This document shows positions 1 to 64,000 of a DNA stretch of 64,000 bases, piece after piece (the stretch's first letter is position 1; every line of letters begins with the position of its first letter). A model generated the notes under the pieces. It saw nothing but the letters and a program-made list of their open reading frames with translations. It had not been told where the DNA came from and searched no databases. The DNA is taken from positions 1,364,001 through 1,428,000 of the forward strand of contig NZ_CP084260.1 of the NCBI RefSeq assembly GCF_022879575.1, given 5' to 3'. The stretch comes from Caballeronia sp. SL2Y3 (lineage in GTDB: Bacteria > Pseudomonadota > Gammaproteobacteria > Burkholderiales > Burkholderiaceae). Both the position numbers and the translations under genes were made by a program.

Positions 1-459
1 GCGCTGCCCCCGAAGAACGATCCTTACACGCGCGCCGAAGTGCTCGCGGCGATCGGCGGCATTGCAGTCGCGCTCGAAGTGGTCGATAGCCGTTTCGCGC
101 AATGGCCCAATCTCGATCCGCTCGCGCAGCTTGCGGACTCGCAGAACAACGGCGCGCTCATCACGAGCGGCATGGAACCTTACGAGGTCGTCGCGCCGGG
201 CTTCGATTTTCTTGCGCCACGGCTTGAACTCACGCTCGATGGCGTGGGGATTGCTCCGGCTACCCTCGGCAATCCGGCGGGCGATCCTCGCGAACTGCTG
301 CCCTGGCTCGTTAACCATTGTTCGCGCATGGGTTTGACGGTCGAGCCTTTCTGGACCATCACGACGGGCTCTTACACGGGCGCGTATCGCGTGGAAGGAC
401 CGGCCATGGTGCACGGCTCCATTGATCGCATCGGAGAACTGGAGCTGGTGCTGACGTGA
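1..459 (+). CDS. 2-keto-4-pentenoate hydratase / FAH-family protein, 3' part only
   Basis: The frame is open from base 1, so the start lies before the window; about 152 C-terminal residues remain. The stretch with ALEVVDSRF, then NNGALITSG, and the end with FWTITTGSYTG and GELELVLT follow the C-terminal fold of the fumarylacetoacetate hydrolase family, closest in pattern to 2-oxopent-4-enoate hydratases. Those enzymes add water to 2-hydroxypenta-2,4-dienoates in aromatic meta-cleavage pathways and act in the cytoplasm. The metal-binding part would be upstream and cannot be checked. The exact substrate is not determined by what is visible. Confidence 0.85.
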   Translation, partial: ALPPKNDPYTRAEVLAAIGGIAVALEVVDSRFAQWPNLDPLAQLADSQNNGALITSGMEPYEVVAPGFDFLAPRLELTLDGVGIAPATLGNPAGDPRELLPWLVNHCSRMGLTVEPFWTITTGSYTGAYRVEGPAMVHGSIDRIGELELVLT

Positions 460-784
460 CCACATGCGCTCGCGAACATGCTTTGGCGGAAGGTCGCGGT
501 GTAGCGATGAAGCAAGCGCGGCACAGCGAACATGCCGAAGCACACGCGAAGCGCACGCTGCATGACATGCGCGCGCAGATACGAACGACATCTTGGGACT
601 GAGGATTGTAGGTGAACGAAAATAACCTACCAAGCTAGTGATTGTTCCGAGCAGCTTCTAAGCAAATCAACCAAGCAAGTGCGTGAAAAAAAATTCGAAA
701 GGGTTTAGGATGAATTCAAGCGATGTCGTTTCGATAACGCGCGTTGAGACGACCAAGGCTTTCTGACTTCGGCGAGGAGGTAGC
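460..784. other. Intergenic region upstream of prkA
   Basis: About 325 bases with no credible gene. The second half is markedly AT-richer than the surroundings (for example the A-run near 686-695), as expected for a promoter region of the prkA cluster. I see no clear sigma-54 or other named promoter. A good Shine-Dalgarno (GAGGAGG) sits just before the prkA ATG. Confidence 0.5.
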
Positions 785-2707
785 ATGGATATCTACAGCA
801 GTTTCGCGACCCGCTTCGAAAAAACGCGCGAGGAGGAATTCTCGCTCGAAGAGTATCTCGCGCTCTGCAAGGAAGATCCTGCCACATATGCAACAGCGGG
901 CGAACGCATGCTGACGGCCATCGGGGAACCGGAAATGGTCGACACTCGCCTCGATCCGCGTTTATCGCGTGTGTTTGCAAACAAGGTCATCAAGGTGTAT
1001 CCGGCGTTCCGCGAGTTCTACGGAATGGAGGAAGTGATCGAGAACGTCGTGTCGTATTTCAGGCACGCCGCGCAGGGTTTAGAGGAGAAAAAGCAGATCC
1101 TGTATCTGCTCGGTCCCGTGGGCGGCGGCAAGTCGTCCATTGCAGAACGGCTCAAGCAACTCATGGAGCGCGTACCGTTCTATTCGCTCAAGGGTTCGCC
1201 CGTGAACGAATCGCCGCTCGGTCTTTTCGATTACGACGAAGACGGTCCGGTGCTCGAGGAACAGTACGGCATTCCGCGCCGTTACCTGAAGAGCATTCTT
1301 TCGCCGTGGGCCGTCAAGCGCCTGCACGAATACAACGGCGATATCCGCAAGTTCCGCGTGGTGCGCCGCTATCCGTCGATACTTCGGCAAATCGGCATCG
1401 CGAAGACGGAACCGGGCGACGAGAACAATCAGGACATCTCCTCGCTCGTCGGCAAGGTGGACATTCGCAAGCTCGAAACCTACTCGCAGGACGACGCCGA
1501 TGCTTACAGCTATTCCGGCGGCCTGTGCCTCGCGAATCAGGGCTTGCTCGAATTCGTCGAAATGTTCAAGGCGCCGATCAAGGTGCTGCATCCGCTTCTG
1601 ACCGCCACGCAGGAAGGCAACTTCAAGGGCACGGAAGGCTTCGGCGCCATTCCGTTCGACGGCGTGATTCTCGCGCACTCGAACGAATCGGAATGGAAGG
1701 CTTTCCGCAACAACAAGAACAACGAGGCGCTGCTCGATCGAATCTTCGTGGTGAAGGTGCCGTACTGCCTGCGCTATAGCGAAGAGGTGAAGATCTACGA
1801 GAAGCTCTTGCGCAACTCTTCGCTCGCGGAAGCGGTGTGCGCGCCGGGCACGCTCAAGATGATGGCGCAGATGGCCGTGCTCACGCGTTTGCACGAGCCG
1901 GAGAATTCGAGCCTCTTTTCGAAGATGCAGGTCTATGACGGCGAGAACCTGAAGGACACTGATCCCAAAGCAAAGTCGTATCAGGAGTATCGCGATTTCG
2001 CAGGCGTCGACGAAGGCATGACGGGCGTGTCCACGCGTTTCGCGTTCAAGATTCTGTCGCGCGTGTTCAACTTCGATTCCACCGAAGTCGCGGCCAACCC
2101 GGTGCATCTCATGTACGTGCTCGAACAGCAAATCGAGCGCGAGCAGTTCCCGCCGGAAACGGAGCAGAAGTACCTGTCGTTCATCAAGGACGTATTGGCT
2201 TCGCGCTACGCCGAGTTCATCGGGAAGGAGATTCAGACGGCTTATCTGGAATCGTATTCGGAGTATGGACAAAACATCTTCGATCGCTATGTGACGTATG
2301 CGGACTTCTGGATTCAGGATCAGGAGTTCCGCGATCACGACACCGGCGAGAGCTTCGACCGCGCCGCGCTCAACGCGGAGCTGGAGAAGATCGAGAAGCC
2401 CGCGGGCATCAGCAACCCGAAGGATTTCCGCAACGAGATCGTGAATTTCGTGCTGCGTGCGCGCGCAAACAACGGCGGCAAGAATCCCGCGTGGATCAGC
2501 TACGAGAAGCTGCGCGTCGTGATCGAAAAGAAGATGTTCTCGAACACGGAGGAACTGTTGCCGGTCATCTCCTTCAATGCGAAGGGATCGGCCGAAGAGC
2601 AACGCAAGCACGAGGACTTCGTGAATCGCATGGTCGCGAAGGGTTATACGCCGAAGCAGGTGCGTTTGTTGTGCGACTGGTATCTGCGCGTGCGCAAGTC
2701 GTCTTAA
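785..2707 (+). CDS. prkA: PrkA-family serine protein kinase (YeaG-like)
   Basis: 640 residues, the usual length of PrkA/YeaG. The start ATG follows a strong Shine-Dalgarno (GAGGAGG). An AAA-type P-loop, GPVGGGKS, lies at residues 110-117, and the C-terminal half holds the PrkA kinase-like domain. In E. coli YeaG acts with YeaH in the response to nitrogen starvation and in stationary phase; in Bacillus PrkA affects sporulation. This is the first gene of a prkA-yeaH-spoVR cluster on the same strand, an arrangement conserved in many proteobacteria. The three products probably act in one stress or stationary-phase pathway in the cytoplasm; the targets are not known from sequence. Confidence 0.96.
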   Translation: MDIYSSFATRFEKTREEEFSLEEYLALCKEDPATYATAGERMLTAIGEPEMVDTRLDPRLSRVFANKVIKVYPAFREFYGMEEVIENVVSYFRHAAQGLEEKKQILYLLGPVGGGKSSIAERLKQLMERVPFYSLKGSPVNESPLGLFDYDEDGPVLEEQYGIPRRYLKSILSPWAVKRLHEYNGDIRKFRVVRRYPSILRQIGIAKTEPGDENNQDISSLVGKVDIRKLETYSQDDADAYSYSGGLCLANQGLLEFVEMFKAPIKVLHPLLTATQEGNFKGTEGFGAIPFDGVILAHSNESEWKAFRNNKNNEALLDRIFVVKVPYCLRYSEEVKIYEKLLRNSSLAEAVCAPGTLKMMAQMAVLTRLHEPENSSLFSKMQVYDGENLKDTDPKAKSYQEYRDFAGVDEGMTGVSTRFAFKILSRVFNFDSTEVAANPVHLMYVLEQQIEREQFPPETEQKYLSFIKDVLASRYAEFIGKEIQTAYLESYSEYGQNIFDRYVTYADFWIQDQEFRDHDTGESFDRAALNAELEKIEKPAGISNPKDFRNEIVNFVLRARANNGGKNPAWISYEKLRVVIEKKMFSNTEELLPVISFNAKGSAEEQRKHEDFVNRMVAKGYTPKQVRLLCDWYLRVRKSS

Positions 2708-2878
2708 GCACGCGCCGCAACGTAGTTGCAGCAGCAGTAGAGCAGTGCAGGTCCGCGCCGTCCGGGTTCGATGCTTGCATCCGGATGGCCAAGCGGGCAG
2801 ATTGCGAGCGAGAGGCGCCCACGCGCGGCGCAAACATGCGGCGCCTCGCACACTCGCCATTTTTGCGGGAGACTGGAT

Positions 2879-4144
2879 GTGCTGCACCAAATCATCGACC
2901 GCAGGTTAGCCGGCAAGAACAAGAGCATCGCGAACCGCGAACGCTTCCTGCGACGCGTCAAGAACTACATTCGCCGCGCCGTTTCCGACGCGGTGCGCGA
3001 TCGCAGCATCAAAGACATTCAAAGCACGCAGAGCATCACGATTCCGAAGAAGGACATCGCGGAGCCGTCGTTCCGGCATGGTCCGGGCGGCAAGCGTGAA
3101 TACGTGCATCCGGGCAACGCCGACTACGTGCGCGGCGACAAGATCCCGCGTCCGCAAGGCGGCTCGGGCGGCGGCGGCAAGAGCGCGAGCAACGAGGGCG
3201 AAGGCCAGGACGATTTCGTCTTCGAGCTGTCGCGCGAAGAATTTATGCAGTACTTTTTCGACGATCTCGAACTGCCGCGCCTCGTCAAGACGCAACTGCT
3301 CGCCGTGCCGACGTGGAAGAACGTGCGCGCGGGCTGGGCGGCCGAAGGCACGCCGAACAACATAGACGTGGTGCGCTCGCTGCGCAGCGCGCTCGGGCGG
3401 CGCATCGCGCTCGGCTGGCCGCTGTCGGCCCAATTGCGCGAGATGGAACGCCAGCTCGAACAACTGAAGGAAGAAGACGGCAATCCGGACGACATCGCGC
3501 GGCTGGAAGCGGATATCGTCATCATGCAGGGGCGGATCACGCGCATTCCGTTTATCGATCCATTCGATCTGCGCTACATCAACCGTGTCAAGCAGCCCAC
3601 GCCTTCGAGCAAGGCGGTGATGTTCTGCCTGATGGACGTCTCCGGTTCCATGGACGAGCAGCGCAAGGATCTCTCGAAGCGTTTCTTCATCCTGCTCTAT
3701 CTCTTCCTGCAGCGGAACTACGAGAAGATCGAGGTCGTGTTCATCCGTCACCATACGCGCGCCGAAGAAGTCGATGAAGACACGTTCTTTCATTCGACGG
3801 AAAGCGGCGGCACGGTGGTGTCGAGCGCGCTCGAACTCATGAAGAAGATCATGGACGAGCGCTACTCGCCGACTGAATGGAACATTTACGGCGCACAGGC
3901 TTCGGACGGCGACAACTGGACCGACGATTCTCCGAAGTGCCGCAAGCTCCTCGCGGAGGACATCCTGCCGAAGGTGCGGTATTTTGCGTATATTCAAGTC
4001 GCGCCAGAAGAGCAGAACCTGTGGTTGGAGTATGCTCAACTTGCGGCCGGCGCGCCTGAACTGGCGATGAAGAAGGTCGACTCGGCCTCGGACATTTATC
4101 CGGTGTTCCGCGAACTCTTCGAAAAACAACAGGCGGCCGCATGA
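2879..4144 (+). CDS. yeaH: YeaH/YhbH family protein (DUF444, UPF0229)
   Basis: 421 residues starting at GTG (2879), chosen because the product then begins MLHQIIDRRLAGKNKS as YeaH proteins do, with a GGGAG Shine-Dalgarno upstream; a longer frame from 2771 has no support. A VWA-like metal site, DVSGSM, starts at about residue 253 and an extended Gly/Ser-rich linker lies near residues 93-110. The family always travels with PrkA and is thought to be its partner. It follows prkA after 171 bases and overlaps the next frame's first possible ATG (ATGA at 4141), consistent with one transcript. Confidence 0.94.
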   Translation: MLHQIIDRRLAGKNKSIANRERFLRRVKNYIRRAVSDAVRDRSIKDIQSTQSITIPKKDIAEPSFRHGPGGKREYVHPGNADYVRGDKIPRPQGGSGGGGKSASNEGEGQDDFVFELSREEFMQYFFDDLELPRLVKTQLLAVPTWKNVRAGWAAEGTPNNIDVVRSLRSALGRRIALGWPLSAQLREMERQLEQLKEEDGNPDDIARLEADIVIMQGRITRIPFIDPFDLRYINRVKQPTPSSKAVMFCLMDVSGSMDEQRKDLSKRFFILLYLFLQRNYEKIEVVFIRHHTRAEEVDEDTFFHSTESGGTVVSSALELMKKIMDERYSPTEWNIYGAQASDGDNWTDDSPKCRKLLAEDILPKVRYFAYIQVAPEEQNLWLEYAQLAAGAPELAMKKVDSASDIYPVFRELFEKQQAAA

Positions 4145-4269
4145 CGACGAGGCACGTGAACAACGAAGCGCGTGGATATCATCTCGACGGCACGGACGAT
4201 CGTGCGCCGTCGAAACTCGGACCGGAAGCGGGGCAACGCAATGCGTCTGCCACGACGCACGAGGTGAGC

Positions 4270-5793
4270 ATGAACGTTGCAGAAAAACGGCGGCCGCTGC
4301 CATGCCCATCGGACTGGAGCGTCGAGCTGATCGAGGAGTACGACGCCGAAATCTCGCGCGTCGCAAATCGCTACGGTCTGGATGTGTATCCGATCCAGCT
4401 AGAAATCATCAGCGCCGAGCAGATGATGGACGCGTACGCGTCGGTCGGCATGCCGGTGAACTATCGGCACTGGTCGTTCGGCAAGCACTTTCTCTCGACG
4501 GAGAAAAGCTACCGGCGCGGGCAGATGGGCCTCGCGTATGAGATCGTCATCAACTCGAATCCGTGCATCGCGTATCTGATGGAAGAGAACACGATGACGA
4601 TGCAGGCGCTCGTCATCGCGCATGCCGCTTACGGGCATAACTCGTTCTTCAAGGGCAACTATCTGTTCCGGCTGTGGACGGACGCCCATGCGATCATCGA
4701 TTACCTCGTGTACGCGAAGAATTACATCGCGGAATGCGAGGAGCGTCACGGGCTGGATCGCGTCGAGGAACTGCTCGACTCGTGCCACGCGCTGATGAAC
4801 TACGGTGTGGACCGCTACAAGCGCCCACAGAAGCTGTCGCTCGCGAAAGAAGCCGCGATGCGCCGCGAGCGCGAGGCGTATCTGCAATCGCAGGTGAATG
4901 AACTGTGGCGCACGCTGCCGAACAAGAAGGCGCCGTCCGCCGAGGAAATCGAAAGCCGCTATCCGCCGGAGCCGCAGGAGAATCTGCTGTACTTCGCGGA
5001 GAAGAATGCGCCGCTGCTCGAACCTTGGGAGCGCGAAGTCATTCGCATCGTGCGCAAGGTCGGACAGTATTTCTATCCGCAGCGGCAGACGCAGGTGATG
5101 AACGAAGGCTGGGCCACGTTCTGGCACTACACCCTGCTGAATACGCTGTACAACGAAGGCCGGCTAGAAGACGGCTTCATGATGGAGTTCCTGCATTCGC
5201 ATTCGAATGTGGTCTATCAGCCGCCCGTGACGAAGCCGTATTACAGCGGGATCAACCCGTATGCGCTTGGCTTTTCGATGATGAGCGACATTCGCCGCAT
5301 CTGCGAGAACCCGACGGACGAGGACCGCGAGTGGTTCCCCGATCTCGCGGGCAGCGACTGGCTGGAATCGCTGCACTACGCGATGCGCAACTTCAAGGAC
5401 GAGAGCTTCATCGCGCAGTATCTGTCGCCGCATTTGATCCGCGAGATGCGCCTTTTCTCGATTCTCGACGACGACATGCGCGACGCGCTCGAAGTCTCGG
5501 CTATTCACGATGAAAGCGGCTATCGCTATGTGCGGCAGGCGCTGTCGCGGCAGTACGACATTCATCACCGCGAGCCGAATATTCAGGTGTATTCGGTGAA
5601 CACGCGCGGCGACCGCAGTCTCACGCTGCGTCACTTCATGACCGACAATCGCCATCTGTCGAACGACAGCGACGAAGTGCTCAAGCACATGGCGCGCTTG
5701 TGGCAGTTCGACGTGTATCTGGAAAGCGTCGATGAGAACGGCACGGTGAGAAAGCGCTTCGATTGCAGATATACCGCGCCGAATTCGCGCTGA
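4270..5793 (+). CDS. spoVR: SpoVR family protein
   Basis: 507 residues from the ATG at 4270, which has a strong Shine-Dalgarno (GAGGTGA). An in-frame ATG at 4141 overlaps the yeaH stop and would add 43 residues of low-complexity sequence; family length (about 510 in E. coli YcgB) favours 4270. The sequence carries the typical SpoVR blocks (YPIQLEIISAEQMMD, MPVNYRHWSFGK, MNEGWATFWHYT with the H/E/W pattern of the family). The biochemical role is unknown; SpoVR proteins co-occur with PrkA and YeaH, and in Bacillus the protein is needed for spore cortex formation. Third gene of the stress cluster. Confidence 0.95.
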   Translation: MNVAEKRRPLPCPSDWSVELIEEYDAEISRVANRYGLDVYPIQLEIISAEQMMDAYASVGMPVNYRHWSFGKHFLSTEKSYRRGQMGLAYEIVINSNPCIAYLMEENTMTMQALVIAHAAYGHNSFFKGNYLFRLWTDAHAIIDYLVYAKNYIAECEERHGLDRVEELLDSCHALMNYGVDRYKRPQKLSLAKEAAMRREREAYLQSQVNELWRTLPNKKAPSAEEIESRYPPEPQENLLYFAEKNAPLLEPWEREVIRIVRKVGQYFYPQRQTQVMNEGWATFWHYTLLNTLYNEGRLEDGFMMEFLHSHSNVVYQPPVTKPYYSGINPYALGFSMMSDIRRICENPTDEDREWFPDLAGSDWLESLHYAMRNFKDESFIAQYLSPHLIREMRLFSILDDDMRDALEVSAIHDESGYRYVRQALSRQYDIHHREPNIQVYSVNTRGDRSLTLRHFMTDNRHLSNDSDEVLKHMARLWQFDVYLESVDENGTVRKRFDCRYTAPNSR

Positions 5794-5814
5794 TCGAAAT
5801 GCGGGTTCAATGAG

Positions 5815-5843
5815 AAATGGCTCCTTCGTGGAGCCATTTTTCT
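5815..5843 (+). terminator. Rho-independent terminator after spoVR
   Basis: A 10-bp perfect stem (AAATGGCTCC, 5815-5824, pairing with 5830-5839) with a 5-base loop TTCGT is followed by a T-rich tail. It sits between spoVR and the convergent permease gene and should end the prkA-yeaH-spoVR transcript; the A-rich left side may give weaker termination in the other direction. Confidence 0.85.
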
Positions 5844-5846
5844 TGG

Positions 5847-6902
5847 CTACTGCGGGTCCTCGTCCTGCGAAAAGATATCCCAGCTCGCCATGAACAGCGC
5901 CGCCACGAGCGGCCCGATCACGAAGCCGTTGATGCCGAATAACGCCATGCCGCCGAGCGTCGAGATCAGCACGACCCAGTCCGGCATCTTCGTGTCCTTG
6001 CCGACGAGGATCGGACGCAGCACGTTATCCACGAGCCCGATCACGACGACGCAGAACGCCACCAGCACGAGCCCGCGCCATATTTCGCCAGTCATGAAAA
6101 AGTACAGCGCGGCCGGTGCCCAGACGAGCGCCGCGCCCACCGCCGGCAACAGCGAGAGAAACGCCATCAGCACGCCCCATAGCAAGGAGCCGTTGATGCC
6201 GAGAATCCAGAAGATCAGCCCACCGAGAAAGCCCTGCACGGCGGCCACCGCGATGTTGCCCTTGACCGTCGCGCGCACGACGGTCGTGAACTTCGCGATC
6301 AGATGCTGCTTCGGCGCCGGGTCGAGCGGAAGCGCGCGGCGGATGCGTCGCCCGATCTCGACGCCATCGCGCAGCAGGAAAAACACGAGATAGAGCATCA
6401 CGCCGAAGCTCACGATGAACTGGAACGTGTTCTGACCGATGAGCAGCGCCTGCGCCGCCGCGAACTGGCTGATGCGCGAGGCGCCTTCCATCAGCTTGCT
6501 CTGCACGCCGGGAATGTCGTCGAGGCCGTAACGCCCGAGCAGTTGCTGCACCGACGCCGGCAGCGCATGAAGCACATGCTGAAAGTACATGCCGAAGTTC
6601 AGATCGCCGCTCTTGATGCGCGTATAGACGAGCGCCACTTCCTGCACGAGCGTCACCGCGACCACCGACACCGGAATGATGACGATCAGAATGGCGGCAG
6701 CGAGCGTCGTGAGCGCGGCGAGGTTGCGGCGCTTGCCGAAGCGCACCGTCAGCCAGCGCTGCATCGGCTGAAAAAGCAGCGCGAGAATCGCGCCCCAGAA
6801 GATCGCGCCGAAGAAGGGCAAAAGCACCCAGCCGAGCGCGACGGTCACGACGAACAGCAGGATATGGAAGAAGCTCTGGTGAACGGACTGGTGGTTGTTC
6901 AT
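5847..6902 (-). CDS. AI-2E family transporter (YdiK/PerM-type permease)
   Basis: 351 residues from the ATG at 6902; the frame extends upstream to 7046 but the product then gains an unlikely Arg-rich leader. About eight hydrophobic helices and the family features (FGAIFWGAILALLFQPMQRWL near the start, LLWGVLMAFLSLLPAVGAALVW, and a C-terminal GGMALFGINGFVIGPLVAALF) mark the AI-2E transporter superfamily. Inner-membrane; members export small molecules or ions and only a few concern autoinducer-2, so the substrate is open. Convergent with spoVR. Confidence 0.93.
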   Translation of the reverse strand: MNNHQSVHQSFFHILLFVVTVALGWVLLPFFGAIFWGAILALLFQPMQRWLTVRFGKRRNLAALTTLAAAILIVIIPVSVVAVTLVQEVALVYTRIKSGDLNFGMYFQHVLHALPASVQQLLGRYGLDDIPGVQSKLMEGASRISQFAAAQALLIGQNTFQFIVSFGVMLYLVFFLLRDGVEIGRRIRRALPLDPAPKQHLIAKFTTVVRATVKGNIAVAAVQGFLGGLIFWILGINGSLLWGVLMAFLSLLPAVGAALVWAPAALYFFMTGEIWRGLVLVAFCVVVIGLVDNVLRPILVGKDTKMPDWVVLISTLGGMALFGINGFVIGPLVAALFMASWDIFSQDEDPQ

Positions 6903-7127
6903 TAGCGGCGACGGGAAAAGGCAAAAAGGGGCAGGGCGACGGTTAGCGGGCCATGCTAGCACGCGCTGTCGGCGCGCTTGCACGCACGCCTCGGAGCACG
7001 AAGCTCGCCTGACGTTCGCGAGATGCGCGTTTTCGGTCGTCCGCATCGACTAAAATCCGGCTTCCATTCCTTGCAGACGGCTTCCGGCCGCGTCCGGACG
7101 GCTTACATCTGCGTCACGCATCGAACC

Positions 7128-8006
7128 ATGAATCCAGGCGTCGTCTACGCATTCGCGGCTTTTGCCATCTGGGGTCTTTTCCCGATCTACTTCAAGGCGC
7201 TGCATTCGATCGGCGCGATAGAAATGCTCGCGCACCGCATGGCGTGGTCGATGCTCTTTCTGCTGATCGTGCTGACCGCGCGCCGTCAATGGCAATGGCT
7301 CGTGCCCGTGCTGCGCGACAAGCGGCTCCTCGCGCGCTTCGCGGCGAGCGCGGTGCTGCTCTCCGCGAACTGGGGCATCTATATCTGGGCGGTGAACGCG
7401 GGGCGCATCGTCGAGGCGAGTCTCGGCTACTTCATCAATCCGCTCGTCAACGTGCTGTTCGGCATGGCGTTCCTGCACGAACGCCTGCGGCCGGTGCAGT
7501 GGATGGCCGTGATCGTGGCCGCGCTGGGCGTCGCTTGGCTCACATGGGTGAACGGCGCGCCGCCCTGGATCAGCTTCGCGCTGGCGCTCACGTTCGGCGG
7601 CTATGGCCTGCTGCGCAAGACGGCTTCGCTCGGCGCGCTCGAAGGCTTGACGCTCGAAACCATGCTGCTGTGTCCGGTCGCGCTGCTGTATCTGTTCGTG
7701 CTCGGCTCGCACGGAGCAAGCGGCTTCGCGCACGCGACCATCGGCGTAAAGCTGCTGCTCGCGGCGGCCGGACCGGTGACGGCCGTGCCGCTACTGCTGT
7801 TTGCCGCCGGCGCGCGGCGCATTCCGCTGTCCATGCTCGGGCTCATTCAATACATCACGCCGTCGCTGCAACTGCTGATCGGCGTGGCGATCTATCAGGA
7901 GGCGTTCGGGCACGATCAGCTGATCGGCTACGGCGCCATCTGGACCGCGCTCGCGCTGTATTCGCTAGAAGGCGTCTATTCGGCGCGGCGGGCGCGGGCA
8001 GCTTGA
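7128..8006 (+). CDS. rarD: RarD-type EamA transporter
   Basis: 292 residues with ten predicted membrane helices in two EamA repeats. The opening GVVYAFAAFAIWGLFPIYFK, the block LSANWGIYIWAVN and the end QYITPSLQLLIGV are characteristic of RarD, the chloramphenicol-sensitive protein family of the drug/metabolite transporter superfamily. The ATG at 7128 gives the family N-terminus. Physiological substrate unknown. It has its own promoter region, divergent from the permease gene. Confidence 0.94.
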   Translation: MNPGVVYAFAAFAIWGLFPIYFKALHSIGAIEMLAHRMAWSMLFLLIVLTARRQWQWLVPVLRDKRLLARFAASAVLLSANWGIYIWAVNAGRIVEASLGYFINPLVNVLFGMAFLHERLRPVQWMAVIVAALGVAWLTWVNGAPPWISFALALTFGGYGLLRKTASLGALEGLTLETMLLCPVALLYLFVLGSHGASGFAHATIGVKLLLAAAGPVTAVPLLLFAAGARRIPLSMLGLIQYITPSLQLLIGVAIYQEAFGHDQLIGYGAIWTALALYSLEGVYSARRARAA

Positions 8007-8021
8007 GCCGAACAGTGCTCT

Positions 8022-9017
8022 TTACCGCGATGCATCGCCCCAGCGGTATTCGACGGTCGCGTCGTCGAGCTTCGCCTTGATCTCCGGATCGAGCGGCTGA
8101 TCGACGGCAGCGAGCGTATCGTCGAGTTGCTCAGGGCGGCTCGCGCCGATGATCGCCGATGTCACCGCGGGATTCTCCAGCACCCAAGCGAGCGACGTGT
8201 TCGCCATAGACCGCCCCGTCGGCGCGACGATTTCCTTCAGCTTCTCGATGGTCTGGAACTCGCGCTCGTGCCAGTAACGCTCCTGATACATCTCGCCCGC
8301 CTTGCCGACGGTCGCGGTGAAGCGTCCCTCGGAAGGCGCCGCGCCGTGCTTGTGCTTGCCGGTCAGCAGGCCGCCTGCGAGCGGGTTGTACGGAATCACG
8401 GCGAGCCCTTCTTCTATCGCTAGCGGCAGCAACTCGCGCTCGATCTGCCGGAACAGCAGGTTGTAGCGCGGCTGCACCGAGACGAAGCGCGCGGTACGCA
8501 GCACGTCGGCGCGGCCCAGCGTCCGCGCGAGCCGGTACGCCAGAAAATTCGACACGCCGATATAACGCGCCTTGCCGTGCCGCACGATCACGTCGAGCGC
8601 TTCCAGCGTTTCGTCGAGCGGCGTGTCGCGGTCGTCCATATGCAGCTGATACAGATCGACGTAATCGGTGTTCAGGCGTCTGAGCGACGCGTCGATGGCG
8701 TCGAGCAGGTGCTTGCGCGACGCGCCCTTGTTCCAGTCGAGCGGTCCCATCACGCCGACGGCCTTCGTCGCGAGGATGAACTGATCGCGCTTGCCGGAAA
8801 GCCATCGCCCGACGATCTCCTCCGTGCGGCCGACGATATCGTGCGTGCCGCCGAGCGGATAGACATCGGCGGTATCGATGAAATTCACGCCTGCCTCGCT
8901 CGCGCGGTCCATGATGCTGCGCGATACGTTCTCGTCGGTCTGCAGACCGAAAGTCATCGTGCCCAGGGTGAGACGCGATACGGTGAGTCCGGTGCTGCCG
9001 AATTTGCGGTATTGCAC
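8022..9017 (-). CDS. Aldo/keto reductase
   Basis: 331 residues from a GTG start at 9017 with TGGAG eight bases upstream. The catalytic tetrad of the AKR superfamily is complete: Asp48 and Tyr53 (FIDTADVY), Lys85 (ILATKAVG) and His126 (YQLHMDD). The tail with NTSLAWVLENPAVTSAIIGASRPEQL is the usual NADPH-binding C-terminal part. Soluble cytoplasmic oxidoreductase reducing aldehydes or ketones with NADPH; substrate cannot be told. Convergent with rarD by 15 bases. Confidence 0.94.
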   Translation of the reverse strand: MQYRKFGSTGLTVSRLTLGTMTFGLQTDENVSRSIMDRASEAGVNFIDTADVYPLGGTHDIVGRTEEIVGRWLSGKRDQFILATKAVGVMGPLDWNKGASRKHLLDAIDASLRRLNTDYVDLYQLHMDDRDTPLDETLEALDVIVRHGKARYIGVSNFLAYRLARTLGRADVLRTARFVSVQPRYNLLFRQIERELLPLAIEEGLAVIPYNPLAGGLLTGKHKHGAAPSEGRFTATVGKAGEMYQERYWHEREFQTIEKLKEIVAPTGRSMANTSLAWVLENPAVTSAIIGASRPEQLDDTLAAVDQPLDPEIKAKLDDATVEYRWGDASR

Positions 9018-9087
9018 GGTTGCGCTCCAGAAGAAGGGAAGAAGGCGTGCGGCAACGGGCAGGATAGCCCGTACCGTGCGCGCCTGC

Positions 9088-10473
9088 TTATCGCGCAGCG
9101 GGCGTCGGCGCGGACGGTTGCGGCGCGGAATCGAGCCGGCGGAACACCGCGCCCGACAGCAGCGTGACCACGCCCATGCACACGAAGCTCAGTTTGAAGC
9201 CGAGCGACGCCGACCCGAAGTGTCCCTCAAAGACCTGCACGAGCGAGCCGCCGATCGACACGCCGAGGCCGATGGCGAGCATCTGCACCATCGAGAACAG
9301 GCTGTTGCCGCTGCCGGCGTCCTGCTTTGACAAGCCCTTGAGCGTGACGCTGTTCATCGCGGCGAACTGCATCGAGTTGCACGCGCCGAAGATCGCGAGA
9401 ATTGTGATTTCGGCGGCGAGCGGCAATGACGGCGAGAAAGCCGCGAACGCGACGATCGACGCGCCGACGAGCGCCGTGTTGACCAACAGGAACGTGTCGT
9501 AGCCGTAACGCTTGACGAGCCGCGCGATCCAGCGCTTGGAGACGGTGCCCGCAATCGCGATGGGCAGCATCATGAGCCCGGAATGCAGCGGACTATAGCC
9601 GAGGTCCAGTTGCATCATGAGCGGCAGCAGAAACGGCACCGCGCTCGAACCGATGCGGCACAGCAGATTGCCGATCAGGCCGACGCTGAAATTGGGCTCG
9701 CGAAAAAGCGCGAGTTTGAAGAGCGGATTGCGCCGGTAACGCGCATACGGAATGTAGGCGAACGCGGACGCCGCCGCGACCGCGAAGAGCGCCGCCGACA
9801 CCGCGCCGCGATGCGTTTGCACCGGGCTATCGAGCGCGAGCGAAAACGCGACCATGCACAGCGAGAGCAAGCCGCAGCCGATGAAGTCGAAGGGCGGCGC
9901 GTCGTGCAGCGTGTCGTGGGGCAGGAAACGCTGCACCGCATAGAGGCCGGCCGCGCCGATCGGGACGTTGATCAGGAAGATCCAGTGCCATGTGAAAGAC
10001 TGGACGAACCAGCCGCCGAGCGTCGGGCCGAGAATCGGGCCGACTTGTCCGGCGACGGAAATCATCGCGAGCGCGGAGACATAGGCTTCGCCGCTGACGG
10101 CGCGCAACACCGCGAGGCGGCCGATCGGCAGCAGCATCGAGCCGCCGATGCCTTGCAGCACGCGCGCAAAGATGAGTTGGTTGAGCGAATGCGCGCCCGC
10201 GCAGGCGAGCGATCCGACGACGAACAAGCTGATCGACACGAAGTACACGCGCCGCGTGCCGAAGCGGTCGGCGAGCCAGCCGGAGGCGGGCGTGAGCAGC
10301 GCCATCGTGAGCGTGTACGCGACGACGATCGACTGCATCGCGAGCGGCGCGGCGTGCAGGTCCCGCGCGATGGAAGGCAGCGCCGTGTTGACGATCGTCG
10401 TATCGAGCGCCTGCATGAAAAAGCCCACGGCGACGATCCACAAAAGCGCCGTGTGCGAAGACTGTCTGGTCAT
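9088..10473 (-). CDS. DHA2-family MFS multidrug exporter (MdtD-like)
   Basis: 461 residues with 13-14 predicted helices. The N-terminus WIVAVGFFMQALDTTIVNTALPSI contains the DHA2 motif D1 (LDxTIVNVALP), followed by motif A (GWLADRFGTRR) and motif C (GPILGPTLGGW). It resembles MdtD of E. coli more than EmrB, since no periplasmic adaptor gene is nearby. Inner-membrane proton-driven export of drugs or metabolites is the family role. Divergent from the LysR gene at 10604 with a 130-base shared control region, so that LysR protein is its likely regulator. Confidence 0.93.
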   Translation of the reverse strand: MTRQSSHTALLWIVAVGFFMQALDTTIVNTALPSIARDLHAAPLAMQSIVVAYTLTMALLTPASGWLADRFGTRRVYFVSISLFVVGSLACAGAHSLNQLIFARVLQGIGGSMLLPIGRLAVLRAVSGEAYVSALAMISVAGQVGPILGPTLGGWFVQSFTWHWIFLINVPIGAAGLYAVQRFLPHDTLHDAPPFDFIGCGLLSLCMVAFSLALDSPVQTHRGAVSAALFAVAAASAFAYIPYARYRRNPLFKLALFREPNFSVGLIGNLLCRIGSSAVPFLLPLMMQLDLGYSPLHSGLMMLPIAIAGTVSKRWIARLVKRYGYDTFLLVNTALVGASIVAFAAFSPSLPLAAEITILAIFGACNSMQFAAMNSVTLKGLSKQDAGSGNSLFSMVQMLAIGLGVSIGGSLVQVFEGHFGSASLGFKLSFVCMGVVTLLSGAVFRRLDSAPQPSAPTPAAR

Positions 10474-10603
10474 GAGGGAGAGAGCGGGCAGTCGCGCTGG
10501 AACCGTTTTCAGCGCATGTGTGAAATCTTAGTGACTGCGGGCGTTATCGGGAACCCCGCTAACCGCATTGACTGTTATCGGCTTTGCCGATCACAATGCG
10601 CGG

Positions 10604-11464
10604 ATGCTCAATCCGCTCTGGCTGAACACTTTCGCGACGGTGGCCGCGTCGCACAGTTTCACCGAAGCCGGGCGGCAACTCGGCTTGCGTCAATCCAGCG
10701 TGTCGGAGCATATCCGGCGCTTGGAAGAGAGCGTCGGCCGGCGGCTTTTCCTGCGCGACACGCACTCGCTCGCGCTCACCGCCGACGGCGAAGCCATGCT
10801 CGTCCACGCCCGCGTGATTCTCGAAGCGATGTCGCACGCCGAATCGCAGTTCCGCTCGCCTCGGCTGCGCGGACGCGTGCGGCTCGGCTCATCCGACGAT
10901 CTCGCACTCGGACCGTTGCCGAGCGTGCTCGCCGCGTTTCGCGACTCGCATCCGGACGTGGAACTGGAAATCACCATCGGCATGACCGGGCGGCTGTATC
11001 AATTGGTCGACGCGGGCGAACTGGATCTCGCCGTCGGCAAGCGGCGTCTCGGCGATGCGCGCGGCACGCGGCTTTTCAGCGGGCGGCTGGAATGGCTCGC
11101 GAAGCCGGGAACCGTCGTCGATACAGCGCTGCCGCTGCCGCTCATTCTCGTCGCCGAGCCGAGCGTCACGCGCGCCGTCGTGCTCGATTCGCTCGCGATG
11201 ACCGGCGCGCGCTGGCAAATGGTCTGCACGAGCAGCAGCCACGCGGGCTGCATCGCGGCGGCGCGCGGCGGGCTCGGGCTCACGGTGCGCTCGCACTTTC
11301 TGGCGGGCCGCGGGCTCGCGCCGCCGGTCAATCGCGCGGAGCTGCCGGATTTGCCCGAGGTGGAGTTCATCGCGTTCGGCGCGAAGCATCTGAGCCGGCC
11401 GGCGGAGACGCTGCTCCAGCTTCTGGAGACGAGCGATTTGCGCGGGGAGTGGGACGGGGAGTAG
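10604..11464 (+). CDS. LysR-family transcriptional regulator
   Basis: 286 residues from ATG 10604; an ATG at 10568 in frame would add 12 residues. The N-terminal winged helix-turn-helix (LNTFATVAASHSFTEAGRQL then SSVSEHIRRLEESVGRRLF) and a periplasmic-binding-like effector domain (GRVRLGSSDDLALGPLPSVL onwards) are typical. Divergent from the DHA2 exporter gene, the classical layout for a LysR protein controlling its neighbour. The effector is unknown. Confidence 0.93.
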   Translation: MLNPLWLNTFATVAASHSFTEAGRQLGLRQSSVSEHIRRLEESVGRRLFLRDTHSLALTADGEAMLVHARVILEAMSHAESQFRSPRLRGRVRLGSSDDLALGPLPSVLAAFRDSHPDVELEITIGMTGRLYQLVDAGELDLAVGKRRLGDARGTRLFSGRLEWLAKPGTVVDTALPLPLILVAEPSVTRAVVLDSLAMTGARWQMVCTSSSHAGCIAAARGGLGLTVRSHFLAGRGLAPPVNRAELPDLPEVEFIAFGAKHLSRPAETLLQLLETSDLRGEWDGE

Positions 11465-11530
11465 GGAATGCGGCGTGCTTTGGGCGGATCAATCACGTCG
11501 TGCCGCCGCAACGCCGGGCGGCGGCCCCGA

Positions 11531-13258
11531 ATGGCTAACCCGAAACGCTTCTTATCTATTGAGCGGCCATTGAAGTATCCACTCCAGCCCGTGCTTTCTC
11601 TCCGCCGTCTTTTCCTTGCCGATGCCTCGCGCCGCGCGTGCCGGGCATTGCTCGTCGCCGCGCTTGCGTTCCTGCCGCTCTCGCGCGCGCACGCCGCCGC
11701 GTACGTGACCCGGCACTGCGATGACCTCGCCGGCAAGACGGTGCCCGCGTCGACCATCGGCCTGCCGACGCGCGGCGCGTTGATCGTCACGGCGTCGGCG
11801 GTCAAGGCGGCCGCGCCGGGCAATCGCAACGGCGAGTACTGCCGCGTGACCGGCATCATCCGCGCGATTCAGGAGACGACGCCCGACATCCGCTTCGAAG
11901 TGAACTTGCCGAGCCGCTGGAACGGGCGCGCGCTGCAAATGGGCGGCGGCGGCTACAACGGCGTGCTGGTTTCCGGCACCGAGCCGATGCCCTTCGCGCC
12001 CGATTCGACGCCGCTCGCGCGCGGCTATGCGACCTTCGGCTCGGACTCGGGGCATGTCGGCAATTCGGGGCGCGCGGATTTCGCGGTCAACGACGAAGCC
12101 ATCGTCAATTTCGGCTTCGCGCACCTGAAGAAAACGCGCGATGTCGCGCTCGCGCTGATCGAAATGGGCTACGGACGTTTGCCCGACAAGATCTACTTCG
12201 CGGGCGGCTCGACGGGCGGACGCGAAGGCTTCACCGTCATCGAACGGTTTCCGAACGACTACGACGGCGTGATCGCCAACGCGCCCGCCATCAACTTTTC
12301 GGGCGTGCGGCTGCTCGGCGTGAAAGTAGGGCAGGCGTCCTACGCGAAGCCGGGCGGCTTCGTCGGGCTCGCGCAGCAACGGCGCGTGTACGAGACGGTG
12401 GTCCACGAATGCGACCGGCTCGACGGTCTCGCAGACGGCATCGTCGGCAATGTCGAAGCGTGCCGGCAACTGGAACCGCAGATCATCGCGTCGTTGCGCT
12501 GCGCGAACGGCCAGCGTCCTTCCCTGCGCGACAGCTGCCTCTCCGATGCGCAGCTCGGCACGCTGGAACTGCTGCGCGACGGTCTTTCGTTGCGTTATCC
12601 GCTTGCTTATGGCGTCGCGATGTATCCCGGCTACAACGTGTTCCAGGGCGTGGACTTCTCCGGCATGCTCGGCCTCGGCGATTCGGCCACGCTCCTGAAC
12701 CCGCCGACGTTCGCCGCGAACGGCTATCTCTTCGCGCAGGGCGACGCGTATGTCCGCCACTTCGTCACGCGCGACGCGGCGGTGAGCGGACTCTCGTTCG
12801 ATATCGACAATCCCGGCCGCTACCGGCAGCGGCTCGTCACGCTCGCCTACACGGTCGGCGCGATGAACCCGGATTTCTCCGCGTTCATCGCGCACGGCGG
12901 CAAGCTCGTCGCCATGCACGGCCTCGCCGACGAAGTCATCAGCCCGAACCAGACGATCGCGTTCTATCGCGGACTCGTCGAGCGATATGGTCAGGAGACC
13001 GTCGATTCGTTCATGCGGCTCTACATGGTGCCGGGCTTTCAGCACGGCAACGGCGTGTTCATTCCCGCATGGGACGAACTCGGCGCGCTCGACGAGTGGG
13101 TGACGAACGGCGTCGCGCCGGAGACGCTCATCGGCACGGACATCGCGCCGGCCACCAACGGACGCACGCGTCCCATCTGTCGATACCCCGGCTATCCGCG
13201 CTATCTCGGCAAGGGACGAGTGAACCTGGCCGCGAGCTTCCGCTGTACCGCGCCGTGA
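11531..13258 (+). CDS. Secreted tannase/feruloyl esterase family alpha/beta hydrolase
   Basis: About 575 residues. The serine nucleophile motif is GGSTGGREG, as in tannase/feruloyl esterases, and the C-terminal part has GLADEVISP and PGFQHGNG, supplying acidic and histidine members of the triad. Paired cysteines (for example the CDDL and EYCRV region) fit an exported protein. A hydrophobic stretch LLVAALAFLPLSRAHAA ending in an AxA site is a signal peptide; the N-terminal extension before it makes the start uncertain (ATG 11531, or an in-frame TTG/GTG at 11570-11591). Likely periplasmic or extracellular hydrolysis of aromatic (gallate or hydroxycinnamate) esters. Confidence 0.9.
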   Translation: MANPKRFLSIERPLKYPLQPVLSLRRLFLADASRRACRALLVAALAFLPLSRAHAAAYVTRHCDDLAGKTVPASTIGLPTRGALIVTASAVKAAAPGNRNGEYCRVTGIIRAIQETTPDIRFEVNLPSRWNGRALQMGGGGYNGVLVSGTEPMPFAPDSTPLARGYATFGSDSGHVGNSGRADFAVNDEAIVNFGFAHLKKTRDVALALIEMGYGRLPDKIYFAGGSTGGREGFTVIERFPNDYDGVIANAPAINFSGVRLLGVKVGQASYAKPGGFVGLAQQRRVYETVVHECDRLDGLADGIVGNVEACRQLEPQIIASLRCANGQRPSLRDSCLSDAQLGTLELLRDGLSLRYPLAYGVAMYPGYNVFQGVDFSGMLGLGDSATLLNPPTFAANGYLFAQGDAYVRHFVTRDAAVSGLSFDIDNPGRYRQRLVTLAYTVGAMNPDFSAFIAHGGKLVAMHGLADEVISPNQTIAFYRGLVERYGQETVDSFMRLYMVPGFQHGNGVFIPAWDELGALDEWVTNGVAPETLIGTDIAPATNGRTRPICRYPGYPRYLGKGRVNLAASFRCTAP

Positions 13259-13270
13259 CCGTGGCGCACA

Positions 13271-13648
13271 TCAAAGCGCGTTCACCGCACGCGGCACGAA
13301 CCGAGCGATGAAGCGCGACCACGCGGGCCTGACCTGCTGCGCGCGATACGAAGTCAGCGACACCTCGACCGCGCGCTCCGACTCCGACGACAGCCACACG
13401 CGTTCGCCGCGCGCAAGCCGCACGACATCGCCGGGCTTGAGCCAGTAATCGTAGGGGTCCTGATGACGCGTGAGCCATATCGAGGCATCGGCGCGCAAGT
13501 CGGCATCCCGCGCGAGCCGCCACGAGACCGTCTGATGCGGCAGCACCTCGACATACACGACCACGCGCGCGCCCGACGCATGCAGCTTGCCCGAGGCGAC
13601 GCCGTGGCGCGCGCCACGCCCTTCCACCACTTGCGACAGCTCTTCCAT
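13271..13648 (-). CDS. DUF2917 domain protein
   Basis: 125 residues starting at ATG 13648 with an excellent Shine-Dalgarno (AAGGAGAG). The central block with LRADASIWLTRHQDPYDYWLKPGD and LARGERVWLSSE matches the small DUF2917 fold common in Burkholderia, a cupin-like all-beta protein of unknown function. No signal peptide. It is convergent with the tannase gene (12 bases between stops). Confidence 0.85.
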   Translation of the reverse strand: MEELSQVVEGRGARHGVASGKLHASGARVVVYVEVLPHQTVSWRLARDADLRADASIWLTRHQDPYDYWLKPGDVVRLARGERVWLSSESERAVEVSLTSYRAQQVRPAWSRFIARFVPRAVNAL

Positions 13649-13696
13649 CTTGCTCTCCTTGATTAGCCGAAGACGGAAGGCCAGGCACGCATGCAA

Positions 13697-13726
13697 CAAA
13701 AAGGCCCCGTCTTGCGGCGGGGCCTT
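13697..13726 (-). terminator. Rho-independent terminator for minus-strand transcription
   Basis: A 9-bp perfect stem (AAGGCCCCG at 13701-13709 with 13718-13726) has an A-run on its left, which is a U-run on the minus strand. It lies about 195 bases past the end of the glycosidase gene at 13921, so it probably ends that transcript before the DUF2917 gene. Confidence 0.8.
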
Positions 13727-13920
13727 CGGAATCGACTTGCTTGCCTGTCTCGCTAGCGCACGCGTTCTCCCGATGACCCGCCGATGATGGCGTTCACTGG
13801 GTTTTTAATCGCGGCGATGGCGAGGGAAAGGATTGCGTGCATGAACGCAGTATCGATGCGAACGCGCGGCGCTGTCAATATCGCGATAGCGGGCGCGTTC
13901 GCATTCCTACGGCGCGGAGT

Positions 13921-15837
13921 TCACATGCCGGTGTAACCCTGAGGCTTCGTTGCGTTCTTCTTCGCGACATCCGCGTTGGTCGAAACGACGTACTGCGGCG
14001 ACTCGGTGAGCGTGAGCGTCACCACGCCGTTCGTGTACGGCGCGCTCGACACGTTGCCCATCGCGTCGATCAGCTTGACCGTGCCGCTCGTGCCGGCTGC
14101 ATCGACGTCGAGCTTGTAGGCAGTGCTGTAAGTCGTGCTGAATGCGCCGTTCGAAGCCGGCCACACCGCGTTGTTGTGCGTCCAGAGCGCGGTGATGACC
14201 TTGCCGTTGCCGAGCTGCTGGAACGCGTAGGCGTACACGCCGGAGGGCAGGTTGTTCACGGGACCGAGCGTGGTGGTGCCGTCGAGCACGCGGGTCATCG
14301 CGGCGACTTCCATCGCGGCCGGCTTCGGGCTGATGTTCGTCGTGCCGAACGCGGCCTGCGGATGATCCAGATCGAAGAACGTGCCGTAGCCCGGCTCGCC
14401 GGGGAAGTCCGGCCCGAAGAACACATAGGTCTGATCCGCGCCTTCGCCGAGCAGAATGATATGCGCGCGCGCGACGACCGCACCGTGCGCGAACAGAATG
14501 TTCGGCGTCGGATAGTTCGGACCGTAGTTCGCGCCGATGTCATAGCTGATGCCCGTCTCGGTCACGAAGAGCTTCATGTTCGGCTTGTAGTCCTTCGCCA
14601 TTTCCGCGCGCAGGTTGCGCATCTCGTTGAGCAGCGAGTTCGCGGCATCGGCGGCGTTCGCGTCCGTGTGATGACGCTCCGGCGGATGCGACGGCGACGT
14701 GCCCGCATCGTAGTAACCATGCGTCGCGATGCCGTCGATATACTGCGCGAGGCCGAGCGGCGCGAGGCGCTTCAGGCGCTCGGTGGTGAGCGACGGGAAC
14801 GGCTCGGCCGGACCCATCACGACCGCGTGCGGGTCCTTCGAATGCAGGCCCTGATACGCCGCCTTGTACAGCGCGACGAAGTTCACGTCCGTGTCCTTCC
14901 ACAGGATGTACGGCTCCCACGTCACCTGATAGTAGTTCGCCGACATGGTCGGGTAGTAACGCGCGCGCATCGCCTCGGTTTCCTGTCCGACGCGGCCCAT
15001 GTAGTTCGCGTAGTAGTTCAGGTCGTTCGGGATGTAGCTGTAGTCGGGGCTCAGGCCGTGCATGCTCGCGCCGCCCGGAATGCCGTCCAGACGGACGAGG
15101 CGCATGATCTTGCCGGACGTATAGAACGGGTCGAGGTTGTTGGCGTTCGGGTTGAAGGCGAAGCGGCCGTTCGGCTCCATCACGGACATCTGGCGGTCGT
15201 CGATCGTCGACGAGATGCCGAGCGCGGCGAGCATCGTGCCGTTGCCGTTGAAGCCCTGCATGCCGAAGCGATGCTGTTCCTGCTTCGCGTACGTGACGGC
15301 GGGGATCACGCCGCCGAGGTCCGGAATCACGCCGAAGGTGGCGATGCCGTTCGGGCGCGTGCCGGCCGTCTGCACCTGTCCGCCGTGATCGACGAGCGTC
15401 GCGGAAACCGCGAAATAACCGGCGAGCGTCGAGGAGCACGTGAGCGTGGTCTTCGTGGCCACTGCGGGCGCGGGGAAGCTGCCGCTCGCGACCGTCTTGC
15501 CGAGCGCATCGGCGATGGTCCACTTGAGCGTGTCGGCTGAAGCCGCGCGCGTCGTGATCGCCACCTGGAACTTCGTGCCGGCGGGGAACATGCGCGAGCC
15601 GTCGCTGCTCGGCGTGTCCGCCGTGATCTGTCCGCTGCCGCCCGAGGCTGCGGTTGCCGTGGGCGCGCCGCAGGTCATCGACTGCGCGCTCGCCGCCTTG
15701 GCGACCGCAGTCGGGTCGGCCGCCGTTGAACCGTCCGCTGCGTTCATGACGGAGGCGGGCGAAGAGGCGTCGTCGTTGCCGCCACAACCGGCGAGAGCGA
15801 GAACGAGCGTCGAAAGGAGGAAAGTATTCTTCTTCAT
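13921..15837 (-). CDS. Secreted lipoprotein, clan GH-A-like glycoside hydrolase
   Basis: 638 residues starting at ATG 15837, which gives a perfect lipoprotein signal (MKKNTFLLSTLVLALAGC; lipidation at Cys18) and has AAAGGAGG-like sequence upstream. After a Ser/Ala-rich linker and a beta-rich domain comes a TIM-barrel region. VTWEP looks like the acid/base Glu strand (usually NEP) and LFVTETG like the nucleophile strand of retaining clan-A glycosidases. A C-terminal beta domain (VYAYAFQQLGNGKVITALWTHN) resembles those of GH39/GH5 relatives. Outer-membrane anchored or periplasmic polysaccharide hydrolysis is inferred; the exact GH family is not assigned. Confidence 0.75.
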   Translation of the reverse strand: MKKNTFLLSTLVLALAGCGGNDDASSPASVMNAADGSTAADPTAVAKAASAQSMTCGAPTATAASGGSGQITADTPSSDGSRMFPAGTKFQVAITTRAASADTLKWTIADALGKTVASGSFPAPAVATKTTLTCSSTLAGYFAVSATLVDHGGQVQTAGTRPNGIATFGVIPDLGGVIPAVTYAKQEQHRFGMQGFNGNGTMLAALGISSTIDDRQMSVMEPNGRFAFNPNANNLDPFYTSGKIMRLVRLDGIPGGASMHGLSPDYSYIPNDLNYYANYMGRVGQETEAMRARYYPTMSANYYQVTWEPYILWKDTDVNFVALYKAAYQGLHSKDPHAVVMGPAEPFPSLTTERLKRLAPLGLAQYIDGIATHGYYDAGTSPSHPPERHHTDANAADAANSLLNEMRNLRAEMAKDYKPNMKLFVTETGISYDIGANYGPNYPTPNILFAHGAVVARAHIILLGEGADQTYVFFGPDFPGEPGYGTFFDLDHPQAAFGTTNISPKPAAMEVAAMTRVLDGTTTLGPVNNLPSGVYAYAFQQLGNGKVITALWTHNNAVWPASNGAFSTTYSTAYKLDVDAAGTSGTVKLIDAMGNVSSAPYTNGVVTLTLTESPQYVVSTNADVAKKNATKPQGYTGM

Positions 15838-16258
15838 GGATTCATATGCATGAACGGACGCGCGCAGGCGACCGGCGACGCCTTCGGCATCGGGTTCGGG
15901 ACGGGCAGGGAACCGACGTATTCGCCTCTCCCGGCTTCGGGCCGGATCTCGAAGAAGCGAACGAATGCGCCGTCGTGATGGACAAGCGGACGTACAGCGG
16001 TGGCCACCGCCGCGCGACGCTCTACTGAGGGCATGCGACATCGGGCGGTACTAATTGCTTCTGCGCAATCGTCTTACCGGCCGACGGAGGCAAATACTAC
16101 GGGATAATTCAGACAATGGCACGTAACAGCTGGTAACGTCTTGTAACGTAGGACAATTAGCCTTATTCATCATATCAATGAGCTGAACGTTCGAGGTTGC
16201 CGTCCGCGCGATGCCGGTTTAACTTTGTCGGCACATAACTTCACGAAAGGAGACCGCC
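15838..16258. other. Divergent intergenic region, glycosidase / YciI
   Basis: About 420 bases without a gene, AT-richer than average in its right half. It must hold the promoters of the minus-strand glycosidase and the plus-strand YciI gene. It contains three phased GTAAC repeats (separate entry) and a KOPS-like octamer GGGCAGGG at 15903-15910. Confidence 0.6.
16121..16150 (+). promoter_or_regulatory. Three GTAAC direct repeats at exact 10-bp spacing
   Basis: GTAAC occurs at 16123, 16133 and 16143, one helical turn apart, so all copies face the same side of the DNA. Such spacing is typical of operators for winged-helix response regulators (OmpR/PhoB class). They lie about 110 bases before the YciI start and about 285 bases before the glycosidase start. 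The binding protein is unknown. Confidence 0.5.
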
Positions 16259-16612
16259 GTGGCTTTTCTGTTGCTCATCGTTGAACCCGTCGATCAGCGC
16301 GCGCAGCGCACGGCCGAGGAAGGGCGGGAAGCGTACCGGCAAATGGTCGAGTTCGCCGACACACTGAAGGCACGCGGCGTCTTGCGCGCGTGCGAATCGC
16401 TGACGTCGCTCAAGGACGCGTCGCGCGTTTCCACAGTCAGAGGCGACGCGCGCGTCATCGACGGGCCGTTCGCGGAAGCGAAGGAAATGATCGGTGGCTT
16501 CTTCCTGCTCGATTGCGAGACGCACGCCGAAGCGGTGGCGATTGCCGCAGAGTGCCCGGCGGCGGCATGGTGCACGGTCGAGGTCCGCAAGCTCGGGCCG
16601 TGCTATCTGTGA
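16259..16612 (+). CDS. YciI-family (DGPF domain) protein
   Basis: 117 residues from a GTG start with a perfect Shine-Dalgarno (AAAGGAG). The hallmark DGPF (VIDGPFAEAKEMIGGFFLLD) is present, as in the YCII-related domain. Members have a ferredoxin-like fold and unknown chemistry; one relative takes part in chlorinated aromatic breakdown. It is the first gene of a YciI-VOC-sigma cluster, the arrangement that defines ECF42-type sigma factors, whose targets are DGPF genes. Confidence 0.92.
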   Translation: MAFLLLIVEPVDQRAQRTAEEGREAYRQMVEFADTLKARGVLRACESLTSLKDASRVSTVRGDARVIDGPFAEAKEMIGGFFLLDCETHAEAVAIAAECPAAAWCTVEVRKLGPCYL

Positions 16613-16616
16613 CGCG

Positions 16617-16643
16617 TGTCGATTTCCGCGTGCTTCGATCGTC
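16617..16643 (+). promoter_or_regulatory. ECF42-type promoter match upstream of the VOC gene
   Basis: TGTCGA at 16617-16622, then 17 bases, then CGTC at 16640-16643. This matches the published ECF42 promoter signature as I remember it (TGTCGA in the -35, CG[A/T]C in the -10 region). It begins five bases after the YciI stop and precedes the VOC gene and the sigma gene, so the sigma factor may drive its own operon. Confidence 0.5.
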
Positions 16644-16680
16644 GTTCGAACGACATCCCATGAAAACGGAGCTTCACGCC

Positions 16681-17079
16681 ATGCACAAGCAGATCTTCGT
16701 GAACCTGGCGGTTCGCGACCTCAAGCAATCAATGACGTTTTTCAAGGCGCTCGGCCTTCACTTCAACCCCGCATTCACGAACGACGCCGCCGCGTGCCTC
16801 GTCATCGGCGAGAACATCTACGCGATGCTGCTGACCGAGGCGTTCTTCAAGACGTTCACGGACAAGACGCTCGTCGATGCGCACGAGAGCGTCGAGGCGC
16901 TCGTGTGCCTGTCATGCGAGAGCAGGGCGGAAGTGGACGAACTCGTGGCCAAAGCGGTGGCCGCGGGCGGCCGGACGCCGCGCGCCCCGCAGGATCACGG
17001 GTCCATGTACGGCCACGCGTTCGAAGACCTCGACGGCCACACCTGGGAACTGGTGCATATGGATCCGGAAGCGGCGTGA
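16681..17079 (+). CDS. VOC family (glyoxalase-like) protein
   Basis: 132 residues from ATG 16681 (CGGAG nine bases upstream); an ATG at 16660 would add seven residues. MHKQIFVNLAVRDLKQSMTF begins the first beta-alpha-beta-beta-beta module and GHAFEDLDGHTWELVHMD ends the second, a typical pattern of the vicinal oxygen chelate fold with a C-terminal Glu ligand (WELVHMD). Metal-dependent chemistry on a small molecule is likely; the reaction is unknown. Its stop overlaps the sigma gene start (GTGA). Confidence 0.9.
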   Translation: MHKQIFVNLAVRDLKQSMTFFKALGLHFNPAFTNDAAACLVIGENIYAMLLTEAFFKTFTDKTLVDAHESVEALVCLSCESRAEVDELVAKAVAAGGRTPRAPQDHGSMYGHAFEDLDGHTWELVHMDPEAA

Positions 17080-18364
17080 GCGCGTCGTCGGACGAACGCG
17101 ATGCAGCGACGCGGCGGACCATCGAGGCGGTGTGGCGCATCGAATCGGCGAAAGTGATTGCGAGCGTGGCGCGCGTCGTGCATGACGTCGCGCTCGCGGA
17201 AGAGCTGGCGCAGGACGCGTTCGTCGCGGCGCTCGAGCACTGGAGCCGCGAAGGCGTGCCGGAGAAACCGGGAGCGTGGCTCATGACGACAGCGAAGAAC
17301 CGGGCGCTCGACCGTCTGCGTCAGTACGCGCTGCACGCGCGCAAGCACGAGGAACTCGGCCGCGATCTGGACGCGCAGGAGCGGCACATCACGCCCGATT
17401 TCGTCGATTTCCTCGACGCCGCCCGCGACGACGACATCGGCGACGATCTGCTGCGGCTCGTGTTCACGGCCTGCCATCCGGTGCTGTCGCTGGATGCGCG
17501 CGTCGCGCTGACGCTGCGGCTCTTGGGCGGGCTCACGACGGACGAAATCGCGCGGGCGTTTCTCGCGCCGGAGCCGACGATCGCGCAGCGCATCGTGCGG
17601 GCCAAACGCGCGCTGTCGGCGGCGCGCGTGCCGTTCGAGGTGCCGAAGGCCGGCGAGCGCGCGGCGCGGCTGGCATCGGTGCTCGAAGTCATCTATCTCA
17701 TTTTCAACGAGGGTTACTCGGCCACGGCCGGCGACGACTGGATGCGGCCCGCGCTGTGCGACGACGCGCTGCGGCTCGGCCGCATTCTCGCCGAACTGAT
17801 GCCGCACGAAAGCGAGGTACACGGCCTCGTCGCGCTGATGGAGATTCAGGCATCGCGGATGAAGGCGCGCGTGGACCGTGAAGGCCGCCCGGTGCTGTTG
17901 CCGGATCAGGATCGCAGCCGCTGGGACCCGTTGCTGATTCAGCGCGGCTTCGCGGCGCTGCGGCGCGCGGCGGCGTTGGGCGGCGCGCGCGGCGTGTATG
18001 CGTTGCAGGCGGAGCTGGCGGCATGCCATGCGCGCGTGCCGAGCGCCGCCGAGACCGATTGGCCGATGATCGTCGCGCTTTACGATGCGCTGATGGACGT
18101 GGCGCCGACGCCGTGGTCGAGCTCAATCGCGCGGTCGCGGTGAGCATGGCGTCGGGGCCGGAGGCGGCGCTCGCGATCGTCGACCGGTTGCGGGAAGGTC
18201 CCGCATTGAAGAATTATCACTGGCTGCCCGGCGTGCGCGCGGATTTGCTGGCGCGGCTTGGTCGCATGGATGAAGCGCGGGATGAATTTGCGCGGGCGGC
18301 GGGGCTGGCGAGGAATGCGCGGGAGCGGGAGTTCTTGTTGGAGCGCAGTCGGACGCTTCGGTGA
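17076..18364 (+). pseudogene. ECF42-type sigma factor with a frameshift in its C-terminal extension
   Basis: Starts at GTG 17076, overlapping the VOC stop. Sigma region 2 (ESAKVIASVARVVHDVALAEELAQDAF, then KPGAWLMTTAKNRALDRLR) and region 4 (LTLRLLGGLTTDEIARAFLAPEPTIAQRIVRAKRAL) are intact, followed by the long ECF42 extension. In the first frame the product stops at 18143 after an atypical tail (PWSSSIARSR). One base appears to be missing at about 18111-18116 (CCGTGG where CCGGTGG is expected): the next frame continues with VVELNRAVAVSMASGPEAAL and ends with LLERSRTLR at 18364, the normal C-terminus. The extension is reported as necessary for ECF42 activity, so the gene may be dead; a sequencing error is the alternative. 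Confidence 0.85.
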
Positions 18365-18384
18365 GTCGTCGCCGCGCCTATCCA

Positions 18385-18412
18385 ATTTGACATAAGATAA
18401 ATTAGCGCATTT
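18385..18412 (-). other. dif: dif-like XerC/XerD recombination site
   Basis: Read on the minus strand: XerC-type half AAATGCGCTAA (18402-18412), six-base spacer TTTATC (18396-18401), XerD-type half TTATGTCAAAT (18385-18395). The XerD half differs from the canonical TTATGTTAAAT at one base. Allowing one missing base in the left half, the whole site differs from the common proteobacterial dif at only about three positions. It is AT-rich in a GC-rich setting, lies 20 bases past the sigma gene, and is flanked by an insertion sequence 5 bp away, as seen for dif-targeting elements. Confidence 0.72.
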
Positions 18413-18417
18413 TTATT

Positions 18418-18471
18418 TGTAGGTCCCAAGTTCAAATGTCGTGTTTCTGCTAAGTAGAAATGTCGCATTTT
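18418..18471 (+). repeat. Left terminal inverted repeat of the insertion sequence
   Basis: Begins TGT and carries AAGTTCAAATGTCG followed by TAAGTAGAAATGTCGC. The inverted copy at the other end has AAGTTCAAATGTCG and TAAATAGAAATGTCGC at nearly the same spacing. The repeated AAATGTCG cores are probable transposase binding sites. Confidence 0.85.
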
Positions 18472-18514
18472 GCCGTAGGTTCGTGGCCAGACAAGCGTTT
18501 CTGGAGCGCGGACC

Positions 18515-19954
18515 ATGAACTCGACTGGGACGATCACGATGTCGATGCGCGAACTGGACCGACTCAAGGTGATTCAGGCCGTCGCCGAGCAACGGCTCAA
18601 GCCAGGGCGTGCCGCCGAGCGCCTGGGCCTGAGTGTGCGGCAGGTCGAGCGGCTGGTGCGGCGGTATGGCGCTGACGGCGCGTGCGGGCTGGTATCGGGC
18701 AAGCGCGGACGCGCGAGTAATCATCGGCTGCCAGATGGCGTCGCGCAGCGCGCGATCAGCTTGATCCGCGCGCGCTATACGGACTTCGGCCCGACACTGG
18801 CGTGCGAGAAGTTAAGGGAATGCCACGGCATCGAACTGGCCGTCGAGACGGTCCGCTCCCTGATGACGGCGGCGGGCCTTTGGGTGCCTCGCAAACAGCG
18901 CCCGCCGCGGATTCACCAGCCGCGCAACCGCCGCGCGTGTCTGGGCGAGTTGATCCAGATTGATGGCAGCGATCGCCGCTGGTTCGAGGATCGTGCGCCG
19001 GCGTGCACGCTGCTGGTATTCATCGACGATGCGACGGGCCGGCTGATGACGCTGCACTTTACGGCCACCGAGTCGACCTTCAGCTATTTCGAGGCGCTAT
19101 CGAAGTACCTGCGCGCACATGGCAAGCCGATCGCGTTCTATAGCGACAAGGCCAGCGTCTTCTACGTCAAGAACCGCTCACAGACCGCTGGCAAGGGCGT
19201 GACGCAGTTCGGGCGGGCCTTGTACGAACTGAACATCGACGCGTTCTGCGCGAATACGAGTCAGGCCAAGGGGCGCGTTGAGCGCGCCAATTTGACCTTG
19301 CAGGACCGGCTGGTCAAGGAATTGCGCTTGCGCGGGATCAGCACCTGGGAAGCGGCCAACGCTTATGCGCCCTCCTTCATTGCTGATTTCAATCAGCGCT
19401 TTGGCAAGCCGCCACGCAGCAACCACGATGCCCATCGGCCCCTGCGCGCCGACGACGATTTGACGCAACTGCTGGCGCATCGCGTCTGGCGCAAGGTCAC
19501 CCACGCGCTGACGGTGCAATACGACCGCGTGATGTATCTGCTGGAAGACACGCCCGCCAATCGCCTATTGATTCACCAGCAAGTCGAGGTGGTCGAGTAT
19601 CCGAGTGGCTGCGTCGAGGTTCAGGCTGGCGGCGAGGTGCTTTCCTGCGGCACTTACGACCGTATTGCGAGGATTGATCAGGGTGCGGAAGTCGACAACA
19701 AGCGCTTGGCGCACGCACTCGAAGCTGCACGGTTGCTGCAAGCCAAACGAGACGATCGTCGGTCGTGCGATGCACCGTCACGCACGCATCGCGGCGAACA
19801 GGTTCGAGCCAAGAAGGCGCTCGAAGGACTGAAGAAGCAACGCGCGTTGAGCATCGCAGACATGAACGAAGCGATTCTCGAAGTCAGCGCAAAAACAATG
19901 AGGGAACGGGGGGGCGGCTGCGCCGCCCCAACCCCGAAACCTGAATGCAAGTAA
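18515..19954 (+). CDS. DDE transposase, ISNCY family
   Basis: 479 residues. An N-terminal helix-turn-helix (LKPGRAAERLGLSVRQVERL, about residues 28-47) precedes an integrase-core domain with the catalytic acids in LGELIQIDGSDRRW (Asp), IAFYSDKASVF (Asp) and KGRVERANLTLQDRL (Glu). This pattern is that of the ISNCY/IS1202-type transposases. ATG 18515 has GGAG upstream; ATGs at 18539 and 18545 are also possible. It catalyses movement of the surrounding element. The frame is intact. Confidence 0.92.
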   Translation: MNSTGTITMSMRELDRLKVIQAVAEQRLKPGRAAERLGLSVRQVERLVRRYGADGACGLVSGKRGRASNHRLPDGVAQRAISLIRARYTDFGPTLACEKLRECHGIELAVETVRSLMTAAGLWVPRKQRPPRIHQPRNRRACLGELIQIDGSDRRWFEDRAPACTLLVFIDDATGRLMTLHFTATESTFSYFEALSKYLRAHGKPIAFYSDKASVFYVKNRSQTAGKGVTQFGRALYELNIDAFCANTSQAKGRVERANLTLQDRLVKELRLRGISTWEAANAYAPSFIADFNQRFGKPPRSNHDAHRPLRADDDLTQLLAHRVWRKVTHALTVQYDRVMYLLEDTPANRLLIHQQVEVVEYPSGCVEVQAGGEVLSCGTYDRIARIDQGAEVDNKRLAHALEAARLLQAKRDDRRSCDAPSRTHRGEQVRAKKALEGLKKQRALSIADMNEAILEVSAKTMRERGGGCAAPTPKPECK

Positions 19955-19969
19955 GCCAAACATCCGTGC

Positions 19970-20024
19970 AAAACGCGACATTTCTATTTAGCGGTAACCC
20001 CGACATTTGAACTTAGCGGCAACA
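19970..20024 (-). repeat. Right terminal inverted repeat of the insertion sequence
   Basis: Mirror of the left end, ending in ACA at 20022-20024 and followed directly by the TTATT target duplication (20025-20029). Confidence 0.85.
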
Positions 20025-20044
20025 TTATTAGCCGCTTAAGGAAC

Positions 20045-20066
20045 GGTCGGCGGCTCATCGCCGACC
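20045..20066 (-). terminator. Hairpin after the small minus-strand gene
   Basis: An 8-bp perfect stem (GGTCGGCG at 20045-20052 with 20059-20066) and a six-base loop lie just past the stop of the 51-residue gene at 20078. There is no strong U-run on either side, so termination is only inferred. Confidence 0.4.
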
Positions 20067-20077
20067 CAAACGCGTGC

Positions 20078-20233
20078 TTATTCCTGCGCCGGCGCTCCCG
20101 GCGTGCGCGTGTTGCCGTCGTCCGCCTCGGTCAGCGGCATATCGGTCGGCGGATCATCTGACTTCGGCGCGGGCTGAGTCGCCTTGTCCGTATCGACGAC
20201 ATCCGTGCCGGGTTCGTTTTGCGGAATGCTCAT
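20078..20233 (-). CDS. Small acidic, disordered protein
   Basis: 51 residues, starting MSIPQNEPGTDVVDTDK, with a strong Shine-Dalgarno (AAGGAGA) before ATG 20233. Rich in Pro, Asp, Thr and Glu with no hydrophobic core, so probably intrinsically disordered. No family recognised. It is divergent from a similar small protein gene at 20340, across a 106-base spacer, right beside the insertion sequence and dif-like site. Confidence 0.65.
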   Translation of the reverse strand: MSIPQNEPGTDVVDTDKATQPAPKSDDPPTDMPLTEADDGNTRTPGAPAQE

Positions 20234-20339
20234 GGTCGTCTCCTTTGTTGAGATTGCTGCGGACAAACAGCATCGACAATGCCTGATTGCGGAATGCGCG
20301 TTGCTCCCGCGTCAATGTATTCGACAACAGGAGCCAACC

Positions 20340-20513
20340 ATGTCCGCATCGACCGACTCAACGAATAAACCACCGGAGAATCCAATCGACTCCGAGGGAT
20401 TGACCGATCTGGGCCCGGCCCAGCCGGAAGACCCGCCGCATCCGCCGCAAGCGGACGCCGATTTGCGCGATCCGCCGAGTCCGGCAGGCGTTCCGCGTCC
20501 GGACGATCGCTGA
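20340..20513 (+). CDS. Small Pro/Asp-rich, disordered protein
   Basis: 57 residues (MSASTDSTNKPPENPIDSEG at the start) with AGGAG upstream of ATG 20340. Like its divergent neighbour it is dominated by Pro and acidic residues. The family is not recognised; a stress-induced disordered protein is one possibility but nothing in the sequence shows it. Confidence 0.65.
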   Translation: MSASTDSTNKPPENPIDSEGLTDLGPAQPEDPPHPPQADADLRDPPSPAGVPRPDDR

Positions 20514-20736
20514 TACCGCTTTGCCCGTGAATGGCGCGCGTCGATAATCGGCGCGCCCAAACTCGTCTCAGCGCTTGCTCAACGTCCTAGAGCATTCCTA
20601 AAAGCATCAGAATCTAATCAGAAAATGCTCAGTAAGAGATATTCGCGAAAACACGCATAAAAATCATACGTGGAACCGGACTTCCGCGTTATCCTAGTTT
20701 GGCTCGCAAATCTCTCAGCCGATTTGGGGATCAAGG

Positions 20737-21219
20737 ATGAAAAGAGGAAAGGCTTTACATCGAGTGCTTATCGCCGACACGACACCGATGATCTCGGAAG
20801 GCTTGAAATTGCTTCTAAGCGAAAGCAACCTTCCGGTACTTGTCGAAATATCGTCATGCAGGGTCGAGTTAATGGACCGGCTACATTGCGGCCATATCGA
20901 TTATCTCATTCTCGATCCCGCCTTCGTGCAGCACGATCTCGATCTCGGCAATATCGATTCACTTACTGCTTTCATTAATCGGTATCCTCGCGTTTCGGTT
21001 CTTCTGCATACCACGGTCACTGATCCGCAGATTCTTGAGAAAATGACGCATCTGAACCGACCGAGCGTCGCCGATAAAGCCGACGAGTTACAGGACGTCG
21101 TACAGATCGTGAGCCGCTTGCTGAGAGGAGAATTCAACGTGTTGTCGCCGAAGACGCACCGCATGTTGTATCAAGCACGCAAGCTGAGCGAACGACTGCC
21201 GGAGCTTTACGCGTTTTAG
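20737..21219 (+). CDS. Orphan receiver-like protein without output domain
   Basis: 160 residues. The start HRVLIADTTPMISEGLKLLL mimics the receiver domains of NarL/RcsB-type regulators (usually IADDHP); the phospho-acceptor position is Asp60 (DYLILDPAF) and the conserved Lys is at about 114 (VADKADELQDVV). One of the two acidic pocket residues is replaced (DTT in place of DDH), and the HTH output domain is missing; the frame ends about 40 residues after the receiver fold. It may bind partners without phosphorylation or be a truncated regulator. It precedes the polysaccharide region at 21.4-28 kb but has its own upstream region. Confidence 0.7.
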   Translation: MKRGKALHRVLIADTTPMISEGLKLLLSESNLPVLVEISSCRVELMDRLHCGHIDYLILDPAFVQHDLDLGNIDSLTAFINRYPRVSVLLHTTVTDPQILEKMTHLNRPSVADKADELQDVVQIVSRLLRGEFNVLSPKTHRMLYQARKLSERLPELYAF

Positions 21220-21430
21220 CGCGAGGAACAGGCGCTTCACCAATACGCTTTGCGCCCTGCTCGCCCAGACAAAAACAACGACCTATACTGAAAGCACGCG
21301 CGCACAATCGTCAAATTTTTTCGACGATTCGTTCACTCAGCGAAACGTTCCCCGGCATCGTGCCATAGTCGCGTAACACGCTTGCGTCCAGGCTCAAGCC
21401 CACTTCGCGCACCCTCCACGACACGACAGC

Positions 21431-22810
21431 ATGCTCGAACAATACGACGACCTTTATCCGAAACTCTACGCAGGCGATGTCGAGGCATGTTCGCGCTTTC
21501 TCGACGAACGGCGCGCGGCGGATGGCAACACGGCCGAATACTGGCATTGGCGCGCAATCGTGCATCTGCGGGCGGGACAATTTCTTCAGGCGCTCGATAT
21601 TTGTTTCATGCTCACGCGTCTATCGGATTCTTTCGCTTTTCACGTCCATTGCATGTGCGACGTCGCCGGGCATCTCGGCTTGAAAGAAGTCGCGCTCGCG
21701 GGAATCGAATCGTTCGCGCAGAAAGCGTCGACGCCGGAAATCGCCGCTTTTCTGTGGCGCGTGTACGGATGGCATTATCTCGGCGAAGACAACCGCGTAC
21801 TGGAACTGAGACCGGACGGCATTGACGAGCATTCCGCCTTCGTGCTCGGTCATCACCAGGCGCGCAGCCGCATGCGGCTTCACGGCATCGAGCACGGCGT
21901 CGAGGCGATGCATCAGTACTGGTCGTCCGACGACGCGCGGCGCGTGCTTTTCCCGCATGTGAACCGCGAAGGCTACTGGGCCGGTCAACGCGCTCTGCCA
22001 GCGCGCATGTCCGTGCAGCTCATCGCATCGGGCTTCGGCGATCTGGTGAACTGGGCGCGCTATATCGGCGCGTTGCAGGCGATGGGCGTCGCCGTGGACT
22101 ACGACACCGAGCTCTTCCGCGTCGCGACGCCGGAGACCGACCGCGCCGACTACGTCCGGGCGATGCAAGCCGCCGGCTTCACGAGGCCAGCGGGCGACGG
22201 GGCGATGTGGACGGACCCGTTCACGCTTTTCACCGCCCTTTTCCCGGTGCTCGGCCACGCGACGTCGCACCGGTACATTGAACCCGCGGACCCGGCGAGC
22301 GTCGATGCCGTCATCGACCGAATCTGGCATCGCGCGCGCGGCCGGCGCTGCGTCGGCGTGTTCTGGTCATCGTGCGAATCGGCGAACAACTTCGCGAGCC
22401 GCAGCCTCACCCTGCCCGACCTCGACCCGCTGTTCGACACACAGAGCGACGTCTACTGGGTCGTCATGCAGCGCGGCTTCGAACGCCGCCGCTGGCTGAA
22501 CGACCCGCGCTCGAACGATCTCGACCGCTTCACGACGCTCGATCTCGACATGACGCTCGGTCAGTCGGCGGCGCTCATCGATCGGCTGGATGCGTTCATC
22601 GGCAACGACGGCGGGCTCACGCATTTCGCCGGCGCGCTCGGCAAGCGCACCTATCTCTTTCTGAACCACGTGGCCGAATGGCGTTACGAGCGCGAAGGCG
22701 CAACGACGGCCTGGTATCCGAACATGCGGCTCGTCCGGGCGCGCGAACTGGGCGCATGGGGCGACGTGGTCGGCACGTTGCAGCGACTGCTCAGTGCCGA
22801 CGCACGCTAG
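21431..22810 (+). CDS. TPR-containing GT9-like glycosyltransferase homologue
   Basis: 459 residues. The first ~150 residues are helical and TPR-like (YWHWRAIVHLRAGQFLQALDI). The C-terminal half looks like a GT-B glycosyltransferase related to heptosyltransferases (GT9): MSVQLIASGFGDLVNWARYIGAL, RCVGVFWSSCE, and the donor-site loop LDAFIGNDGGLTHFAGALGKRTYLFL followed by WRYEREGATTAWYPNMRL. Cytoplasmic transfer of a sugar is inferred. It is convergent with the tyrosine autokinase gene (six bases between stops) at the edge of the polysaccharide region. Confidence 0.72.
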   Translation: MLEQYDDLYPKLYAGDVEACSRFLDERRAADGNTAEYWHWRAIVHLRAGQFLQALDICFMLTRLSDSFAFHVHCMCDVAGHLGLKEVALAGIESFAQKASTPEIAAFLWRVYGWHYLGEDNRVLELRPDGIDEHSAFVLGHHQARSRMRLHGIEHGVEAMHQYWSSDDARRVLFPHVNREGYWAGQRALPARMSVQLIASGFGDLVNWARYIGALQAMGVAVDYDTELFRVATPETDRADYVRAMQAAGFTRPAGDGAMWTDPFTLFTALFPVLGHATSHRYIEPADPASVDAVIDRIWHRARGRRCVGVFWSSCESANNFASRSLTLPDLDPLFDTQSDVYWVVMQRGFERRRWLNDPRSNDLDRFTTLDLDMTLGQSAALIDRLDAFIGNDGGLTHFAGALGKRTYLFLNHVAEWRYEREGATTAWYPNMRLVRARELGAWGDVVGTLQRLLSADAR

Positions 22811-22816
22811 CCCCTT

Positions 22817-25186
22817 TCAGCGCGCGACTGCCCTGAAGCCGTACTCCTCGCGCGCGCCGTAGCGGCCCGGCGCGAAGCCGTTGAACACATGGCCGCCCAC
22901 TTTCGCGCCCACGTTTTCAAGCCGGCGCAAGGTCTCTTCGAGTTGCCGCGCGCCCGTCCGGTCCGCCCGCGACACCAGCAGCACGAGATCGCAATTGTGC
23001 ATGGCGATGGACAGCGCATCGCTGACCGGAAGCACCGGCGGCGAATCGATGACGACGTAATCGTAGATGTCGCGCAGCATGGACAGCGTCTCCTGGAACG
23101 CCGGACGGCCGAGCAGTTCCGCGGGATTCTCGGGATAGAACGCGCCCGCGTCCATCATCGAAAGACCGCCGCCGAGCGAGACGATCGCTTCATCCACGTG
23201 AGCGGAGCCTTCCAGTACTTCAGCGAGACCGGGCCCGGTGCGACCATCGACGAGATGACGGAGACGCCCCTGCCGCATGTCCGCGTCGATCAGCAAGACG
23301 GACGCACGCGTTTCCGCCAGCAGATAAGCAAAGTTCGACGAAACGAAGCTCTTGCCCACGCCCTGCGTCGGGCCGGTGAAGAGGATGACCTTGCCGTGAC
23401 GATCGTCGGCGCTTGCGACGTAGCGCGGATTCATCATGGTCGTGGTCGTGCCGAAGGGCATCGCGTTCATCGGGTTCAGCGAGTTGAGTCCGCCGCCGAG
23501 TCCCGCATGAACCATCGGCACGGGCGCGCCGCTCAGCATCGCGCGGACGCTGTTGCGCAACGAGCGCAACGCCTCGATGCTCGGGTCGGTCGGACTCGTC
23601 ATGGCGAGCAGTTTCGCGGGCGCGGCGTTGTGCGTCAGCGCACGCACGTCCTGGCGCAGCTGCGCCGTCGAACGTGCGATGACGGCAAGACGCGGCAACT
23701 GCGAGAACTGGTCGATTTCTTCGGGACTTCGAAGTTCCCGCCGATTCAATGCGATGAGATAGATCGAAACAGTGCTGATAAAGAGGCCGCCGAAGACGGA
23801 GCCGAGCAGCACGATCCACGCGCGCGGCCACGACTGCTTCTCGGGCGCGACGGCCCAATCCACCACCGCGACGCCGGGCGGCGTGCTGGCGGCCGCCACT
23901 TCCAGTTGCTGCGCATTGGTGAGCACGCTCGTGTAAAGCTGCGTCGTGACGGCGACATCGCGCGCAAGCTCAACGTATTGCCGCTGCACGGTCGGCAGAT
24001 TCGCCGCGATCTTCGACGTATCGGCAATCTCGCGCTTCACCTGATTCAACTGCGTGAGCGCGCTCTGATAGTTCTCGTTGTCGGGCTTATAGCGATGCTG
24101 CGCGGCATCGAGCGCGAGTTGCAGCGTCGTCTGCTGTTCTTCCAGCCGGCTCATGCGCGTGATGAGCGCGGTGTTCTGCTGCGCCATGTCGACGGTGCCC
24201 GTTTGCGTGCGGAACGCATTGAGGCGCCGCTCGGCCGCTTCGAGATCCTGTTTCAGCGCGGGCAGGCGCTGCTTCAGGAAGTCGAGGCTCGTCTGCGCCT
24301 GCGCGGCACGGCGTTCGACGTCGCGCTGCTGATACGTCTTGATGATCGCGTTGACCATGGCCTGTGCGAGCAGCGGCGATTCCGCCTGATAGCTCAGGTG
24401 GATCAGCGACGGGTCGCGCAACGACGATTCACGCGGCGGAATCGATGTGCGCAGCCGCGAAATCACGTTGTCGAACGTCATCTGCTGCGAGTACTTGCGC
24501 AGTTCGAAGCTGATGCCCGGGCGCGCGCGCAGCGTGTCGATGCGCACTTCGCCGGGCGCCTGCCCTTCCGGCGTGCTCACCTGAAACGGCACCGTCTCGC
24601 CGACGCGCCCTTGCGCGAGTTGCCTGTCGTCCTTGTCGTAGAGTGTCCAGCGTCCCGCGGGTCCCGCGACGACGCGGAACTTCGCCTTGTAAGCGGATTC
24701 GGGAACCGTGAACACGCCGGGCTTCAGGCGCTCGCCGCCCCAAGCATATTGATCGAGTCCGAAGAACGATGGCGCGAGTTCGTTGTCGCTCGCGTGGCGC
24801 GACGCCAGATAGCTGCCGATCAACGGAAAGTGGCTCTTCGTCTCGACGACGGTCTCCGCCCCCGTCTGCGCGATAGCCGCGCTCACGACCGAGCGTGACG
24901 TCAGCACGTCGCTTTCGTCGTTCGCGGAGGCGTCGGCGGCCATCGAGCCGGAGACGTCAGATAGCGCGCTGATCGACGTGCCCGCCTTGCTTTGCACGCG
25001 CAACAGCGCTTCGGCGCGATATTGCGGCGTGGCGAGCAGCACGTACAGCACACCGGCCGCGCAGCATGTGCCGGTGACTGCGCCCAACAAGGTCTTGTGG
25101 CGCACCACGCTGCGCCACAGATCGACGAGACCGTCGCCGCGTTGCGGAACTGGCGTCATGGCCGGGCGCATATTATATGAAAGCAT
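22817..25186 (-). CDS. Polysaccharide copolymerase / tyrosine autokinase (Wzc-like)
   Basis: 789 residues. Wzz domain with a helix at about 33-53 (TLLGAVTGTCCAAGVLYVLL), a long periplasmic coiled coil, a second helix (WIVLLGSVFGGLFISTVSIYLIAL), then the kinase: Walker A GPTQGVGKS at 605-613, Walker A' VLLIDADM near 630, Walker B VVIDSPP at 711-717. The C-terminal tyrosine cluster is poor, with only Tyr776 and Tyr782. Such proteins control chain length and export of capsules and exopolysaccharides. The start is uncertain: ATGs at 25186, 25168 and 25159 are in frame and a TATAAT-like hexamer overlaps the first codons. It heads a minus-strand group with the upstream polymerase and glycosidase genes. 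Confidence 0.93.
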   Translation of the reverse strand: MLSYNMRPAMTPVPQRGDGLVDLWRSVVRHKTLLGAVTGTCCAAGVLYVLLATPQYRAEALLRVQSKAGTSISALSDVSGSMAADASANDESDVLTSRSVVSAAIAQTGAETVVETKSHFPLIGSYLASRHASDNELAPSFFGLDQYAWGGERLKPGVFTVPESAYKAKFRVVAGPAGRWTLYDKDDRQLAQGRVGETVPFQVSTPEGQAPGEVRIDTLRARPGISFELRKYSQQMTFDNVISRLRTSIPPRESSLRDPSLIHLSYQAESPLLAQAMVNAIIKTYQQRDVERRAAQAQTSLDFLKQRLPALKQDLEAAERRLNAFRTQTGTVDMAQQNTALITRMSRLEEQQTTLQLALDAAQHRYKPDNENYQSALTQLNQVKREIADTSKIAANLPTVQRQYVELARDVAVTTQLYTSVLTNAQQLEVAAASTPPGVAVVDWAVAPEKQSWPRAWIVLLGSVFGGLFISTVSIYLIALNRRELRSPEEIDQFSQLPRLAVIARSTAQLRQDVRALTHNAAPAKLLAMTSPTDPSIEALRSLRNSVRAMLSGAPVPMVHAGLGGGLNSLNPMNAMPFGTTTTMMNPRYVASADDRHGKVILFTGPTQGVGKSFVSSNFAYLLAETRASVLLIDADMRQGRLRHLVDGRTGPGLAEVLEGSAHVDEAIVSLGGGLSMMDAGAFYPENPAELLGRPAFQETLSMLRDIYDYVVIDSPPVLPVSDALSIAMHNCDLVLLVSRADRTGARQLEETLRRLENVGAKVGGHVFNGFAPGRYGAREEYGFRAVAR

Positions 25187-25282
25187 GTTATATCCCTACG
25201 AGAAGTAAAAGACCCAGGACGTCAGTGCATTTCGACACAGGCGCATTCCCTCGCATGCGCCTGTGATTCGTACCACGAACCG

Positions 25283-26593
25283 CTATGAGGACACAGTCAC
25301 GAAGACCGGTCCTTGTACTTCCGTCACGGCGAGCACCTTCTGCCCGCCTCGCGCGACGCCATACAAATCCGTGATTCGCGCGCCCGCAGGCAGACGCGAC
25401 ACATCCAAGTTCACGACGTTGCCGGCGCCGTAGCACCAGACCACGTATTTCGTTGCCTGCGCATCGTCGAGCTTGAGCACGATGTACTGCGCCTTCTCGT
25501 CGATGAAATACCGCGCGTTCTTCGCATCCGCCGTGAAGGCGAACAGATGCTTCACGGCTCGATACGCCGGCAGCTTTCCGTTCTGCGCATCCAGCAGACC
25601 GAAGTTATGTTCCATCTCCTTCGGGTCATTGCCGTCGTTGCGCATGTCGTAGTAGGACGTCAGCCCCACTTGCGCGATCCAGTTCATCAACAGCAATCGC
25701 ACTGCGTAGTTCGCCTGTCTCGCACGCGCTTCGCTGGAATGACCATTGCCGATATCAGCTACATAGTGATAGCCGACGCTCGGGTATGACCATTCGGTGG
25801 CCCACACTTGCGGACGCCTTGCATACGTCGACAGGTCCTCGCGCAACGCACGATAGTCGCCGAGCACGGTCTCCGGTTCTTGCTGCCGGTACGGATGGAC
25901 GCTCACGGCGTCCGGCCCCGTTTGCGTCGCGCTGATATCGCCCACCGCGCGTATGAAGTCGCGATCGACCTGCTGCACGCCACCGGTCGCAATGACGACG
26001 CTGGGATTGGCGGCCCGTGCCGCTTTCACCGCCGTCTGAAGCAATGCGCGATAGGCAGTCGCTGACGGCGTAGCTAACCAGTAGTCCTTATGATCTTCCT
26101 CATTCCACACTTCGAAGCGTACCGGCGCACTGCGATAACGGTATGCCGCCTGATACGTGTAGGTCTGAAACGCGGCAAGTTGCGGCGCGGACGTCGGCGG
26201 CTGGTCCGGGCTATACGCGTAATGCTTGTAGCCGAGAATGAAGAGCGCGCCGAGACCGCGCGCCTTCAGGTTGTTCACGAGACCGTCGAATTCGCCGAAA
26301 TGCCAGCCGTCCGGCGCCTGCACTGCTTCCCAAAAGAGATCTGTGCGCACGAACGAGAAGCCGACGTCCTTCACGGCGTCGAGGAGTTGCGTATCGCCGA
26401 TCTGATGGATCGCGACGCCGGTATTCGCCCGTGCCCCGGCGAACGACGGCAACGCGACATAAGCGCGCTCGAGCGACACCGGCGAGCCGTCGAGCGTTAC
26501 ATCGGGCGTGGCGGATGCGGGCAGCATCGTGATGCATGCGGCCACCGCGCCCGCTACCGCGATATGCCGGGCGATGCTTTTCGTGCGGATCAT
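25283..26593 (-). CDS. Secreted GH39-like glycoside hydrolase of the polysaccharide locus
   Basis: 436 residues from ATG 26593, one base after the stop of the polymerase gene, with GGAG upstream, so it is translated from the same message. A signal peptide ends near PASATPD. The TIM barrel shows the acid/base Glu in FEVWNEEDHKDYW and the nucleophile Glu in WATEWSYPS, as in clan GH-A and in PslG-type GH39 enzymes. In Psl, alginate and similar systems such periplasmic glycosidases clear or trim misplaced polymer. A housekeeping role for the polymer made by this locus is inferred. Confidence 0.85.
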   Translation of the reverse strand: MIRTKSIARHIAVAGAVAACITMLPASATPDVTLDGSPVSLERAYVALPSFAGARANTGVAIHQIGDTQLLDAVKDVGFSFVRTDLFWEAVQAPDGWHFGEFDGLVNNLKARGLGALFILGYKHYAYSPDQPPTSAPQLAAFQTYTYQAAYRYRSAPVRFEVWNEEDHKDYWLATPSATAYRALLQTAVKAARAANPSVVIATGGVQQVDRDFIRAVGDISATQTGPDAVSVHPYRQQEPETVLGDYRALREDLSTYARRPQVWATEWSYPSVGYHYVADIGNGHSSEARARQANYAVRLLLMNWIAQVGLTSYYDMRNDGNDPKEMEHNFGLLDAQNGKLPAYRAVKHLFAFTADAKNARYFIDEKAQYIVLKLDDAQATKYVVWCYGAGNVVNLDVSRLPAGARITDLYGVARGGQKVLAVTEVQGPVFVTVSS

Positions 26594-26594
26594 G

Positions 26595-27932
26595 TCAGAG
26601 GCTCCGCAGTCCGTCATGCGCCGATTCGAGCATCGTCTCGCTCTTGACCGACGGCATCGCATGCATCGCCGGCATGCGCGCGCGCCACTGCGTTGCCGTC
26701 AACGGCAGCGGCATGCGCCACATGCGCGGCTCCACGGCGAGCCCGTTCTCACGCAGATAAGCGAGCGTGATGCCGAGGAACAGCAGGCAGCCGATCGATT
26801 CACAGACATCGGTCGTCGCGCAGGCGAACAGCAGATAAAGCAGCATCGCCCAGGACGGTCTGTCCTCGGCCTGCGCCCTCAGCATTACGCGCACGAATAA
26901 GCCGATGAGCGCCACCGCGCCGAACATGCCGAAGCTCGCAAGCGCATACAGCACGGTGTTGTCCGCATAGGCCACATTGAAGCCGAAGGCGTTCTCATAG
27001 TAGGTGGATGCCGAGCCGAAGCCTCCCGGTCCGAGCCCGAGCCATATCCGCTTGTTCTTCAGGAGTCCTTCTATCAGAATCGGCCATGTATTGAACATGC
27101 GATCCTGGAAGGATGCGAGCGTCATGTAGCCGGTGCCTGAGAGATTGAATGCCGAGGCCGCGATGAACGACGCGAGCGGAAAGCCGATGGCGAAGGCAGT
27201 CGCCCACAGGCAGGCGCGCTTCATCGTCATCGTCGAGAAAAGGCAGTGCGCACCGACGACAAGCGCGAGCGCCACGGGCGCCGTCTTGTTGGTGGTGGCG
27301 TGAATGGCCGCGCCCGCTGCCGCGAGCAACGCGCACTGCAACCAGCGATTGTCGGTCCGCATGAGAAGCCACGTGGTGAGCAGACCGGCCATGAGTCCCG
27401 TCGATGCGCTGTCGCGGCCGAAGCCCGAGAGCCGCGATGCAATCCCGACATATGAGGACACCGCGACGCGCACGTTGTGGCCGCCCACCGATACGCTCGC
27501 GCCGACCCACGGCAGCGTCATGAACGTGTTGGCGAGAATGCCGATGCCGCATAGCGCGGCGAGCACGACGAAGCCGGTTGTCGCGGTACGCGCGTTGAGC
27601 AGCGCGAGCGCGCTGCGCGGCGCCGTGAGCGCAAAGAGCATCGGCGTCACCGTCCACACCCAGAACGCCACAGCTTGCGGCACGACGCCATGCGAAAGCG
27701 ATACGCACGACTGCGCGAGCATGTAGAGCGCAATCAGCGCGTGGCTCGCCTTCGGGCGCTTGATGAGCGTGAACAGCACCCACGCGACCATGACCACTTT
27801 GGGAAGATACGCGGCCTGCGGCACGCCGGCCATCGACGTGTAGTAGCGCACGACGCCCGAGAGCACGTCGCTTCCCACGGCAGCGAGAAACGTCGCGACC
27901 CACAGTTTGTCTTCGAGCGATGCCCTTTCCAT
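26595..27932 (-). CDS. O-antigen ligase / Wzy-like polysaccharide polymerase
   Basis: About 445 residues from ATG 27932 (27983 is an alternative with a longer polar start). Around eleven hydrophobic helices and a large loop containing ASFQDRMFNTWPILIEGLLKNKRIWLGLGPGGFGSAS, the characteristic region of the O-antigen ligase/polymerase (Wzy_C) family. Inner-membrane enzyme joining undecaprenyl-linked repeat units. It lies directly before the GH39-like gene (1-base gap) and 1.4 kb before the Wzc-like gene on the same strand, forming a probable exopolysaccharide operon. Confidence 0.87.
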   Translation of the reverse strand: MERASLEDKLWVATFLAAVGSDVLSGVVRYYTSMAGVPQAAYLPKVVMVAWVLFTLIKRPKASHALIALYMLAQSCVSLSHGVVPQAVAFWVWTVTPMLFALTAPRSALALLNARTATTGFVVLAALCGIGILANTFMTLPWVGASVSVGGHNVRVAVSSYVGIASRLSGFGRDSASTGLMAGLLTTWLLMRTDNRWLQCALLAAAGAAIHATTNKTAPVALALVVGAHCLFSTMTMKRACLWATAFAIGFPLASFIAASAFNLSGTGYMTLASFQDRMFNTWPILIEGLLKNKRIWLGLGPGGFGSASTYYENAFGFNVAYADNTVLYALASFGMFGAVALIGLFVRVMLRAQAEDRPSWAMLLYLLFACATTDVCESIGCLLFLGITLAYLRENGLAVEPRMWRMPLPLTATQWRARMPAMHAMPSVKSETMLESAHDGLRSL

Positions 27933-28448
27933 TGTTTCACCGTCGCATGTCGCCGGGGATCGCCGGTCGCCCGTGTCGCTCATGTCGCCCACGTCGCCGC
28001 CGATCGCCTCTTGTTGTATGCGCTGTGCTTCCAGCGCGACGGACCCGGCCAGGCCCGCCCCCGTTGCCGAAAACTTACCGTCGCGGTCGCCCCCCCTCCG
28101 TGCGCCGACGCACGCTCGATGCGGTCGATGGTCCACGCTCACGTTTGCTATGTCCGCTTGCGCTCATAAGCCGCGACATGCAGGCGCCGATGTCGGCACC
28201 CGAGCGTTCTTTGCGATGGTTACCGAACATAAGCCGGCTTATTGTGTTACCGCTACGGGTTTGTCCTCGTCGTCGTCATGTGTCGCAAACGCCCGTGACG
28301 TCGTACATTAGAGTCATATCGGCATAAATGGCGACGTATAGGATTACGTAGCAAACAAGCCGGAAAGGAATGCGCACCGGAAGGCGGTCGGGGCCGGACG
28401 CGCGGGGTCGCGGTATCGAACGAATCGAATAACTCAAAGAGGCTCGCC
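27933..28448. other. Divergent control region of the polysaccharide genes
   Basis: About 515 bases without a convincing gene, holding AT-richer stretches near 28236-28262 and 28310-28350 that stand out from the GC-rich surroundings. Promoters for the minus-strand polymerase operon and for the plus-strand oxygenase gene must lie here. I recognise no specific operator. Confidence 0.5.
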
Positions 28449-28544
28449 ATGAGTCAGACCAGCACGCACGCCTGCCGTGCCGCATACGTGAACGGCATCG
28501 CCATGCTCTCAGCCTCGGGGCCCGTGCCGCCCGGCCCTCGATGA
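28449..28544 (+). CDS. Possible 31-residue leader ORF
   Basis: ATG 28449 has AGAGG upstream at good spacing; the 31-codon frame ends TGA at 28542-28544, overlapping the ATG at 28541 of the oxygenase frame (ATGA). This is the geometry of translational coupling. The peptide has no recognised features, so it may be a leader peptide or chance. Confidence 0.3.
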   Translation: MSQTSTHACRAAYVNGIAMLSASGPVPPGPR

Positions 28545-28597
28545 AGTTGCGCCCGCAACGAATCGCCGTCTTTTACACGTCATCTCCGAGAGCGCAT

Positions 28598-29374
28598 ATG
28601 AACGCACAAGACCGTGCCGCGTTGACGCAGGCATCGAAGGGCAGCATTGCGGTATTCGAATCCGTCGTGCCGCAGGCCACGCTTTCCGCCATCAACTGCA
28701 TGCTGGACGCGGCCTATGAAGCCACGCAAGACCACGAGCAGTTTTTCGGCAGCGCGAAGAACGTCGTGCTTACCTTGCGCGACATCCCCGCCTTCAGGGC
28801 GCTGGAGAACGAGGCCGTGCGCACCGCATCCGACTGGCTCAGGTCGACCATGCAGGTCACCGCGACGGTCGGACCGTGGTTCGGTCTTCGCATCGGAAGC
28901 AGCACGACAACCGCGGGCAGTCACTGCCGCCACTTCGACTCGCAGGTGCTCACGCTCGTGATCGTGCTGAAGACAGCCAGCGATCAGGACAAGAGCGGCG
29001 ATCTCGTCGTCTATCCGAGAACACGCGAGATTCCGCGACGCCGCGACAACCTCTTGCGCAAGAGCATGCAGTGGGGCGAGCGCGGCCTGCCCTTCCCGCT
29101 TCGCGCGGCGCGCACCGAGCGGCATCTCGAACGGGGCCTGTGCTCGCGCATTCGGGGCTTCGCGGGCGACGTCTACGTCTTCAACGGATTCCTGATGCAG
29201 CACTGCAATCTCGATGTCCTCGCGGGCGAGCGCCGCAGCCTCGTCATTCACTATCTGGACCCGGGCTTGTCGCTGGGACTCTCGGCGATCAACCGCTTGC
29301 GCCGGCGTGAGCTAGCCGCGCCCGCGGACGCCGTGCTTCCCGTGGAAACCGTCACGGGCCTCGACGCGTTCTGA
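28598..29374 (+). CDS. 2OG-Fe(II) oxygenase-like protein
   Basis: 258 residues from ATG 28598 (GAGAG upstream); an ATG at 28541 in frame would add 19 residues. The double-stranded beta-helix signature is visible: His112-x-Asp114 (CRHFDSQ), distal His202 (GFLMQHCN) and Arg212/213 (GERRSLVIHY) for 2-oxoglutarate. It therefore probably keeps its iron and cosubstrate ligands. The substrate is unknown; the setting beside surface-polysaccharide and OGT-like genes suggests hydroxylation of a sugar, lipid or protein in surface glycosylation. Convergent with the OGT gene (five bases between stops). Confidence 0.65.
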   Translation: MNAQDRAALTQASKGSIAVFESVVPQATLSAINCMLDAAYEATQDHEQFFGSAKNVVLTLRDIPAFRALENEAVRTASDWLRSTMQVTATVGPWFGLRIGSSTTTAGSHCRHFDSQVLTLVIVLKTASDQDKSGDLVVYPRTREIPRRRDNLLRKSMQWGERGLPFPLRAARTERHLERGLCSRIRGFAGDVYVFNGFLMQHCNLDVLAGERRSLVIHYLDPGLSLGLSAINRLRRRELAAPADAVLPVETVTGLDAF

Positions 29375-29379
29375 GCGGT

Positions 29380-31977
29380 TCAGTCGGCGCTCGTGGCGCA
29401 CCACTCGCGCCACATCGCGCGATAGGCGTCTTCCAGATTGCGCGTGAAGCGCGGGGCGTTCATCATCGGCGAATGTTCGAGGCGAGAACGCAGCGATGCG
29501 CGCAGTCCGGCAAGACGCGCGATATCGCCGGCAAGGCGCGTGACGATGTCGACGTAAGCCGCGTCGTCATGCGCAACCAGTTCGGACAAGCCGAGGTTCA
29601 TGAGCAGGCTCAGTCCCGCGCGGCTGCAAGCGGTCTCGCCCGCGCGCGACGGCACCGGCACGCCCATCCACAGCGCGTCGAGGCTCGTCGTGTGACCGTT
29701 GTACGGGAAGGTATCCAGGCCGATGTCGATGGCATTGTAGGTGTCGAGGTACGCGCTGCGCTCCTGATAACCGACGTACGCCACGCGCGACATGTCCACG
29801 CCCAACGCGCTCAGGCGCGCAGTGAAGCGTTCGCGCGCGCCCCGCTCCGCGAGCAAAACGAAGCGCGCATTAGGCGTCGCGGCCAGCACGGCGGCCCACA
29901 TGCGAAGCGTGCGCTCCGACGCCTTGCACGGATTATTTAGGCATCCGAATGTTATGAAGCCGTTGCGTTCGGCGGGCAGCGGGCCGACGTCGGGCATATC
30001 GAGTGCATCGCCCATCGCGATGCGCGGATCGAAGCACCAGAACGTCTCCGGCAGCCAGAGCGAGCGCTCGCTGTAGCGTTCGGCGACGCCCGGCTGACCG
30101 GGCGGATCGATCCACGGATCGGTGAGCCGGTAGCCGATCGCGCGGCTGCCCGTCGTGCCCGGATACGCGAGCCACTGAACCTGCACCGGCGCGGGCCGCC
30201 GGGCGAACAAAAGCGGACGCCCGCCCGCCATGTGCATGGTGAGGTCGACGAGCACGTCGATGCGGTCATCGCGGATCAGTTGCGCGAGCGCTTCGTCGTC
30301 GAGCGCGTGCACGTCGCGCCAGACATCGGCCATGCCGCGAAGCTGATCGGTCACCGCGTCCGGATGCGCCACGCTCGCGTAGATGAAGATCTCGAACGAT
30401 GCATGGTCGTGCTGTGCGAAAACGGGCGCCGTGAACATCGACTGGCAATGCATACGGAAGTCCGGCGCGACATAGCCGATTCGGAGCCGCCGCGACGCCG
30501 CCCGGTCATTCGCATACATCACGGCGCGTTCAAGCAACGGGGCTTCGTGTCGCGCAGAGAAGCGCAGGCATTCGTCGAGAATGGTCCTCGAGTCTTCGGC
30601 GTAATAGGTCAGCGCGTAGTTGAGATTGCGATGCACGCATTCGTTGTCGGGCGCGCAGGCAACGGCGCGGAGAAACGCTTCGATGGCGTCATCCATCCGG
30701 CCCATGTCCTTCAGCACGCTCGCGAGGTTGTTATGAGCCTCGGCGGAGTGCGGCGCGATTGCGATCGATTGCCTCAGAATGGCCTCCGCCTCCGGCAGCC
30801 GGTTCATGTCCCGCACGACGCGGCCCAGATTCGTGTAGGCATCAGCGCTGTTTGGGCGCAGCGCGATCGCGCGGCGATAGGCGGCCTCCGCCTCAGGCAG
30901 GCGATTTTCCCGCGAAAGAAGCACGCCCAGGTTGTAGTGCAGGTCCGGGTTGCGAGGATGCTGCGCGATCAGCGCGCGATACGCCGCTTCCGCTTCTTTC
31001 ATGCGGCCTGCTTCGTGCAGCATTTGAGCGAGGCCCGCGCGAGCGTCCCCGTGGTCCGGGTGCATCTGGAGCACTTCGCGATAGATGCGCTCCGCTTCCG
31101 CGATGCCGCCGGTCTCACGCCGCGCACGCGCGAGGCCCAAGAGCGCCTGCGTGCAGTCCGGGCGAACGGCGAGCGCCGCTTCGAACGCGGCCGTCGCTTC
31201 CGCCACGCGCCGGGTCGCGAAAAGCGCATCGCCGAGACTGCAGTGCGCCTCGACATAAGCGGGCGTCAGTTGTGTCGCGCGCCGGTGGAACGCCTGCGCC
31301 CGCGCGAACTGGCCCATTTGCTGAAGCACCAGCCCCAGATTCTGATGCGCGATGTCGAAGGTCGGACGCAGCGCCACCGCGCGCCTGAGCGCGGTCCGCG
31401 CCTCTTTGAGCCGGCCCTGCTCGCGCAGCAGATTGCCGAGATTGTTAAAGGCTTCGGCGTAGTCGGGACGCACCGTGACGGCGTCGCGGTAGGCGGCTTC
31501 GGCTTCCGCCAGTCGTCCACCGTCTTTCAGCAGGCTTGCGAGGTTGTAATGCGCTTCTGCCAGATTCGGGCAGAGGCGCAGCGCCTCGCGAAAACAGGCT
31601 TCCGCTTCGTCGGCGCGATGGCACGCGCGCAGCAGATTGCCGAGGTTGTAATGGGCTTGCGCGAACGCCGGGCGAAGGGCGACGGCCTTGCGGTAGACGG
31701 ACTCGGCATCCGCGAGCCGGCCCTGCGCCATCAACAGATTCGCCAGATTGCCGTAGCTTCCCGCATGCTCCGGATGCGCGTGGATGACGCGGCGCCAGTT
31801 CGCTTCCGCATCGTCCGGGCGGTTGAGTCGATAGCAGCAGATGGCCGCCAGATTCAGGACTTCCGCGTCGGCTGGCGCATCTTCGAGCATGGGCTGAAGC
31901 ACATGCAGCGCCGCCTCATAGTCTCCGCTCGAATAATGAGCCGCTGCGGTGTGATAGAGATTCGGATCGAAGACCAT
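29380..31977 (-). CDS. TPR-repeat O-GlcNAc transferase-like protein (GT41, SPINDLY type)
   Basis: About 865 residues from ATG 31977; the frame extends upstream to 32055. Roughly fourteen 34-residue TPR repeats (units such as AEAHYNLASLLKDGGRLAEA) fill the first two thirds. The C-terminal GT-B domain of the OGT/SPINDLY family follows: RLRIGYVAPDFRMHCQ, PVQVQWLAYPGTTGS, GFITFGCLNNPCKASE, GLDTFPYNGHTTSLDALWMGVP and the final HSPMMNAPRFTRNLEDAYRAMW. Cytoplasmic glycosylation of proteins is the family role; in bacteria the acceptors are mostly unknown, with some linked to surface proteins or flagellin. Confidence 0.93.
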   Translation of the reverse strand: MVFDPNLYHTAAAHYSSGDYEAALHVLQPMLEDAPADAEVLNLAAICCYRLNRPDDAEANWRRVIHAHPEHAGSYGNLANLLMAQGRLADAESVYRKAVALRPAFAQAHYNLGNLLRACHRADEAEACFREALRLCPNLAEAHYNLASLLKDGGRLAEAEAAYRDAVTVRPDYAEAFNNLGNLLREQGRLKEARTALRRAVALRPTFDIAHQNLGLVLQQMGQFARAQAFHRRATQLTPAYVEAHCSLGDALFATRRVAEATAAFEAALAVRPDCTQALLGLARARRETGGIAEAERIYREVLQMHPDHGDARAGLAQMLHEAGRMKEAEAAYRALIAQHPRNPDLHYNLGVLLSRENRLPEAEAAYRRAIALRPNSADAYTNLGRVVRDMNRLPEAEAILRQSIAIAPHSAEAHNNLASVLKDMGRMDDAIEAFLRAVACAPDNECVHRNLNYALTYYAEDSRTILDECLRFSARHEAPLLERAVMYANDRAASRRLRIGYVAPDFRMHCQSMFTAPVFAQHDHASFEIFIYASVAHPDAVTDQLRGMADVWRDVHALDDEALAQLIRDDRIDVLVDLTMHMAGGRPLLFARRPAPVQVQWLAYPGTTGSRAIGYRLTDPWIDPPGQPGVAERYSERSLWLPETFWCFDPRIAMGDALDMPDVGPLPAERNGFITFGCLNNPCKASERTLRMWAAVLAATPNARFVLLAERGARERFTARLSALGVDMSRVAYVGYQERSAYLDTYNAIDIGLDTFPYNGHTTSLDALWMGVPVPSRAGETACSRAGLSLLMNLGLSELVAHDDAAYVDIVTRLAGDIARLAGLRASLRSRLEHSPMMNAPRFTRNLEDAYRAMWREWCATSAD

Positions 31978-32222
31978 GAGCGAAAACGCGCGGAACCGCT
32001 GTTCGGGGAATTTTTGGAGCGTAAAACTAACAGAGGTCCGGCACGAATTCGTCAAGAACTATAAAGCCGCGCAAAAACCGAAACGCGGCGAATGGCGCCG
32101 CAGCGCGGCGCGCATGTCGGTGCCGCTCTTGCCGCTCGTGCCGCTTGCAGATCATCTCAAAACCCCGCAAGCTCTCGGTTGCGGCGCGTAATGCGCGCCG
32201 GTCTGTAAAACAAAGAGGTCCC

Positions 32223-32924
32223 ATGTCCGACAAATTGACGATGAACGAAGAGCGCAAAGGCGCCGATAACCCCGATCTGCTGTACCTGCTGCAGGGCGCC
32301 GAAGACTTCAGCCGCTTCGTCTTTCCCGACCGCGAGGCGCTTTTCAAGAGCCTTGCGCATCAGCAGGCGCCGCACACGCTTTTCATCACCTGCGCCGACT
32401 CGCGCGTGTCGCCCGAGATGATTACCCAGACGCACCCGGGCGAACTCTTCGTGTGCCGCAATATCGGCAATATCGTGCCGGCTTATGGGGAAATGCTCGG
32501 AGGCGTTTCGGCCGTGGTGGAATTCGCGGTGCTGGCGTTGAACGTGCGCCAGATCGTCATCTGCGGCCACTCGGATTGCGGCGCCATGAAGGGCCTCGCG
32601 TCCGGTGCGACCATTGCCGATGAAATGCCGACGGTCCACGCGTGGCTGCGCAACGCGGAAGCTGCGCGCAGTGTCGTGATGACGAGGAAACTGGACGAAA
32701 ACCGTGTCGTGCAGGCGATGGTCGAAGAAAACATCCGCCTTCAGCTCACGCATCTGCGCACGCACCCGGCGGTGGCCGGACGGCTCGCGCTCGGCAAGCT
32801 ACAAGTGCAGGGCTGGGTCTACGACATCGGACAGGGCGAGGTGTCCGTATTCGATGAGTACGCCGGCGCGTTCGAGTCGATTCCGCAAGCGCGCGACCGA
32901 CTCCTGCACAGCGGCTCGCGCTGA
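32223..32924 (+). CDS. Beta-class carbonic anhydrase
   Basis: 233 residues from ATG 32223 with AGAGGT upstream. Zinc ligands and the Asp-Arg dyad are in place: Cys57, Asp59 and Arg61 (CADSR), His116 and Cys119 (GHSDC). It interconverts CO2 and bicarbonate in the cytoplasm, giving bicarbonate for carboxylation. Similar to E. coli Can/CynT. It stands alone between the OGT gene (divergent) and a DUF4142 gene (convergent). Confidence 0.96.
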   Translation: MSDKLTMNEERKGADNPDLLYLLQGAEDFSRFVFPDREALFKSLAHQQAPHTLFITCADSRVSPEMITQTHPGELFVCRNIGNIVPAYGEMLGGVSAVVEFAVLALNVRQIVICGHSDCGAMKGLASGATIADEMPTVHAWLRNAEAARSVVMTRKLDENRVVQAMVEENIRLQLTHLRTHPAVAGRLALGKLQVQGWVYDIGQGEVSVFDEYAGAFESIPQARDRLLHSGSR

Positions 32925-32953
32925 CAGGAGCAGAGGGACCGCAAGGAAAGGCG

Positions 32954-32982
32954 GCGCGGCGCTCAACGCCGCGCGGCCGTTT
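32954..32982 (+). terminator. Possible terminator after the carbonic anhydrase gene
   Basis: An 8-bp GC-only stem (GCGCGGCG at 32954-32961 with 32967-32974, loop CTCAA) is followed shortly by GGCCGTTT. The T-run is short, so the assignment is tentative. Confidence 0.4.
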
Positions 32983-32994
32983 CGATGCTTACGC

Positions 32995-33540
32995 TTACTG
33001 CACGCCCTTCTTCGAGGCGAGGTCCTGCGCCATCTTCAGGTGTTGCTCGATGGTAGGCAATGCCTTCTGCGCGGCCTTCTTCAGGTCCGCGTTCTGGCCG
33101 CCTTCGGCTTCCTTCCTGAACGCTTCGACCGCTTCCTGGTGGCCCTGGACGCCGACCTTCTGGATATAGGCGGTATCGAACTCCTTGCCCTTCAGCCCCT
33201 TGAGCGAGTCGAGCACGGCCGTGTCCGAATTGTCCTTCGGTACGGCGATGCCGTGCGGCGCGGCCATCTTGAGCTGCATGGTCAGCTTCGTGTGATCGAC
33301 CATCATGTGATGCGCAAAGTTCTTCACGTCCTTGTCTTGCGATTGCTTGGTCGCGAGCTTGCTGGCGTCGATTTCCGTGGAACTGGACTTCGACGCGGCC
33401 TGCACGAATTCCTTGTCAGGCGACGGCAACTCGTTGGCCATCGTGGTGCTGGCCGCCTGCGTCTGCGCGAGCGTGACTGCCGGCGCGGCGGCGAATAGCG
33501 CCGATGCCAGCGCGGTGAGCAGAACTGCATTGCGTTTCAT
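32995..33540 (-). CDS. Exported DUF4142 protein
   Basis: 181 residues with a clear signal peptide (MKRNAVLLTALASALFAAAP, cleavage near TLAQ) and a near-perfect Shine-Dalgarno (AAAGGAGG). The body is helical with DKEFVQAASKSSSTEIDASKLA and FAHHMMVDHTK, the pattern of the DUF4142 ferritin-like four-helix family. Periplasmic; function unknown, often stress-related in Burkholderia. Confidence 0.92.
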   Translation of the reverse strand: MKRNAVLLTALASALFAAAPAVTLAQTQAASTTMANELPSPDKEFVQAASKSSSTEIDASKLATKQSQDKDVKNFAHHMMVDHTKLTMQLKMAAPHGIAVPKDNSDTAVLDSLKGLKGKEFDTAYIQKVGVQGHQEAVEAFRKEAEGGQNADLKKAAQKALPTIEQHLKMAQDLASKKGVQ

Positions 33541-33691
33541 TGATGCCTCCTTTGGCGGTGATAGCTCCCCTTTGATAGCAATGGCGATGCCAAGCAGCCG
33601 ATAAACGCCCGCGCAACCGGAATAGGTATTGCTGCCCGTCTCTCATGCTGGCTTGCTACACTTTCTCTTCCCATTCCTTTACCGAGACGCC

Positions 33692-33916
33692 ATGCCTGTC
33701 TACGACTACGCGTGCTCCGAGTGCGGCGCATTCGAAGCAGTCCGCCGCATCTCCGAACGCGACGACCCAGCCGCCTGCCCCACGTGCGGCGCGACGGCCG
33801 TCCGCGTGACCGTCGGCGCGCCGTCCGTCGGGAGCAGCGGCGGCAGCTCGCAGCCCCAAAACGACGACGTCGGCAGTTACGGCATGCGGCATCGCGGCGG
33901 CTGCCTCTGCTGCTGA
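33692..33916 (+). CDS. FmdB-type zinc-ribbon protein
   Basis: 74 residues. MPVYDYACSECGAFE and DPAACPTCGA give two CxxC pairs of a zinc ribbon as in the FmdB/putative regulatory protein family. The tail is Ser/Gly-rich and ends in a GGCLCC cysteine cluster, which is unusual for the family. The role is unknown, possibly regulation or metal binding. Confidence 0.88.
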   Translation: MPVYDYACSECGAFEAVRRISERDDPAACPTCGATAVRVTVGAPSVGSSGGSSQPQNDDVGSYGMRHRGGCLCC

Positions 33917-34137
33917 AACGGTCGTCGCCGATGCCCGCGCCGGCTTCGACGCGCGGCCAGGCATACGCGTTGCATTTCCCTGCGAACGCGCCGCGCGGCG
34001 TATGATGAATGCGGCCCCGGCATCACCCCGGCATCCGTCCACTTTGTCTGAAGCGTGACGGTGAGCGTGTATCAAGCCTTTCCACTTTCCCTTTTTTCCC
34101 AACGTGTAACTCAAACGAATAACAGGAGGTGATCAGG

Positions 34138-34407
34138 ATGACGATAGAGTTCAGCGGGCGGCGTCATGTGGTAGCGGCAGCGCGTGTCGCATTCGAAGCG
34201 TCGGTGGACGGCCGCGAAGTCTGGTGCAGCGTGTCCCTCGACGCGCTCAACGACCACTTCGGTAACAGCGGAACCTCGTCGCACGCCATCTTGAGCGCGT
34301 TCGAAGGCGGACGTCTGCAGATCGAAGAAGCGGCGCGCCGGGCGCTGGAGCGCAATGGCGGCCAGTCGGTGGAACTCGAAACCAACGACTTCAAGAAGAC
34401 GGCCTGA
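34138..34407 (+). CDS. DUF1488 family protein
   Basis: 89 residues from ATG 34138; an upstream GTG at 34129 is too close to the strong Shine-Dalgarno AGGAGG. The pattern FEASVDGREVWCSVSLDALNDHFG with the helical tail matches the small DUF1488 family widespread in Burkholderia. Cytoplasmic, function unknown. It lies alone. Confidence 0.85.
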   Translation: MTIEFSGRRHVVAAARVAFEASVDGREVWCSVSLDALNDHFGNSGTSSHAILSAFEGGRLQIEEAARRALERNGGQSVELETNDFKKTA

Positions 34408-34970
34408 AGCGTTCATATATCGCCGCCGCCGTCGGATCGATTCAATCGACGGCAGCGTCGACGCTACGGCGCGGCCGTCGCTCGTCGCAACGCATCAGCG
34501 CGCGAACGGACGCGATCACGTGTCCCTCAGCCGTCACACCGGCCAGGCTTCCGACTCAACCCGTACGCGTCGCGCGGAACAGCGACTGCGTGCTTGACGA
34601 GCGCGATCAGCATCAGTTCATGCCGGCCGGCGCAGGATACGCGCAAGCGCGTGCCGATGCGATCTGTCGACGGACGGCAACCCTTCATTCGCGCCGGTGC
34701 GCGTGCCCACGAAAAGCGCCTGCGGCGGCCAGGACGACATGAGCGCGACCGCTGCGGCAGCGTCGCAGGCTTCCAAGCCGCGCACGACAAGCATCAGCAC
34801 AAGACGACCGCCTGCACTCGATTCTCAATGCGCAATTAATAAGCGGCGTGCTTTGGGTCTGCGATTCGGCAGGACCGCCTTGTCCGATTCGTCGATGCAT
34901 TCATAGCCCTCCGGCGCGGCAATGAGGCACCGCGCCGTTCATCGCTTCAGCGAGGACGAATCTCCCCGCG
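34408..34970. other. 563-base stretch without a convincing gene
   Basis: Short frames occur on both strands (for example 34594-34839 plus and 34618-34800 minus), but none has a good ribosome binding site, a recognisable domain or clean codon bias. A decayed gene is possible. I see no RNA gene or repeat here. Confidence 0.45.
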
Positions 34971-35456
34971 TCAGCGCGCGATCAGCAGCCCGACGATCAG
35001 CCCGCCTATCGCCGCCATCGCGATGGACTTCCACGGGTTGTCGTGAACGAAGTCGTCGGTGCCTTCCGTGACGAGCCGGTAACGTGCCACGGCGACATCC
35101 TGCGCCCCCGAGATGACGCGCTGCGCCCGGCGCCCCGCCGACAGGCGCTCGGGACGCAACGGACTGCCCTGCCCTTGGGCCGAGGCCGACGCAGGCTGAC
35201 CAAGCACGGCGGGGCTATCCCCGCCTTCCAGCACGCTGCCGTGCGCATGATAGGGCGCGGGATAGGGAGCATTGCGCGCGGGCTGTTGCGCGGCGCCGGG
35301 CGCGTGCGCCGCCGTTTTGCTCTCGCCGCTCTGCTCCATGCCCGGCCCGAGTGCGGCGTCCATCGCGCGCTCCACGGCCTTGCGCGACACGGCGGGTTCG
35401 CCGGTCGATGACGCAGCGTTCCCTTTAGCGTTGGCATTGGCGTTGACGTTCTCCAT
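34971..35456 (-). CDS. DUF883 (ElaB/YqjD-like) membrane-anchored protein
   Basis: 161 residues from ATG 35456 with AAAGGAGA upstream. A long disordered region rich in Ala, Gln and Pro leads to a C-terminal block DFVHDNPWKSIAMAAIGGLIVGLLIAR, the hallmark of the ElaB/YqjD family. Those proteins anchor to the inner membrane by this helix and can bind ribosomes in stationary phase. The N-terminal part is longer and more disordered than in E. coli YqjD. Confidence 0.9.
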   Translation of the reverse strand: MENVNANANAKGNAASSTGEPAVSRKAVERAMDAALGPGMEQSGESKTAAHAPGAAQQPARNAPYPAPYHAHGSVLEGGDSPAVLGQPASASAQGQGSPLRPERLSAGRRAQRVISGAQDVAVARYRLVTEGTDDFVHDNPWKSIAMAAIGGLIVGLLIAR

Positions 35457-35784
35457 GGCGCTCTCCTTTCGCGTGGTTGATGGCACTGCGTGATCCGTCC
35501 GTCGTCGTGTCAGCAAGAGTCGCACCGACGGCCGACGCACGCCACTCGTCCGTATGGCATAGGCGAAACGCGCAATGCGCTCATGGCATCGCAATTTCTT
35601 TCACATACCGGTGAGAATTGCTCGTTTGCCGACGCCCAGCCGCGCGCCTACGATGCTCCTCCATCGGACGAAGCCGTCGGCTCATGCATCTTTCGGTTGC
35701 ATCTTTCGTTTCACGCCGCAGCGAAGCATCGCGCGTTTGCGCGCCGCTACGATGGCTTCATCCACTCTTTACGCGAAGCCCGTC
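35457..35784. other. Divergent spacer between the DUF883 and EamA genes
   Basis: About 330 bases. The EamA frame stays open back to 35575, so part could be coding if an earlier start (ATG 35752) is used. No specific operator or hairpin stands out. Confidence 0.4.
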
Positions 35785-36726
35785 ATGAATCCCGTCGACC
35801 TGGCCCAATTGCTCCTCCTCGCCGCGCTATGGGGCGGCTCCTTCCTTTTCATTCGCGTGGGCGTGACCGATCTCGGCGTCGCGCCGCTGATGGCGCTGCG
35901 CGTGGGCATCGGCGCTGCGTTTCTGCTCATCGTGTTGATGCTGCGCGGCTCGCCGCGCGAAGCGTTCGCGACCATACGCGAGCGCGCGTGGCCGCTGCTC
36001 GTGGTCGGCGTCTTCAACTCCGCCGCGCCGTTCTGTCTCTTCGCCTATGCGGAATTGACGTTGACCGCCGGCGTCACCTCCGTGATCAATGCGACGACGC
36101 CGCTGTGGGGCGCGCTCGTCGCCTACCTGTGGCTCGGCGATCGGTTGAGCCGCCTGCGTGTGGCCGGACTGGCCATCGGTTTCGCGGGCGTGATGGCGCT
36201 CGTGTGGGATCAGATGTTCGTCCACGACTCGACGACGCCCCCGGTCGCGCCGATGACCACGGCGCTCGCGGCCCTCGCCGCGCTGGCCGCGACGCTCTGC
36301 TATGGCATCGCCGCCAGTTACACGAAGCGGTATCTGACAGGCGTCGATTCGCTGACCGTGGCGGCCGGCACGATGAGCGCAGCGACGCTCGTGCTGCTTC
36401 CGTTCGCGCTCGTCGCGTGGCCCGCGGGCACGGTGTCGCCGAGCGCGTGGGGCGCGGTGCTCGGCCTCGGCATCGCGTGCACGGGCGTGGCTTACATGGT
36501 CTTCTTCCATCTGATCGCGGTCGCCGGCCCGGCGCGGGCGATCACCGTCACGTTCGTGATTCCGATCTTCGGGATTCTGTGGGGCGCGGTCTTTCTGGCC
36601 GAGCGCGTGTCGGCGGGCATGGCCGCGGCTTGCGCCGTCGTGCTGGCGGGCACCGCGCTCGCGACGGGCGTCGTCAAGCGCGTGCCGCTCGTGCGCGAAC
36701 GCCGCGCCGCATGCGCGAAACAGTGA
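35785..36726 (+). CDS. EamA/DMT-family transporter
   Basis: 313 residues from ATG 35785 (an ATG at 35752 in frame would add eleven). Ten predicted helices in two EamA repeats: LLLLAALWGGSFLFIRV at the start, NATTPLWGALVAYLWLGDRL in the first half, and FVIPIFGILWGAVFLAERV in the second. Inner-membrane exporter of metabolites or drugs, substrate unknown. Convergent with the cupin gene. Confidence 0.93.
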   Translation: MNPVDLAQLLLLAALWGGSFLFIRVGVTDLGVAPLMALRVGIGAAFLLIVLMLRGSPREAFATIRERAWPLLVVGVFNSAAPFCLFAYAELTLTAGVTSVINATTPLWGALVAYLWLGDRLSRLRVAGLAIGFAGVMALVWDQMFVHDSTTPPVAPMTTALAALAALAATLCYGIAASYTKRYLTGVDSLTVAAGTMSAATLVLLPFALVAWPAGTVSPSAWGAVLGLGIACTGVAYMVFFHLIAVAGPARAITVTFVIPIFGILWGAVFLAERVSAGMAAACAVVLAGTALATGVVKRVPLVRERRAACAKQ

Positions 36727-36747
36727 ACGGCGCGCGCCGTGCGCCGC

Positions 36748-37281
36748 CTATCGCCACAAGCGCGTGAGCGGTCCTTCTTCTCCGCCGACAGGATCGCTCT
36801 TCGGAAACGGCAAGGCATCCATCGCGCGCCGCTCGTCGTCGGAAAGCGCCTCGCGGCGAATGTCCCACTGCTGGTCCGGCGGATACGCGCCGATCACCTG
36901 AAAGCGGCGTCCGCTCGTCAGCAGACAATGGCCGGTGCCGGCGGGCAGGATCAGGGCATCGCCCGCGCGCAGGGCGATCACGCGCCCTTTCGGTCCGCCG
37001 ATGATCAGTTCGGCTTCGCCTGAGGCCACGCCCAGCGCCTCGTGCGCCGTCGAATGGAAATGGTGATAGTCGAAAACGCTGTCGCGCCATTGCGGCGGCC
37101 AGCCGTTCCGCGCGAAAAGCGCTTCGAAGCGGCTGCCGCAATCGCGGTCCTGAGGATCGATCGCGCCGTGCCAGACGAGTACCGGCAGGCGCGCGTTGTT
37201 CGGCACCCAGCCGTTCGCCGCGAGCATGAACGACTCGCAGCGGGCGTCGGCCGCCTGCTCGGTTTCGGTGTGCTCGGCCAT
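36748..37281 (-). CDS. Cupin-domain protein (YjlB-like)
   Basis: 177 residues from ATG 37281 with ACGGAG upstream. The central cupin reads FDYHHFHSTAHEALGVASGEAELIIGG and later GDALILPAGTGHCLL, giving the His/Glu/His metal-site positions of the double-stranded beta-helix. The overall layout follows YjlB-type proteins, a small family with unknown enzymatic function. Cytoplasmic. Confidence 0.9.
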   Translation of the reverse strand: MAEHTETEQAADARCESFMLAANGWVPNNARLPVLVWHGAIDPQDRDCGSRFEALFARNGWPPQWRDSVFDYHHFHSTAHEALGVASGEAELIIGGPKGRVIALRAGDALILPAGTGHCLLTSGRRFQVIGAYPPDQQWDIRREALSDDERRAMDALPFPKSDPVGGEEGPLTRLWR

Positions 37282-37347
37282 ATGCGTTTCTCCGTGGAAT
37301 CGAGAGCAGCGCAGCAACGGGTGTTCCTGTCGTTATGCCCGGTTTCA

Positions 37348-37583
37348 ACGCGTCGCCGGCTCCCGGAGATCAGCGACCGTGCCAGTGTCCATATCCGCCT
37401 AAGCCAACGCCGACGAATACTCATCGCGTTTGCACGCGTCGCCGGCTCCCGGAGATCAGCGGCCGTGCCAGTGTCCATATCCGCCGAAGCCAACGCCGAC
37501 GAATACTCATCGCGTTTGCACGCGTCGCCGGCTCCCGGAGATCAGCGGCCGTGCCAGTGTCCATATCCGCCGAAGCCAACGCC
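37348..37583. repeat. 86-bp tandem repeat, 2.7 copies, over the 3' end of a lipoprotein gene
   Basis: Copies start at 37348, 37434 and 37520 (period 86). The first two differ at two positions; the third is identical to the second for 64 bases and then runs into the unique part of the minus-strand gene at 37542. Each unit carries the last ~14 codons of that gene, its stop and about 20 bases beyond, so duplication has extended outwards from the gene end without changing the protein. Confidence 0.95.
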
Positions 37584-37784
37584 CACCGATACCGATGGCG
37601 CGTAATACGCCGGCGCATAACCGTAGCCGTACGCGGGCGCATAGCCATAAGCCGGCGCGGGCGCATAAGCATACGGAGGCGCGTAGACGCAGCCGCTCAA
37701 CGTCGCCGCGAGCGCGAGCGTCGCGGATACGATCGCCAGACGCGGGATACGCCGAGCCGGCGTGTTGTTAATGTGCTTTTTCAT
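37542..37784 (-). CDS. Small Tyr/Ala/Pro-rich lipoprotein
   Basis: 80 residues from ATG 37784 (GGGGAG upstream). Signal sequence with a lipobox (ALAATLSGC), followed by repeats of AYGYAPAYGY type and a Gly/His end FGGYGHWHGR. Small surface lipoproteins with this composition are common in Burkholderia and have no known role. The gene's 3' end is embedded in the 86-bp repeat array. It follows another small exported-protein gene on the same strand by 26 bases. Confidence 0.82.
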   Translation of the reverse strand: MKKHINNTPARRIPRLAIVSATLALAATLSGCVYAPPYAYAPAPAYGYAPAYGYGYAPAYYAPSVSVGVGFGGYGHWHGR

Positions 37785-37810
37785 GATGTAGGCTCCCCGA
37801 CGTCCCGGTC

Positions 37811-38167
37811 TTACCAATGGCGATGCCCATAGCCGCCGTGATGCGCGTACCAGTCGCGACGGTCCCAATAGCGGGAGCCGTCCCAGTAACGGTCGCCGTG
37901 CCAGCCGACGACGATAGCCGGCGCGGGCGCGACCATTACAGGCGCGGGCTGATACACGACGGGCGGGGGCGCGGGCTGCTCGACATACACGGGCGGCGGC
38001 GGCGCGTACACGGGTTGCGGCGCGACGTACACCGGCGCGGGCGCACCATAAACCGGCGCGAGCGGCACGCCCAGATTGACCCCGATGCTTACTCCCGCGA
38101 ATGCCGCGTCGCAAACGAGCGCGGCGCATGCGGCGATTCCCAGTCCGATAGTTGTTTTGACCTTCAT
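37811..38167 (-). CDS. Exported Pro/Val-rich protein with YW-rich C-terminus
   Basis: 118 residues with a Sec signal peptide (MKVKTTIGLGIAACAALVCD, cleavage near AAFA) and AGAGGA upstream of ATG 38167. The middle is built of APVYVAP-like repeats and the end is WHGDRYWDGSRYWDRRDWY, similar to the YXWGXW-type short exported proteins of Burkholderiales. Structural or envelope role inferred only from composition. Probably co-transcribed with the lipoprotein gene downstream. Confidence 0.82.
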   Translation of the reverse strand: MKVKTTIGLGIAACAALVCDAAFAGVSIGVNLGVPLAPVYGAPAPVYVAPQPVYAPPPPVYVEQPAPPPVVYQPAPVMVAPAPAIVVGWHGDRYWDGSRYWDRRDWYAHHGGYGHRHW

Positions 38168-38368
38168 GTTGTCCTCTGCCTGACGGCCGCAGCACGGCCA
38201 TGACCGCATGTTAGGCGGGCGCGTCGGCGCTTGCGTTACAACGCCTGTAACAGATGTGAACGTTGAAACGAACGGTCGGTCTGCGCATCGGTGATGTCGC
38301 CGCCAGCGGTTGCGCGCCCGGGCGCCCGGTGGGATAGTGCGGGCTTCGTCAAAAAAGGCTGCGAGCGA

Positions 38369-39286
38369 ATGGACCTGTTGCGGAGCATGCGGATTTTTGC
38401 GCGCGTGGCGGAAGCGTCGAGCTTCACGGCGGCGGCGCAACAGTTGGACATTACGACGGCGCAAGCATCGCGGGCCATCACCGATCTGGAGACGCACTTG
38501 CGCACGCGGCTATTGAATCGCACGACGCGGCGCGTCGCGCTGACGGATGCCGGCAACCGCTATCTCGCGCGATGCAAGGAAGTAATCGAGCTAGTCGATC
38601 TGTCTGAAGCCGAAGCCGGCGACGCCCGCGTGCTGCCGAGCGGCCTGCTGCGCATGCATGCGCCGATCACGTTCGGGCATCACTACGTGGTGCCCGCGCT
38701 CACGCGCTATCTCGAAGCGCATCCACAGGTTCGCGTGGAGCTGACGCTGTCGCAGAACGTGCCCGACATGCTCGACGAAGGCTACGACGTCTTCGTGCAG
38801 GTGACGACATCGGCGCTGCCGGACTCGGCGCTTGTCTCGACGCGCATCTGCTCGATGCCGAGCGTGCTGTGCGCGTCGCCGCGCTATCTGGAGCGGGCGG
38901 GCGTGCCGCGCGATATCGACGATCTGTCGAAGCATGCTTGCCTGCAGCTCGTCACCACGTTTTTTCCGGTCGATCGCTGGGCGTTCGAGGGCCCGCGTGG
39001 ACGCGCCGAGGTGGATCTACCGCCGGGGCGCCTGCGGGTGAACTCGGCGGATGCGCTCGCCTTCGCGGTCGCGGATGGCTTCGGCATTGCGCCGCTGCCT
39101 GCGCTCTCGGCGTTGCCGTCTATCAGAAGCGGCGAACTCGTGCGCGTGCTTCCCGAGTGGGAACTGCAAACCATGACGATCTACGCGATGTATGCGTCGC
39201 GGCAATATCTCGATGCGAAGATCAAGACGTGGGTGGCGTTTCTGAAGGAATTCGTCGAGGGGACGCTGGCGGAGCAGATGGGGTGA
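38369..39286 (+). CDS. LysR-family transcriptional regulator
   Basis: 305 residues from ATG 38369. The N-terminus MDLLRSMRIFARVAEASSFT with the HTH AAAQQLDITTAQASRAITDLE and the sequence RLLNRTTRRVALTDAG belongs to the large DsdC/AaeR-like LysR subgroup. The effector domain follows. Divergent from the two small exported-protein genes with 201 bases between, so it could regulate them, though such regulators often act elsewhere. Confidence 0.94.
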   Translation: MDLLRSMRIFARVAEASSFTAAAQQLDITTAQASRAITDLETHLRTRLLNRTTRRVALTDAGNRYLARCKEVIELVDLSEAEAGDARVLPSGLLRMHAPITFGHHYVVPALTRYLEAHPQVRVELTLSQNVPDMLDEGYDVFVQVTTSALPDSALVSTRICSMPSVLCASPRYLERAGVPRDIDDLSKHACLQLVTTFFPVDRWAFEGPRGRAEVDLPPGRLRVNSADALAFAVADGFGIAPLPALSALPSIRSGELVRVLPEWELQTMTIYAMYASRQYLDAKIKTWVAFLKEFVEGTLAEQMG

Positions 39287-39342
39287 GGGGGCGGGGAGTT
39301 GGGGGTGGTGGGCGGGGCTTGCAGGTCGCGCTGAAATGATCT

Positions 39343-39971
39343 GTGTTTGGCGTTTGGCATTATGCATTCGGCATTCTGCGTGCCTTTGAGGGTTGGCGTT
39401 CGCCGCTCCTCTTCGACGAGTTCAATCTCAAAGGAGACGGCCGGCATTACCCCGCCACCGAGCCGATCGGTTAAGGGTGCGCGAAGCTGGGCGTGTGTGC
39501 GGCGTTTGCTGGTTGCCCTGCACGAGTTTGGCTTCTCGCGTTGGCGTTTGGCGTTTGGCGTTTGGCGTTTGGCGTTTGGCGTTTGGCGTTTGGCGTTTGG
39601 CGTTATGCAGTCTGCATTCCGCATGCCTTTGACTCTTGGCGTTCGCCGCCGCCTGTTCGATCAGTTCACTCCCAAGGGAGACGGCCGGCATTACCGCGGC
39701 ACCGAGCCTATCCGTTAAGGTGCGCGAAGCGGGGCGTAGTGGGCGGCGTTTGCCAGTTGCCTAAACGAGTCTTGGCTTCTAACTTTTGGCGTTTTGCATT
39801 CGGCATTCGGCATTCGGCATTCGGCATTCGGCACTCAGCATTCGGCGTCCCGCGTCCGGCGTCTGCCTTCGATTTTTTCGTTCGCCGCTACCTGCCGCCA
39901 CATGCCTCGACCCACATCGTCCACCCTCTCCGATCCGCTCACTCCCAACGAAGACGGCCGCCATCAACCCA
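39343..39971. repeat. Three 240-243-bp modules with internal 7-mer arrays
   Basis: A core starting GCGTTCGCCG occurs at 39396, 39639 and, as TCGTTCGCCG, at 39879 (periods 243 and 240). Copies one and two are very similar across the core and share GGAGACGGCCGGCATTACC; the third is more diverged and shorter. In front of each core is a heptamer array: a few copies before the first, eight perfect TTTGGCG units at 39547-39602 before the second, and five perfect ATTCGGC units at 39798-39832 (plus two more) before the third. Frames through it are low-complexity and not credible genes; this fills the 712-base gap between the LysR and TehA-like genes. Confidence 0.93.
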
Positions 39972-39998
39972 TCACCGGCGACCGCCTCCCCGCCCACG

Positions 39999-40997
39999 TC
40001 ACGCCTGCGTCGCCTGCACCGGCACTACCGGAACCACCGGCACCAGCCGCCCTTGCAAAGCCGCCCGAACCGTTCCAGCAATCAGCCCCGCGATCACCAC
40101 ATTCGCCGCGATGAACGAACCCACCGCGATCCATTCCACCGGACCCTGCGCGCCGCGCTCGAGCATGCGGATCGCCATCGTCGGCAACGCGGCCACGCCG
40201 AAACTGAACGCCCAGTACGAAGGCGTGAACGCGCGCTGACGGATCCAAGGCACGAGGCGCGTCAAAATCATCGCCTGATAGAGGCCGTAGCCGAGCAACA
40301 TGTACGCGAAGACATCCGGCACGCCGTGCGTGATCGCGAGATACGACACGCCTCCGACCACCGGCGGCGCGAGCTGGATGCCGAGCGTCGGGCGCAGCGC
40401 ATCGGCGAGCGATTCGTGCACGGCGGCGCGATGAAGCAGAATCGATTCGATCGCGAGCCACGAGAACACGCCCGCGCCGAAGAACAACGCGCCGAGTTGC
40501 GTCCAGCCGAAGGCGGCGGCCGCCGTGCCCGCGACGAAGCTCGGCGCGACTGACGGCAGATACATCGCCGGAGTCGTCAGTTCGGGCTTGCGGCCGCCTT
40601 GCCAGAAGCGCCCGTGCAGGAACGCCCCGAGCGCAAGCTGGCTCACGACGCCCACGACGAAGAGCCCGACCGCGAGTTCGCGCGAAACGGCCTGCACTGC
40701 TTGCGCGGCGAGCATCGTCGACACCGGGACCAGCGCCGCAAACGACGACTGCACCGGATGCCGCATCTCCGCGATAGCCTCGTCGCGCTGACTCAGCCAC
40801 TTGCGGCCATAAGCGACGAGAAGCGCAATCCATACGACGAGCGCGCCCGCCGTAAGCAAATCCGGCACGCCGTGCGGAACATGCCACACGCGAGCAGCGG
40901 CGCGCCATGCACCGGCCAGCGCGAGCGCGCCCACTGCGATGCCGAAGAACGCCACCGGCATCGGGCCGGGACGAGTAGCCGGTTGAATTTTGTCCAT
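39999..40997 (-). CDS. TDT-family transporter (TehA-like)
   Basis: 332 residues, ATG 40997 with AAGGAGAA upstream. About ten helices, with MPVAFFGIAVGALALAGAW at the start and RMLERGAQGPVEW near the end, as in the tellurite-resistance/dicarboxylate transporter (TDT) family. Members are SLAC1/TehA-type anion channels or exporters (tellurite, malate, sulfite). The C-terminal tail is an odd PVVPVVPV repeat and runs toward the repeat region. Substrate unknown. Confidence 0.88.
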   Translation of the reverse strand: MDKIQPATRPGPMPVAFFGIAVGALALAGAWRAAARVWHVPHGVPDLLTAGALVVWIALLVAYGRKWLSQRDEAIAEMRHPVQSSFAALVPVSTMLAAQAVQAVSRELAVGLFVVGVVSQLALGAFLHGRFWQGGRKPELTTPAMYLPSVAPSFVAGTAAAAFGWTQLGALFFGAGVFSWLAIESILLHRAAVHESLADALRPTLGIQLAPPVVGGVSYLAITHGVPDVFAYMLLGYGLYQAMILTRLVPWIRQRAFTPSYWAFSFGVAALPTMAIRMLERGAQGPVEWIAVGSFIAANVVIAGLIAGTVRAALQGRLVPVVPVVPVQATQA

Positions 40998-41190
40998 TGC
41001 ATTCTCCTTGTCGGATGACGGAAGCGCGCGGTTGCGTGCTTCGTCGTTGGAGAAAGCTTAGTGGCGAGCGCCGGCGGCGCGAATGTCGCAACGTCTCGTT
41101 CGGCTGCTCGATCGTCTCAGACTCGCGATGCTCCGCGGTTCCGAACTGCGCGTAACATCCACCGCATCATTCACGGGAGGAAACGACACG

Positions 41191-41511
41191 ATGGCATATT
41201 GCATCCCACGCACGCTAGTCACCCTGGTTCCGCTCGCGCTTGCCGCCTGCACCGGCCCGGTCGAATTCTCGGCGAACGCGAATCCGCCGCCTGCCAGCGA
41301 ATCCGTCAACGCCGACTTCAGCGGCATGGACCGCGCGATGGACACCTGCAAAGCCTCGTCGCGCAAAGCGGGCCCGGGCCGGTGCGCGCAGGTTCGGGCT
41401 TATGAGGCGTGCATGAAGACGCAGGGTTACATCACCGTGCTAGGTCCGGAGAATCCGCCGAATTGCGGACAACCCGACTGGGAACAGGATGTCCGCCGCT
41501 GGCTAAAGTGA
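41191..41511 (+). CDS. Small lipoprotein
   Basis: 106 residues from ATG 41191 with GGAGG upstream. The signal LVTLVPLALAAC is a lipobox. The mature part has four more cysteines (MDTCKASS, GRCAQ, EACMKT, PNCGQ), suggesting disulfides in the periplasm. No family recognised. Confidence 0.78.
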   Translation: MAYCIPRTLVTLVPLALAACTGPVEFSANANPPPASESVNADFSGMDRAMDTCKASSRKAGPGRCAQVRAYEACMKTQGYITVLGPENPPNCGQPDWEQDVRRWLK

Positions 41512-41851
41512 ATTTGCGTGAAAGCGACGGCAGCGACGACGGCCATATGCCGATGTCCGCGTGGCGAGCTACACGCCCGCCATGCAAATGCCGGGCGGCT
41601 CGATGGGCCGAGGACTCGGGCTCAGCGATGCCCGCCGAGGCGTGCCGCGAGCCTCGCCTTCGGCCGGCGAGCGCGCGAGATGGCCGTGAAAGCGCATCGC
41701 GTGCTGGGACGCCGGCAGCAGACCGTGCGCCTGCGCGGATACGGCAATGGCTTCGCGCACATGGAGATGCATCACGCAAGCGCTCAGCGTCTCGGCGTCT
41801 CGGCGGCTTGCAGCGCGTTGGCCGTGTCGTCGCGTGAACCCGCCGTTCGCA
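41512..41851. other. 340-base spacer before the NCS1 gene
   Basis: Several short frames overlap here on both strands, none with a ribosome binding site or recognisable domain. A piece reading MPGGSMGRGLGLS on the plus strand is the only protein-like fragment and is probably chance. No terminator is clear. Confidence 0.4.
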
Positions 41852-43330
41852 TCAAGTACGCCGAGCAACGCGCATGAACACGATATAAAGCAACGCCCCC
41901 GCCACCGCGCCGATCATCCAGCCGAGATTGTTCGGCGGCAGCACCTTGAGCAGTTGCGTCGACAGTTCCCAGCCGACCGAGATCACGCCGGAAACGATCA
42001 GCGCCGCGAGCCCGACCTTGTTCCAGCCGCCGTCGTAATAGAAGCGCGAGCCGGGCTGCATCGTGTAAAGCTCGGCGGCGTTCACGTGCTGACGCTTCAC
42101 GAGGTAATAGTCGGCGATCATCACGCCATAGAGCGGCGCGAGCACCGCGCCGAACACCGACACGAAGATCGTGATCGCCTTCGGGCTATCGACGAAGATC
42201 CACGGACACACGAGCACGGCGAGCACCGACGCGATCAGTCCGCCCTTCTTGAAGTCCACGTGCTTCGGGAACAGATTGGCGATGTCGTAGGCCGGCGAGA
42301 CGAAGTTCGCGACGATATTGATACCCATCGTGGCGATCACGAACGTAATGCTGCCGACCGCCACCGCGAGCTTGTTGTCGATGCGCGAGACGATCTCGAC
42401 CGGGTCCATGATCATCGCGCCGAATACTTTCTCGCTGCCCGCCGTGACGATCACCGTGATGACGGCGAACGCGATGAAGTTGAACGGCAGGCCGAGAAAA
42501 TTGCCGATCTTCATCTGCCGCTCGCTCTTCGCAAAGCGCGAGAAGTCGCCGAAATTCAGCAGCAGCGCGGCGAAATAGCTCACGACGAGCAGTATGGCGT
42601 TGACCATCGCGTGCAATTGCTCGTCGCCCGGCAGCACCTTTCCCGAGAGCGTGAGATTCAGGCTCCCGAGCCCCGCGCGATACAGAATCCATCCCATCAG
42701 AAAGAACATCACGACGTACACCGCCGGCCCGCAAAAGTCGATGAACTTGCGGATGATCTCCATGCCGCGCTGGAAGATCACGAGTTGCAGCAGCCACATG
42801 AAGAGAAAGCTGACCGAGCCGAGCATGTCGAGCCGCAGAAAGCTCGAATCGCGCAACGCTACGGCCGACGGCACGAAAAGCAGAAGCAGCGTGGCCACTG
42901 CCTTCGACGCGAAATACGTCTGCACGCCATACCAGACAATCCCGACGACGCCGCGAATCAGCGCGGCGAGGTTCGCGCCCATCACGCCCATCGAGACGCG
43001 CGCCATCACGGGGAACGGAATGCCGTGCACGAGGCTCGGCTTGCCGACCCAGTTCATCAGCACATAGACCACCAGGATGCCGATGGTCATCGCAAGCAGG
43101 ACCTGCCAGCCGGAGAGCCCGAGCAGAAAGAGGCTCGCCGCGAACGTGTAGCCGCCGACGCTGTGCACGTCCGACATCCACATCGCGAAGATGCTGTAGC
43201 CGGTCCATGTGCGCCGCGCTCGCGGCACGGGCGCGAGGTCGTGGTTGTAGAGGCGCTCGTCGGCATCGACGACGTCCACATCGGCGCCCGGACCGAGAGC
43301 GGAGCTATTAGCGACGTGCGAAGCTGGCAT
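41852..43330 (-). CDS. NCS1-family nucleobase/cation symporter
   Basis: 492 residues, about twelve helices. The block RTWTGYSIFAMWMSDVHSVGGYTFAASLF in the first helices and GVVGIVWYGVQTYFASKAV are typical of nucleobase:cation symporter-1 (PucI/Mhp1) proteins, as is YGVMIADYYLVKR near the end. Inner-membrane uptake of purines, pyrimidines, allantoin or hydantoins with Na+ or H+; no catabolic genes adjoin to fix the substrate. Confidence 0.93.
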   Translation of the reverse strand: MPASHVANSSALGPGADVDVVDADERLYNHDLAPVPRARRTWTGYSIFAMWMSDVHSVGGYTFAASLFLLGLSGWQVLLAMTIGILVVYVLMNWVGKPSLVHGIPFPVMARVSMGVMGANLAALIRGVVGIVWYGVQTYFASKAVATLLLLFVPSAVALRDSSFLRLDMLGSVSFLFMWLLQLVIFQRGMEIIRKFIDFCGPAVYVVMFFLMGWILYRAGLGSLNLTLSGKVLPGDEQLHAMVNAILLVVSYFAALLLNFGDFSRFAKSERQMKIGNFLGLPFNFIAFAVITVIVTAGSEKVFGAMIMDPVEIVSRIDNKLAVAVGSITFVIATMGINIVANFVSPAYDIANLFPKHVDFKKGGLIASVLAVLVCPWIFVDSPKAITIFVSVFGAVLAPLYGVMIADYYLVKRQHVNAAELYTMQPGSRFYYDGGWNKVGLAALIVSGVISVGWELSTQLLKVLPPNNLGWMIGAVAGALLYIVFMRVARRT

Positions 43331-43527
43331 GATCGTCCCCTCTGTTCAAAGCGTCGAGCCGCATTGAGCAACGTTGGGTCGCGTTGCCTGCAACGCAAAC
43401 GGCCGACAAATGAAACCGCGATGGAGATGCGAATCGCCAGATCCGAGGGAAAGCGCGCGGGCCCGGCCGCGACGGGCGCGCGCCCGCCGTTACAGAGAGA
43501 TTAAAGTAAAACCGCGCGCTTGCCGAT

Positions 43528-43740
43528 ATGCGAGGCATGAGAAAAAAACGCCTTCCCGCCCGCGATGTGAATCTCGCCTTCGCCGCTGCCGCCGAAGCCC
43601 TCGCGCTCATCTGCCGGTTGCGCCGCATCGACGCGGCCGACTTGCCGGCGCAAGACGTCGATGCGCTGCTCGACATCGCGTTCGAAGAAGCCGCGCAGCA
43701 AGCCGCCGCACGCCGCACCAAGGTGCATCGCGCGGGATAG
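43528..43740 (+). CDS. Small hypothetical protein
   Basis: 70 residues (ATG 43528, or 43537). Ala/Leu/Arg-rich helical sequence with good GC at third codon positions. No family recognised and no strong Shine-Dalgarno; it may be a small regulator or simply an unassigned gene. It precedes the BrkB gene by about 100 bases. Confidence 0.5.
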   Translation: MRGMRKKRLPARDVNLAFAAAAEALALICRLRRIDAADLPAQDVDALLDIAFEEAAQQAAARRTKVHRAG

Positions 43741-43843
43741 ACGCAGCTTCGGGCGTGCAAGTTGCTTCGCGGCTTGTCGTCCCGTCGCCCTGAACATGGG
43801 GCTCGCCATCGTGCGAGGGCCGCACACGCGCCGCGGAGGTTCC

Positions 43844-44755
43844 ATGTCGAAGATTCTCGGCCCCGTGCTCGGGCCACAGGTCAAAAGCGTCGCGCGCCAT
43901 CCGCTCGGCTTTCTCACGCGGACCGTGAAGGCATTCCGCGCCAATCAGGGCATGCTGCTCGCCGGCGCGGTGGCGTATTACGCGCTGCTTTCCATCGTGC
44001 CGCTCCTGATTCTCATCGTGATCGTGCTGTCGAAGTTCGTCGGTCAGCAGGAGTTGCTGGACACGCTCGCGCATCTGCTGGAGTGGCTCGTGCCAGGACA
44101 GGCGCGCGCCATCGTGCGCGAGCTCGCCAATTTTCTGACGCATCGCGCGGTGATCGGCTGGCTGCTCCTCGTCACGATGGTCTTCTTCAGTTCGCTCGCC
44201 TTCACCGTGCTCGAAAACGCGATGTCGGTCATCTTCGTGCACCGCGTCGCCATCCGGCGGCGCCACTTTCTCTGGTCCGCGCTGCTGCCGTACTGCTACA
44301 TCCTGTTTCTCGGCGTGGGCATGCTGATCGTCACGCTGGTGTCGAACGGCCTTCAGGCGATGGGCGATAACAGCGTCACCCTGCTCGGCTTCGAGGTGTC
44401 GCTCAAGGGCGCGTCGCGGCTTCTGCTCTATCTGCTCGGCGTGGCGGGCGAAGTGTTCGTGCTGACGTCGATCTATCTCGTGATGCCGGTGGGGCGGCCG
44501 TCGTTCAGGCTTGCGCTGCTCGGCAGCATCACCGCCGCCCTGCTCTGGGAGATCACGCGCCACGTGCTCGTCTGGTACTTCGCGACGCTTTCGCAGGTGA
44601 GCGTCGTGTACGGGTCGCTGACGACGTCCATCGTCGTGCTCTTCAGCCTCGAAGCGCTCGCTACGCTGTTGCTCTTCGGCGCGCAGGTGATTTCGGAGTT
44701 CGAGCGTTTCGGCTTGCCGCAGCCGGACAAGCCGCCCGCCTTTCGCACCGACTGA
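43844..44755 (+). CDS. YihY/BrkB-family membrane protein
   Basis: 303 residues from ATG 43844 (GGAGG upstream). Six predicted helices, with GMLLAGAVAYYALLSIVPLLILIV near the start and VYGSLTTSIVVLFSLEALATLLLFGAQVISEFE near the end, the fingerprint of the YihY/BrkB (UPF0761) family. Inner-membrane; proposed roles include an exporter or a lipid-related function, unproven. The EamA gene follows by about 80 bases on the same strand. Confidence 0.93.
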   Translation: MSKILGPVLGPQVKSVARHPLGFLTRTVKAFRANQGMLLAGAVAYYALLSIVPLLILIVIVLSKFVGQQELLDTLAHLLEWLVPGQARAIVRELANFLTHRAVIGWLLLVTMVFFSSLAFTVLENAMSVIFVHRVAIRRRHFLWSALLPYCYILFLGVGMLIVTLVSNGLQAMGDNSVTLLGFEVSLKGASRLLLYLLGVAGEVFVLTSIYLVMPVGRPSFRLALLGSITAALLWEITRHVLVWYFATLSQVSVVYGSLTTSIVVLFSLEALATLLLFGAQVISEFERFGLPQPDKPPAFRTD

Positions 44756-44833
44756 CACGCCGACTGACACCGCGCGATGCCCGCGCGGCACGGTTGGGAT
44801 ACATTGGGCGCGTTGCCATCGCCGGGACTTTCG

Positions 44834-45700
44834 ATGGACGAGCCCTATCCCGATGCGTCGTCGCCGGCGCGCACCGCCACGCTCGCCGCGCTCGCGATGC
44901 TCGCGTTCGCCGGCAATTCGCTGCTGTGCCGCCTGGCGCTGAAGGGCACGCGAATCGATGCCGCGACGTTCACGTTCGTGCGCATCGCGTCGGCGGCGCT
45001 CGTGCTGTGGCTGATTCTCGCAGCGCGCGGCGGCGATGCGCGGCGCGCCGGAAGCTGGGCGTCGGCCGCGATGCTCACGCTCTACGCCGTCGCCTTCTCC
45101 TATGCCTACGTCGCGCTGCCGGCCGGCGCAGGCGCGCTGCTGCTGTTCGGCGCGGTGCAGGCGACGATGATCGGCTACGGTCTCTTTCGCGGCGAACGGC
45201 TCACGGCGCGTCAATGGCTAGGTCTCACGCTCGCGCTCGCCGGCCTTGTGTGGCTCGTGCTGCCGGGGCTGGCCGCGCCGCAGCCGTGGTCATCGGCGCT
45301 GATGCTCGTGGCGGGCATCGGCTGGGGCGTGTATTCGTTGAGAGGCCGCGGTCTCGCCGATCCGACCGCCGCGACGGCCGGCAATTTTCTGCGCGCCTTC
45401 CCTATCGCGACGGTGGTCTTCGCGCTCGCTTACAGGAACGCGACATTCGACGCAGCTGGCTTCGGCTATGCGCTTGCCTCGGGCGCGCTGACGTCGGGGC
45501 TCGGATACCTCGTCTGGTACGCGGCGCTGAAACGGCTCGATCCCGCGACCGCCGCGACGGTGCAGCTGAGCGTGCCGGTGCTCGCGGCGGCGGGCGGCGT
45601 CGCGCTGCTCGGCGAAGCGCTCAATGTCCGGCTCGTCGTCAGTTCAGTGGCGATTCTCGGCGGTATCGCGCTCGTCATAGTGAATCGCCGAAAACGCTAG
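44834..45700 (+). CDS. EamA/DMT-family transporter
   Basis: 288 residues from ATG 44834. Ten predicted helices: LAALAMLAFAGNSLLCRLAL, FTFVRIASAALVLWLIL, ALPAGAGALLLFGAVQATMIG in the first repeat; TSGLGYLVWYAALKRLDP and LSVPVLAAAGGVALLGEAL in the second. Typical metabolite/drug exporter, substrate unknown. Follows the BrkB gene closely and could share its transcript. Confidence 0.92.
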   Translation: MDEPYPDASSPARTATLAALAMLAFAGNSLLCRLALKGTRIDAATFTFVRIASAALVLWLILAARGGDARRAGSWASAAMLTLYAVAFSYAYVALPAGAGALLLFGAVQATMIGYGLFRGERLTARQWLGLTLALAGLVWLVLPGLAAPQPWSSALMLVAGIGWGVYSLRGRGLADPTAATAGNFLRAFPIATVVFALAYRNATFDAAGFGYALASGALTSGLGYLVWYAALKRLDPATAATVQLSVPVLAAAGGVALLGEALNVRLVVSSVAILGGIALVIVNRRKR

Positions 45701-46183
45701 AATGTGCGGCCACGCTTGAACGCACCGCTTCCGTCTGTGCGCGAGACAACGAAACGCGGTGTCGCTGATCTGAGGAATGGCGATTGCGGTCGGCTGGCCT
45801 GCACGATGCTACGGTAGTATTCGGTATTCAAAACGGTCACGTGCCGTAGCCTCGCGCCCGGTGCCGCCTGTCGCCGGCAGCGCGCGACGCGCATCACCGT
45901 GGCTGCTGGCAGTTGGCAGATTTTGCCGGCCTGCGGCAAGCGTTACATCGTCGCAGGCCGAACGGCCGTTCTGCGCGCCCGGATGAGCCGCGCTCAGGAC
46001 AACGCCGTCGAGATCGGCCGCACGCTTTTTCAGTTTGACCATTCATTTCGAATGACGCGCGCAGCGCAACGGCTCTCAGCCGCTTCGCTTGCGCGCTTCA
46101 TCCGGCTTCCTGCGGCGACCCGCGCACGAGCACGCGCGCGACCGGTGTCCGCCGCTGATGTACATGTTCTGGAGAGCGCAGCC
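45701..46183. other. 483-base spacer between EamA and hypothetical genes
   Basis: No credible gene. The frame of the next gene stays open back to 45899, but the translated region is Arg/Ala-rich and lacks a ribosome binding site; the strong one (GGAGAG) is at 46170. No repeat or RNA gene recognised. Confidence 0.4.
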
Positions 46184-46915
46184 ATGCCTCACCACGCTGA
46201 ACTACCTGAAGAGCCGTTCGCTGGCGTCGCGACGCCAGCGAACGATCCTTCCGTACCGCTTGCCGCGTCCGAGACCGCGCTCGACTTCGACGACGATCTC
46301 GACGCGCCGCGCGCGCCCCTGCGCTTCGGGCGGCTCGCGCTCTGGATGGCGTCGGCCAGCGCGCTCGGCATCGGCGTGCTCGGCACGGTCGCCTACAGCA
46401 TGTGGTTCAACCACGACCAGCGCGTCTATACCGAAGCAATGGCGAGCGCGCGCCGCACGCTCGGCATCGACCAGCCGGTGATCGCCGCGGGGCCGCCTGC
46501 GCAAACGCTGTCGTCGGGTGTCGTGCAGCCGCCGCCCACCGCGAGCCTCGTCGCGGCGCACGCGGACACCACCGCGCTCGCCGATGACCCGCCCGCCGAC
46601 ACCACGAGCCTCGGGCCGGTCGCGGTGGCGCCGATGGCCACGGCCGCGACCGTCGCTGGTGCGTCGCAGGATGCGGCGTCGCCGTCGCGAACGGCGGCCG
46701 GTCCCGCGTCGCAGACCGTCGCGGCGAATCGCCCGAGTCGCGGCGCAAGCGGCCAGCCGGTGCGCACGGCGCAAGCGAAAGAGGCTGCCCGGCATCGGGC
46801 GTCGCGTGCCAGGGCCGAGCCCGGACTCTTTGCCCGCGTGGGGGCGTTCTTTCATCGAGTGAGCTATCGACGCAATGCCACATCCGGCCAGCGAGAGGAA
46901 TATTCCCGTCCGTGA
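46184..46915 (+). CDS. Single-pass membrane protein with Ala/Pro/Thr-rich tail
   Basis: 243 residues from ATG 46184. An acidic N-terminus, one helix at about residues 49-72 (LALWMASASALGIGVLGTVAYSMWF), then a long low-complexity periplasmic tail and a basic end. No enzyme domain recognised. The next gene (diguanylate cyclase) starts inside its 3' end with a 41-base overlap, so the two are translationally linked and may act together. Confidence 0.7.
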   Translation: MPHHAELPEEPFAGVATPANDPSVPLAASETALDFDDDLDAPRAPLRFGRLALWMASASALGIGVLGTVAYSMWFNHDQRVYTEAMASARRTLGIDQPVIAAGPPAQTLSSGVVQPPPTASLVAAHADTTALADDPPADTTSLGPVAVAPMATAATVAGASQDAASPSRTAAGPASQTVAANRPSRGASGQPVRTAQAKEAARHRASRARAEPGLFARVGAFFHRVSYRRNATSGQREEYSRP

Positions 46916-48047
46916 GCACGGCGCGACGCATGCGCTCGCGGCACGCGCCGCACGCGCGCTCGACGAGGCCCGCAAGCAGGCCGGGCGGCTGCGCATGCCC
47001 GGCCCCGCGCCGATGGCCGCCGCCGCGTTGCTGTGTCTTCTCGTCGGCCTGCTCTTTCTCGCGTATCAGGTGCGCGGGATTTTTTCCGCGCAGCTTCAGC
47101 AGGAATACGTCGGGCTCGTGCTTCAGGCCGTCGACCGCGCGGACGCGGCGCGCGCTTCCGCGATCGCGCTGAAGGACGCATCCGCCACCGACCCGCAACA
47201 TCGCGCCGCATACCGCGAGGCCCGCATCGAGTGGGCCGCGCGGCTCACGAGCCTGCACGCGCTCATCACGTCGAGTCCGACGCCCGCGCCGGCGTTGCCG
47301 CCATCCGCGCTATCGGCGGCAGCGGACTTCAACCGGGCGAGCGCCGCGCTCGATTCCGCCGACGCCTACTGGCGCGATCAACGCGATCGCGCGAGCAGCG
47401 ACGTGCGGGGGCGCATCGTGAGCGCCTCGCACACGTTGATTGCGTTATCGGCGGTCGTGTTCGGCGTGCTCATCACGGCGCTCGGCATGTATGCAAAACG
47501 CAATCGGCAGCTTGTCGGCATCTCCAGCGAATTCGAGCATGCGTCGCTGCACGACGCGATGACCGACCTGCCCAATCGCCGCAAGCTCTTCGCTGCGCTG
47601 GAGGAATCGGCGGAGGCGCTCGCCGACGGCTCGCAAGCGAAGCGCATCGCCGTGCTGTACATCGACCTCGACGGCTTCAAGCGCGTCAACGACACGCACG
47701 GCCACCGCATCGGCGATGAATTCCTGATCGCGGTGTCGCGGCGCTTTCGGCAGACCGTGCGCAACAGCGATATCGTCGCGCGCATCGGCGGCGACGAATT
47801 CGCGGTATTGGTCAGGGAGTTTTCGAGCGATCTGGAACTGGCGGCCATTGCGCAACGCATCATCCATTGCGTCGCGGAAACGGACACGCGCATGGGCTTG
47901 TCGCTCGTGCGCGCGAGCATCGGCATAGCGAGCTTTCCGGATCGCGTGACCGATTACTGGCGGCTCGTCGCCGCCGCCGACGAAACCATGTACGCCGTCA
48001 AGCGCAACGGCAAGAACGGCTACGCGTTCGCGTCGGCGGCCTCATAA
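46875..48047 (+). CDS. Membrane-bound diguanylate cyclase (GGDEF)
   Basis: 390 residues. Helix one near 46-66 (MAAAALLCLLVGLLFLAYQV), a periplasmic helical sensor of about 120 residues, helix two (TLIALSAVVFGVLITALGMY), then the GGDEF domain starting DAMTDLPNRRKLF. The active site GGDEF is at 305-309 and the inhibitory I-site RNSD at 296-299, so an active, product-inhibited c-di-GMP synthase is expected. The periplasmic part could sense a signal together with the single-pass protein encoded just before. Confidence 0.93.
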   Translation: MPHPASERNIPVREHGATHALAARAARALDEARKQAGRLRMPGPAPMAAAALLCLLVGLLFLAYQVRGIFSAQLQQEYVGLVLQAVDRADAARASAIALKDASATDPQHRAAYREARIEWAARLTSLHALITSSPTPAPALPPSALSAAADFNRASAALDSADAYWRDQRDRASSDVRGRIVSASHTLIALSAVVFGVLITALGMYAKRNRQLVGISSEFEHASLHDAMTDLPNRRKLFAALEESAEALADGSQAKRIAVLYIDLDGFKRVNDTHGHRIGDEFLIAVSRRFRQTVRNSDIVARIGGDEFAVLVREFSSDLELAAIAQRIIHCVAETDTRMGLSLVRASIGIASFPDRVTDYWRLVAAADETMYAVKRNGKNGYAFASAAS

Positions 48048-48074
48048 CTGCGCTTTGCCGCGCGAGTGGCCGCG

Positions 48075-48986
48075 TCAGGCCGCCGCGCGCAGGTCTTCTT
48101 CGCCGCCGAGCGCTTCGGTCAGCGCCGCAAAAAGGCGCGCGAGTTCGCCCGTCATCAGCAGGAAATCCGATTCGAAGCGTTCGTCGTCGTTCGCGGCGGT
48201 GGGATCGGCTGCTTCCTTGATGACGTCGAGCGGGCTCACGCGCTTGAGCGTGAGCGACGGCGTGAGCACGAACGACACGCGGTCGTCCCAGGTCATCGCA
48301 AGACGCATACACTGCTTGCCCGCTTCGATATGGCGGCGCATGTCCTCCGCCTCCAGCGCGTGACCGACGTAGCGCACGGTCGCGTTGCCCTCGCCCGCCG
48401 AACGCAGTTCCGTATCGCGATCGAGCGTGAAGCCCGCGGGCGCGTCGCCCGTCAGCAGCCATTCGGTCATCGCCGACACGGCCGAGCGCGCGACCCGCAC
48501 GCTCGCGAGCGGCAAGTCCGTGACCGACTTCACCAGCAAGCCGATGATGTCGTCGGCGAGCGTGGCCGATGCCGCGTCGATGGCGAGCCAGCCGTGCACC
48601 GGATCGATCCACACGCGCGTATCGCGGCGAATGCTGAACGCGCGCGGCAGCAGTTCATCGGTCACCTGCTCCTTCAGTTCCCGCATCTGCTTGCGGCCCG
48701 GCTTGAAGCCCTGCTGCTCTTCGAGTTCCAGCGCGCGTTCCTTCGTGAACTGCGTGACCACCGACGCGGGCAAGAGCTTTTTCTCGGCGCGGTACGTGAG
48801 CAGCATCTGGCGATTCACGGTGTAGACGAGCGCATCGTCGCCGCGCGGCGAGACCCAGCCGCGCCGCTCGTTTTCGATGCTCGATGCATCGCTGAATGCA
48901 AGCGGCGCGAGCCACTGCTGCATCTGATCGGGCGTGACGGTCCAGTGAACGGGAAGACGGTGAAGCTGAAGATTCTTGAACCACAT
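48075..48986 (-). CDS. rdgC: Recombination-associated protein RdgC
   Basis: 303 residues; ATG 48986 gives [11 protein letters not shown], the usual RdgC start. The blocks [33 protein letters not shown] and the helical tail are those of RdgC, a ring-shaped DNA-binding protein that limits RecA and assists replication in E. coli. Its nearness to a putative terminus is notable but not functionally proven. Convergent with the cyclase gene. Confidence 0.95.
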
Positions 48987-49152
48987 GGCGGCGCTTTCGA
49001 TGTTGTTCGGAAAAGCGGGCCATTCTATACGACGCATGCGGCGTGGCGCGAGCCGCCGGCTTCATGCGATTCGATGCGGCGCATCCATCGGCAGAAACGG
49101 GACTACACTGAGGGCGCCCGGTCGCACGCGTGCATCGGGCGAGGAGGCTGGA

Positions 49153-49470
49153 ATGATCGATCTAGACGCGAGCCGCACGTTCCGCGGGCTACCCCTCACG
49201 CCCGAGCAGGACGCCGAAGTCAGGCACTACATCAAGAAGAAAAAGCAGCGCGGCGAGCCGTGGAAGACGCCCGAATTGCGCGCGATGCTGCGCGACATGC
49301 TGGAGCCGCCCAACGAAGAAAGCGCGATGGATGAAGTCGCGGACGATGACGCGCGCGCGGTGGCCGAACGGGCTTCGGCTTTCATCGACGATGTCATGGA
49401 CCCGATCGAAAGCAGCGAGGAATGGCACGCGGCAATGGAAGCCGAAGCGATGAAAGGCCCGCGGCGTTGA
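49153..49470 (+). CDS. Small hypothetical protein
   Basis: 105 residues from ATG 49153 with GAGGAGG upstream. It starts MIDLDASRTFRGLPLTPEQD and continues with KKKKQRGEPWKTPELRAMLRDML, a helical charged protein with an acidic C-terminal half. Conserved-looking in composition, family not recognised. Lies divergent to rdgC. Confidence 0.75.
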   Translation: MIDLDASRTFRGLPLTPEQDAEVRHYIKKKKQRGEPWKTPELRAMLRDMLEPPNEESAMDEVADDDARAVAERASAFIDDVMDPIESSEEWHAAMEAEAMKGPRR

Positions 49471-49503
49471 TAGAACCAGCGCCGTTTGCGTCCGCACGCT
49501 CGT

Positions 49504-49662
49504 TCAGTGCCTGCGATGCGTCCAGTCTCGCGGCGGATGCGTGTCCAGCCAGCGCGCTTTTGGCGGATGAATGTTCGGATGCTTGTGATGCATGACGAGA
49601 ATCACGATGGCGCATAGCACCACGACGACTCCCACCATCAAGCTGATCATCGGCTCGGTCAT
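49504..49662 (-). CDS. Small single-pass membrane protein (52 aa)
   Basis: ATG 49662 is preceded by an excellent Shine-Dalgarno (GAAGGAGGTT). The 52 residues begin MTEPMISLMVGVVVVLCAIV, giving one N-terminal membrane helix, and end in a soluble tail rich in His, Pro and Trp (HHKHPNIHPPKARWLD). A real small protein is likely from the ribosome binding site and the helix. Function unknown; the His-rich tail could bind metal. Confidence 0.7.
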   Translation of the reverse strand: MTEPMISLMVGVVVVLCAIVILVMHHKHPNIHPPKARWLDTHPPRDWTHRRH

Positions 49663-49734
49663 CGCAACCTCCTTCGGGCTCGAGGGGCAACGCTTTCATT
49701 GTAGGTGCTTGCGCCGCCGCGGAACACGCGAATC

Positions 49735-50562
49735 TCACGCGCCGATGCACACCGCGCCCGCCGCGATCACGCAACACGCCAGCAGGCGCTGCGCCGTCAA
49801 TTGCTCGCCGAGAAAGATGCGCCCGATCAGCGCCGCGAACACGACGCTCGTCTCGCGCAGAGCGGAGACCGCGCCCATCGCGCCGAACTGCATCGCCCAG
49901 ATGACGATGCCGTATGCGGCCACCGATACGAGCCCACCCGCCACGTTTTGCGCCACGACGGCGGCGGGCGCGCGCAACGCATGCCGCCCTCGCAGCGCGA
50001 TGAAAAGCGGCAGCATCAGCAAATAGAACGCGAACATCCACGCCGTGTACGAGAGCGCGTGGCCCGAAGCCCGCACGCCGATGCCGTCGATCACGGTGTA
50101 CACGGCGATGGTCGCGCCCGTGACGAACGCGGCCAACGCGCCCTTTCCCGACACATTGCCGCGCTGCAACGCCAGCCACACGATGCCCGCCGATACCAGC
50201 ACGATGCCCGCCACGGGGAGCGCGCCCGGATGCTCGCGCGCGAAGAATGCCGCGCCGAGTGCGACGAGCATCGGCGAGGAGCCGCGCGCGATGGGATACG
50301 TCGCGCCGAGGTCCCCACCCTGATAGGCGCGTACGAGCGCCATGTTGTAGCCGATATGCACGAGCCCCGACGCCACGATGCACGGCCACGCGCCGCTCGC
50401 GGGCAGCGGCAGAAACGGAATCGCCACGACGGACACGATGCCGATGCAGACGCTCATCCACGTCATGGAGAGGAAGCGGTCCGCGTTGCCGTGCAGCATC
50501 GCGTTCCAGGTCGCGTGTAAAAGTGCGGCGAAGAGCACGCAGCCGCCTACGTAGCTGAACAT
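49735..50562 (-). CDS. EamA/DMT-family transporter
   Basis: 275 residues. Ten predicted helices; starts FSYVGGCVLFAALLHATWNAMLH and includes GATYPIARGSSPMLVALGAA and SALRETSVVFAALIGRIFLGE, as in EamA proteins of the MadN/YtfF-like subgroup. Inner-membrane exporter, substrate unknown. Divergent from the methanethiol oxidase gene with 152 bases between. Confidence 0.92.
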   Translation of the reverse strand: MFSYVGGCVLFAALLHATWNAMLHGNADRFLSMTWMSVCIGIVSVVAIPFLPLPASGAWPCIVASGLVHIGYNMALVRAYQGGDLGATYPIARGSSPMLVALGAAFFAREHPGALPVAGIVLVSAGIVWLALQRGNVSGKGALAAFVTGATIAVYTVIDGIGVRASGHALSYTAWMFAFYLLMLPLFIALRGRHALRAPAAVVAQNVAGGLVSVAAYGIVIWAMQFGAMGAVSALRETSVVFAALIGRIFLGEQLTAQRLLACCVIAAGAVCIGA

Positions 50563-50714
50563 CCGTCGAACCGTCCTCTTTGAGAAGTCCCCAGTCTAAG
50601 GCAGACGGGATCGCGGCGCGACAGCTTTGTATTGCGCAATCCCTTATATGCGAGCCGCCGCACGCGCTCAAACCATGTCCTATAGTGCAGATGACCGCAT
50701 GAGGGAGACACGAC

Positions 50715-52109
50715 ATGGCGACATGGAAACCCGACCCGAGCTTCTACCCTTCCCCGCGTCTTGCCGCGAAGGCGCCCCGCGAAACGCTCGCTTACGTCGC
50801 GACGTTCGATCCCGAGCGCAAGAGTCCGGACAAGCTCGCCGTCGTCGATGTGGACCCGGACTCATCGAGCTATGCGCAGATCGTCGGCGAACTGGCGATG
50901 CCCGACGCGGGCGACGAACTGCATCACTTCGGCTGGAACGCATGCTCTTCGTGTCTGTGCCCGAACGCGCCGCATCCGCATATGGAGCGGCGCTATCTCG
51001 TCGTGCCGGGACTGCGTTCGTCGCGGATTCATATCGTCGATACGAAGCCTGACCCGAAGAATCCGGTCATCGTGAAGACCATCGAGCCTGAAGAACTCGC
51101 CGAGAAAACGGGCTATACGCGTCCGCACACGGTTCATTGCGGACCGGGCGGCATCTATGTCACCGCGCTCGGCAACGCCGAAGGCAAGGCGCCTGGCGGC
51201 GTGCTCATGCTCGATCAACAGAGCTTCGATCCGCTGGGCCGCTGGGAAGTGGATCGCGGACCGCAGCAACTGGCCTACGACGGCTGGTGGCATCTCGGCT
51301 ACGACACGATGGTCACGAGCGAATGGGGCACGCCGGACACCTTCGAAGAGGGACTCGTGCCCGAACTGCTGCTCGGCGCGAAATACGGGCGCAAGCTGCA
51401 TTTCTGGGACTTCACGAAGCGAAAGCATGTTCAGGAGATCGACTTCGGCGACGAGTATCAACTCGTCTTCGAACTGCGGCCCGCCCACGATCCGACCAAG
51501 GCGTATGGCTTCGTCAATTGCGTCATCAGCCTGAAGGACCTCTCTTCGTCGATCTGGACGTGGTATCGCGACAAGGACACATGGGCCGTGAAGAAAGTGA
51601 TCGACATTCCGGCCGAGCCCGCCGATGCGTCGGTGCTACCCCCGCTCTTGCAGGGCTTCGGCGCGGTGCCGCCGCTCGTGTCGGACATCGACCTTTCGAT
51701 GGATGACCGCTTTCTCTACGTGTCATGCTGGGGCACGGGCGACATGCTGCAATACGATGTCTCCGATCCCTTCGCGCCGAGACTCACGGGCAAGGTCCGC
51801 ATCGGCGGCGTGGTCGCGCGCGCGACGCATGCGGACGCGAAGAACGGTTCGCTCAACGGCGGCCCGCAGATGGTCGAAGTCAGCCGCGACGGACGACGCG
51901 TGTACTTCACCAACTCGCTCTACGGCGCGGTCGATGCGCAGTTCTACCCCCAAGGCATCGACGGATGGATGGTCAAGCTCGACGCGGGTCCGGACGGCGG
52001 CCTTTCCATCGACGAGAAGTTCTTCATCGACTGGCCCAAGGGACATCGCCCGCATCAGATCCGGCTGCAAGGCGGTGATTGTTCTTCGGACTCCTATTGT
52101 TATCCGTGA
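50715..52109 (+). CDS. SBP56-family methanethiol oxidase (selenium-binding protein)
   Basis: 464 residues, typical for the SBP56/MTO family. Family blocks: PRETLAYVATFDPERKSPDKLAVVD, DELHHFGWNACSSCLCP, RPHTVHCGPGGIYVTALGN, WWHLGYDTMVTSEWGTP and the end GHRPHQIRLQGGDCSSDSYC. Bacterial members (MtoX) oxidise methanethiol to formaldehyde, H2S and H2O2, using copper. No export signal is visible at the N-terminus. The next gene, 22 bases on, encodes a membrane protein, a likely operon partner; the usual SCO1/MauG-like partner genes are not seen here. Confidence 0.93.
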   Translation: MATWKPDPSFYPSPRLAAKAPRETLAYVATFDPERKSPDKLAVVDVDPDSSSYAQIVGELAMPDAGDELHHFGWNACSSCLCPNAPHPHMERRYLVVPGLRSSRIHIVDTKPDPKNPVIVKTIEPEELAEKTGYTRPHTVHCGPGGIYVTALGNAEGKAPGGVLMLDQQSFDPLGRWEVDRGPQQLAYDGWWHLGYDTMVTSEWGTPDTFEEGLVPELLLGAKYGRKLHFWDFTKRKHVQEIDFGDEYQLVFELRPAHDPTKAYGFVNCVISLKDLSSSIWTWYRDKDTWAVKKVIDIPAEPADASVLPPLLQGFGAVPPLVSDIDLSMDDRFLYVSCWGTGDMLQYDVSDPFAPRLTGKVRIGGVVARATHADAKNGSLNGGPQMVEVSRDGRRVYFTNSLYGAVDAQFYPQGIDGWMVKLDAGPDGGLSIDEKFFIDWPKGHRPHQIRLQGGDCSSDSYCYP

Positions 52110-52131
52110 TGCTCACGTCGGACGTCATCGC

Positions 52132-52779
52132 ATGAGTACCGCTCCGCCTTCGCTCTGGCTCACGGCGGCGGGCCTCGGCGCGTTTCATGGCGTCAATCCC
52201 GCGATGGGCTGGCTCTTCGCGCTCGCGCTCGGTCTCTATGCGCATAGCAGGCGCGTGGTGCTGGTGTCGCTCGTGCCGATTGCGCTCGGGCATGCGGTAT
52301 CGGTGGCGCTGGTGCTCGCGGGCGTGCTGACGCTCGGCTCGGTGGTCGGCCATCAGACGCTTGCGCGCGGCTCGGGCGTGTGTCTGATCGGCTGGGGCGT
52401 GTGGCGTGCGTGGCGCGGGCATCGCGGACGGCCGACAGTGGGCATGCGGACCGGTCTTGCGGGTCTCGCGCTATGGTCGTTCGTCATGTCCAGCGCGCAC
52501 GGCGCGGGTCTCATGCTCGTGCCCGCCCTGCTGCCGTTCTGCGGAGGCGCGGGTGCAGCGGGCGCGGTGGGCGCATCGTCGGCGACTGCGTTCGAAGCCG
52601 GCGCGCTCGCGCTGTCCGTGCATACCGTGGCGATGCTCGCTGTGATCGCGGTCATCGCGCTGGCCGCCATGTCGCTGCACGAGCGTACCGGCCTCGCGTT
52701 TCTGCGCACGGGCTGGGTCAACGTCGACTGGCTCTGGAGTGTGGCGCTGATCGCATGCGGCATCTGGCTCTGGGTGTAG
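52132..52779 (+). CDS. Polytopic membrane protein linked to methanethiol oxidase
   Basis: 215 residues with about six helices. Conserved-looking motifs GAFHGVNPAMGWLFALALGLYA and MSSAHGAGLMLVPALLP place His residues at the start of helices, recalling the HxxxxD/HG motifs of nickel/cobalt (NicO) and related transporters, though not matching them well enough to assign. It follows the SBP56 gene by 22 bases. Transport of a metal (copper?) or of a sulfur product for that enzyme is an inference. Confidence 0.6.
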   Translation: MSTAPPSLWLTAAGLGAFHGVNPAMGWLFALALGLYAHSRRVVLVSLVPIALGHAVSVALVLAGVLTLGSVVGHQTLARGSGVCLIGWGVWRAWRGHRGRPTVGMRTGLAGLALWSFVMSSAHGAGLMLVPALLPFCGGAGAAGAVGASSATAFEAGALALSVHTVAMLAVIAVIALAAMSLHERTGLAFLRTGWVNVDWLWSVALIACGIWLWV

Positions 52780-52975
52780 CGTGGATGCCGCTTTTCGTTG
52801 CCCGGGGCGATGGCGGGCGGCGGCAGAAGTTCGGCGTCTAACGCCTACCGCCGCCGATTGCACGAGTCCGCGCGTCCCGGCAATATCGCCGAAAACGACG
52901 AATAAAAAACGCTGTGCTGCGCCAGGATACGGACCCGGCCGGTCCGATAAGAGTGATAACAACGGGGACTCTGTC

Positions 52976-53665
52976 ATGCGCGAAATCTCGTACGAAGAAC
53001 AAACCGTCAATTCGATCAATCCGCTCGCGCGCTTCGCGCATCGCACGCGCATGACCATGGCGACCGAGCTCGTCACCGGTCTATGCCCCGCACGCGGAAC
53101 CGTGCTGGACTTCGGCGCGGGACCGGGCCTTTTTCTGCATACGCTCGGCGAGTCGCGGCGGGACATCACGTTGATCGGCCATGACAAGTTCATGGCGCCC
53201 GCCTTCGCCGAAGTGAAGTACGCGGAGTCGCTGGACACGGTTGCATCGCAAAGCGTGGACGTGTTGACGGCATTCGAGGTCTGCGAGCATCTCTATCCGC
53301 GCGAAGTGGACGCGCTGCTCGATGACGCCGCGCGCATTCTGAAGACGGACGGCGCGCTCGTCATTTCAGTGCCGATCATGTATGGCCTCGCGATTGCGCC
53401 GAAGGTGTCGAACTGGATGATTCGCAGCCGCACACTGAAGTCGGAATACACGCCCGCGGAATTGCTCAAGGCGATGATCGGCATGCGCGTGAGCCGGCCG
53501 GCGAACCCGCGCACGACGCACAAGGGCTTCGACTTTCGCGAGCTTCGCGAGCTTGTGAGCGAGCGCTTCGTTGTGGATGCGGTGCATACCAGTCCGGTGC
53601 GGCATGCGCCTTGGTGGGTTAGTTCGCAGTACTTTATGGTTTGCAGGGGGCGTGGGCGGGGTTAG
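52976..53665 (+). CDS. Class I SAM-dependent methyltransferase
   Basis: 229 residues. Motif I VLDFGAGPG binds S-adenosylmethionine, VDVLTAFEVCEHLYP and LKTDGALVISVP are the later Rossmann motifs, as in the UbiG/Methyltransf_11 type. The substrate is unknown. It lies alone, followed by a long repeat region. Confidence 0.9.
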   Translation: MREISYEEQTVNSINPLARFAHRTRMTMATELVTGLCPARGTVLDFGAGPGLFLHTLGESRRDITLIGHDKFMAPAFAEVKYAESLDTVASQSVDVLTAFEVCEHLYPREVDALLDDAARILKTDGALVISVPIMYGLAIAPKVSNWMIRSRTLKSEYTPAELLKAMIGMRVSRPANPRTTHKGFDFRELRELVSERFVVDAVHTSPVRHAPWWVSSQYFMVCRGRGRG

Positions 53666-53860
53666 GGCTTGTTGATTGCGGGGTGCGTTCGTTCGGCGGC
53701 CGACCGGGCTTTCGAAAAGGGTGTGCGCCTGAGGAAGGCAGCCGCGCAGATCGGGCGCAGTAATTCTCTGCGATGTCACGCGTTGCCGCGCGCGTTTCGG
53801 AGGTTCAGGTCTGCGAGGAACCGGCACCGACGAGCATTTTTCTGCCCGCGTGCGCGTTGC
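53666..53860. other. Spacer before the repeat array
   Basis: About 195 bases downstream of the methyltransferase; no gene or clear terminator. Confidence 0.4.
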
Positions 53861-54538
53861 TGCTGACGGCTCCGTTCAGAAAGCGACGCGTGCAGGCACG
53901 GGTCGCCGGTCGGGGAACGGCGGCGTCACACGCGCGAGGACAGGCGGCGGCATTCTGCATACAACACGCCGCATGCGAGATGCGAGGGCGCGGGCGCGGG
54001 CGAGGTTAAGGTCAGCGGGCAACGCGCGTCGCGGCACTTTGCGCTCGCGTCCGCTTCCAGAATAGCGGCGCCTTCCGGAAAGCAACGCATCGAGCCGCGC
54101 GTCGCTGCGGCTGAACGGGAGCGTATGCGTATGCGGACAGGTTGCGGCGGGCATTGTGCACGCAACACGCCGCATGCAGAATGCAGGGCGCGCGGGCCAG
54201 GTCAAGGTACGCAGGCAACACGCATCGCTGCGGCTCAGCGCGAGCGTCAGCGTATGCGAATGCGTATGCATATGCGTATGCGGACAGGCTGCCGCCGGCA
54301 TTCTGCACGCGAGACGCTGCATGACACATGCCAGGTGCGCAAGGCGAGGTTCAGGTGAGCGGGCAAACCGCGTCGCGGAGTGTTCCCGCCCGCGTCCGCT
54401 TCAAGGTTAGCGGCGCCTTTCGGAAAGCAACGCATCGAGCCGCGCGTTGCTGCGGCTGAACGCGGGAGTCAGCCTATGCACATGCGGACAGATTGCGGCT
54501 GGCATTCTACATGCATCACGCTGCATGCAAAATGCGCT
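53861..54538. repeat. Diverged repeat array with internal palindromes
   Basis: GGAAAGCAACGCATCGAGCC occurs at 54077 and 54422 (345 apart), with a weaker copy near 53878. Inside are four copies of a ~55-base piece (about 53937, 54127, 54270 and 54481) of form GGACAGG...GCATTCTGCA...TGCAGAATGC; the last two words form an inverted repeat of up to 10 bp, so each copy can fold as a hairpin. Frames through the array are low-complexity and not genes. The array ends abruptly at about 54538 inside a porin remnant. Confidence 0.85.
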
Positions 54539-54812
54539 TCGACAGCGAGTAGTCGGCGCCTAGGCTGACCTGGTGATAGTTAGCCGACGTGTCGGGCTTG
54601 CTTGCGTGTACGTGTAGCCGAGGCCCAGCAGCGTGGCCGGCGTCAGCTGGAAGTCCACGTAGCCGTTGCCGACGTTGAACTTCTCTTGCTGCTGGAACAG
54701 CGAGCTGGCGTCGTTCTTGTACTGCGCGAAGCTGTACGACGCGCCGACCGTGAACGGACCGAACACGTACTGGCCTGCGCCGCGCGCGATGTCGATTGCA
54801 GGAGCCGTCCGC
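54539..54812 (-). pseudogene. Porin gene fragment, truncated at both ends and frameshifted
   Basis: On the minus strand the sequence reads ARGAGQYVFGPFTVGASYSF, then QEKFNVGNGYVDFQLTPATLLGLGYTYTQ, an internal stretch of a Burkholderia 16-strand porin. Near 54595-54600 the frame breaks; the other frame continues with DTSANYHQVSLGADYSLSK and then ends at the repeat array. Neither signal peptide nor C-terminal aromatic is present. It resembles the corresponding part of porins such as the intact one at 59143-60378, but is clearly a different family member. Confidence 0.88.
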
Positions 54813-54815
54813 GCG

Positions 54816-55907
54816 TCAGTTGGCCGGAATCGTGACGACCGGCGCCTTCGCCGTATCCGTCACCTCGCCGAGAGCCATGAGGTTCTGCACCACGGTGAAT
54901 GCGTACTTCGAGTCGAAGTCGGCGCGGTCGATCCAGTAGTTCGACTTGTCGTAAAGCACGCTCACGTAGGCGTCCGGCGGCGCTTTCTCGCCGACTTTCA
55001 CGACGATCGTCGGACGCGTTTCGCCGCCGATCAGCCCGATTGTCGGCTTCGTCGCCCCGCTGCCGACCTGCGAATCGGGCACCGGGATTTGCGCGCCGAG
55101 ATCGGTGAGGATGCCGAGCACCGAGCGCGTGACCATCGGAATGCGATCGCGATCCGCCGACTGTCCGTACACGATCTCGTAGGTCTTCATCTTGGGTGAG
55201 AGGTGCAGAAGCCTGCGCACGAGCGCGAGGTCGTCGACGGTCTGCTTGTTCGCGCCGCTGCGCGTCGCGCCTAGCGTCATGAAGATGCGCGGCTGGTGAT
55301 CCTGATCGCGCGTTTCCACGTTCAGCTCGCCGGCGAGTTGCAGACGGCGCAGCGCCTGAATCAACAGGAAAAACTCCGGCGCGCCCGACGCGTTGGGGCC
55401 GCCGAGCGCGTTGCCGTTTTGCAGCCCCGCGACGGATTGGGCGGTGATGCGCAGCAACAAGTCGACCGGAATCCCGCTTTCCGCGAGCGGCAGCACGAGC
55501 GTCGGTGACAACGGGCGAATATACGCGCTGGCGTACGCATCGCCGGTAGTCGGAGTGAAGGTGAACGTCGGGTGGTTCGAATACGAGACGCTGCCCGACG
55601 CTTGCGCGTAATTCGGCTGTGCGCCGGAACCTGCATTCAAAATTGCGCCGCCCGTTGCATCGAATGTGTAGGCGGCGATGATGCTGCTTACCGTGAGAAA
55701 CGATGGCGCATCGGCGAAGCGGAGCCCGACGATCGCGGCTAGGATCTCGCGCTTTTGCGCGTCGCCGAGGGCGCGGGCGTAGTCGACCTGATCGGCCTTC
55801 AGCCGCGTGGGGCCGATGCCCGAGCAGCCCGCCGCGAGGAATGTCGCGCTGAGCAGTGCGATGGATAGGGCTTTCGTTGATTTGCTGGTCGATGTCGTCC
55901 GGTTCAT
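54816..55907 (-). CDS. Lipoprotein of unknown function
   Basis: 363 residues with a lipoprotein signal (ALSIALLSATFLAAGCSG). The mature part is globular with a regular mix of beta strands and helices and includes FFLLIQALRRLQLAGELNV and SVLYDKSNYWIDRADFDSKYAF. No domain recognised. It is probably anchored to the outer membrane. The porin fragment lies directly past its stop. Confidence 0.75.
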   Translation of the reverse strand: MNRTTSTSKSTKALSIALLSATFLAAGCSGIGPTRLKADQVDYARALGDAQKREILAAIVGLRFADAPSFLTVSSIIAAYTFDATGGAILNAGSGAQPNYAQASGSVSYSNHPTFTFTPTTGDAYASAYIRPLSPTLVLPLAESGIPVDLLLRITAQSVAGLQNGNALGGPNASGAPEFFLLIQALRRLQLAGELNVETRDQDHQPRIFMTLGATRSGANKQTVDDLALVRRLLHLSPKMKTYEIVYGQSADRDRIPMVTRSVLGILTDLGAQIPVPDSQVGSGATKPTIGLIGGETRPTIVVKVGEKAPPDAYVSVLYDKSNYWIDRADFDSKYAFTVVQNLMALGEVTDTAKAPVVTIPAN

Positions 55908-56073
55908 ATGGCCTTGAGTGAGGTCAGCGAGAAGGATCGTCGGCGCGGTGGCCGCGGAGCCTCGGGGCCGACAGCAATTCTCATACCATTTTCAGTCTTG
56001 GACGCTCGGGCACGAGCCTTCCCGTCCGTTGCATCGGGCGAAGCAACGGGACCAGCTAGCCACGCAACTACGT

Positions 56074-56286
56074 TCAGGAAGCGTCTTTTGGCGCGTCGCG
56101 GCGCTCGGGCGGCGTTGGCTTTCCACGCCCATGCGATATGTGCCGACTCGCCTGCGCATGATGAGCGACGAGTGCATCGAGACGATCCTGCGCGAAACGC
56201 GGGCCATCGTCGCGTGCATGCGCCGCCCCGCTCGCGAGCATCGTGCCCGTGATCAGGGCGACAGCCGTCAGGCGTTTGGTATTCAT
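56074..56286 (-). CDS. Small exported protein
   Basis: 70 residues. Two ATGs in tandem (56289, 56286) follow GGAGGTGA; the second has better spacing. A signal peptide TKRLTAVALITGTMLASGAAHA is clear and leaves a ~47-residue basic, His-containing mature part. No family recognised. Confidence 0.72.
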   Translation of the reverse strand: MNTKRLTAVALITGTMLASGAAHARDDGPRFAQDRLDALVAHHAQASRHISHGRGKPTPPERRDAPKDAS

Positions 56287-56465
56287 CATTCACCTCCGCA
56301 GGAAGACGGGAGGCGTGCGTCGATGCTCGATCGCAAGCCTCTCCCGTATCCGCCAAAATACAGCGTCGCCGCGCCGTCTGCATGTTGCATGCAAAGGCGG
56401 CCTTGCGGGCGGCGCGGGCATCTCCTATTTCTTAGCTGAAAGGCTACGTTCAGGAGACGCTCGCC

Positions 56466-57509
56466 ATGAGACTCGCCATTTTCTTCGACGGCACCTGGAA
56501 CGAGCCGAACGACCGCACCAACGCCTACCTGCTCTACAAGCTCGCGCCCGAGACCGACGATCAGGAGACGCTGTACGTGCCGGGCGTCGGCACACAGGGC
56601 AACGGGCTCTTCGCACTGGCGAACAAGTTCCTCGGCGGCGCGTTCGGCGACGGCCTCTCCGCGAACATCAAGAGCGGCTACGCGTGGCTCTGCCAGCGAT
56701 ACAGACCCGATGCATCGATCTATATCTTCGGCTTCTCGCGCGGCGCCTACTCCGCACGCAGCCTGGCCGGCCTCATCCGCAAATGCGGTCTGTCGAACGA
56801 CTGGAGCGATGCGTCCATCGATCAGGCGTACGGCATTTATCGCGACCAGGGCGTCGGGCCATCCGACGACTCTGTGCGGGCGTACCGCAAGCAGTTCTCG
56901 CGCGAAGTGGACGTCGCGTTCATCGGCGTATGGGATACCGTCGGCGAACTCGGCATTCCTATCGGCGGGCTGCCGGTGCCGGGCTTCTCCAGCTACTACA
57001 ACTTCCACGACACCACGCTCGCCAACAGCACGCGCGCCGCGTATCACGCGATAGCCGCGAACGAATTCCGCTCGCTCTACAAGCCTACGCTTTGGACGAA
57101 GGGAACCGAAGACCGCGGGACGCTGCCGCTCGAGCAGCGATGGTTTGCCGGCGCGCACGCGAACGTGGGCGGCGGCTACTTAAGCCCGCCGCGCGATCCC
57201 GCCGACCTACTGCCGCTGATTCCGGCGGAATGGCTACGGCAGAAGGGGCAATTGCACGGCCTCACATTCGACAAGCCGATCGAGATTCCGAAAGAGGCTT
57301 ACTCGTGCGAACCGATCGACTCGTATACAGAATTCACGAAGATGAACCCGTTGCTCGAAGACGTGTGCAAGAAAGAGCCGCGCGTCGCTGGAGCCGCGCT
57401 CAACGAGACAGTGGACATCAGCCTTGCGAACAGGCTCGGCGCGTCCAGCTTTTTGGATGCATTCCCTTCTCTGCGTGACCAGTTGCGCGCGCTCCCGGTC
57501 GGAACGTGA
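56466..57509 (+). CDS. DUF2235 alpha/beta hydrolase (Tle1-like)
   Basis: 347 residues. LAIFFDGTWNEPND at the start, GFSRGAYSAR (serine nucleophile) at about residue 89-98, and IGVWDTVGELG and WFAGAHANVGGGY supply the acid and His positions of the triad. These are hallmarks of DUF2235, which includes type VI secretion phospholipase effectors (Tle1). No VgrG, PAAR or immunity gene is adjacent, so a stand-alone lipase is at least as likely. A decayed copy of its 3' end follows. Confidence 0.9.
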   Translation: MRLAIFFDGTWNEPNDRTNAYLLYKLAPETDDQETLYVPGVGTQGNGLFALANKFLGGAFGDGLSANIKSGYAWLCQRYRPDASIYIFGFSRGAYSARSLAGLIRKCGLSNDWSDASIDQAYGIYRDQGVGPSDDSVRAYRKQFSREVDVAFIGVWDTVGELGIPIGGLPVPGFSSYYNFHDTTLANSTRAAYHAIAANEFRSLYKPTLWTKGTEDRGTLPLEQRWFAGAHANVGGGYLSPPRDPADLLPLIPAEWLRQKGQLHGLTFDKPIEIPKEAYSCEPIDSYTEFTKMNPLLEDVCKKEPRVAGAALNETVDISLANRLGASSFLDAFPSLRDQLRALPVGT

Positions 57510-57534
57510 GGGCGTTCTGCATGCAAAAATTCAC

Positions 57535-57660
57535 ACAGAAGAATATGCCGCTGAAGGACGTCTGCTCGAAGAGCCGCGCGTCGCCGGACACGCTCAAGAG
57601 CCGGTCGATCTTGGCTTTGTGAACCAACGCCGACCATCCAGTATTTTGAGTGCGTCTTCC
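57535..57660 (+). pseudogene. Decayed duplicate of the 3' end of the DUF2235 gene
   Basis: The DNA lines up with the last ~130 bases of the preceding gene: the words GAAGACGTGTGCAAG and GAGCCGCGCGTCGC recur as AAGGACGTCTGCTCGAAG and GAGCCGCGCGTCGC. Translated pieces echo LLEDVCKKEPRVAGA in two frames, broken by indels. It is a non-functional remnant or a remains of a former second paralogue. Confidence 0.6.
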
Positions 57661-57689
57661 GCGCACCGGTCGCAACAACGAGTGCTCTC

Positions 57690-58100
57690 TCAGAAGAGAT
57701 GCGGCGGCGTTCGATCCACCATGTCTCGCGGCAGCGGCTCTTCCAGTTCGAACTCGACGCTCGGGAAATCCTGCAGGCGGCCCGCCACCTCGGCTTCGCC
57801 TTCGCTCGTGAAAAGGCCGTCGAGATAGTCGAAGGTCAGCTTGTCGACCAGCGCCTTCAGCGCAAGCTCGGGGCTGCGCTTCGGCTCGACCGTGATGTCG
57901 TCCACGTCCAGGCGCGCGCAGTATTCCCCGCCCTTCGACTCCATCGCGCCGATGTCGATGACCTTGCCATCGACGTTCTGCGCCAGCACGCGCTGCTCCA
58001 CGGCGAACAGGCGAAAAGGCCGCTCTAGTCCGACCGGGTCGCCCGAGCCCGACGTCGAGCCGGTCTGGTCTTTTGCATTCGAATTCGTTTGCGCTGTCAT
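57690..58100 (-). CDS. Hypothetical acidic protein
   Basis: 136 residues from ATG 58100 (GAGGAGA upstream). After a disordered Thr/Ser/Gly start the sequence has VEQRVLAQNVDGKVIDIG and ARLDVDDITVEPKRSPELALKALV, with an acidic C-terminal part. No family recognised. Soluble. Divergent from the SDR gene with about 190 bases between. Confidence 0.7.
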   Translation of the reverse strand: MTAQTNSNAKDQTGSTSGSGDPVGLERPFRLFAVEQRVLAQNVDGKVIDIGAMESKGGEYCARLDVDDITVEPKRSPELALKALVDKLTFDYLDGLFTSEGEAEVAGRLQDFPSVEFELEEPLPRDMVDRTPPHLF

Positions 58101-58293
58101 CGCTGTTTCTCCTCGGATGCTTACGGTCGTCTTTTCGAAGCAAGCCACGCGCCCGATGCGGTGCCCCGAAGAACATCGCGCAACGTTTCCATTGCGGGCC
58201 GCGTCGTCCTAAAGTGCTGTAGTCACCGCGATGCAATGCGCGAAGTACCACTCGCGGAACGCAACACGCGGGACAAACCCAAAGGAGCAGCCA

Positions 58294-59064
58294 GTGGACG
58301 GAACCATGAGCGCGAAAGTCGCAGTCATCACGGGAGCGGGCCGCGGGCTCGGGCGCAGCGCGGCACTGAAGCTCGCGCAGCAGGGCGTGGGCATCATCGG
58401 GACGTGGCACAGCGACGCCGCCGCGGCCGAGGCCGTGGCCGGCGAGATCGAGGAATTCGGCTGCAAGTGCGCGATGTTGCAGCTCGACGTCTCCCGAAGC
58501 GAAACCTTCGGCGCCTTCGCGGATGAAGTATGCAAGGCGCTCGAACAATCGTTCGATCGGACGAACTTCGATTTTCTCGTGAACAACGCGGGAATCGGCA
58601 TACATGCGCCTTTCGCCGACACCACGCCCGAGCAGTTCGACCAGCTCGTGAACATTCACCTGAAGGGGCCTTTCTTCCTGACGCAGGCGCTGCTGCCGTT
58701 CCTGCACGAGGAAGGCAGCATCGTGAACGTATCGAGCGGACTGACGCGCTTCGCGCTGCCGGGCTACGCGGCGTATGCGGCGATGAAAGGCGGCGTCGAA
58801 GTGCTCACGCGCTATCTCGCGAAGGAGTTGGGGCCGCACGGCATCACGGTCAACGCCATCGCCCCCGGCGCGATCGAAACGGATTTCGGCGGCGGCGTCG
58901 TGCGCGACGATCAGGAAGTGAACGAATTCGTCGCGCAGAACACGGCGCTCGGGCGCGTGGGGCTGCCGGACGACATAGGCGGCGCGATCGCCGCGATGCT
59001 CTCCGACGGCAACCGCTGGATGACGGCGCAGCGCGTCGAGGTGTCGGGCGGGATGTTCATCTGA
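58294..59064 (+). CDS. SDR-family oxidoreductase (3-oxoacyl-ACP reductase-like)
   Basis: 256 residues from GTG 58294, chosen because AAGGAG lies seven bases before it; ATG 58306 is the alternative and lies too far. The NAD(P) motif TGAGRGLG, NNAG, catalytic Ser (VSSG) and YAAMK complete the short-chain dehydrogenase signature, and the end IGGAIAAMLSDGNRWMTAQR is as in FabG-like proteins. Reduces or oxidises an alcohol/ketone; substrate unknown. Confidence 0.93.
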   Translation: MDGTMSAKVAVITGAGRGLGRSAALKLAQQGVGIIGTWHSDAAAAEAVAGEIEEFGCKCAMLQLDVSRSETFGAFADEVCKALEQSFDRTNFDFLVNNAGIGIHAPFADTTPEQFDQLVNIHLKGPFFLTQALLPFLHEEGSIVNVSSGLTRFALPGYAAYAAMKGGVEVLTRYLAKELGPHGITVNAIAPGAIETDFGGGVVRDDQEVNEFVAQNTALGRVGLPDDIGGAIAAMLSDGNRWMTAQRVEVSGGMFI

Positions 59065-59091
59065 TAAGACGCGGTCGCGCGAGTGAAGGCG

Positions 59092-59122
59092 AAAAAAAAA
59101 CCGGACGCCGAGGCGTCCGGTT
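59092..59122 (-). terminator. Strong Rho-independent terminator of the porin gene
   Basis: A 9-bp perfect stem (AACCGGACG at 59099-59107 with 59114-59122) is preceded on the plus strand by nine A, i.e. a U9 run on the minus strand, 20 bases beyond the porin stop. A textbook terminator. Confidence 0.95.
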
Positions 59123-59142
59123 CGCTGTGAAGCAGGTGCGGC

Positions 59143-60378
59143 TTAGAAGCGGTGGATAATGCCCACGCCTGCGCCGAACATGCTGCGCGACGCCGACGGA
59201 GCCGTGTTGAAGCCGTCGCCGATGGTCGCGTTTGCGGCCGTCTGTGCATTCACCGCGCCGGTCGGCGAGAAGTTCGGCTGCGCGAGCGTACGGCCGTTGG
59301 CGCGCTGGAACGCTTCCAGTGCGTACAGGCCGGTACGCTTCGACAGCGAGTAGTACTGGGACAGGTTGAACTGGTGGTAGGACGCGGCATCCGAGATGCC
59401 GTTCGCCTTGCTCGCCCACGTGTAGCTGTAGCCTGCCGCGAAGTCCCATGCCGACGTCGCCTTCCAGTGCAGCACCGTGCCGGCCGTATTGAAGACGGCT
59501 TCGTCGGTGAACTTCGAGTTGACGCCCGGAACATATTGAACGTTGGTATAGGTCGCAGTGATGTCCCACGCGCTGTTGAACGTGTAGCCGAGGCCTACCG
59601 CGAAGCGGTTCTGGGCTTGCGCGCCCTGATAGCCGTTGGTCACGGCCGACACGCCCGACTGGCCTGCGGTGTTGGTCGTCGATGCATCGCTATAGACGCC
59701 GCCGCCGACCGTCGCGTTGTTGATGCGCGTGAACGCCACCGTGCCGCCAATCGGGCCTTGCTGATACTGGACCGCCGCCGACCACGTCGAGCCCTGGTAG
59801 ACGCTGCCGGGCACGCCGGCGAACGAGTAGGAACCGCTGACCGTCACGCCATACAGCTTCGGCGACGTATAGACGACCGAGTTGTTCGCGCGGTAGATCG
59901 TATCGAGTTCGTCCAGATCGCCCGGGTGCGCACCGAAGTAGCCGGTCAGCCAGTTCGTCGGGCTATACGGCGACATCAGCGTGTAGTACGACGTGTACTG
60001 ACGGCCCACCGTCAACGTGCCGTAGTTCGCATTCGTGAGACCGACCCATGCCTGGCGGCCGAACATCGCGTTGGCGTACTGCTGCGCGCCGTTGTTGATG
60101 TTGAAGCCGGACTCCAACTGGAAAATGGCCTTGTTGCCGCCGCCCAGATCTTCAGCGCCCTTCAGGCCGAAGCGGCTACCCGCCCAGATGCCCGAGGCGA
60201 GCTTGACGTTGGAACGACCCGGCTGGGTCTTCGCCAGATTGGTCTGGCTGTTCTGATAAACGATCGAATCGTCGACGATACCGTACAGCGTCACGCTGCT
60301 TTGCGCGAACGCCGGCGCGGCGGCTGCGAACGCGGTCGCGGCGATGACGGCGGCCTTGGTCAGTTTGAAGCCCTTCAT
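59143..60378 (-). CDS. Outer-membrane porin (Burkholderia OmpC-like, Gram-negative porin family)
   Basis: 411 residues from ATG 60378 with AGAGGAGAAG upstream. Signal peptide (VIAATAFAAAAPAFAQ), mature start SSVTLYGIVDDSIVYQNSQT, many alternating strands, the constriction-loop region around FGRQAWVGLTNANYGTLTVGRQY, and the terminal Phe (GVGIIHRF) required for assembly. Trimeric diffusion channel. The nine-U terminator and long AT-rich upstream region indicate a highly expressed single-gene unit. Confidence 0.96.
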   Translation of the reverse strand: MKGFKLTKAAVIAATAFAAAAPAFAQSSVTLYGIVDDSIVYQNSQTNLAKTQPGRSNVKLASGIWAGSRFGLKGAEDLGGGNKAIFQLESGFNINNGAQQYANAMFGRQAWVGLTNANYGTLTVGRQYTSYYTLMSPYSPTNWLTGYFGAHPGDLDELDTIYRANNSVVYTSPKLYGVTVSGSYSFAGVPGSVYQGSTWSAAVQYQQGPIGGTVAFTRINNATVGGGVYSDASTTNTAGQSGVSAVTNGYQGAQAQNRFAVGLGYTFNSAWDITATYTNVQYVPGVNSKFTDEAVFNTAGTVLHWKATSAWDFAAGYSYTWASKANGISDAASYHQFNLSQYYSLSKRTGLYALEAFQRANGRTLAQPNFSPTGAVNAQTAANATIGDGFNTAPSASRSMFGAGVGIIHRF

Positions 60379-60698
60379 TTCTTCTCCTCTTGCTTTATGC
60401 GGTATGAGCGGATTCTTCGTCGTCGACGCCGAAACCGGCGCGCTATCGCGCCGCGAGCGCAACTTTTATCGCTGGCAAGTGTATGGCTTGCGGATGGAAT
60501 TCGAAAGAATCGCGCGTACTGGTGTCTTTTTTTTTCACCGTGTGGTTAACCAGTATTTGCTAGCGCGCAAATATTTGGCAACCAGGCACGAAACTGACAG
60601 AAAACCAACGCAGTGCGGGCCGCGTGCCGGCCGGTGAGCCGCGCGGCGCTTGCAGAAGAGAGAGAGGGACTACGGCCTTAAAGCCCGACGCAAGAACG
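60379..60698. other. Upstream region of the porin gene
   Basis: 320 bases without a gene, unusually AT-rich around 60525-60600 (including a T10 run near 60527-60536), as expected for a strong regulated porin promoter. I cannot name the binding sites with confidence. Confidence 0.5.
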
Positions 60699-60971
60699 CT
60701 ACTGCTCGATTTTCGCGCGCAGTTCCCGAGCCGTCTCCAGCAGCCCTTCATAGCCCGAGCGGGCGTGCGAAGGCAGATCGGGATCGCCGACGAGCGTGCC
60801 GAGCGTCTCGATCAGGCTGTACAAGATGCCCTTTGCCGCCCCTGCGGCCATTCGTCCGGCGGCGACGGATTCATCGACGTGCGTGATGGCCGCATCGAAA
60901 TGCTCGACATCCGGATGCGCTTCGTCCACGTTCGGGGAAAGCGGGCGCGGATCGGTCGGGTCGTCTTTCAT
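60699..60971 (-). CDS. Hypothetical helical protein
   Basis: 90 residues with AAGG upstream of ATG 60971. Acidic start (MKDDPTDPRPLSPNVDEAHP), then helices including AAGAAKGILYSLIETLGTLVGDPDLP. No family recognised. Lies 90 bases from the Rieske oxygenase stop on the same strand. Confidence 0.72.
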   Translation of the reverse strand: MKDDPTDPRPLSPNVDEAHPDVEHFDAAITHVDESVAAGRMAAGAAKGILYSLIETLGTLVGDPDLPSHARSGYEGLLETARELRAKIEQ

Positions 60972-61061
60972 GATGGTCTGCCTTCGTAGCTGTGCACGCT
61001 TCCTGTATAACGCCGCCGCGCGACGGCCGCAATCCGGGAACGCCGCGCCGCGGTGTCGCGC

Positions 61062-62219
61062 TCACGGTGCGGGCACTTCCTGCACGGGTACGATGCGATG
61101 CACGCGCCGGCCGTCGCCCGGATGCGCGCCGGCTGCACGATGCGGCACGCCATGCTCCATCAGAAGCGCGCGCAGTTCGTTGATCACCGGAAAGACTTCG
61201 TGATTGTGGTCCGCGCCCTGCCGGTCGTGCGCTTCCTGCTCGCGCTCCACGATCCACCGGTCTTCCTTGAAAATGCGCTCGGTGAACCACACGAGCAGCG
61301 GCCAGGCGACGTCGAGCAGGCCGGAGATTTTCGGGCGGCGGATCGACAACAGGCCGAAGGTGCGGTTGGTGCGCTGCTCGGCGTCGAGCGGCACGTAAGC
61401 GATCCACAGGTCCATCACCATGGTCTCGTCCTTCGTGCGGATCTTGAGCGTCTGGTACGGGTAGTCCGTGCGGATCGTCATGACGTCTTTCTGCGACGCG
61501 TCCGGCTTCTCGCCGCGCTTTTGCCCGAATACGAGCGCCTCGCCGATCGGCTGCTTGCCCGCTTCGCGCGCGAAGGTGTAGTCCACTTCGATCCAGTCCT
61601 CGCCCCGGCGACGCCCGAGCGAGCGCGCCCGCATGCTGCCCATCTGCCGGCGATGCAGGAACTGATGGTTCATGTCCATCAGGTTCTCGTGCATGAACGT
61701 GTAATGGCACTTCACTTCGCGGCCGAAGCGGCGCGTCTTGTAGGCCTTGTCCGTCGCGCTCACGAGCGACGGAAACTTCGCGGCGGCGGCACGCTGCGGG
61801 TCGCCCGTGAAGACGAAGACGAGCCCCGCTTCCTCGCGGCACGGATACGCGCGCACGCCGTTGGGCAGACGCTCGCGGCCGAGATACGGAATGTCGGTGC
61901 AGCGGCCGGTGCAGTCGTAGGTCCAGCCGTGATAGCAGCAGCGAATGGACTCGCCGTCGACCACGCCCGCTGAGAGCGGCACTTGCCGATGCGCGCAGCG
62001 GTCTTCGAGCGCGAACACCTTGCCCGAGTCCGTGCGCACGAGCACGATCGGGTCGCCCGCGAAGCGCACCGCGTGCGCGCGGCCGCGCTTGACTTCGCCC
62101 GACCACGCGAGCGGATACCAGTGATCGGGATGGATGTCGGTGCGGCGCAAGTCGCGCGGGGTTCCCGGCGTTTCGGTGAGAGCGCCATCCTCATCGCCTT
62201 GCGGCAACGCTGCGTGCAT
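61062..62219 (-). CDS. Rieske non-heme iron oxygenase
   Basis: 385 residues from ATG 62219 (GGAGG upstream). Rieske ligands Cys75-x-His77 and Cys94-x2-His97 (CAHRQ and CCYHGW), then the mononuclear iron site ENLMDMNHQFLHRR with Asp and two His. The arrangement matches aromatic ring-hydroxylating or oxidative O-demethylating single-protein oxygenases (VanA or pheophorbide oxygenase-like). No ferredoxin or reductase gene is adjacent, so electrons come from elsewhere. The substrate is unknown. Confidence 0.92.
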   Translation of the reverse strand: MHAALPQGDEDGALTETPGTPRDLRRTDIHPDHWYPLAWSGEVKRGRAHAVRFAGDPIVLVRTDSGKVFALEDRCAHRQVPLSAGVVDGESIRCCYHGWTYDCTGRCTDIPYLGRERLPNGVRAYPCREEAGLVFVFTGDPQRAAAAKFPSLVSATDKAYKTRRFGREVKCHYTFMHENLMDMNHQFLHRRQMGSMRARSLGRRRGEDWIEVDYTFAREAGKQPIGEALVFGQKRGEKPDASQKDVMTIRTDYPYQTLKIRTKDETMVMDLWIAYVPLDAEQRTNRTFGLLSIRRPKISGLLDVAWPLLVWFTERIFKEDRWIVEREQEAHDRQGADHNHEVFPVINELRALLMEHGVPHRAAGAHPGDGRRVHRIVPVQEVPAP

Positions 62220-62353
62220 GTAGAACGCCTCCGGTAGAGGGAGATCAGGGTACGCGCCGTCGGAGCGGCGCAAGAACGACACGACCAACCACCTCCGCAG
62301 TCTACACGGCGACGCGTATTTCGGCGCGAGCGAAAAGCCGCAGGCGGCGGCGC

Positions 62354-62983
62354 CTACCGCTTCGCGTCCTTCACGAACACGAGACTGAAGTTGTTCGCCG
62401 GCATCGGAACGGCTTCGGCGAGCGTGAATCGCGCGTCGTGCGCGAGCGCCTCGACGGCTTCCATGTCGCGCACGCCCCAGCGCGGATCGATGGCGCGCAG
62501 CTGCGCATCGAATGCTTCGTTGCTCGGCGCGGTGTGCGCCCCGTTGCGCCGATACGGCCCATACAGGTACAGTACGCCGCCCGCAGCCAGCCGCTCGGCC
62601 GCCCCGCGAAAAAGCGCCTCCGCCGCTTGCCACGGCGCGATATGGATCATGTTGATGCAGACGACCGCCGCCACGTCGCCGATGCCCCAGTCGCGCTCGG
62701 TCACGTCGATGGCAAGCGGCGCGGCGAGGTTCGAGAGGCCGGCATGCGCGCGCCACGCGGCGATGGAATCGCGGGCGGCGGCGTCCGGATCGCTCGGTTG
62801 CCAGAGGATGTGCGGCAGCGCCGCCGCGCAATGCACCGCATGCTGGCCGGTGCCGCTCGCGATTTCGAGAACCGTGCCGCCTGGCGGCAGCACGCGTGCG
62901 AGCACCGTTAGAATCGCATCGCGATTGCGTTCGGCGGCGGGCGCGCGGCGGCGCACGCTGGCTTGAGGATTTGGAGCTTGCAT
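62354..62983 (-). CDS. DUF938 SAM-dependent methyltransferase-like protein
   Basis: About 209 residues (ATG 62983; ATG 63019 adds 12). VLEIASGTGQHAVHCAAALPHILWQPSD is the SAM-binding motif and VCINMIHIAPWQAAEALFRGA the DUF938 signature. The family is conserved in proteobacteria without a defined substrate. It lies 134 bases upstream of the Rieske gene in the same direction. Confidence 0.92.
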   Translation of the reverse strand: MQAPNPQASVRRRAPAAERNRDAILTVLARVLPPGGTVLEIASGTGQHAVHCAAALPHILWQPSDPDAAARDSIAAWRAHAGLSNLAAPLAIDVTERDWGIGDVAAVVCINMIHIAPWQAAEALFRGAAERLAAGGVLYLYGPYRRNGAHTAPSNEAFDAQLRAIDPRWGVRDMEAVEALAHDARFTLAEAVPMPANNFSLVFVKDAKR

Positions 62984-63282
62984 CGAGCGTAATCGCGCAG
63001 GCGGCAGATGGTTGCACATAGTTGCATCGAGACTAAGGGCGCGCGCGCTGCGGCGTCAAGCCGTCGCAAGCGGCGAAAGCCTTGGCGTAAAACGTGCTGC
63101 CCGGGCTCTCCATCGACCGTCGGCGCAGGCACGCACTCGGGCGCGGAGCATCATCAACCTGTGTATGCTGCCGATGAACCGGCGCGCGCTCGCCTCTTTC
63201 GAGCGTTTGCGCAAGCCACGCGCATCATCGAATGCATCACGACGAAACGGCGCGCCGCAGAGCGCCCGACACGGAGCCAAAC

Positions 63283-63843
63283 ATGCAGCAGGACAGCAAT
63301 CAGAACCCGGAGCAGCCGGGGCGCGAAGGCCCCGACGAAGAGACCATCGCGTTTGCGAACGAAGTCTTCAACGCTGCGCGCCGGGGCGATGCCGCCCTGC
63401 TCGAAGTCTGGCTTCAGAAGGGCTTGCCGCCGAACCTGCGCAACGACAAGGGCGACAGCCTCGTGATGCTCGCGAGCTATCACGGCCACGCCGACGCGGT
63501 GCGCGTGCTGCTCGGACACAACGCCGATCCGGACATGCGCAACGACAACGGCCAGACGCCGATTGCCGGGGCCGCGTTCAAGGGCTTCAAGGACGTCGCC
63601 GAGACGCTGCTCGATCACGGCGCGGATGTCGAAGGCGCATCGCCCGATAGCCGCACCGCGCTGATGATCGCGGCCATGTTCAACCGCGTCGAGATTTTGG
63701 ATCTGCTGATCGCTCGCGGCGCGAATCCGGACGCCCGCGATCAGGGCGGCTTGTCCGCGCGCGAAGCCGCCGCGAGAATGGGCGCGTCCGACACGGCGGC
63801 GCGCCTCGCCAAGAACGCGGACCCGGCGGCGCGCGGCGCATGA
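63283..63843 (+). CDS. Ankyrin-repeat protein
   Basis: 186 residues from ATG 63283. After a disordered start there are four ankyrin-type repeats (for example GDSLVMLASYHGHADAVRVLLGHNADPDMRN and RTALMIAAMFNRVEILDLLIARGANPDARD). No signal peptide, so cytoplasmic protein-protein interaction is expected. Similar small ankyrin proteins often sit beside catalase genes; the neighbour here cannot be seen. Confidence 0.9.
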   Translation: MQQDSNQNPEQPGREGPDEETIAFANEVFNAARRGDAALLEVWLQKGLPPNLRNDKGDSLVMLASYHGHADAVRVLLGHNADPDMRNDNGQTPIAGAAFKGFKDVAETLLDHGADVEGASPDSRTALMIAAMFNRVEILDLLIARGANPDARDQGGLSAREAAARMGASDTAARLAKNADPAARGA

Positions 63844-63934
63844 GCGCATCGAACGAACAGGGACGCGAGCGCGCAGCGCGTTCATCGACATCAACAAGAA
63901 CTGGAAGGCGGCCCGGACACATGGAGCGTTTGTG

Positions 63935-64000
63935 ATGGCAGGCGGTATCTCGCATCGGGGCGATGCGTCGTCGGTCGGCGCGGCCGCCGTGGCGCCCGCT
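63935..64000 (+). CDS. Possible start of a gene cut by the window edge
   Basis: ATG 63935, with GGAG eight bases before, opens a frame (MAGGISHRGDASSVGAAA) that runs to the last base. Twenty-two codons are too few to assign a function. Confidence 0.4.
   Translation, partial: MAGGISHRGDASSVGAAAVAPA

Follow-up and report, generated by a model that had tools for sequence, protein, structure and literature searches.

An IS1202-Family-Type Insertion Sequence 5 bp from the Chromosomal dif Site of Caballeronia sp. SL2Y3 and the Recurrence of Its Relatives at dif in Burkholderiales

Introduction

At dif, the duplicated chromosomes of the cell are separated from each other. To go by its title, the paper of Siguier et al. 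(2023, Plasmid 127:102696) reports that XerCD sites are targeted by a subclass of the IS1202 family.

The association of the IS1202 family with dif was established by Harmer, Pong and Hall in 2023, including chromosomal dif in Acinetobacter, and contact of the transposase with XerC was already proposed by these authors (PMC10132070). The family has as its hallmark a large DDE transposase of 394-507 aa in which E is followed seven residues later by Q (PMC10132070). The closest described elements are of the ISAjo2 type, in the ISAba32 subgroup. They share with the insertion sequence described here the size, the TGT/ACA terminal repeats with an inner repeat, and the DDE transposase with Q at E+7; they likewise show a 5-bp duplication and have the left end placed 5 bp away from the XerC arm, including at dif sites of chromosomes (PMC10132070). 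The elements described here differ from them in their hosts, which are Caballeronia and other Burkholderiales, in the host-type dif arms, in a 6-bp spacing that is also common, and in the presence of stacks.

ISBcen27 from Burkholderia cenocepacia (1,690 bp, 496 aa) also has a 5-bp duplication (PMC10132070, Tables 7 and 8). Judging from its published description, it resembles the present element in this duplication and in the 5-bp placement. Its target in CP021069 lies 5 bp from a site with the arms AATGTCGATAA and TTATGTCAAAT (PMC10132070), and both arms equal those of the B. mallei dif (PMC2731167). Although the ISBcen27 targets were called only very loosely pdif-like by the authors (PMC10132070), this identity indicates that the CP021069 target is a regular host-type dif.

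More distant systems, whose transposase fold appears related, are Tn7 (TnsABC+D at attTn7), IS21 (IstA/IstB) and Mu (MuA/MuB). Tn7, too, inserts at a single fixed site and on one side of it (PMC10132070). These systems rely on partner proteins, whereas the element described here encodes the transposase alone, and a host complex would substitute for the partners. No report of a dif-targeting insertion sequence in Caballeronia was found in the open-access literature, to which the search was confined. Added here are the chromosome 1 dif hot spots, the stacked copies, and a tyrosine-recombinase element 3 bp from the same arm (five of six testable ends, in two genomes).

The Insertion Sequence and the Adjoining dif Site

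The window is the whole stretch of 64,000 nucleotides analysed from Caballeronia sp. SL2Y3. The following features were recognised by sequence reading, pattern scans, genome comparison, profile searches and alignment of the element ends.

18385..18412, minus strand: dif, 28 bp (sequence reading, pattern scans, GC-skew maximum about 1.5 kb off)
18385-18395: XerD arm of dif (the parts run from C to D on the minus strand)
18396-18401: spacer of dif
18402-18412: XerC arm of dif
18413..18417, no strand: left copy of the target duplication, TTATT (sequence, end alignment)
18418..20024, plus strand: complete insertion sequence, 1,607 bp, assigned to the IS1202 family, ISAjo2/ISAba32 type (sequence, genome comparison, profile, end alignment)
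18418..18443, plus strand: left terminal inverted repeat, 26 bp, beginning with TGT; 20 of 26 positions match the right end
18458-18465: second end motif AAATGTCG, left
18515..19954, plus strand: transposase gene, 479 aa, with D150, D211, E256 and Q263 at E+7 (open reading frame, profile, alignment)
About 19976-19983: second end motif, right
19999..20024, minus strand: right terminal inverted repeat, ending with ACA-3' (end alignment)
20025..20029, no strand: right copy of the target duplication, TTATT (sequence, end alignment)

On the plus strand the locus reads ATTTGACATAA-GATAAA-TTAGCGCATTT-TTATT-TGTAGGTCCC, and dif on the minus strand, from C to D, is AAATGCGCTAA-TTTATC-TTATGTCAAAT (18385-18412). 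The site shows the 11-6-11 architecture with the conserved XerD arm that characterises chromosomal dif. This arm is identical to the XerD arm of the B. mallei dif (PMC2731167), while the complete B. mallei-type 28-mer had no match with up to three mismatches in the SL2Y3 genome. The pattern CGMTAAN6TTATGTCAAAT, with up to three mismatches, matched once in the window, at this dif, against 0.02 matches expected from shuffled sequences. The pattern CGNTAAN6TTATGTMAAAT, with up to two mismatches, matched four times in the genome, once on each of the four large contigs (C1 to C4); the match on C1 is the window dif, and a reversed-pattern control gave one match genome-wide. There is one dif-like site per large contig, as expected of a site present once per replicon. 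The maximum of the cumulative GC skew, calculated for C1 over a contiguous 400 kb, lies at C1:1383917, inside the insertion sequence and about 1.5 kb from dif. These pattern matches, the single site per large contig and the GC-skew maximum together indicate that the window dif is genuine. A better dif elsewhere on the replicon is ruled out by the genome pattern scan. XerD is encoded in the genome (366 bits, above the cut-off), and a second recombinase (273 bits) is, from its sequence, likely to be XerC.

The gene preceding dif encodes Sigma-70 domains and marks the chromosome 1 dif. In the window its reading (16494-18143 and 18023-18364) seems to shift frame near 18110-18145, and the end of the protein continues in the second, overlapping open reading frame. 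The frameshift could be real or a sequencing error.

The left end of the insertion sequence lies exactly 5 bp from the XerC arm. The second end motif is found at positions 41 and 42 counted from the two ends. The transposase scored 508 bits against NCBIfam NF033594 (ISNCY family transposase; cut-off 250) and contains HTH domains. D150, D211, E256 and Q263 are invariant across 30 aligned relatives. The transposase is 43-58% identical to the plasmid relatives outside the L191 row. A profile of the 30 relatives matched TnsB in PDB at E = 3e-4, in the HTH part only. The quality of the structure model is low to moderate (mean pLDDT 70, pTM 0.44), and its fold matches, with IstA, CAST TnsB and MuA as the closest and retroviral integrases and Tn7 TnsB as further ones, support kinship only.

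The length of 479 aa and Q263 at E+7 agree with the family hallmark. The inverted repeats have the size of about 22-29 bp, the TGT/ACA ends and the inner repeat near each end that are typical of the family, and TTATT on both sides falls in the group with short duplications (3-5 bp). The left end is at the XerC arm of a dif-like site in the fixed orientation seen in the family. Based on these features, the element is placed as a new member in the ISAjo2/ISAba32 branch of the IS1202 family, the branch that targets dif. This copy is presumably active.

Comparison of the insertion sequence with its own genome gave seven rows: the full copy, three cross-matches between its ends, a 35-bp stretch, and two remnants, on C3 and C2. 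The remnant on C3 (237 bp, 95%) stops exactly 5 bp short of the sole dif-like site of C3, AGCGACGCTAA-TTTGCA-TTATGTAAAGC. The one on C2 (148 bp, 89%) lacks an adjoining Xer-like site; its distance from the C2 dif-like site is about 39 kb. Of the two other genomic copies, therefore, one supports the placement at dif and one, decayed, does not.

The C2 remnant is a decayed left end (L003 1501-1648; G000:C2:703319-703466). It represents either a true off-target insertion or a copy displaced by rearrangement.

The left flank of the locus was matched in 53 of 58 Caballeronia genomes, and 30 listed loci were read. In G040 (L117), a single 5-mer, TTTTT, separates dif from the right flank, and the insertion sequence is absent. 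The right flank is homologous from the first base (83% over 1,321 aligned columns). Such an empty allele with a single 5-mer is what one expects if transposition duplicates 5 bp. Four other genomes (G049, G047, G007 and G013) have dif without the insertion sequence, and there the right-flank homology begins further on.

A preliminary description, made from the window alone, had proposed a 28-bp dif of 11-6-11 layout at a chromosomal terminus in Burkholderiaceae, with a complete 1,607-bp insertion sequence 5 bp beyond the XerC half and TTATT as the duplicated target. All of this is upheld by the observations above. It had also named a better dif on the same replicon as a finding that would speak against it, and empty alleles with a single TTATT as a check; no better dif was found, and an empty allele with a single 5-mer is present in G040. 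Its question whether other copies sit at Xer sites is answered positively by the C3 remnant and negatively by the C2 remnant.

Left Ends of Related Elements

Relatives of the transposase were found by protein search in at least 48 of the 58 genus genomes. Among 80 listed genus matches, taken as those starting within the first 11 residues, 52 have a dif-like site with a score of at least 12 (of 15) within 400 bp upstream. The scan of named genomes gave 78 loci, from the best 80 of 174 matches, with upstream DNA in 77. A dif-like site with a score of at least 12 is present upstream of 45 of these 77 loci, versus 6 of 933,400 background positions.

The 80 genus entries and 74 of the 77 named entries (the other three start late in the protein) were pooled into 154 entries. 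After 21 duplicates, 14 entries without a recognisable left end and four at contig ends were set aside, 115 left ends were testable. Among these matches listed, 78 of the 115 left ends adjoin the XerC arm of dif, with a spacing of 5 bp in 57 and 6 bp in 21; 49 belong to the Caballeronia set and 29 to the named set. A further 18 of the 115 follow immediately on the right end of another element of IS1202 type. In the control, random positions were drawn from these upstream stretches with the true sites kept in, and 29 of 29,400 were at dif.

The remaining 19 left ends among the 115 listed were sorted by eye. They comprise six cut or interrupted ends, six degenerate dif sites (the script had classed one of these as a XerD arm alone), one end misplaced by the script where a dif of score 14 is present, one tandem with a longer spacer, four ends behind the end of a tyrosine-recombinase element, and one end that is intact but away from dif (G035:C5:150299).

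In the named set, dif-flanked copies occur in Paraburkholderia, Burkholderia, Cupriavidus, Pararobbsia, Trinickia, Variovorax and Aquabacterium, in addition to one unassigned proteobacterial genome. Among 11 relatives in plasmid records, seven have a dif-like site with a score of at least 11 upstream, six at 5 bp and that of B. glumae at 7 bp. No upstream dif-like site of this score was found for the other four, including ISEsa1, for which neither a duplication nor a target is reported in PMC10132070. By these sequence comparisons, dif is a recurrent landing pad for IS1202-type elements in many species, on the XerC side.

A 5-bp duplication is found in 26 of 56 near-complete dif-flanked copies, 19 at 5-bp and 7 at 6-bp spacing. 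Three copies have four matching bases, and in 27 no duplication was found. Where found, the duplication stays 5 bp at both spacings. The spacing label changed seven times on a 51-row tree (mean of shuffles, 10.2; 3-4 of 500 shuffles as low). The spacing is somewhat clustered but does not define a single transposase clade. In the set of 77 distinct targets, the XerD arm is invariant over its first six bases, and variation is seen at positions 3-6 of the XerC arm and in the 5-mer, a contrast partly built in because the site score weights the XerD arm most. The invariant bases are at least 22 bp from the insertion point.

Hot Spots and Stacked Copies

At the chromosome 1 dif, the XerC side is occupied by a left end of IS1202 type in 17 of the 30 listed Caballeronia loci (at a spacing of 5 bp in 11, 6 bp in five and 8 bp in one), and the XerD side in none of the 30. 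Beyond these 17, decayed IS1202-type ends were recognised by eye in L132, L138 and L142. A second set of 30 loci was fetched by the dif pattern alone, and 27 were scorable; a XerC-side end is present in nine of these (six at 5 bp, two at 6 bp and one at 7 bp), and no XerD-side left end was found in the 27. The chromosome 1 dif sites of Caballeronia are hot spots. Several of the XerC-side ends are left-end stubs only. The left ends differ in sequence, indicating that dif sites were hit more than once.

Stacked copies are also observed. In G018:C2 the order is dif, TTGAG, a first insertion sequence, TTGAG, a second insertion sequence and a further left-end stub. Pairs are present in G030:C72, G038:C4 and G054:C50. 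At these four loci, the dif-proximal copy was identified for five of the 18 tandem copies. It is likely that the stacks arose by repeated insertion at one point, with the newcomer placed between dif and the older copy. The word "tandem" is absent from the 2023 text (PMC10132070).

Selection of the Target

It is probable that the element is a dif-targeting insertion sequence whose cue is dif occupied by XerC/XerD. The DDE transposase, of the TnsB/MuA/IstA kind, presumably binds the paired motifs at both ends of the element. The ends would be joined, with a 5-bp stagger, to the DNA just outside the XerC arm, the left end facing XerC and the 28-bp dif left intact. XerC/XerD on dif would act as the outside target-selection factor, replacing partners such as TnsC/TnsD, IstB or MuB. 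In favour of this reading are the one-sided insertion, the long distance between the cut and the most constant part of the target, the play of one base in the spacing, and the lack of a partner encoded by the element. Some observations point the other way: the intact non-dif end in G035, the decayed C2 remnant, the 27 of 56 copies without a duplication, and the four of 11 plasmid relatives without a dif-like site.

It is unlikely, yet worth weighing, that the transposase reads the DNA sequence of dif itself, without XerC/XerD protein. The target DNA is well conserved, and the transposase has its own HTH domains and no known Xer-binding part. By homology with TnsB, however, these domains would bind the ends of the element. 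The one base of play (57 at 5 bp and 21 at 6 bp among the matches listed), which is no clade trait, also argues against direct reading of DNA. In some targets (L223, L255 and L263 are examples) the XerD arm is kept and the XerC arm, at the insertion, is poor; these would be simpler to explain if a bound complex sets the position. None of these arguments is decisive. Two other explanations concern the association with dif as such. A chance landing in AT-rich intergenic DNA near dif agrees with the flank, which is AT-rich and lies between genes, but its probability is negligible given the exact one-sided spacing (78 of 115 left ends among the matches listed versus 29 of 29,400 random positions) and the empty XerD side (0/30 listed loci and 0/27). 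It is also very improbable that the dif-like site travels with the element, or that the element arrived as cargo of an Xer-mobilised dif module. Dif modules with such insertion sequences are known on Acinetobacter plasmids (PMC10132070, PMC12907356), but empty dif loci exist, identical transposases lie beside different dif sequences (C1 and C4 of G039), the 5-bp duplication is present, and the window holds a single dif at the site and no second one. Both of these explanations are contradicted by the data, the latter for this locus.

The preliminary description had invoked the 5-bp rule of ISAba32-type elements, which is published (PMC10132070) and agrees with the left-end survey. It had further suggested that XerC/XerD guide the transposase. 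Guidance by the dif site is borne out, at the level of sequence, by the site, the orientation, the spacing, the 5-bp duplication, the empty allele and the recurrence in many species. Guidance by bound XerC/XerD protein is plausible, and contact of the transposase with XerC/XerD would be its likely basis; the data fit bound Xer protein and DNA alike.

The placement rule, best documented in Acinetobacter, is extended here to primary and secondary replicons of Burkholderiales. The ISBcen27 targets, left open in 2023, gain a reading in which at least one is a regular host-type dif. As a simple system, the elements lend themselves to the question of how an essential host site is located by a transposase that lacks partners, and the neighbourhood of dif in these genomes is to be read as a mobile-element hot spot.

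A Tyrosine-Recombinase Element and Other Observations at dif

Four IS1202-type left ends lie 7-8 bp behind the sequence GGTGCCAAGAATCA(A/C)CA. In G058 this sequence is the right end of an element of about 6.5 kb:

L268 about 9213-15691 (G058:C29): tyrosine-recombinase element, about 6.5 kb, RIT, GInt or Tn554-like

Three long open reading frames of this element match PF00589 (tyrosine recombinase), two above and one below the cut-off. Its left end in G058 is 3 bp from the XerC arm of a dif-like site with a score of 12. Further loci are L279, L280, L283, L284 and L286, and L042 near position 321.

A left-end motif derived from four loci was scanned over 299 family genomes without regard to dif. 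It gave eight matches in three genomes, two of them at contig ends. Five of the six testable left ends lie exactly 3 bp from dif, with scores of 13-14 of 15. These five come from two genomes, and as L279 and L284 were motif sources, three are new. The sixth end follows immediately on the right end of an IS1202 element and starts with ACTGG, as if an insertion sequence had later entered 5 bp from dif.

No report of such dif-adjacent landing of a tyrosine-recombinase element was found in the open-access literature; "dif site" and "XerC" are absent from the accessible text of PMC3414803, and "dif" is absent from PMC5385486. Because the ends of this element lie 3 bp from the XerC arm, it is possible, if somewhat doubtful, that the XerC flank is a shared docking platform. 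IS1202-type elements would land there at 5-6 bp and RIT/GInt/Tn554-like elements with three tyrosine recombinases at 3 bp, the Xer-dif complex steering both, and stacks would form beside an intact dif.

G048:C5 (2.36 Mb) has two dif-like sites, near 565112 and 2085098 (L104 and L110), both of them with a left end of IS1202 type at a distance of 6 bp. The two sites may mark a replicon fusion. The genes beside unoccupied dif-like sites were, by Pfam, ordinary genes with nothing notable. In 8 of 36 distinct IS1202-free dif-like sites among the fetched loci (L145, L146, L149, L154, L161, L163, L164 and L171), a common motif ending in (A/C)CTA(A/T/C) is observed on the XerC side, about 10-16 bp out.
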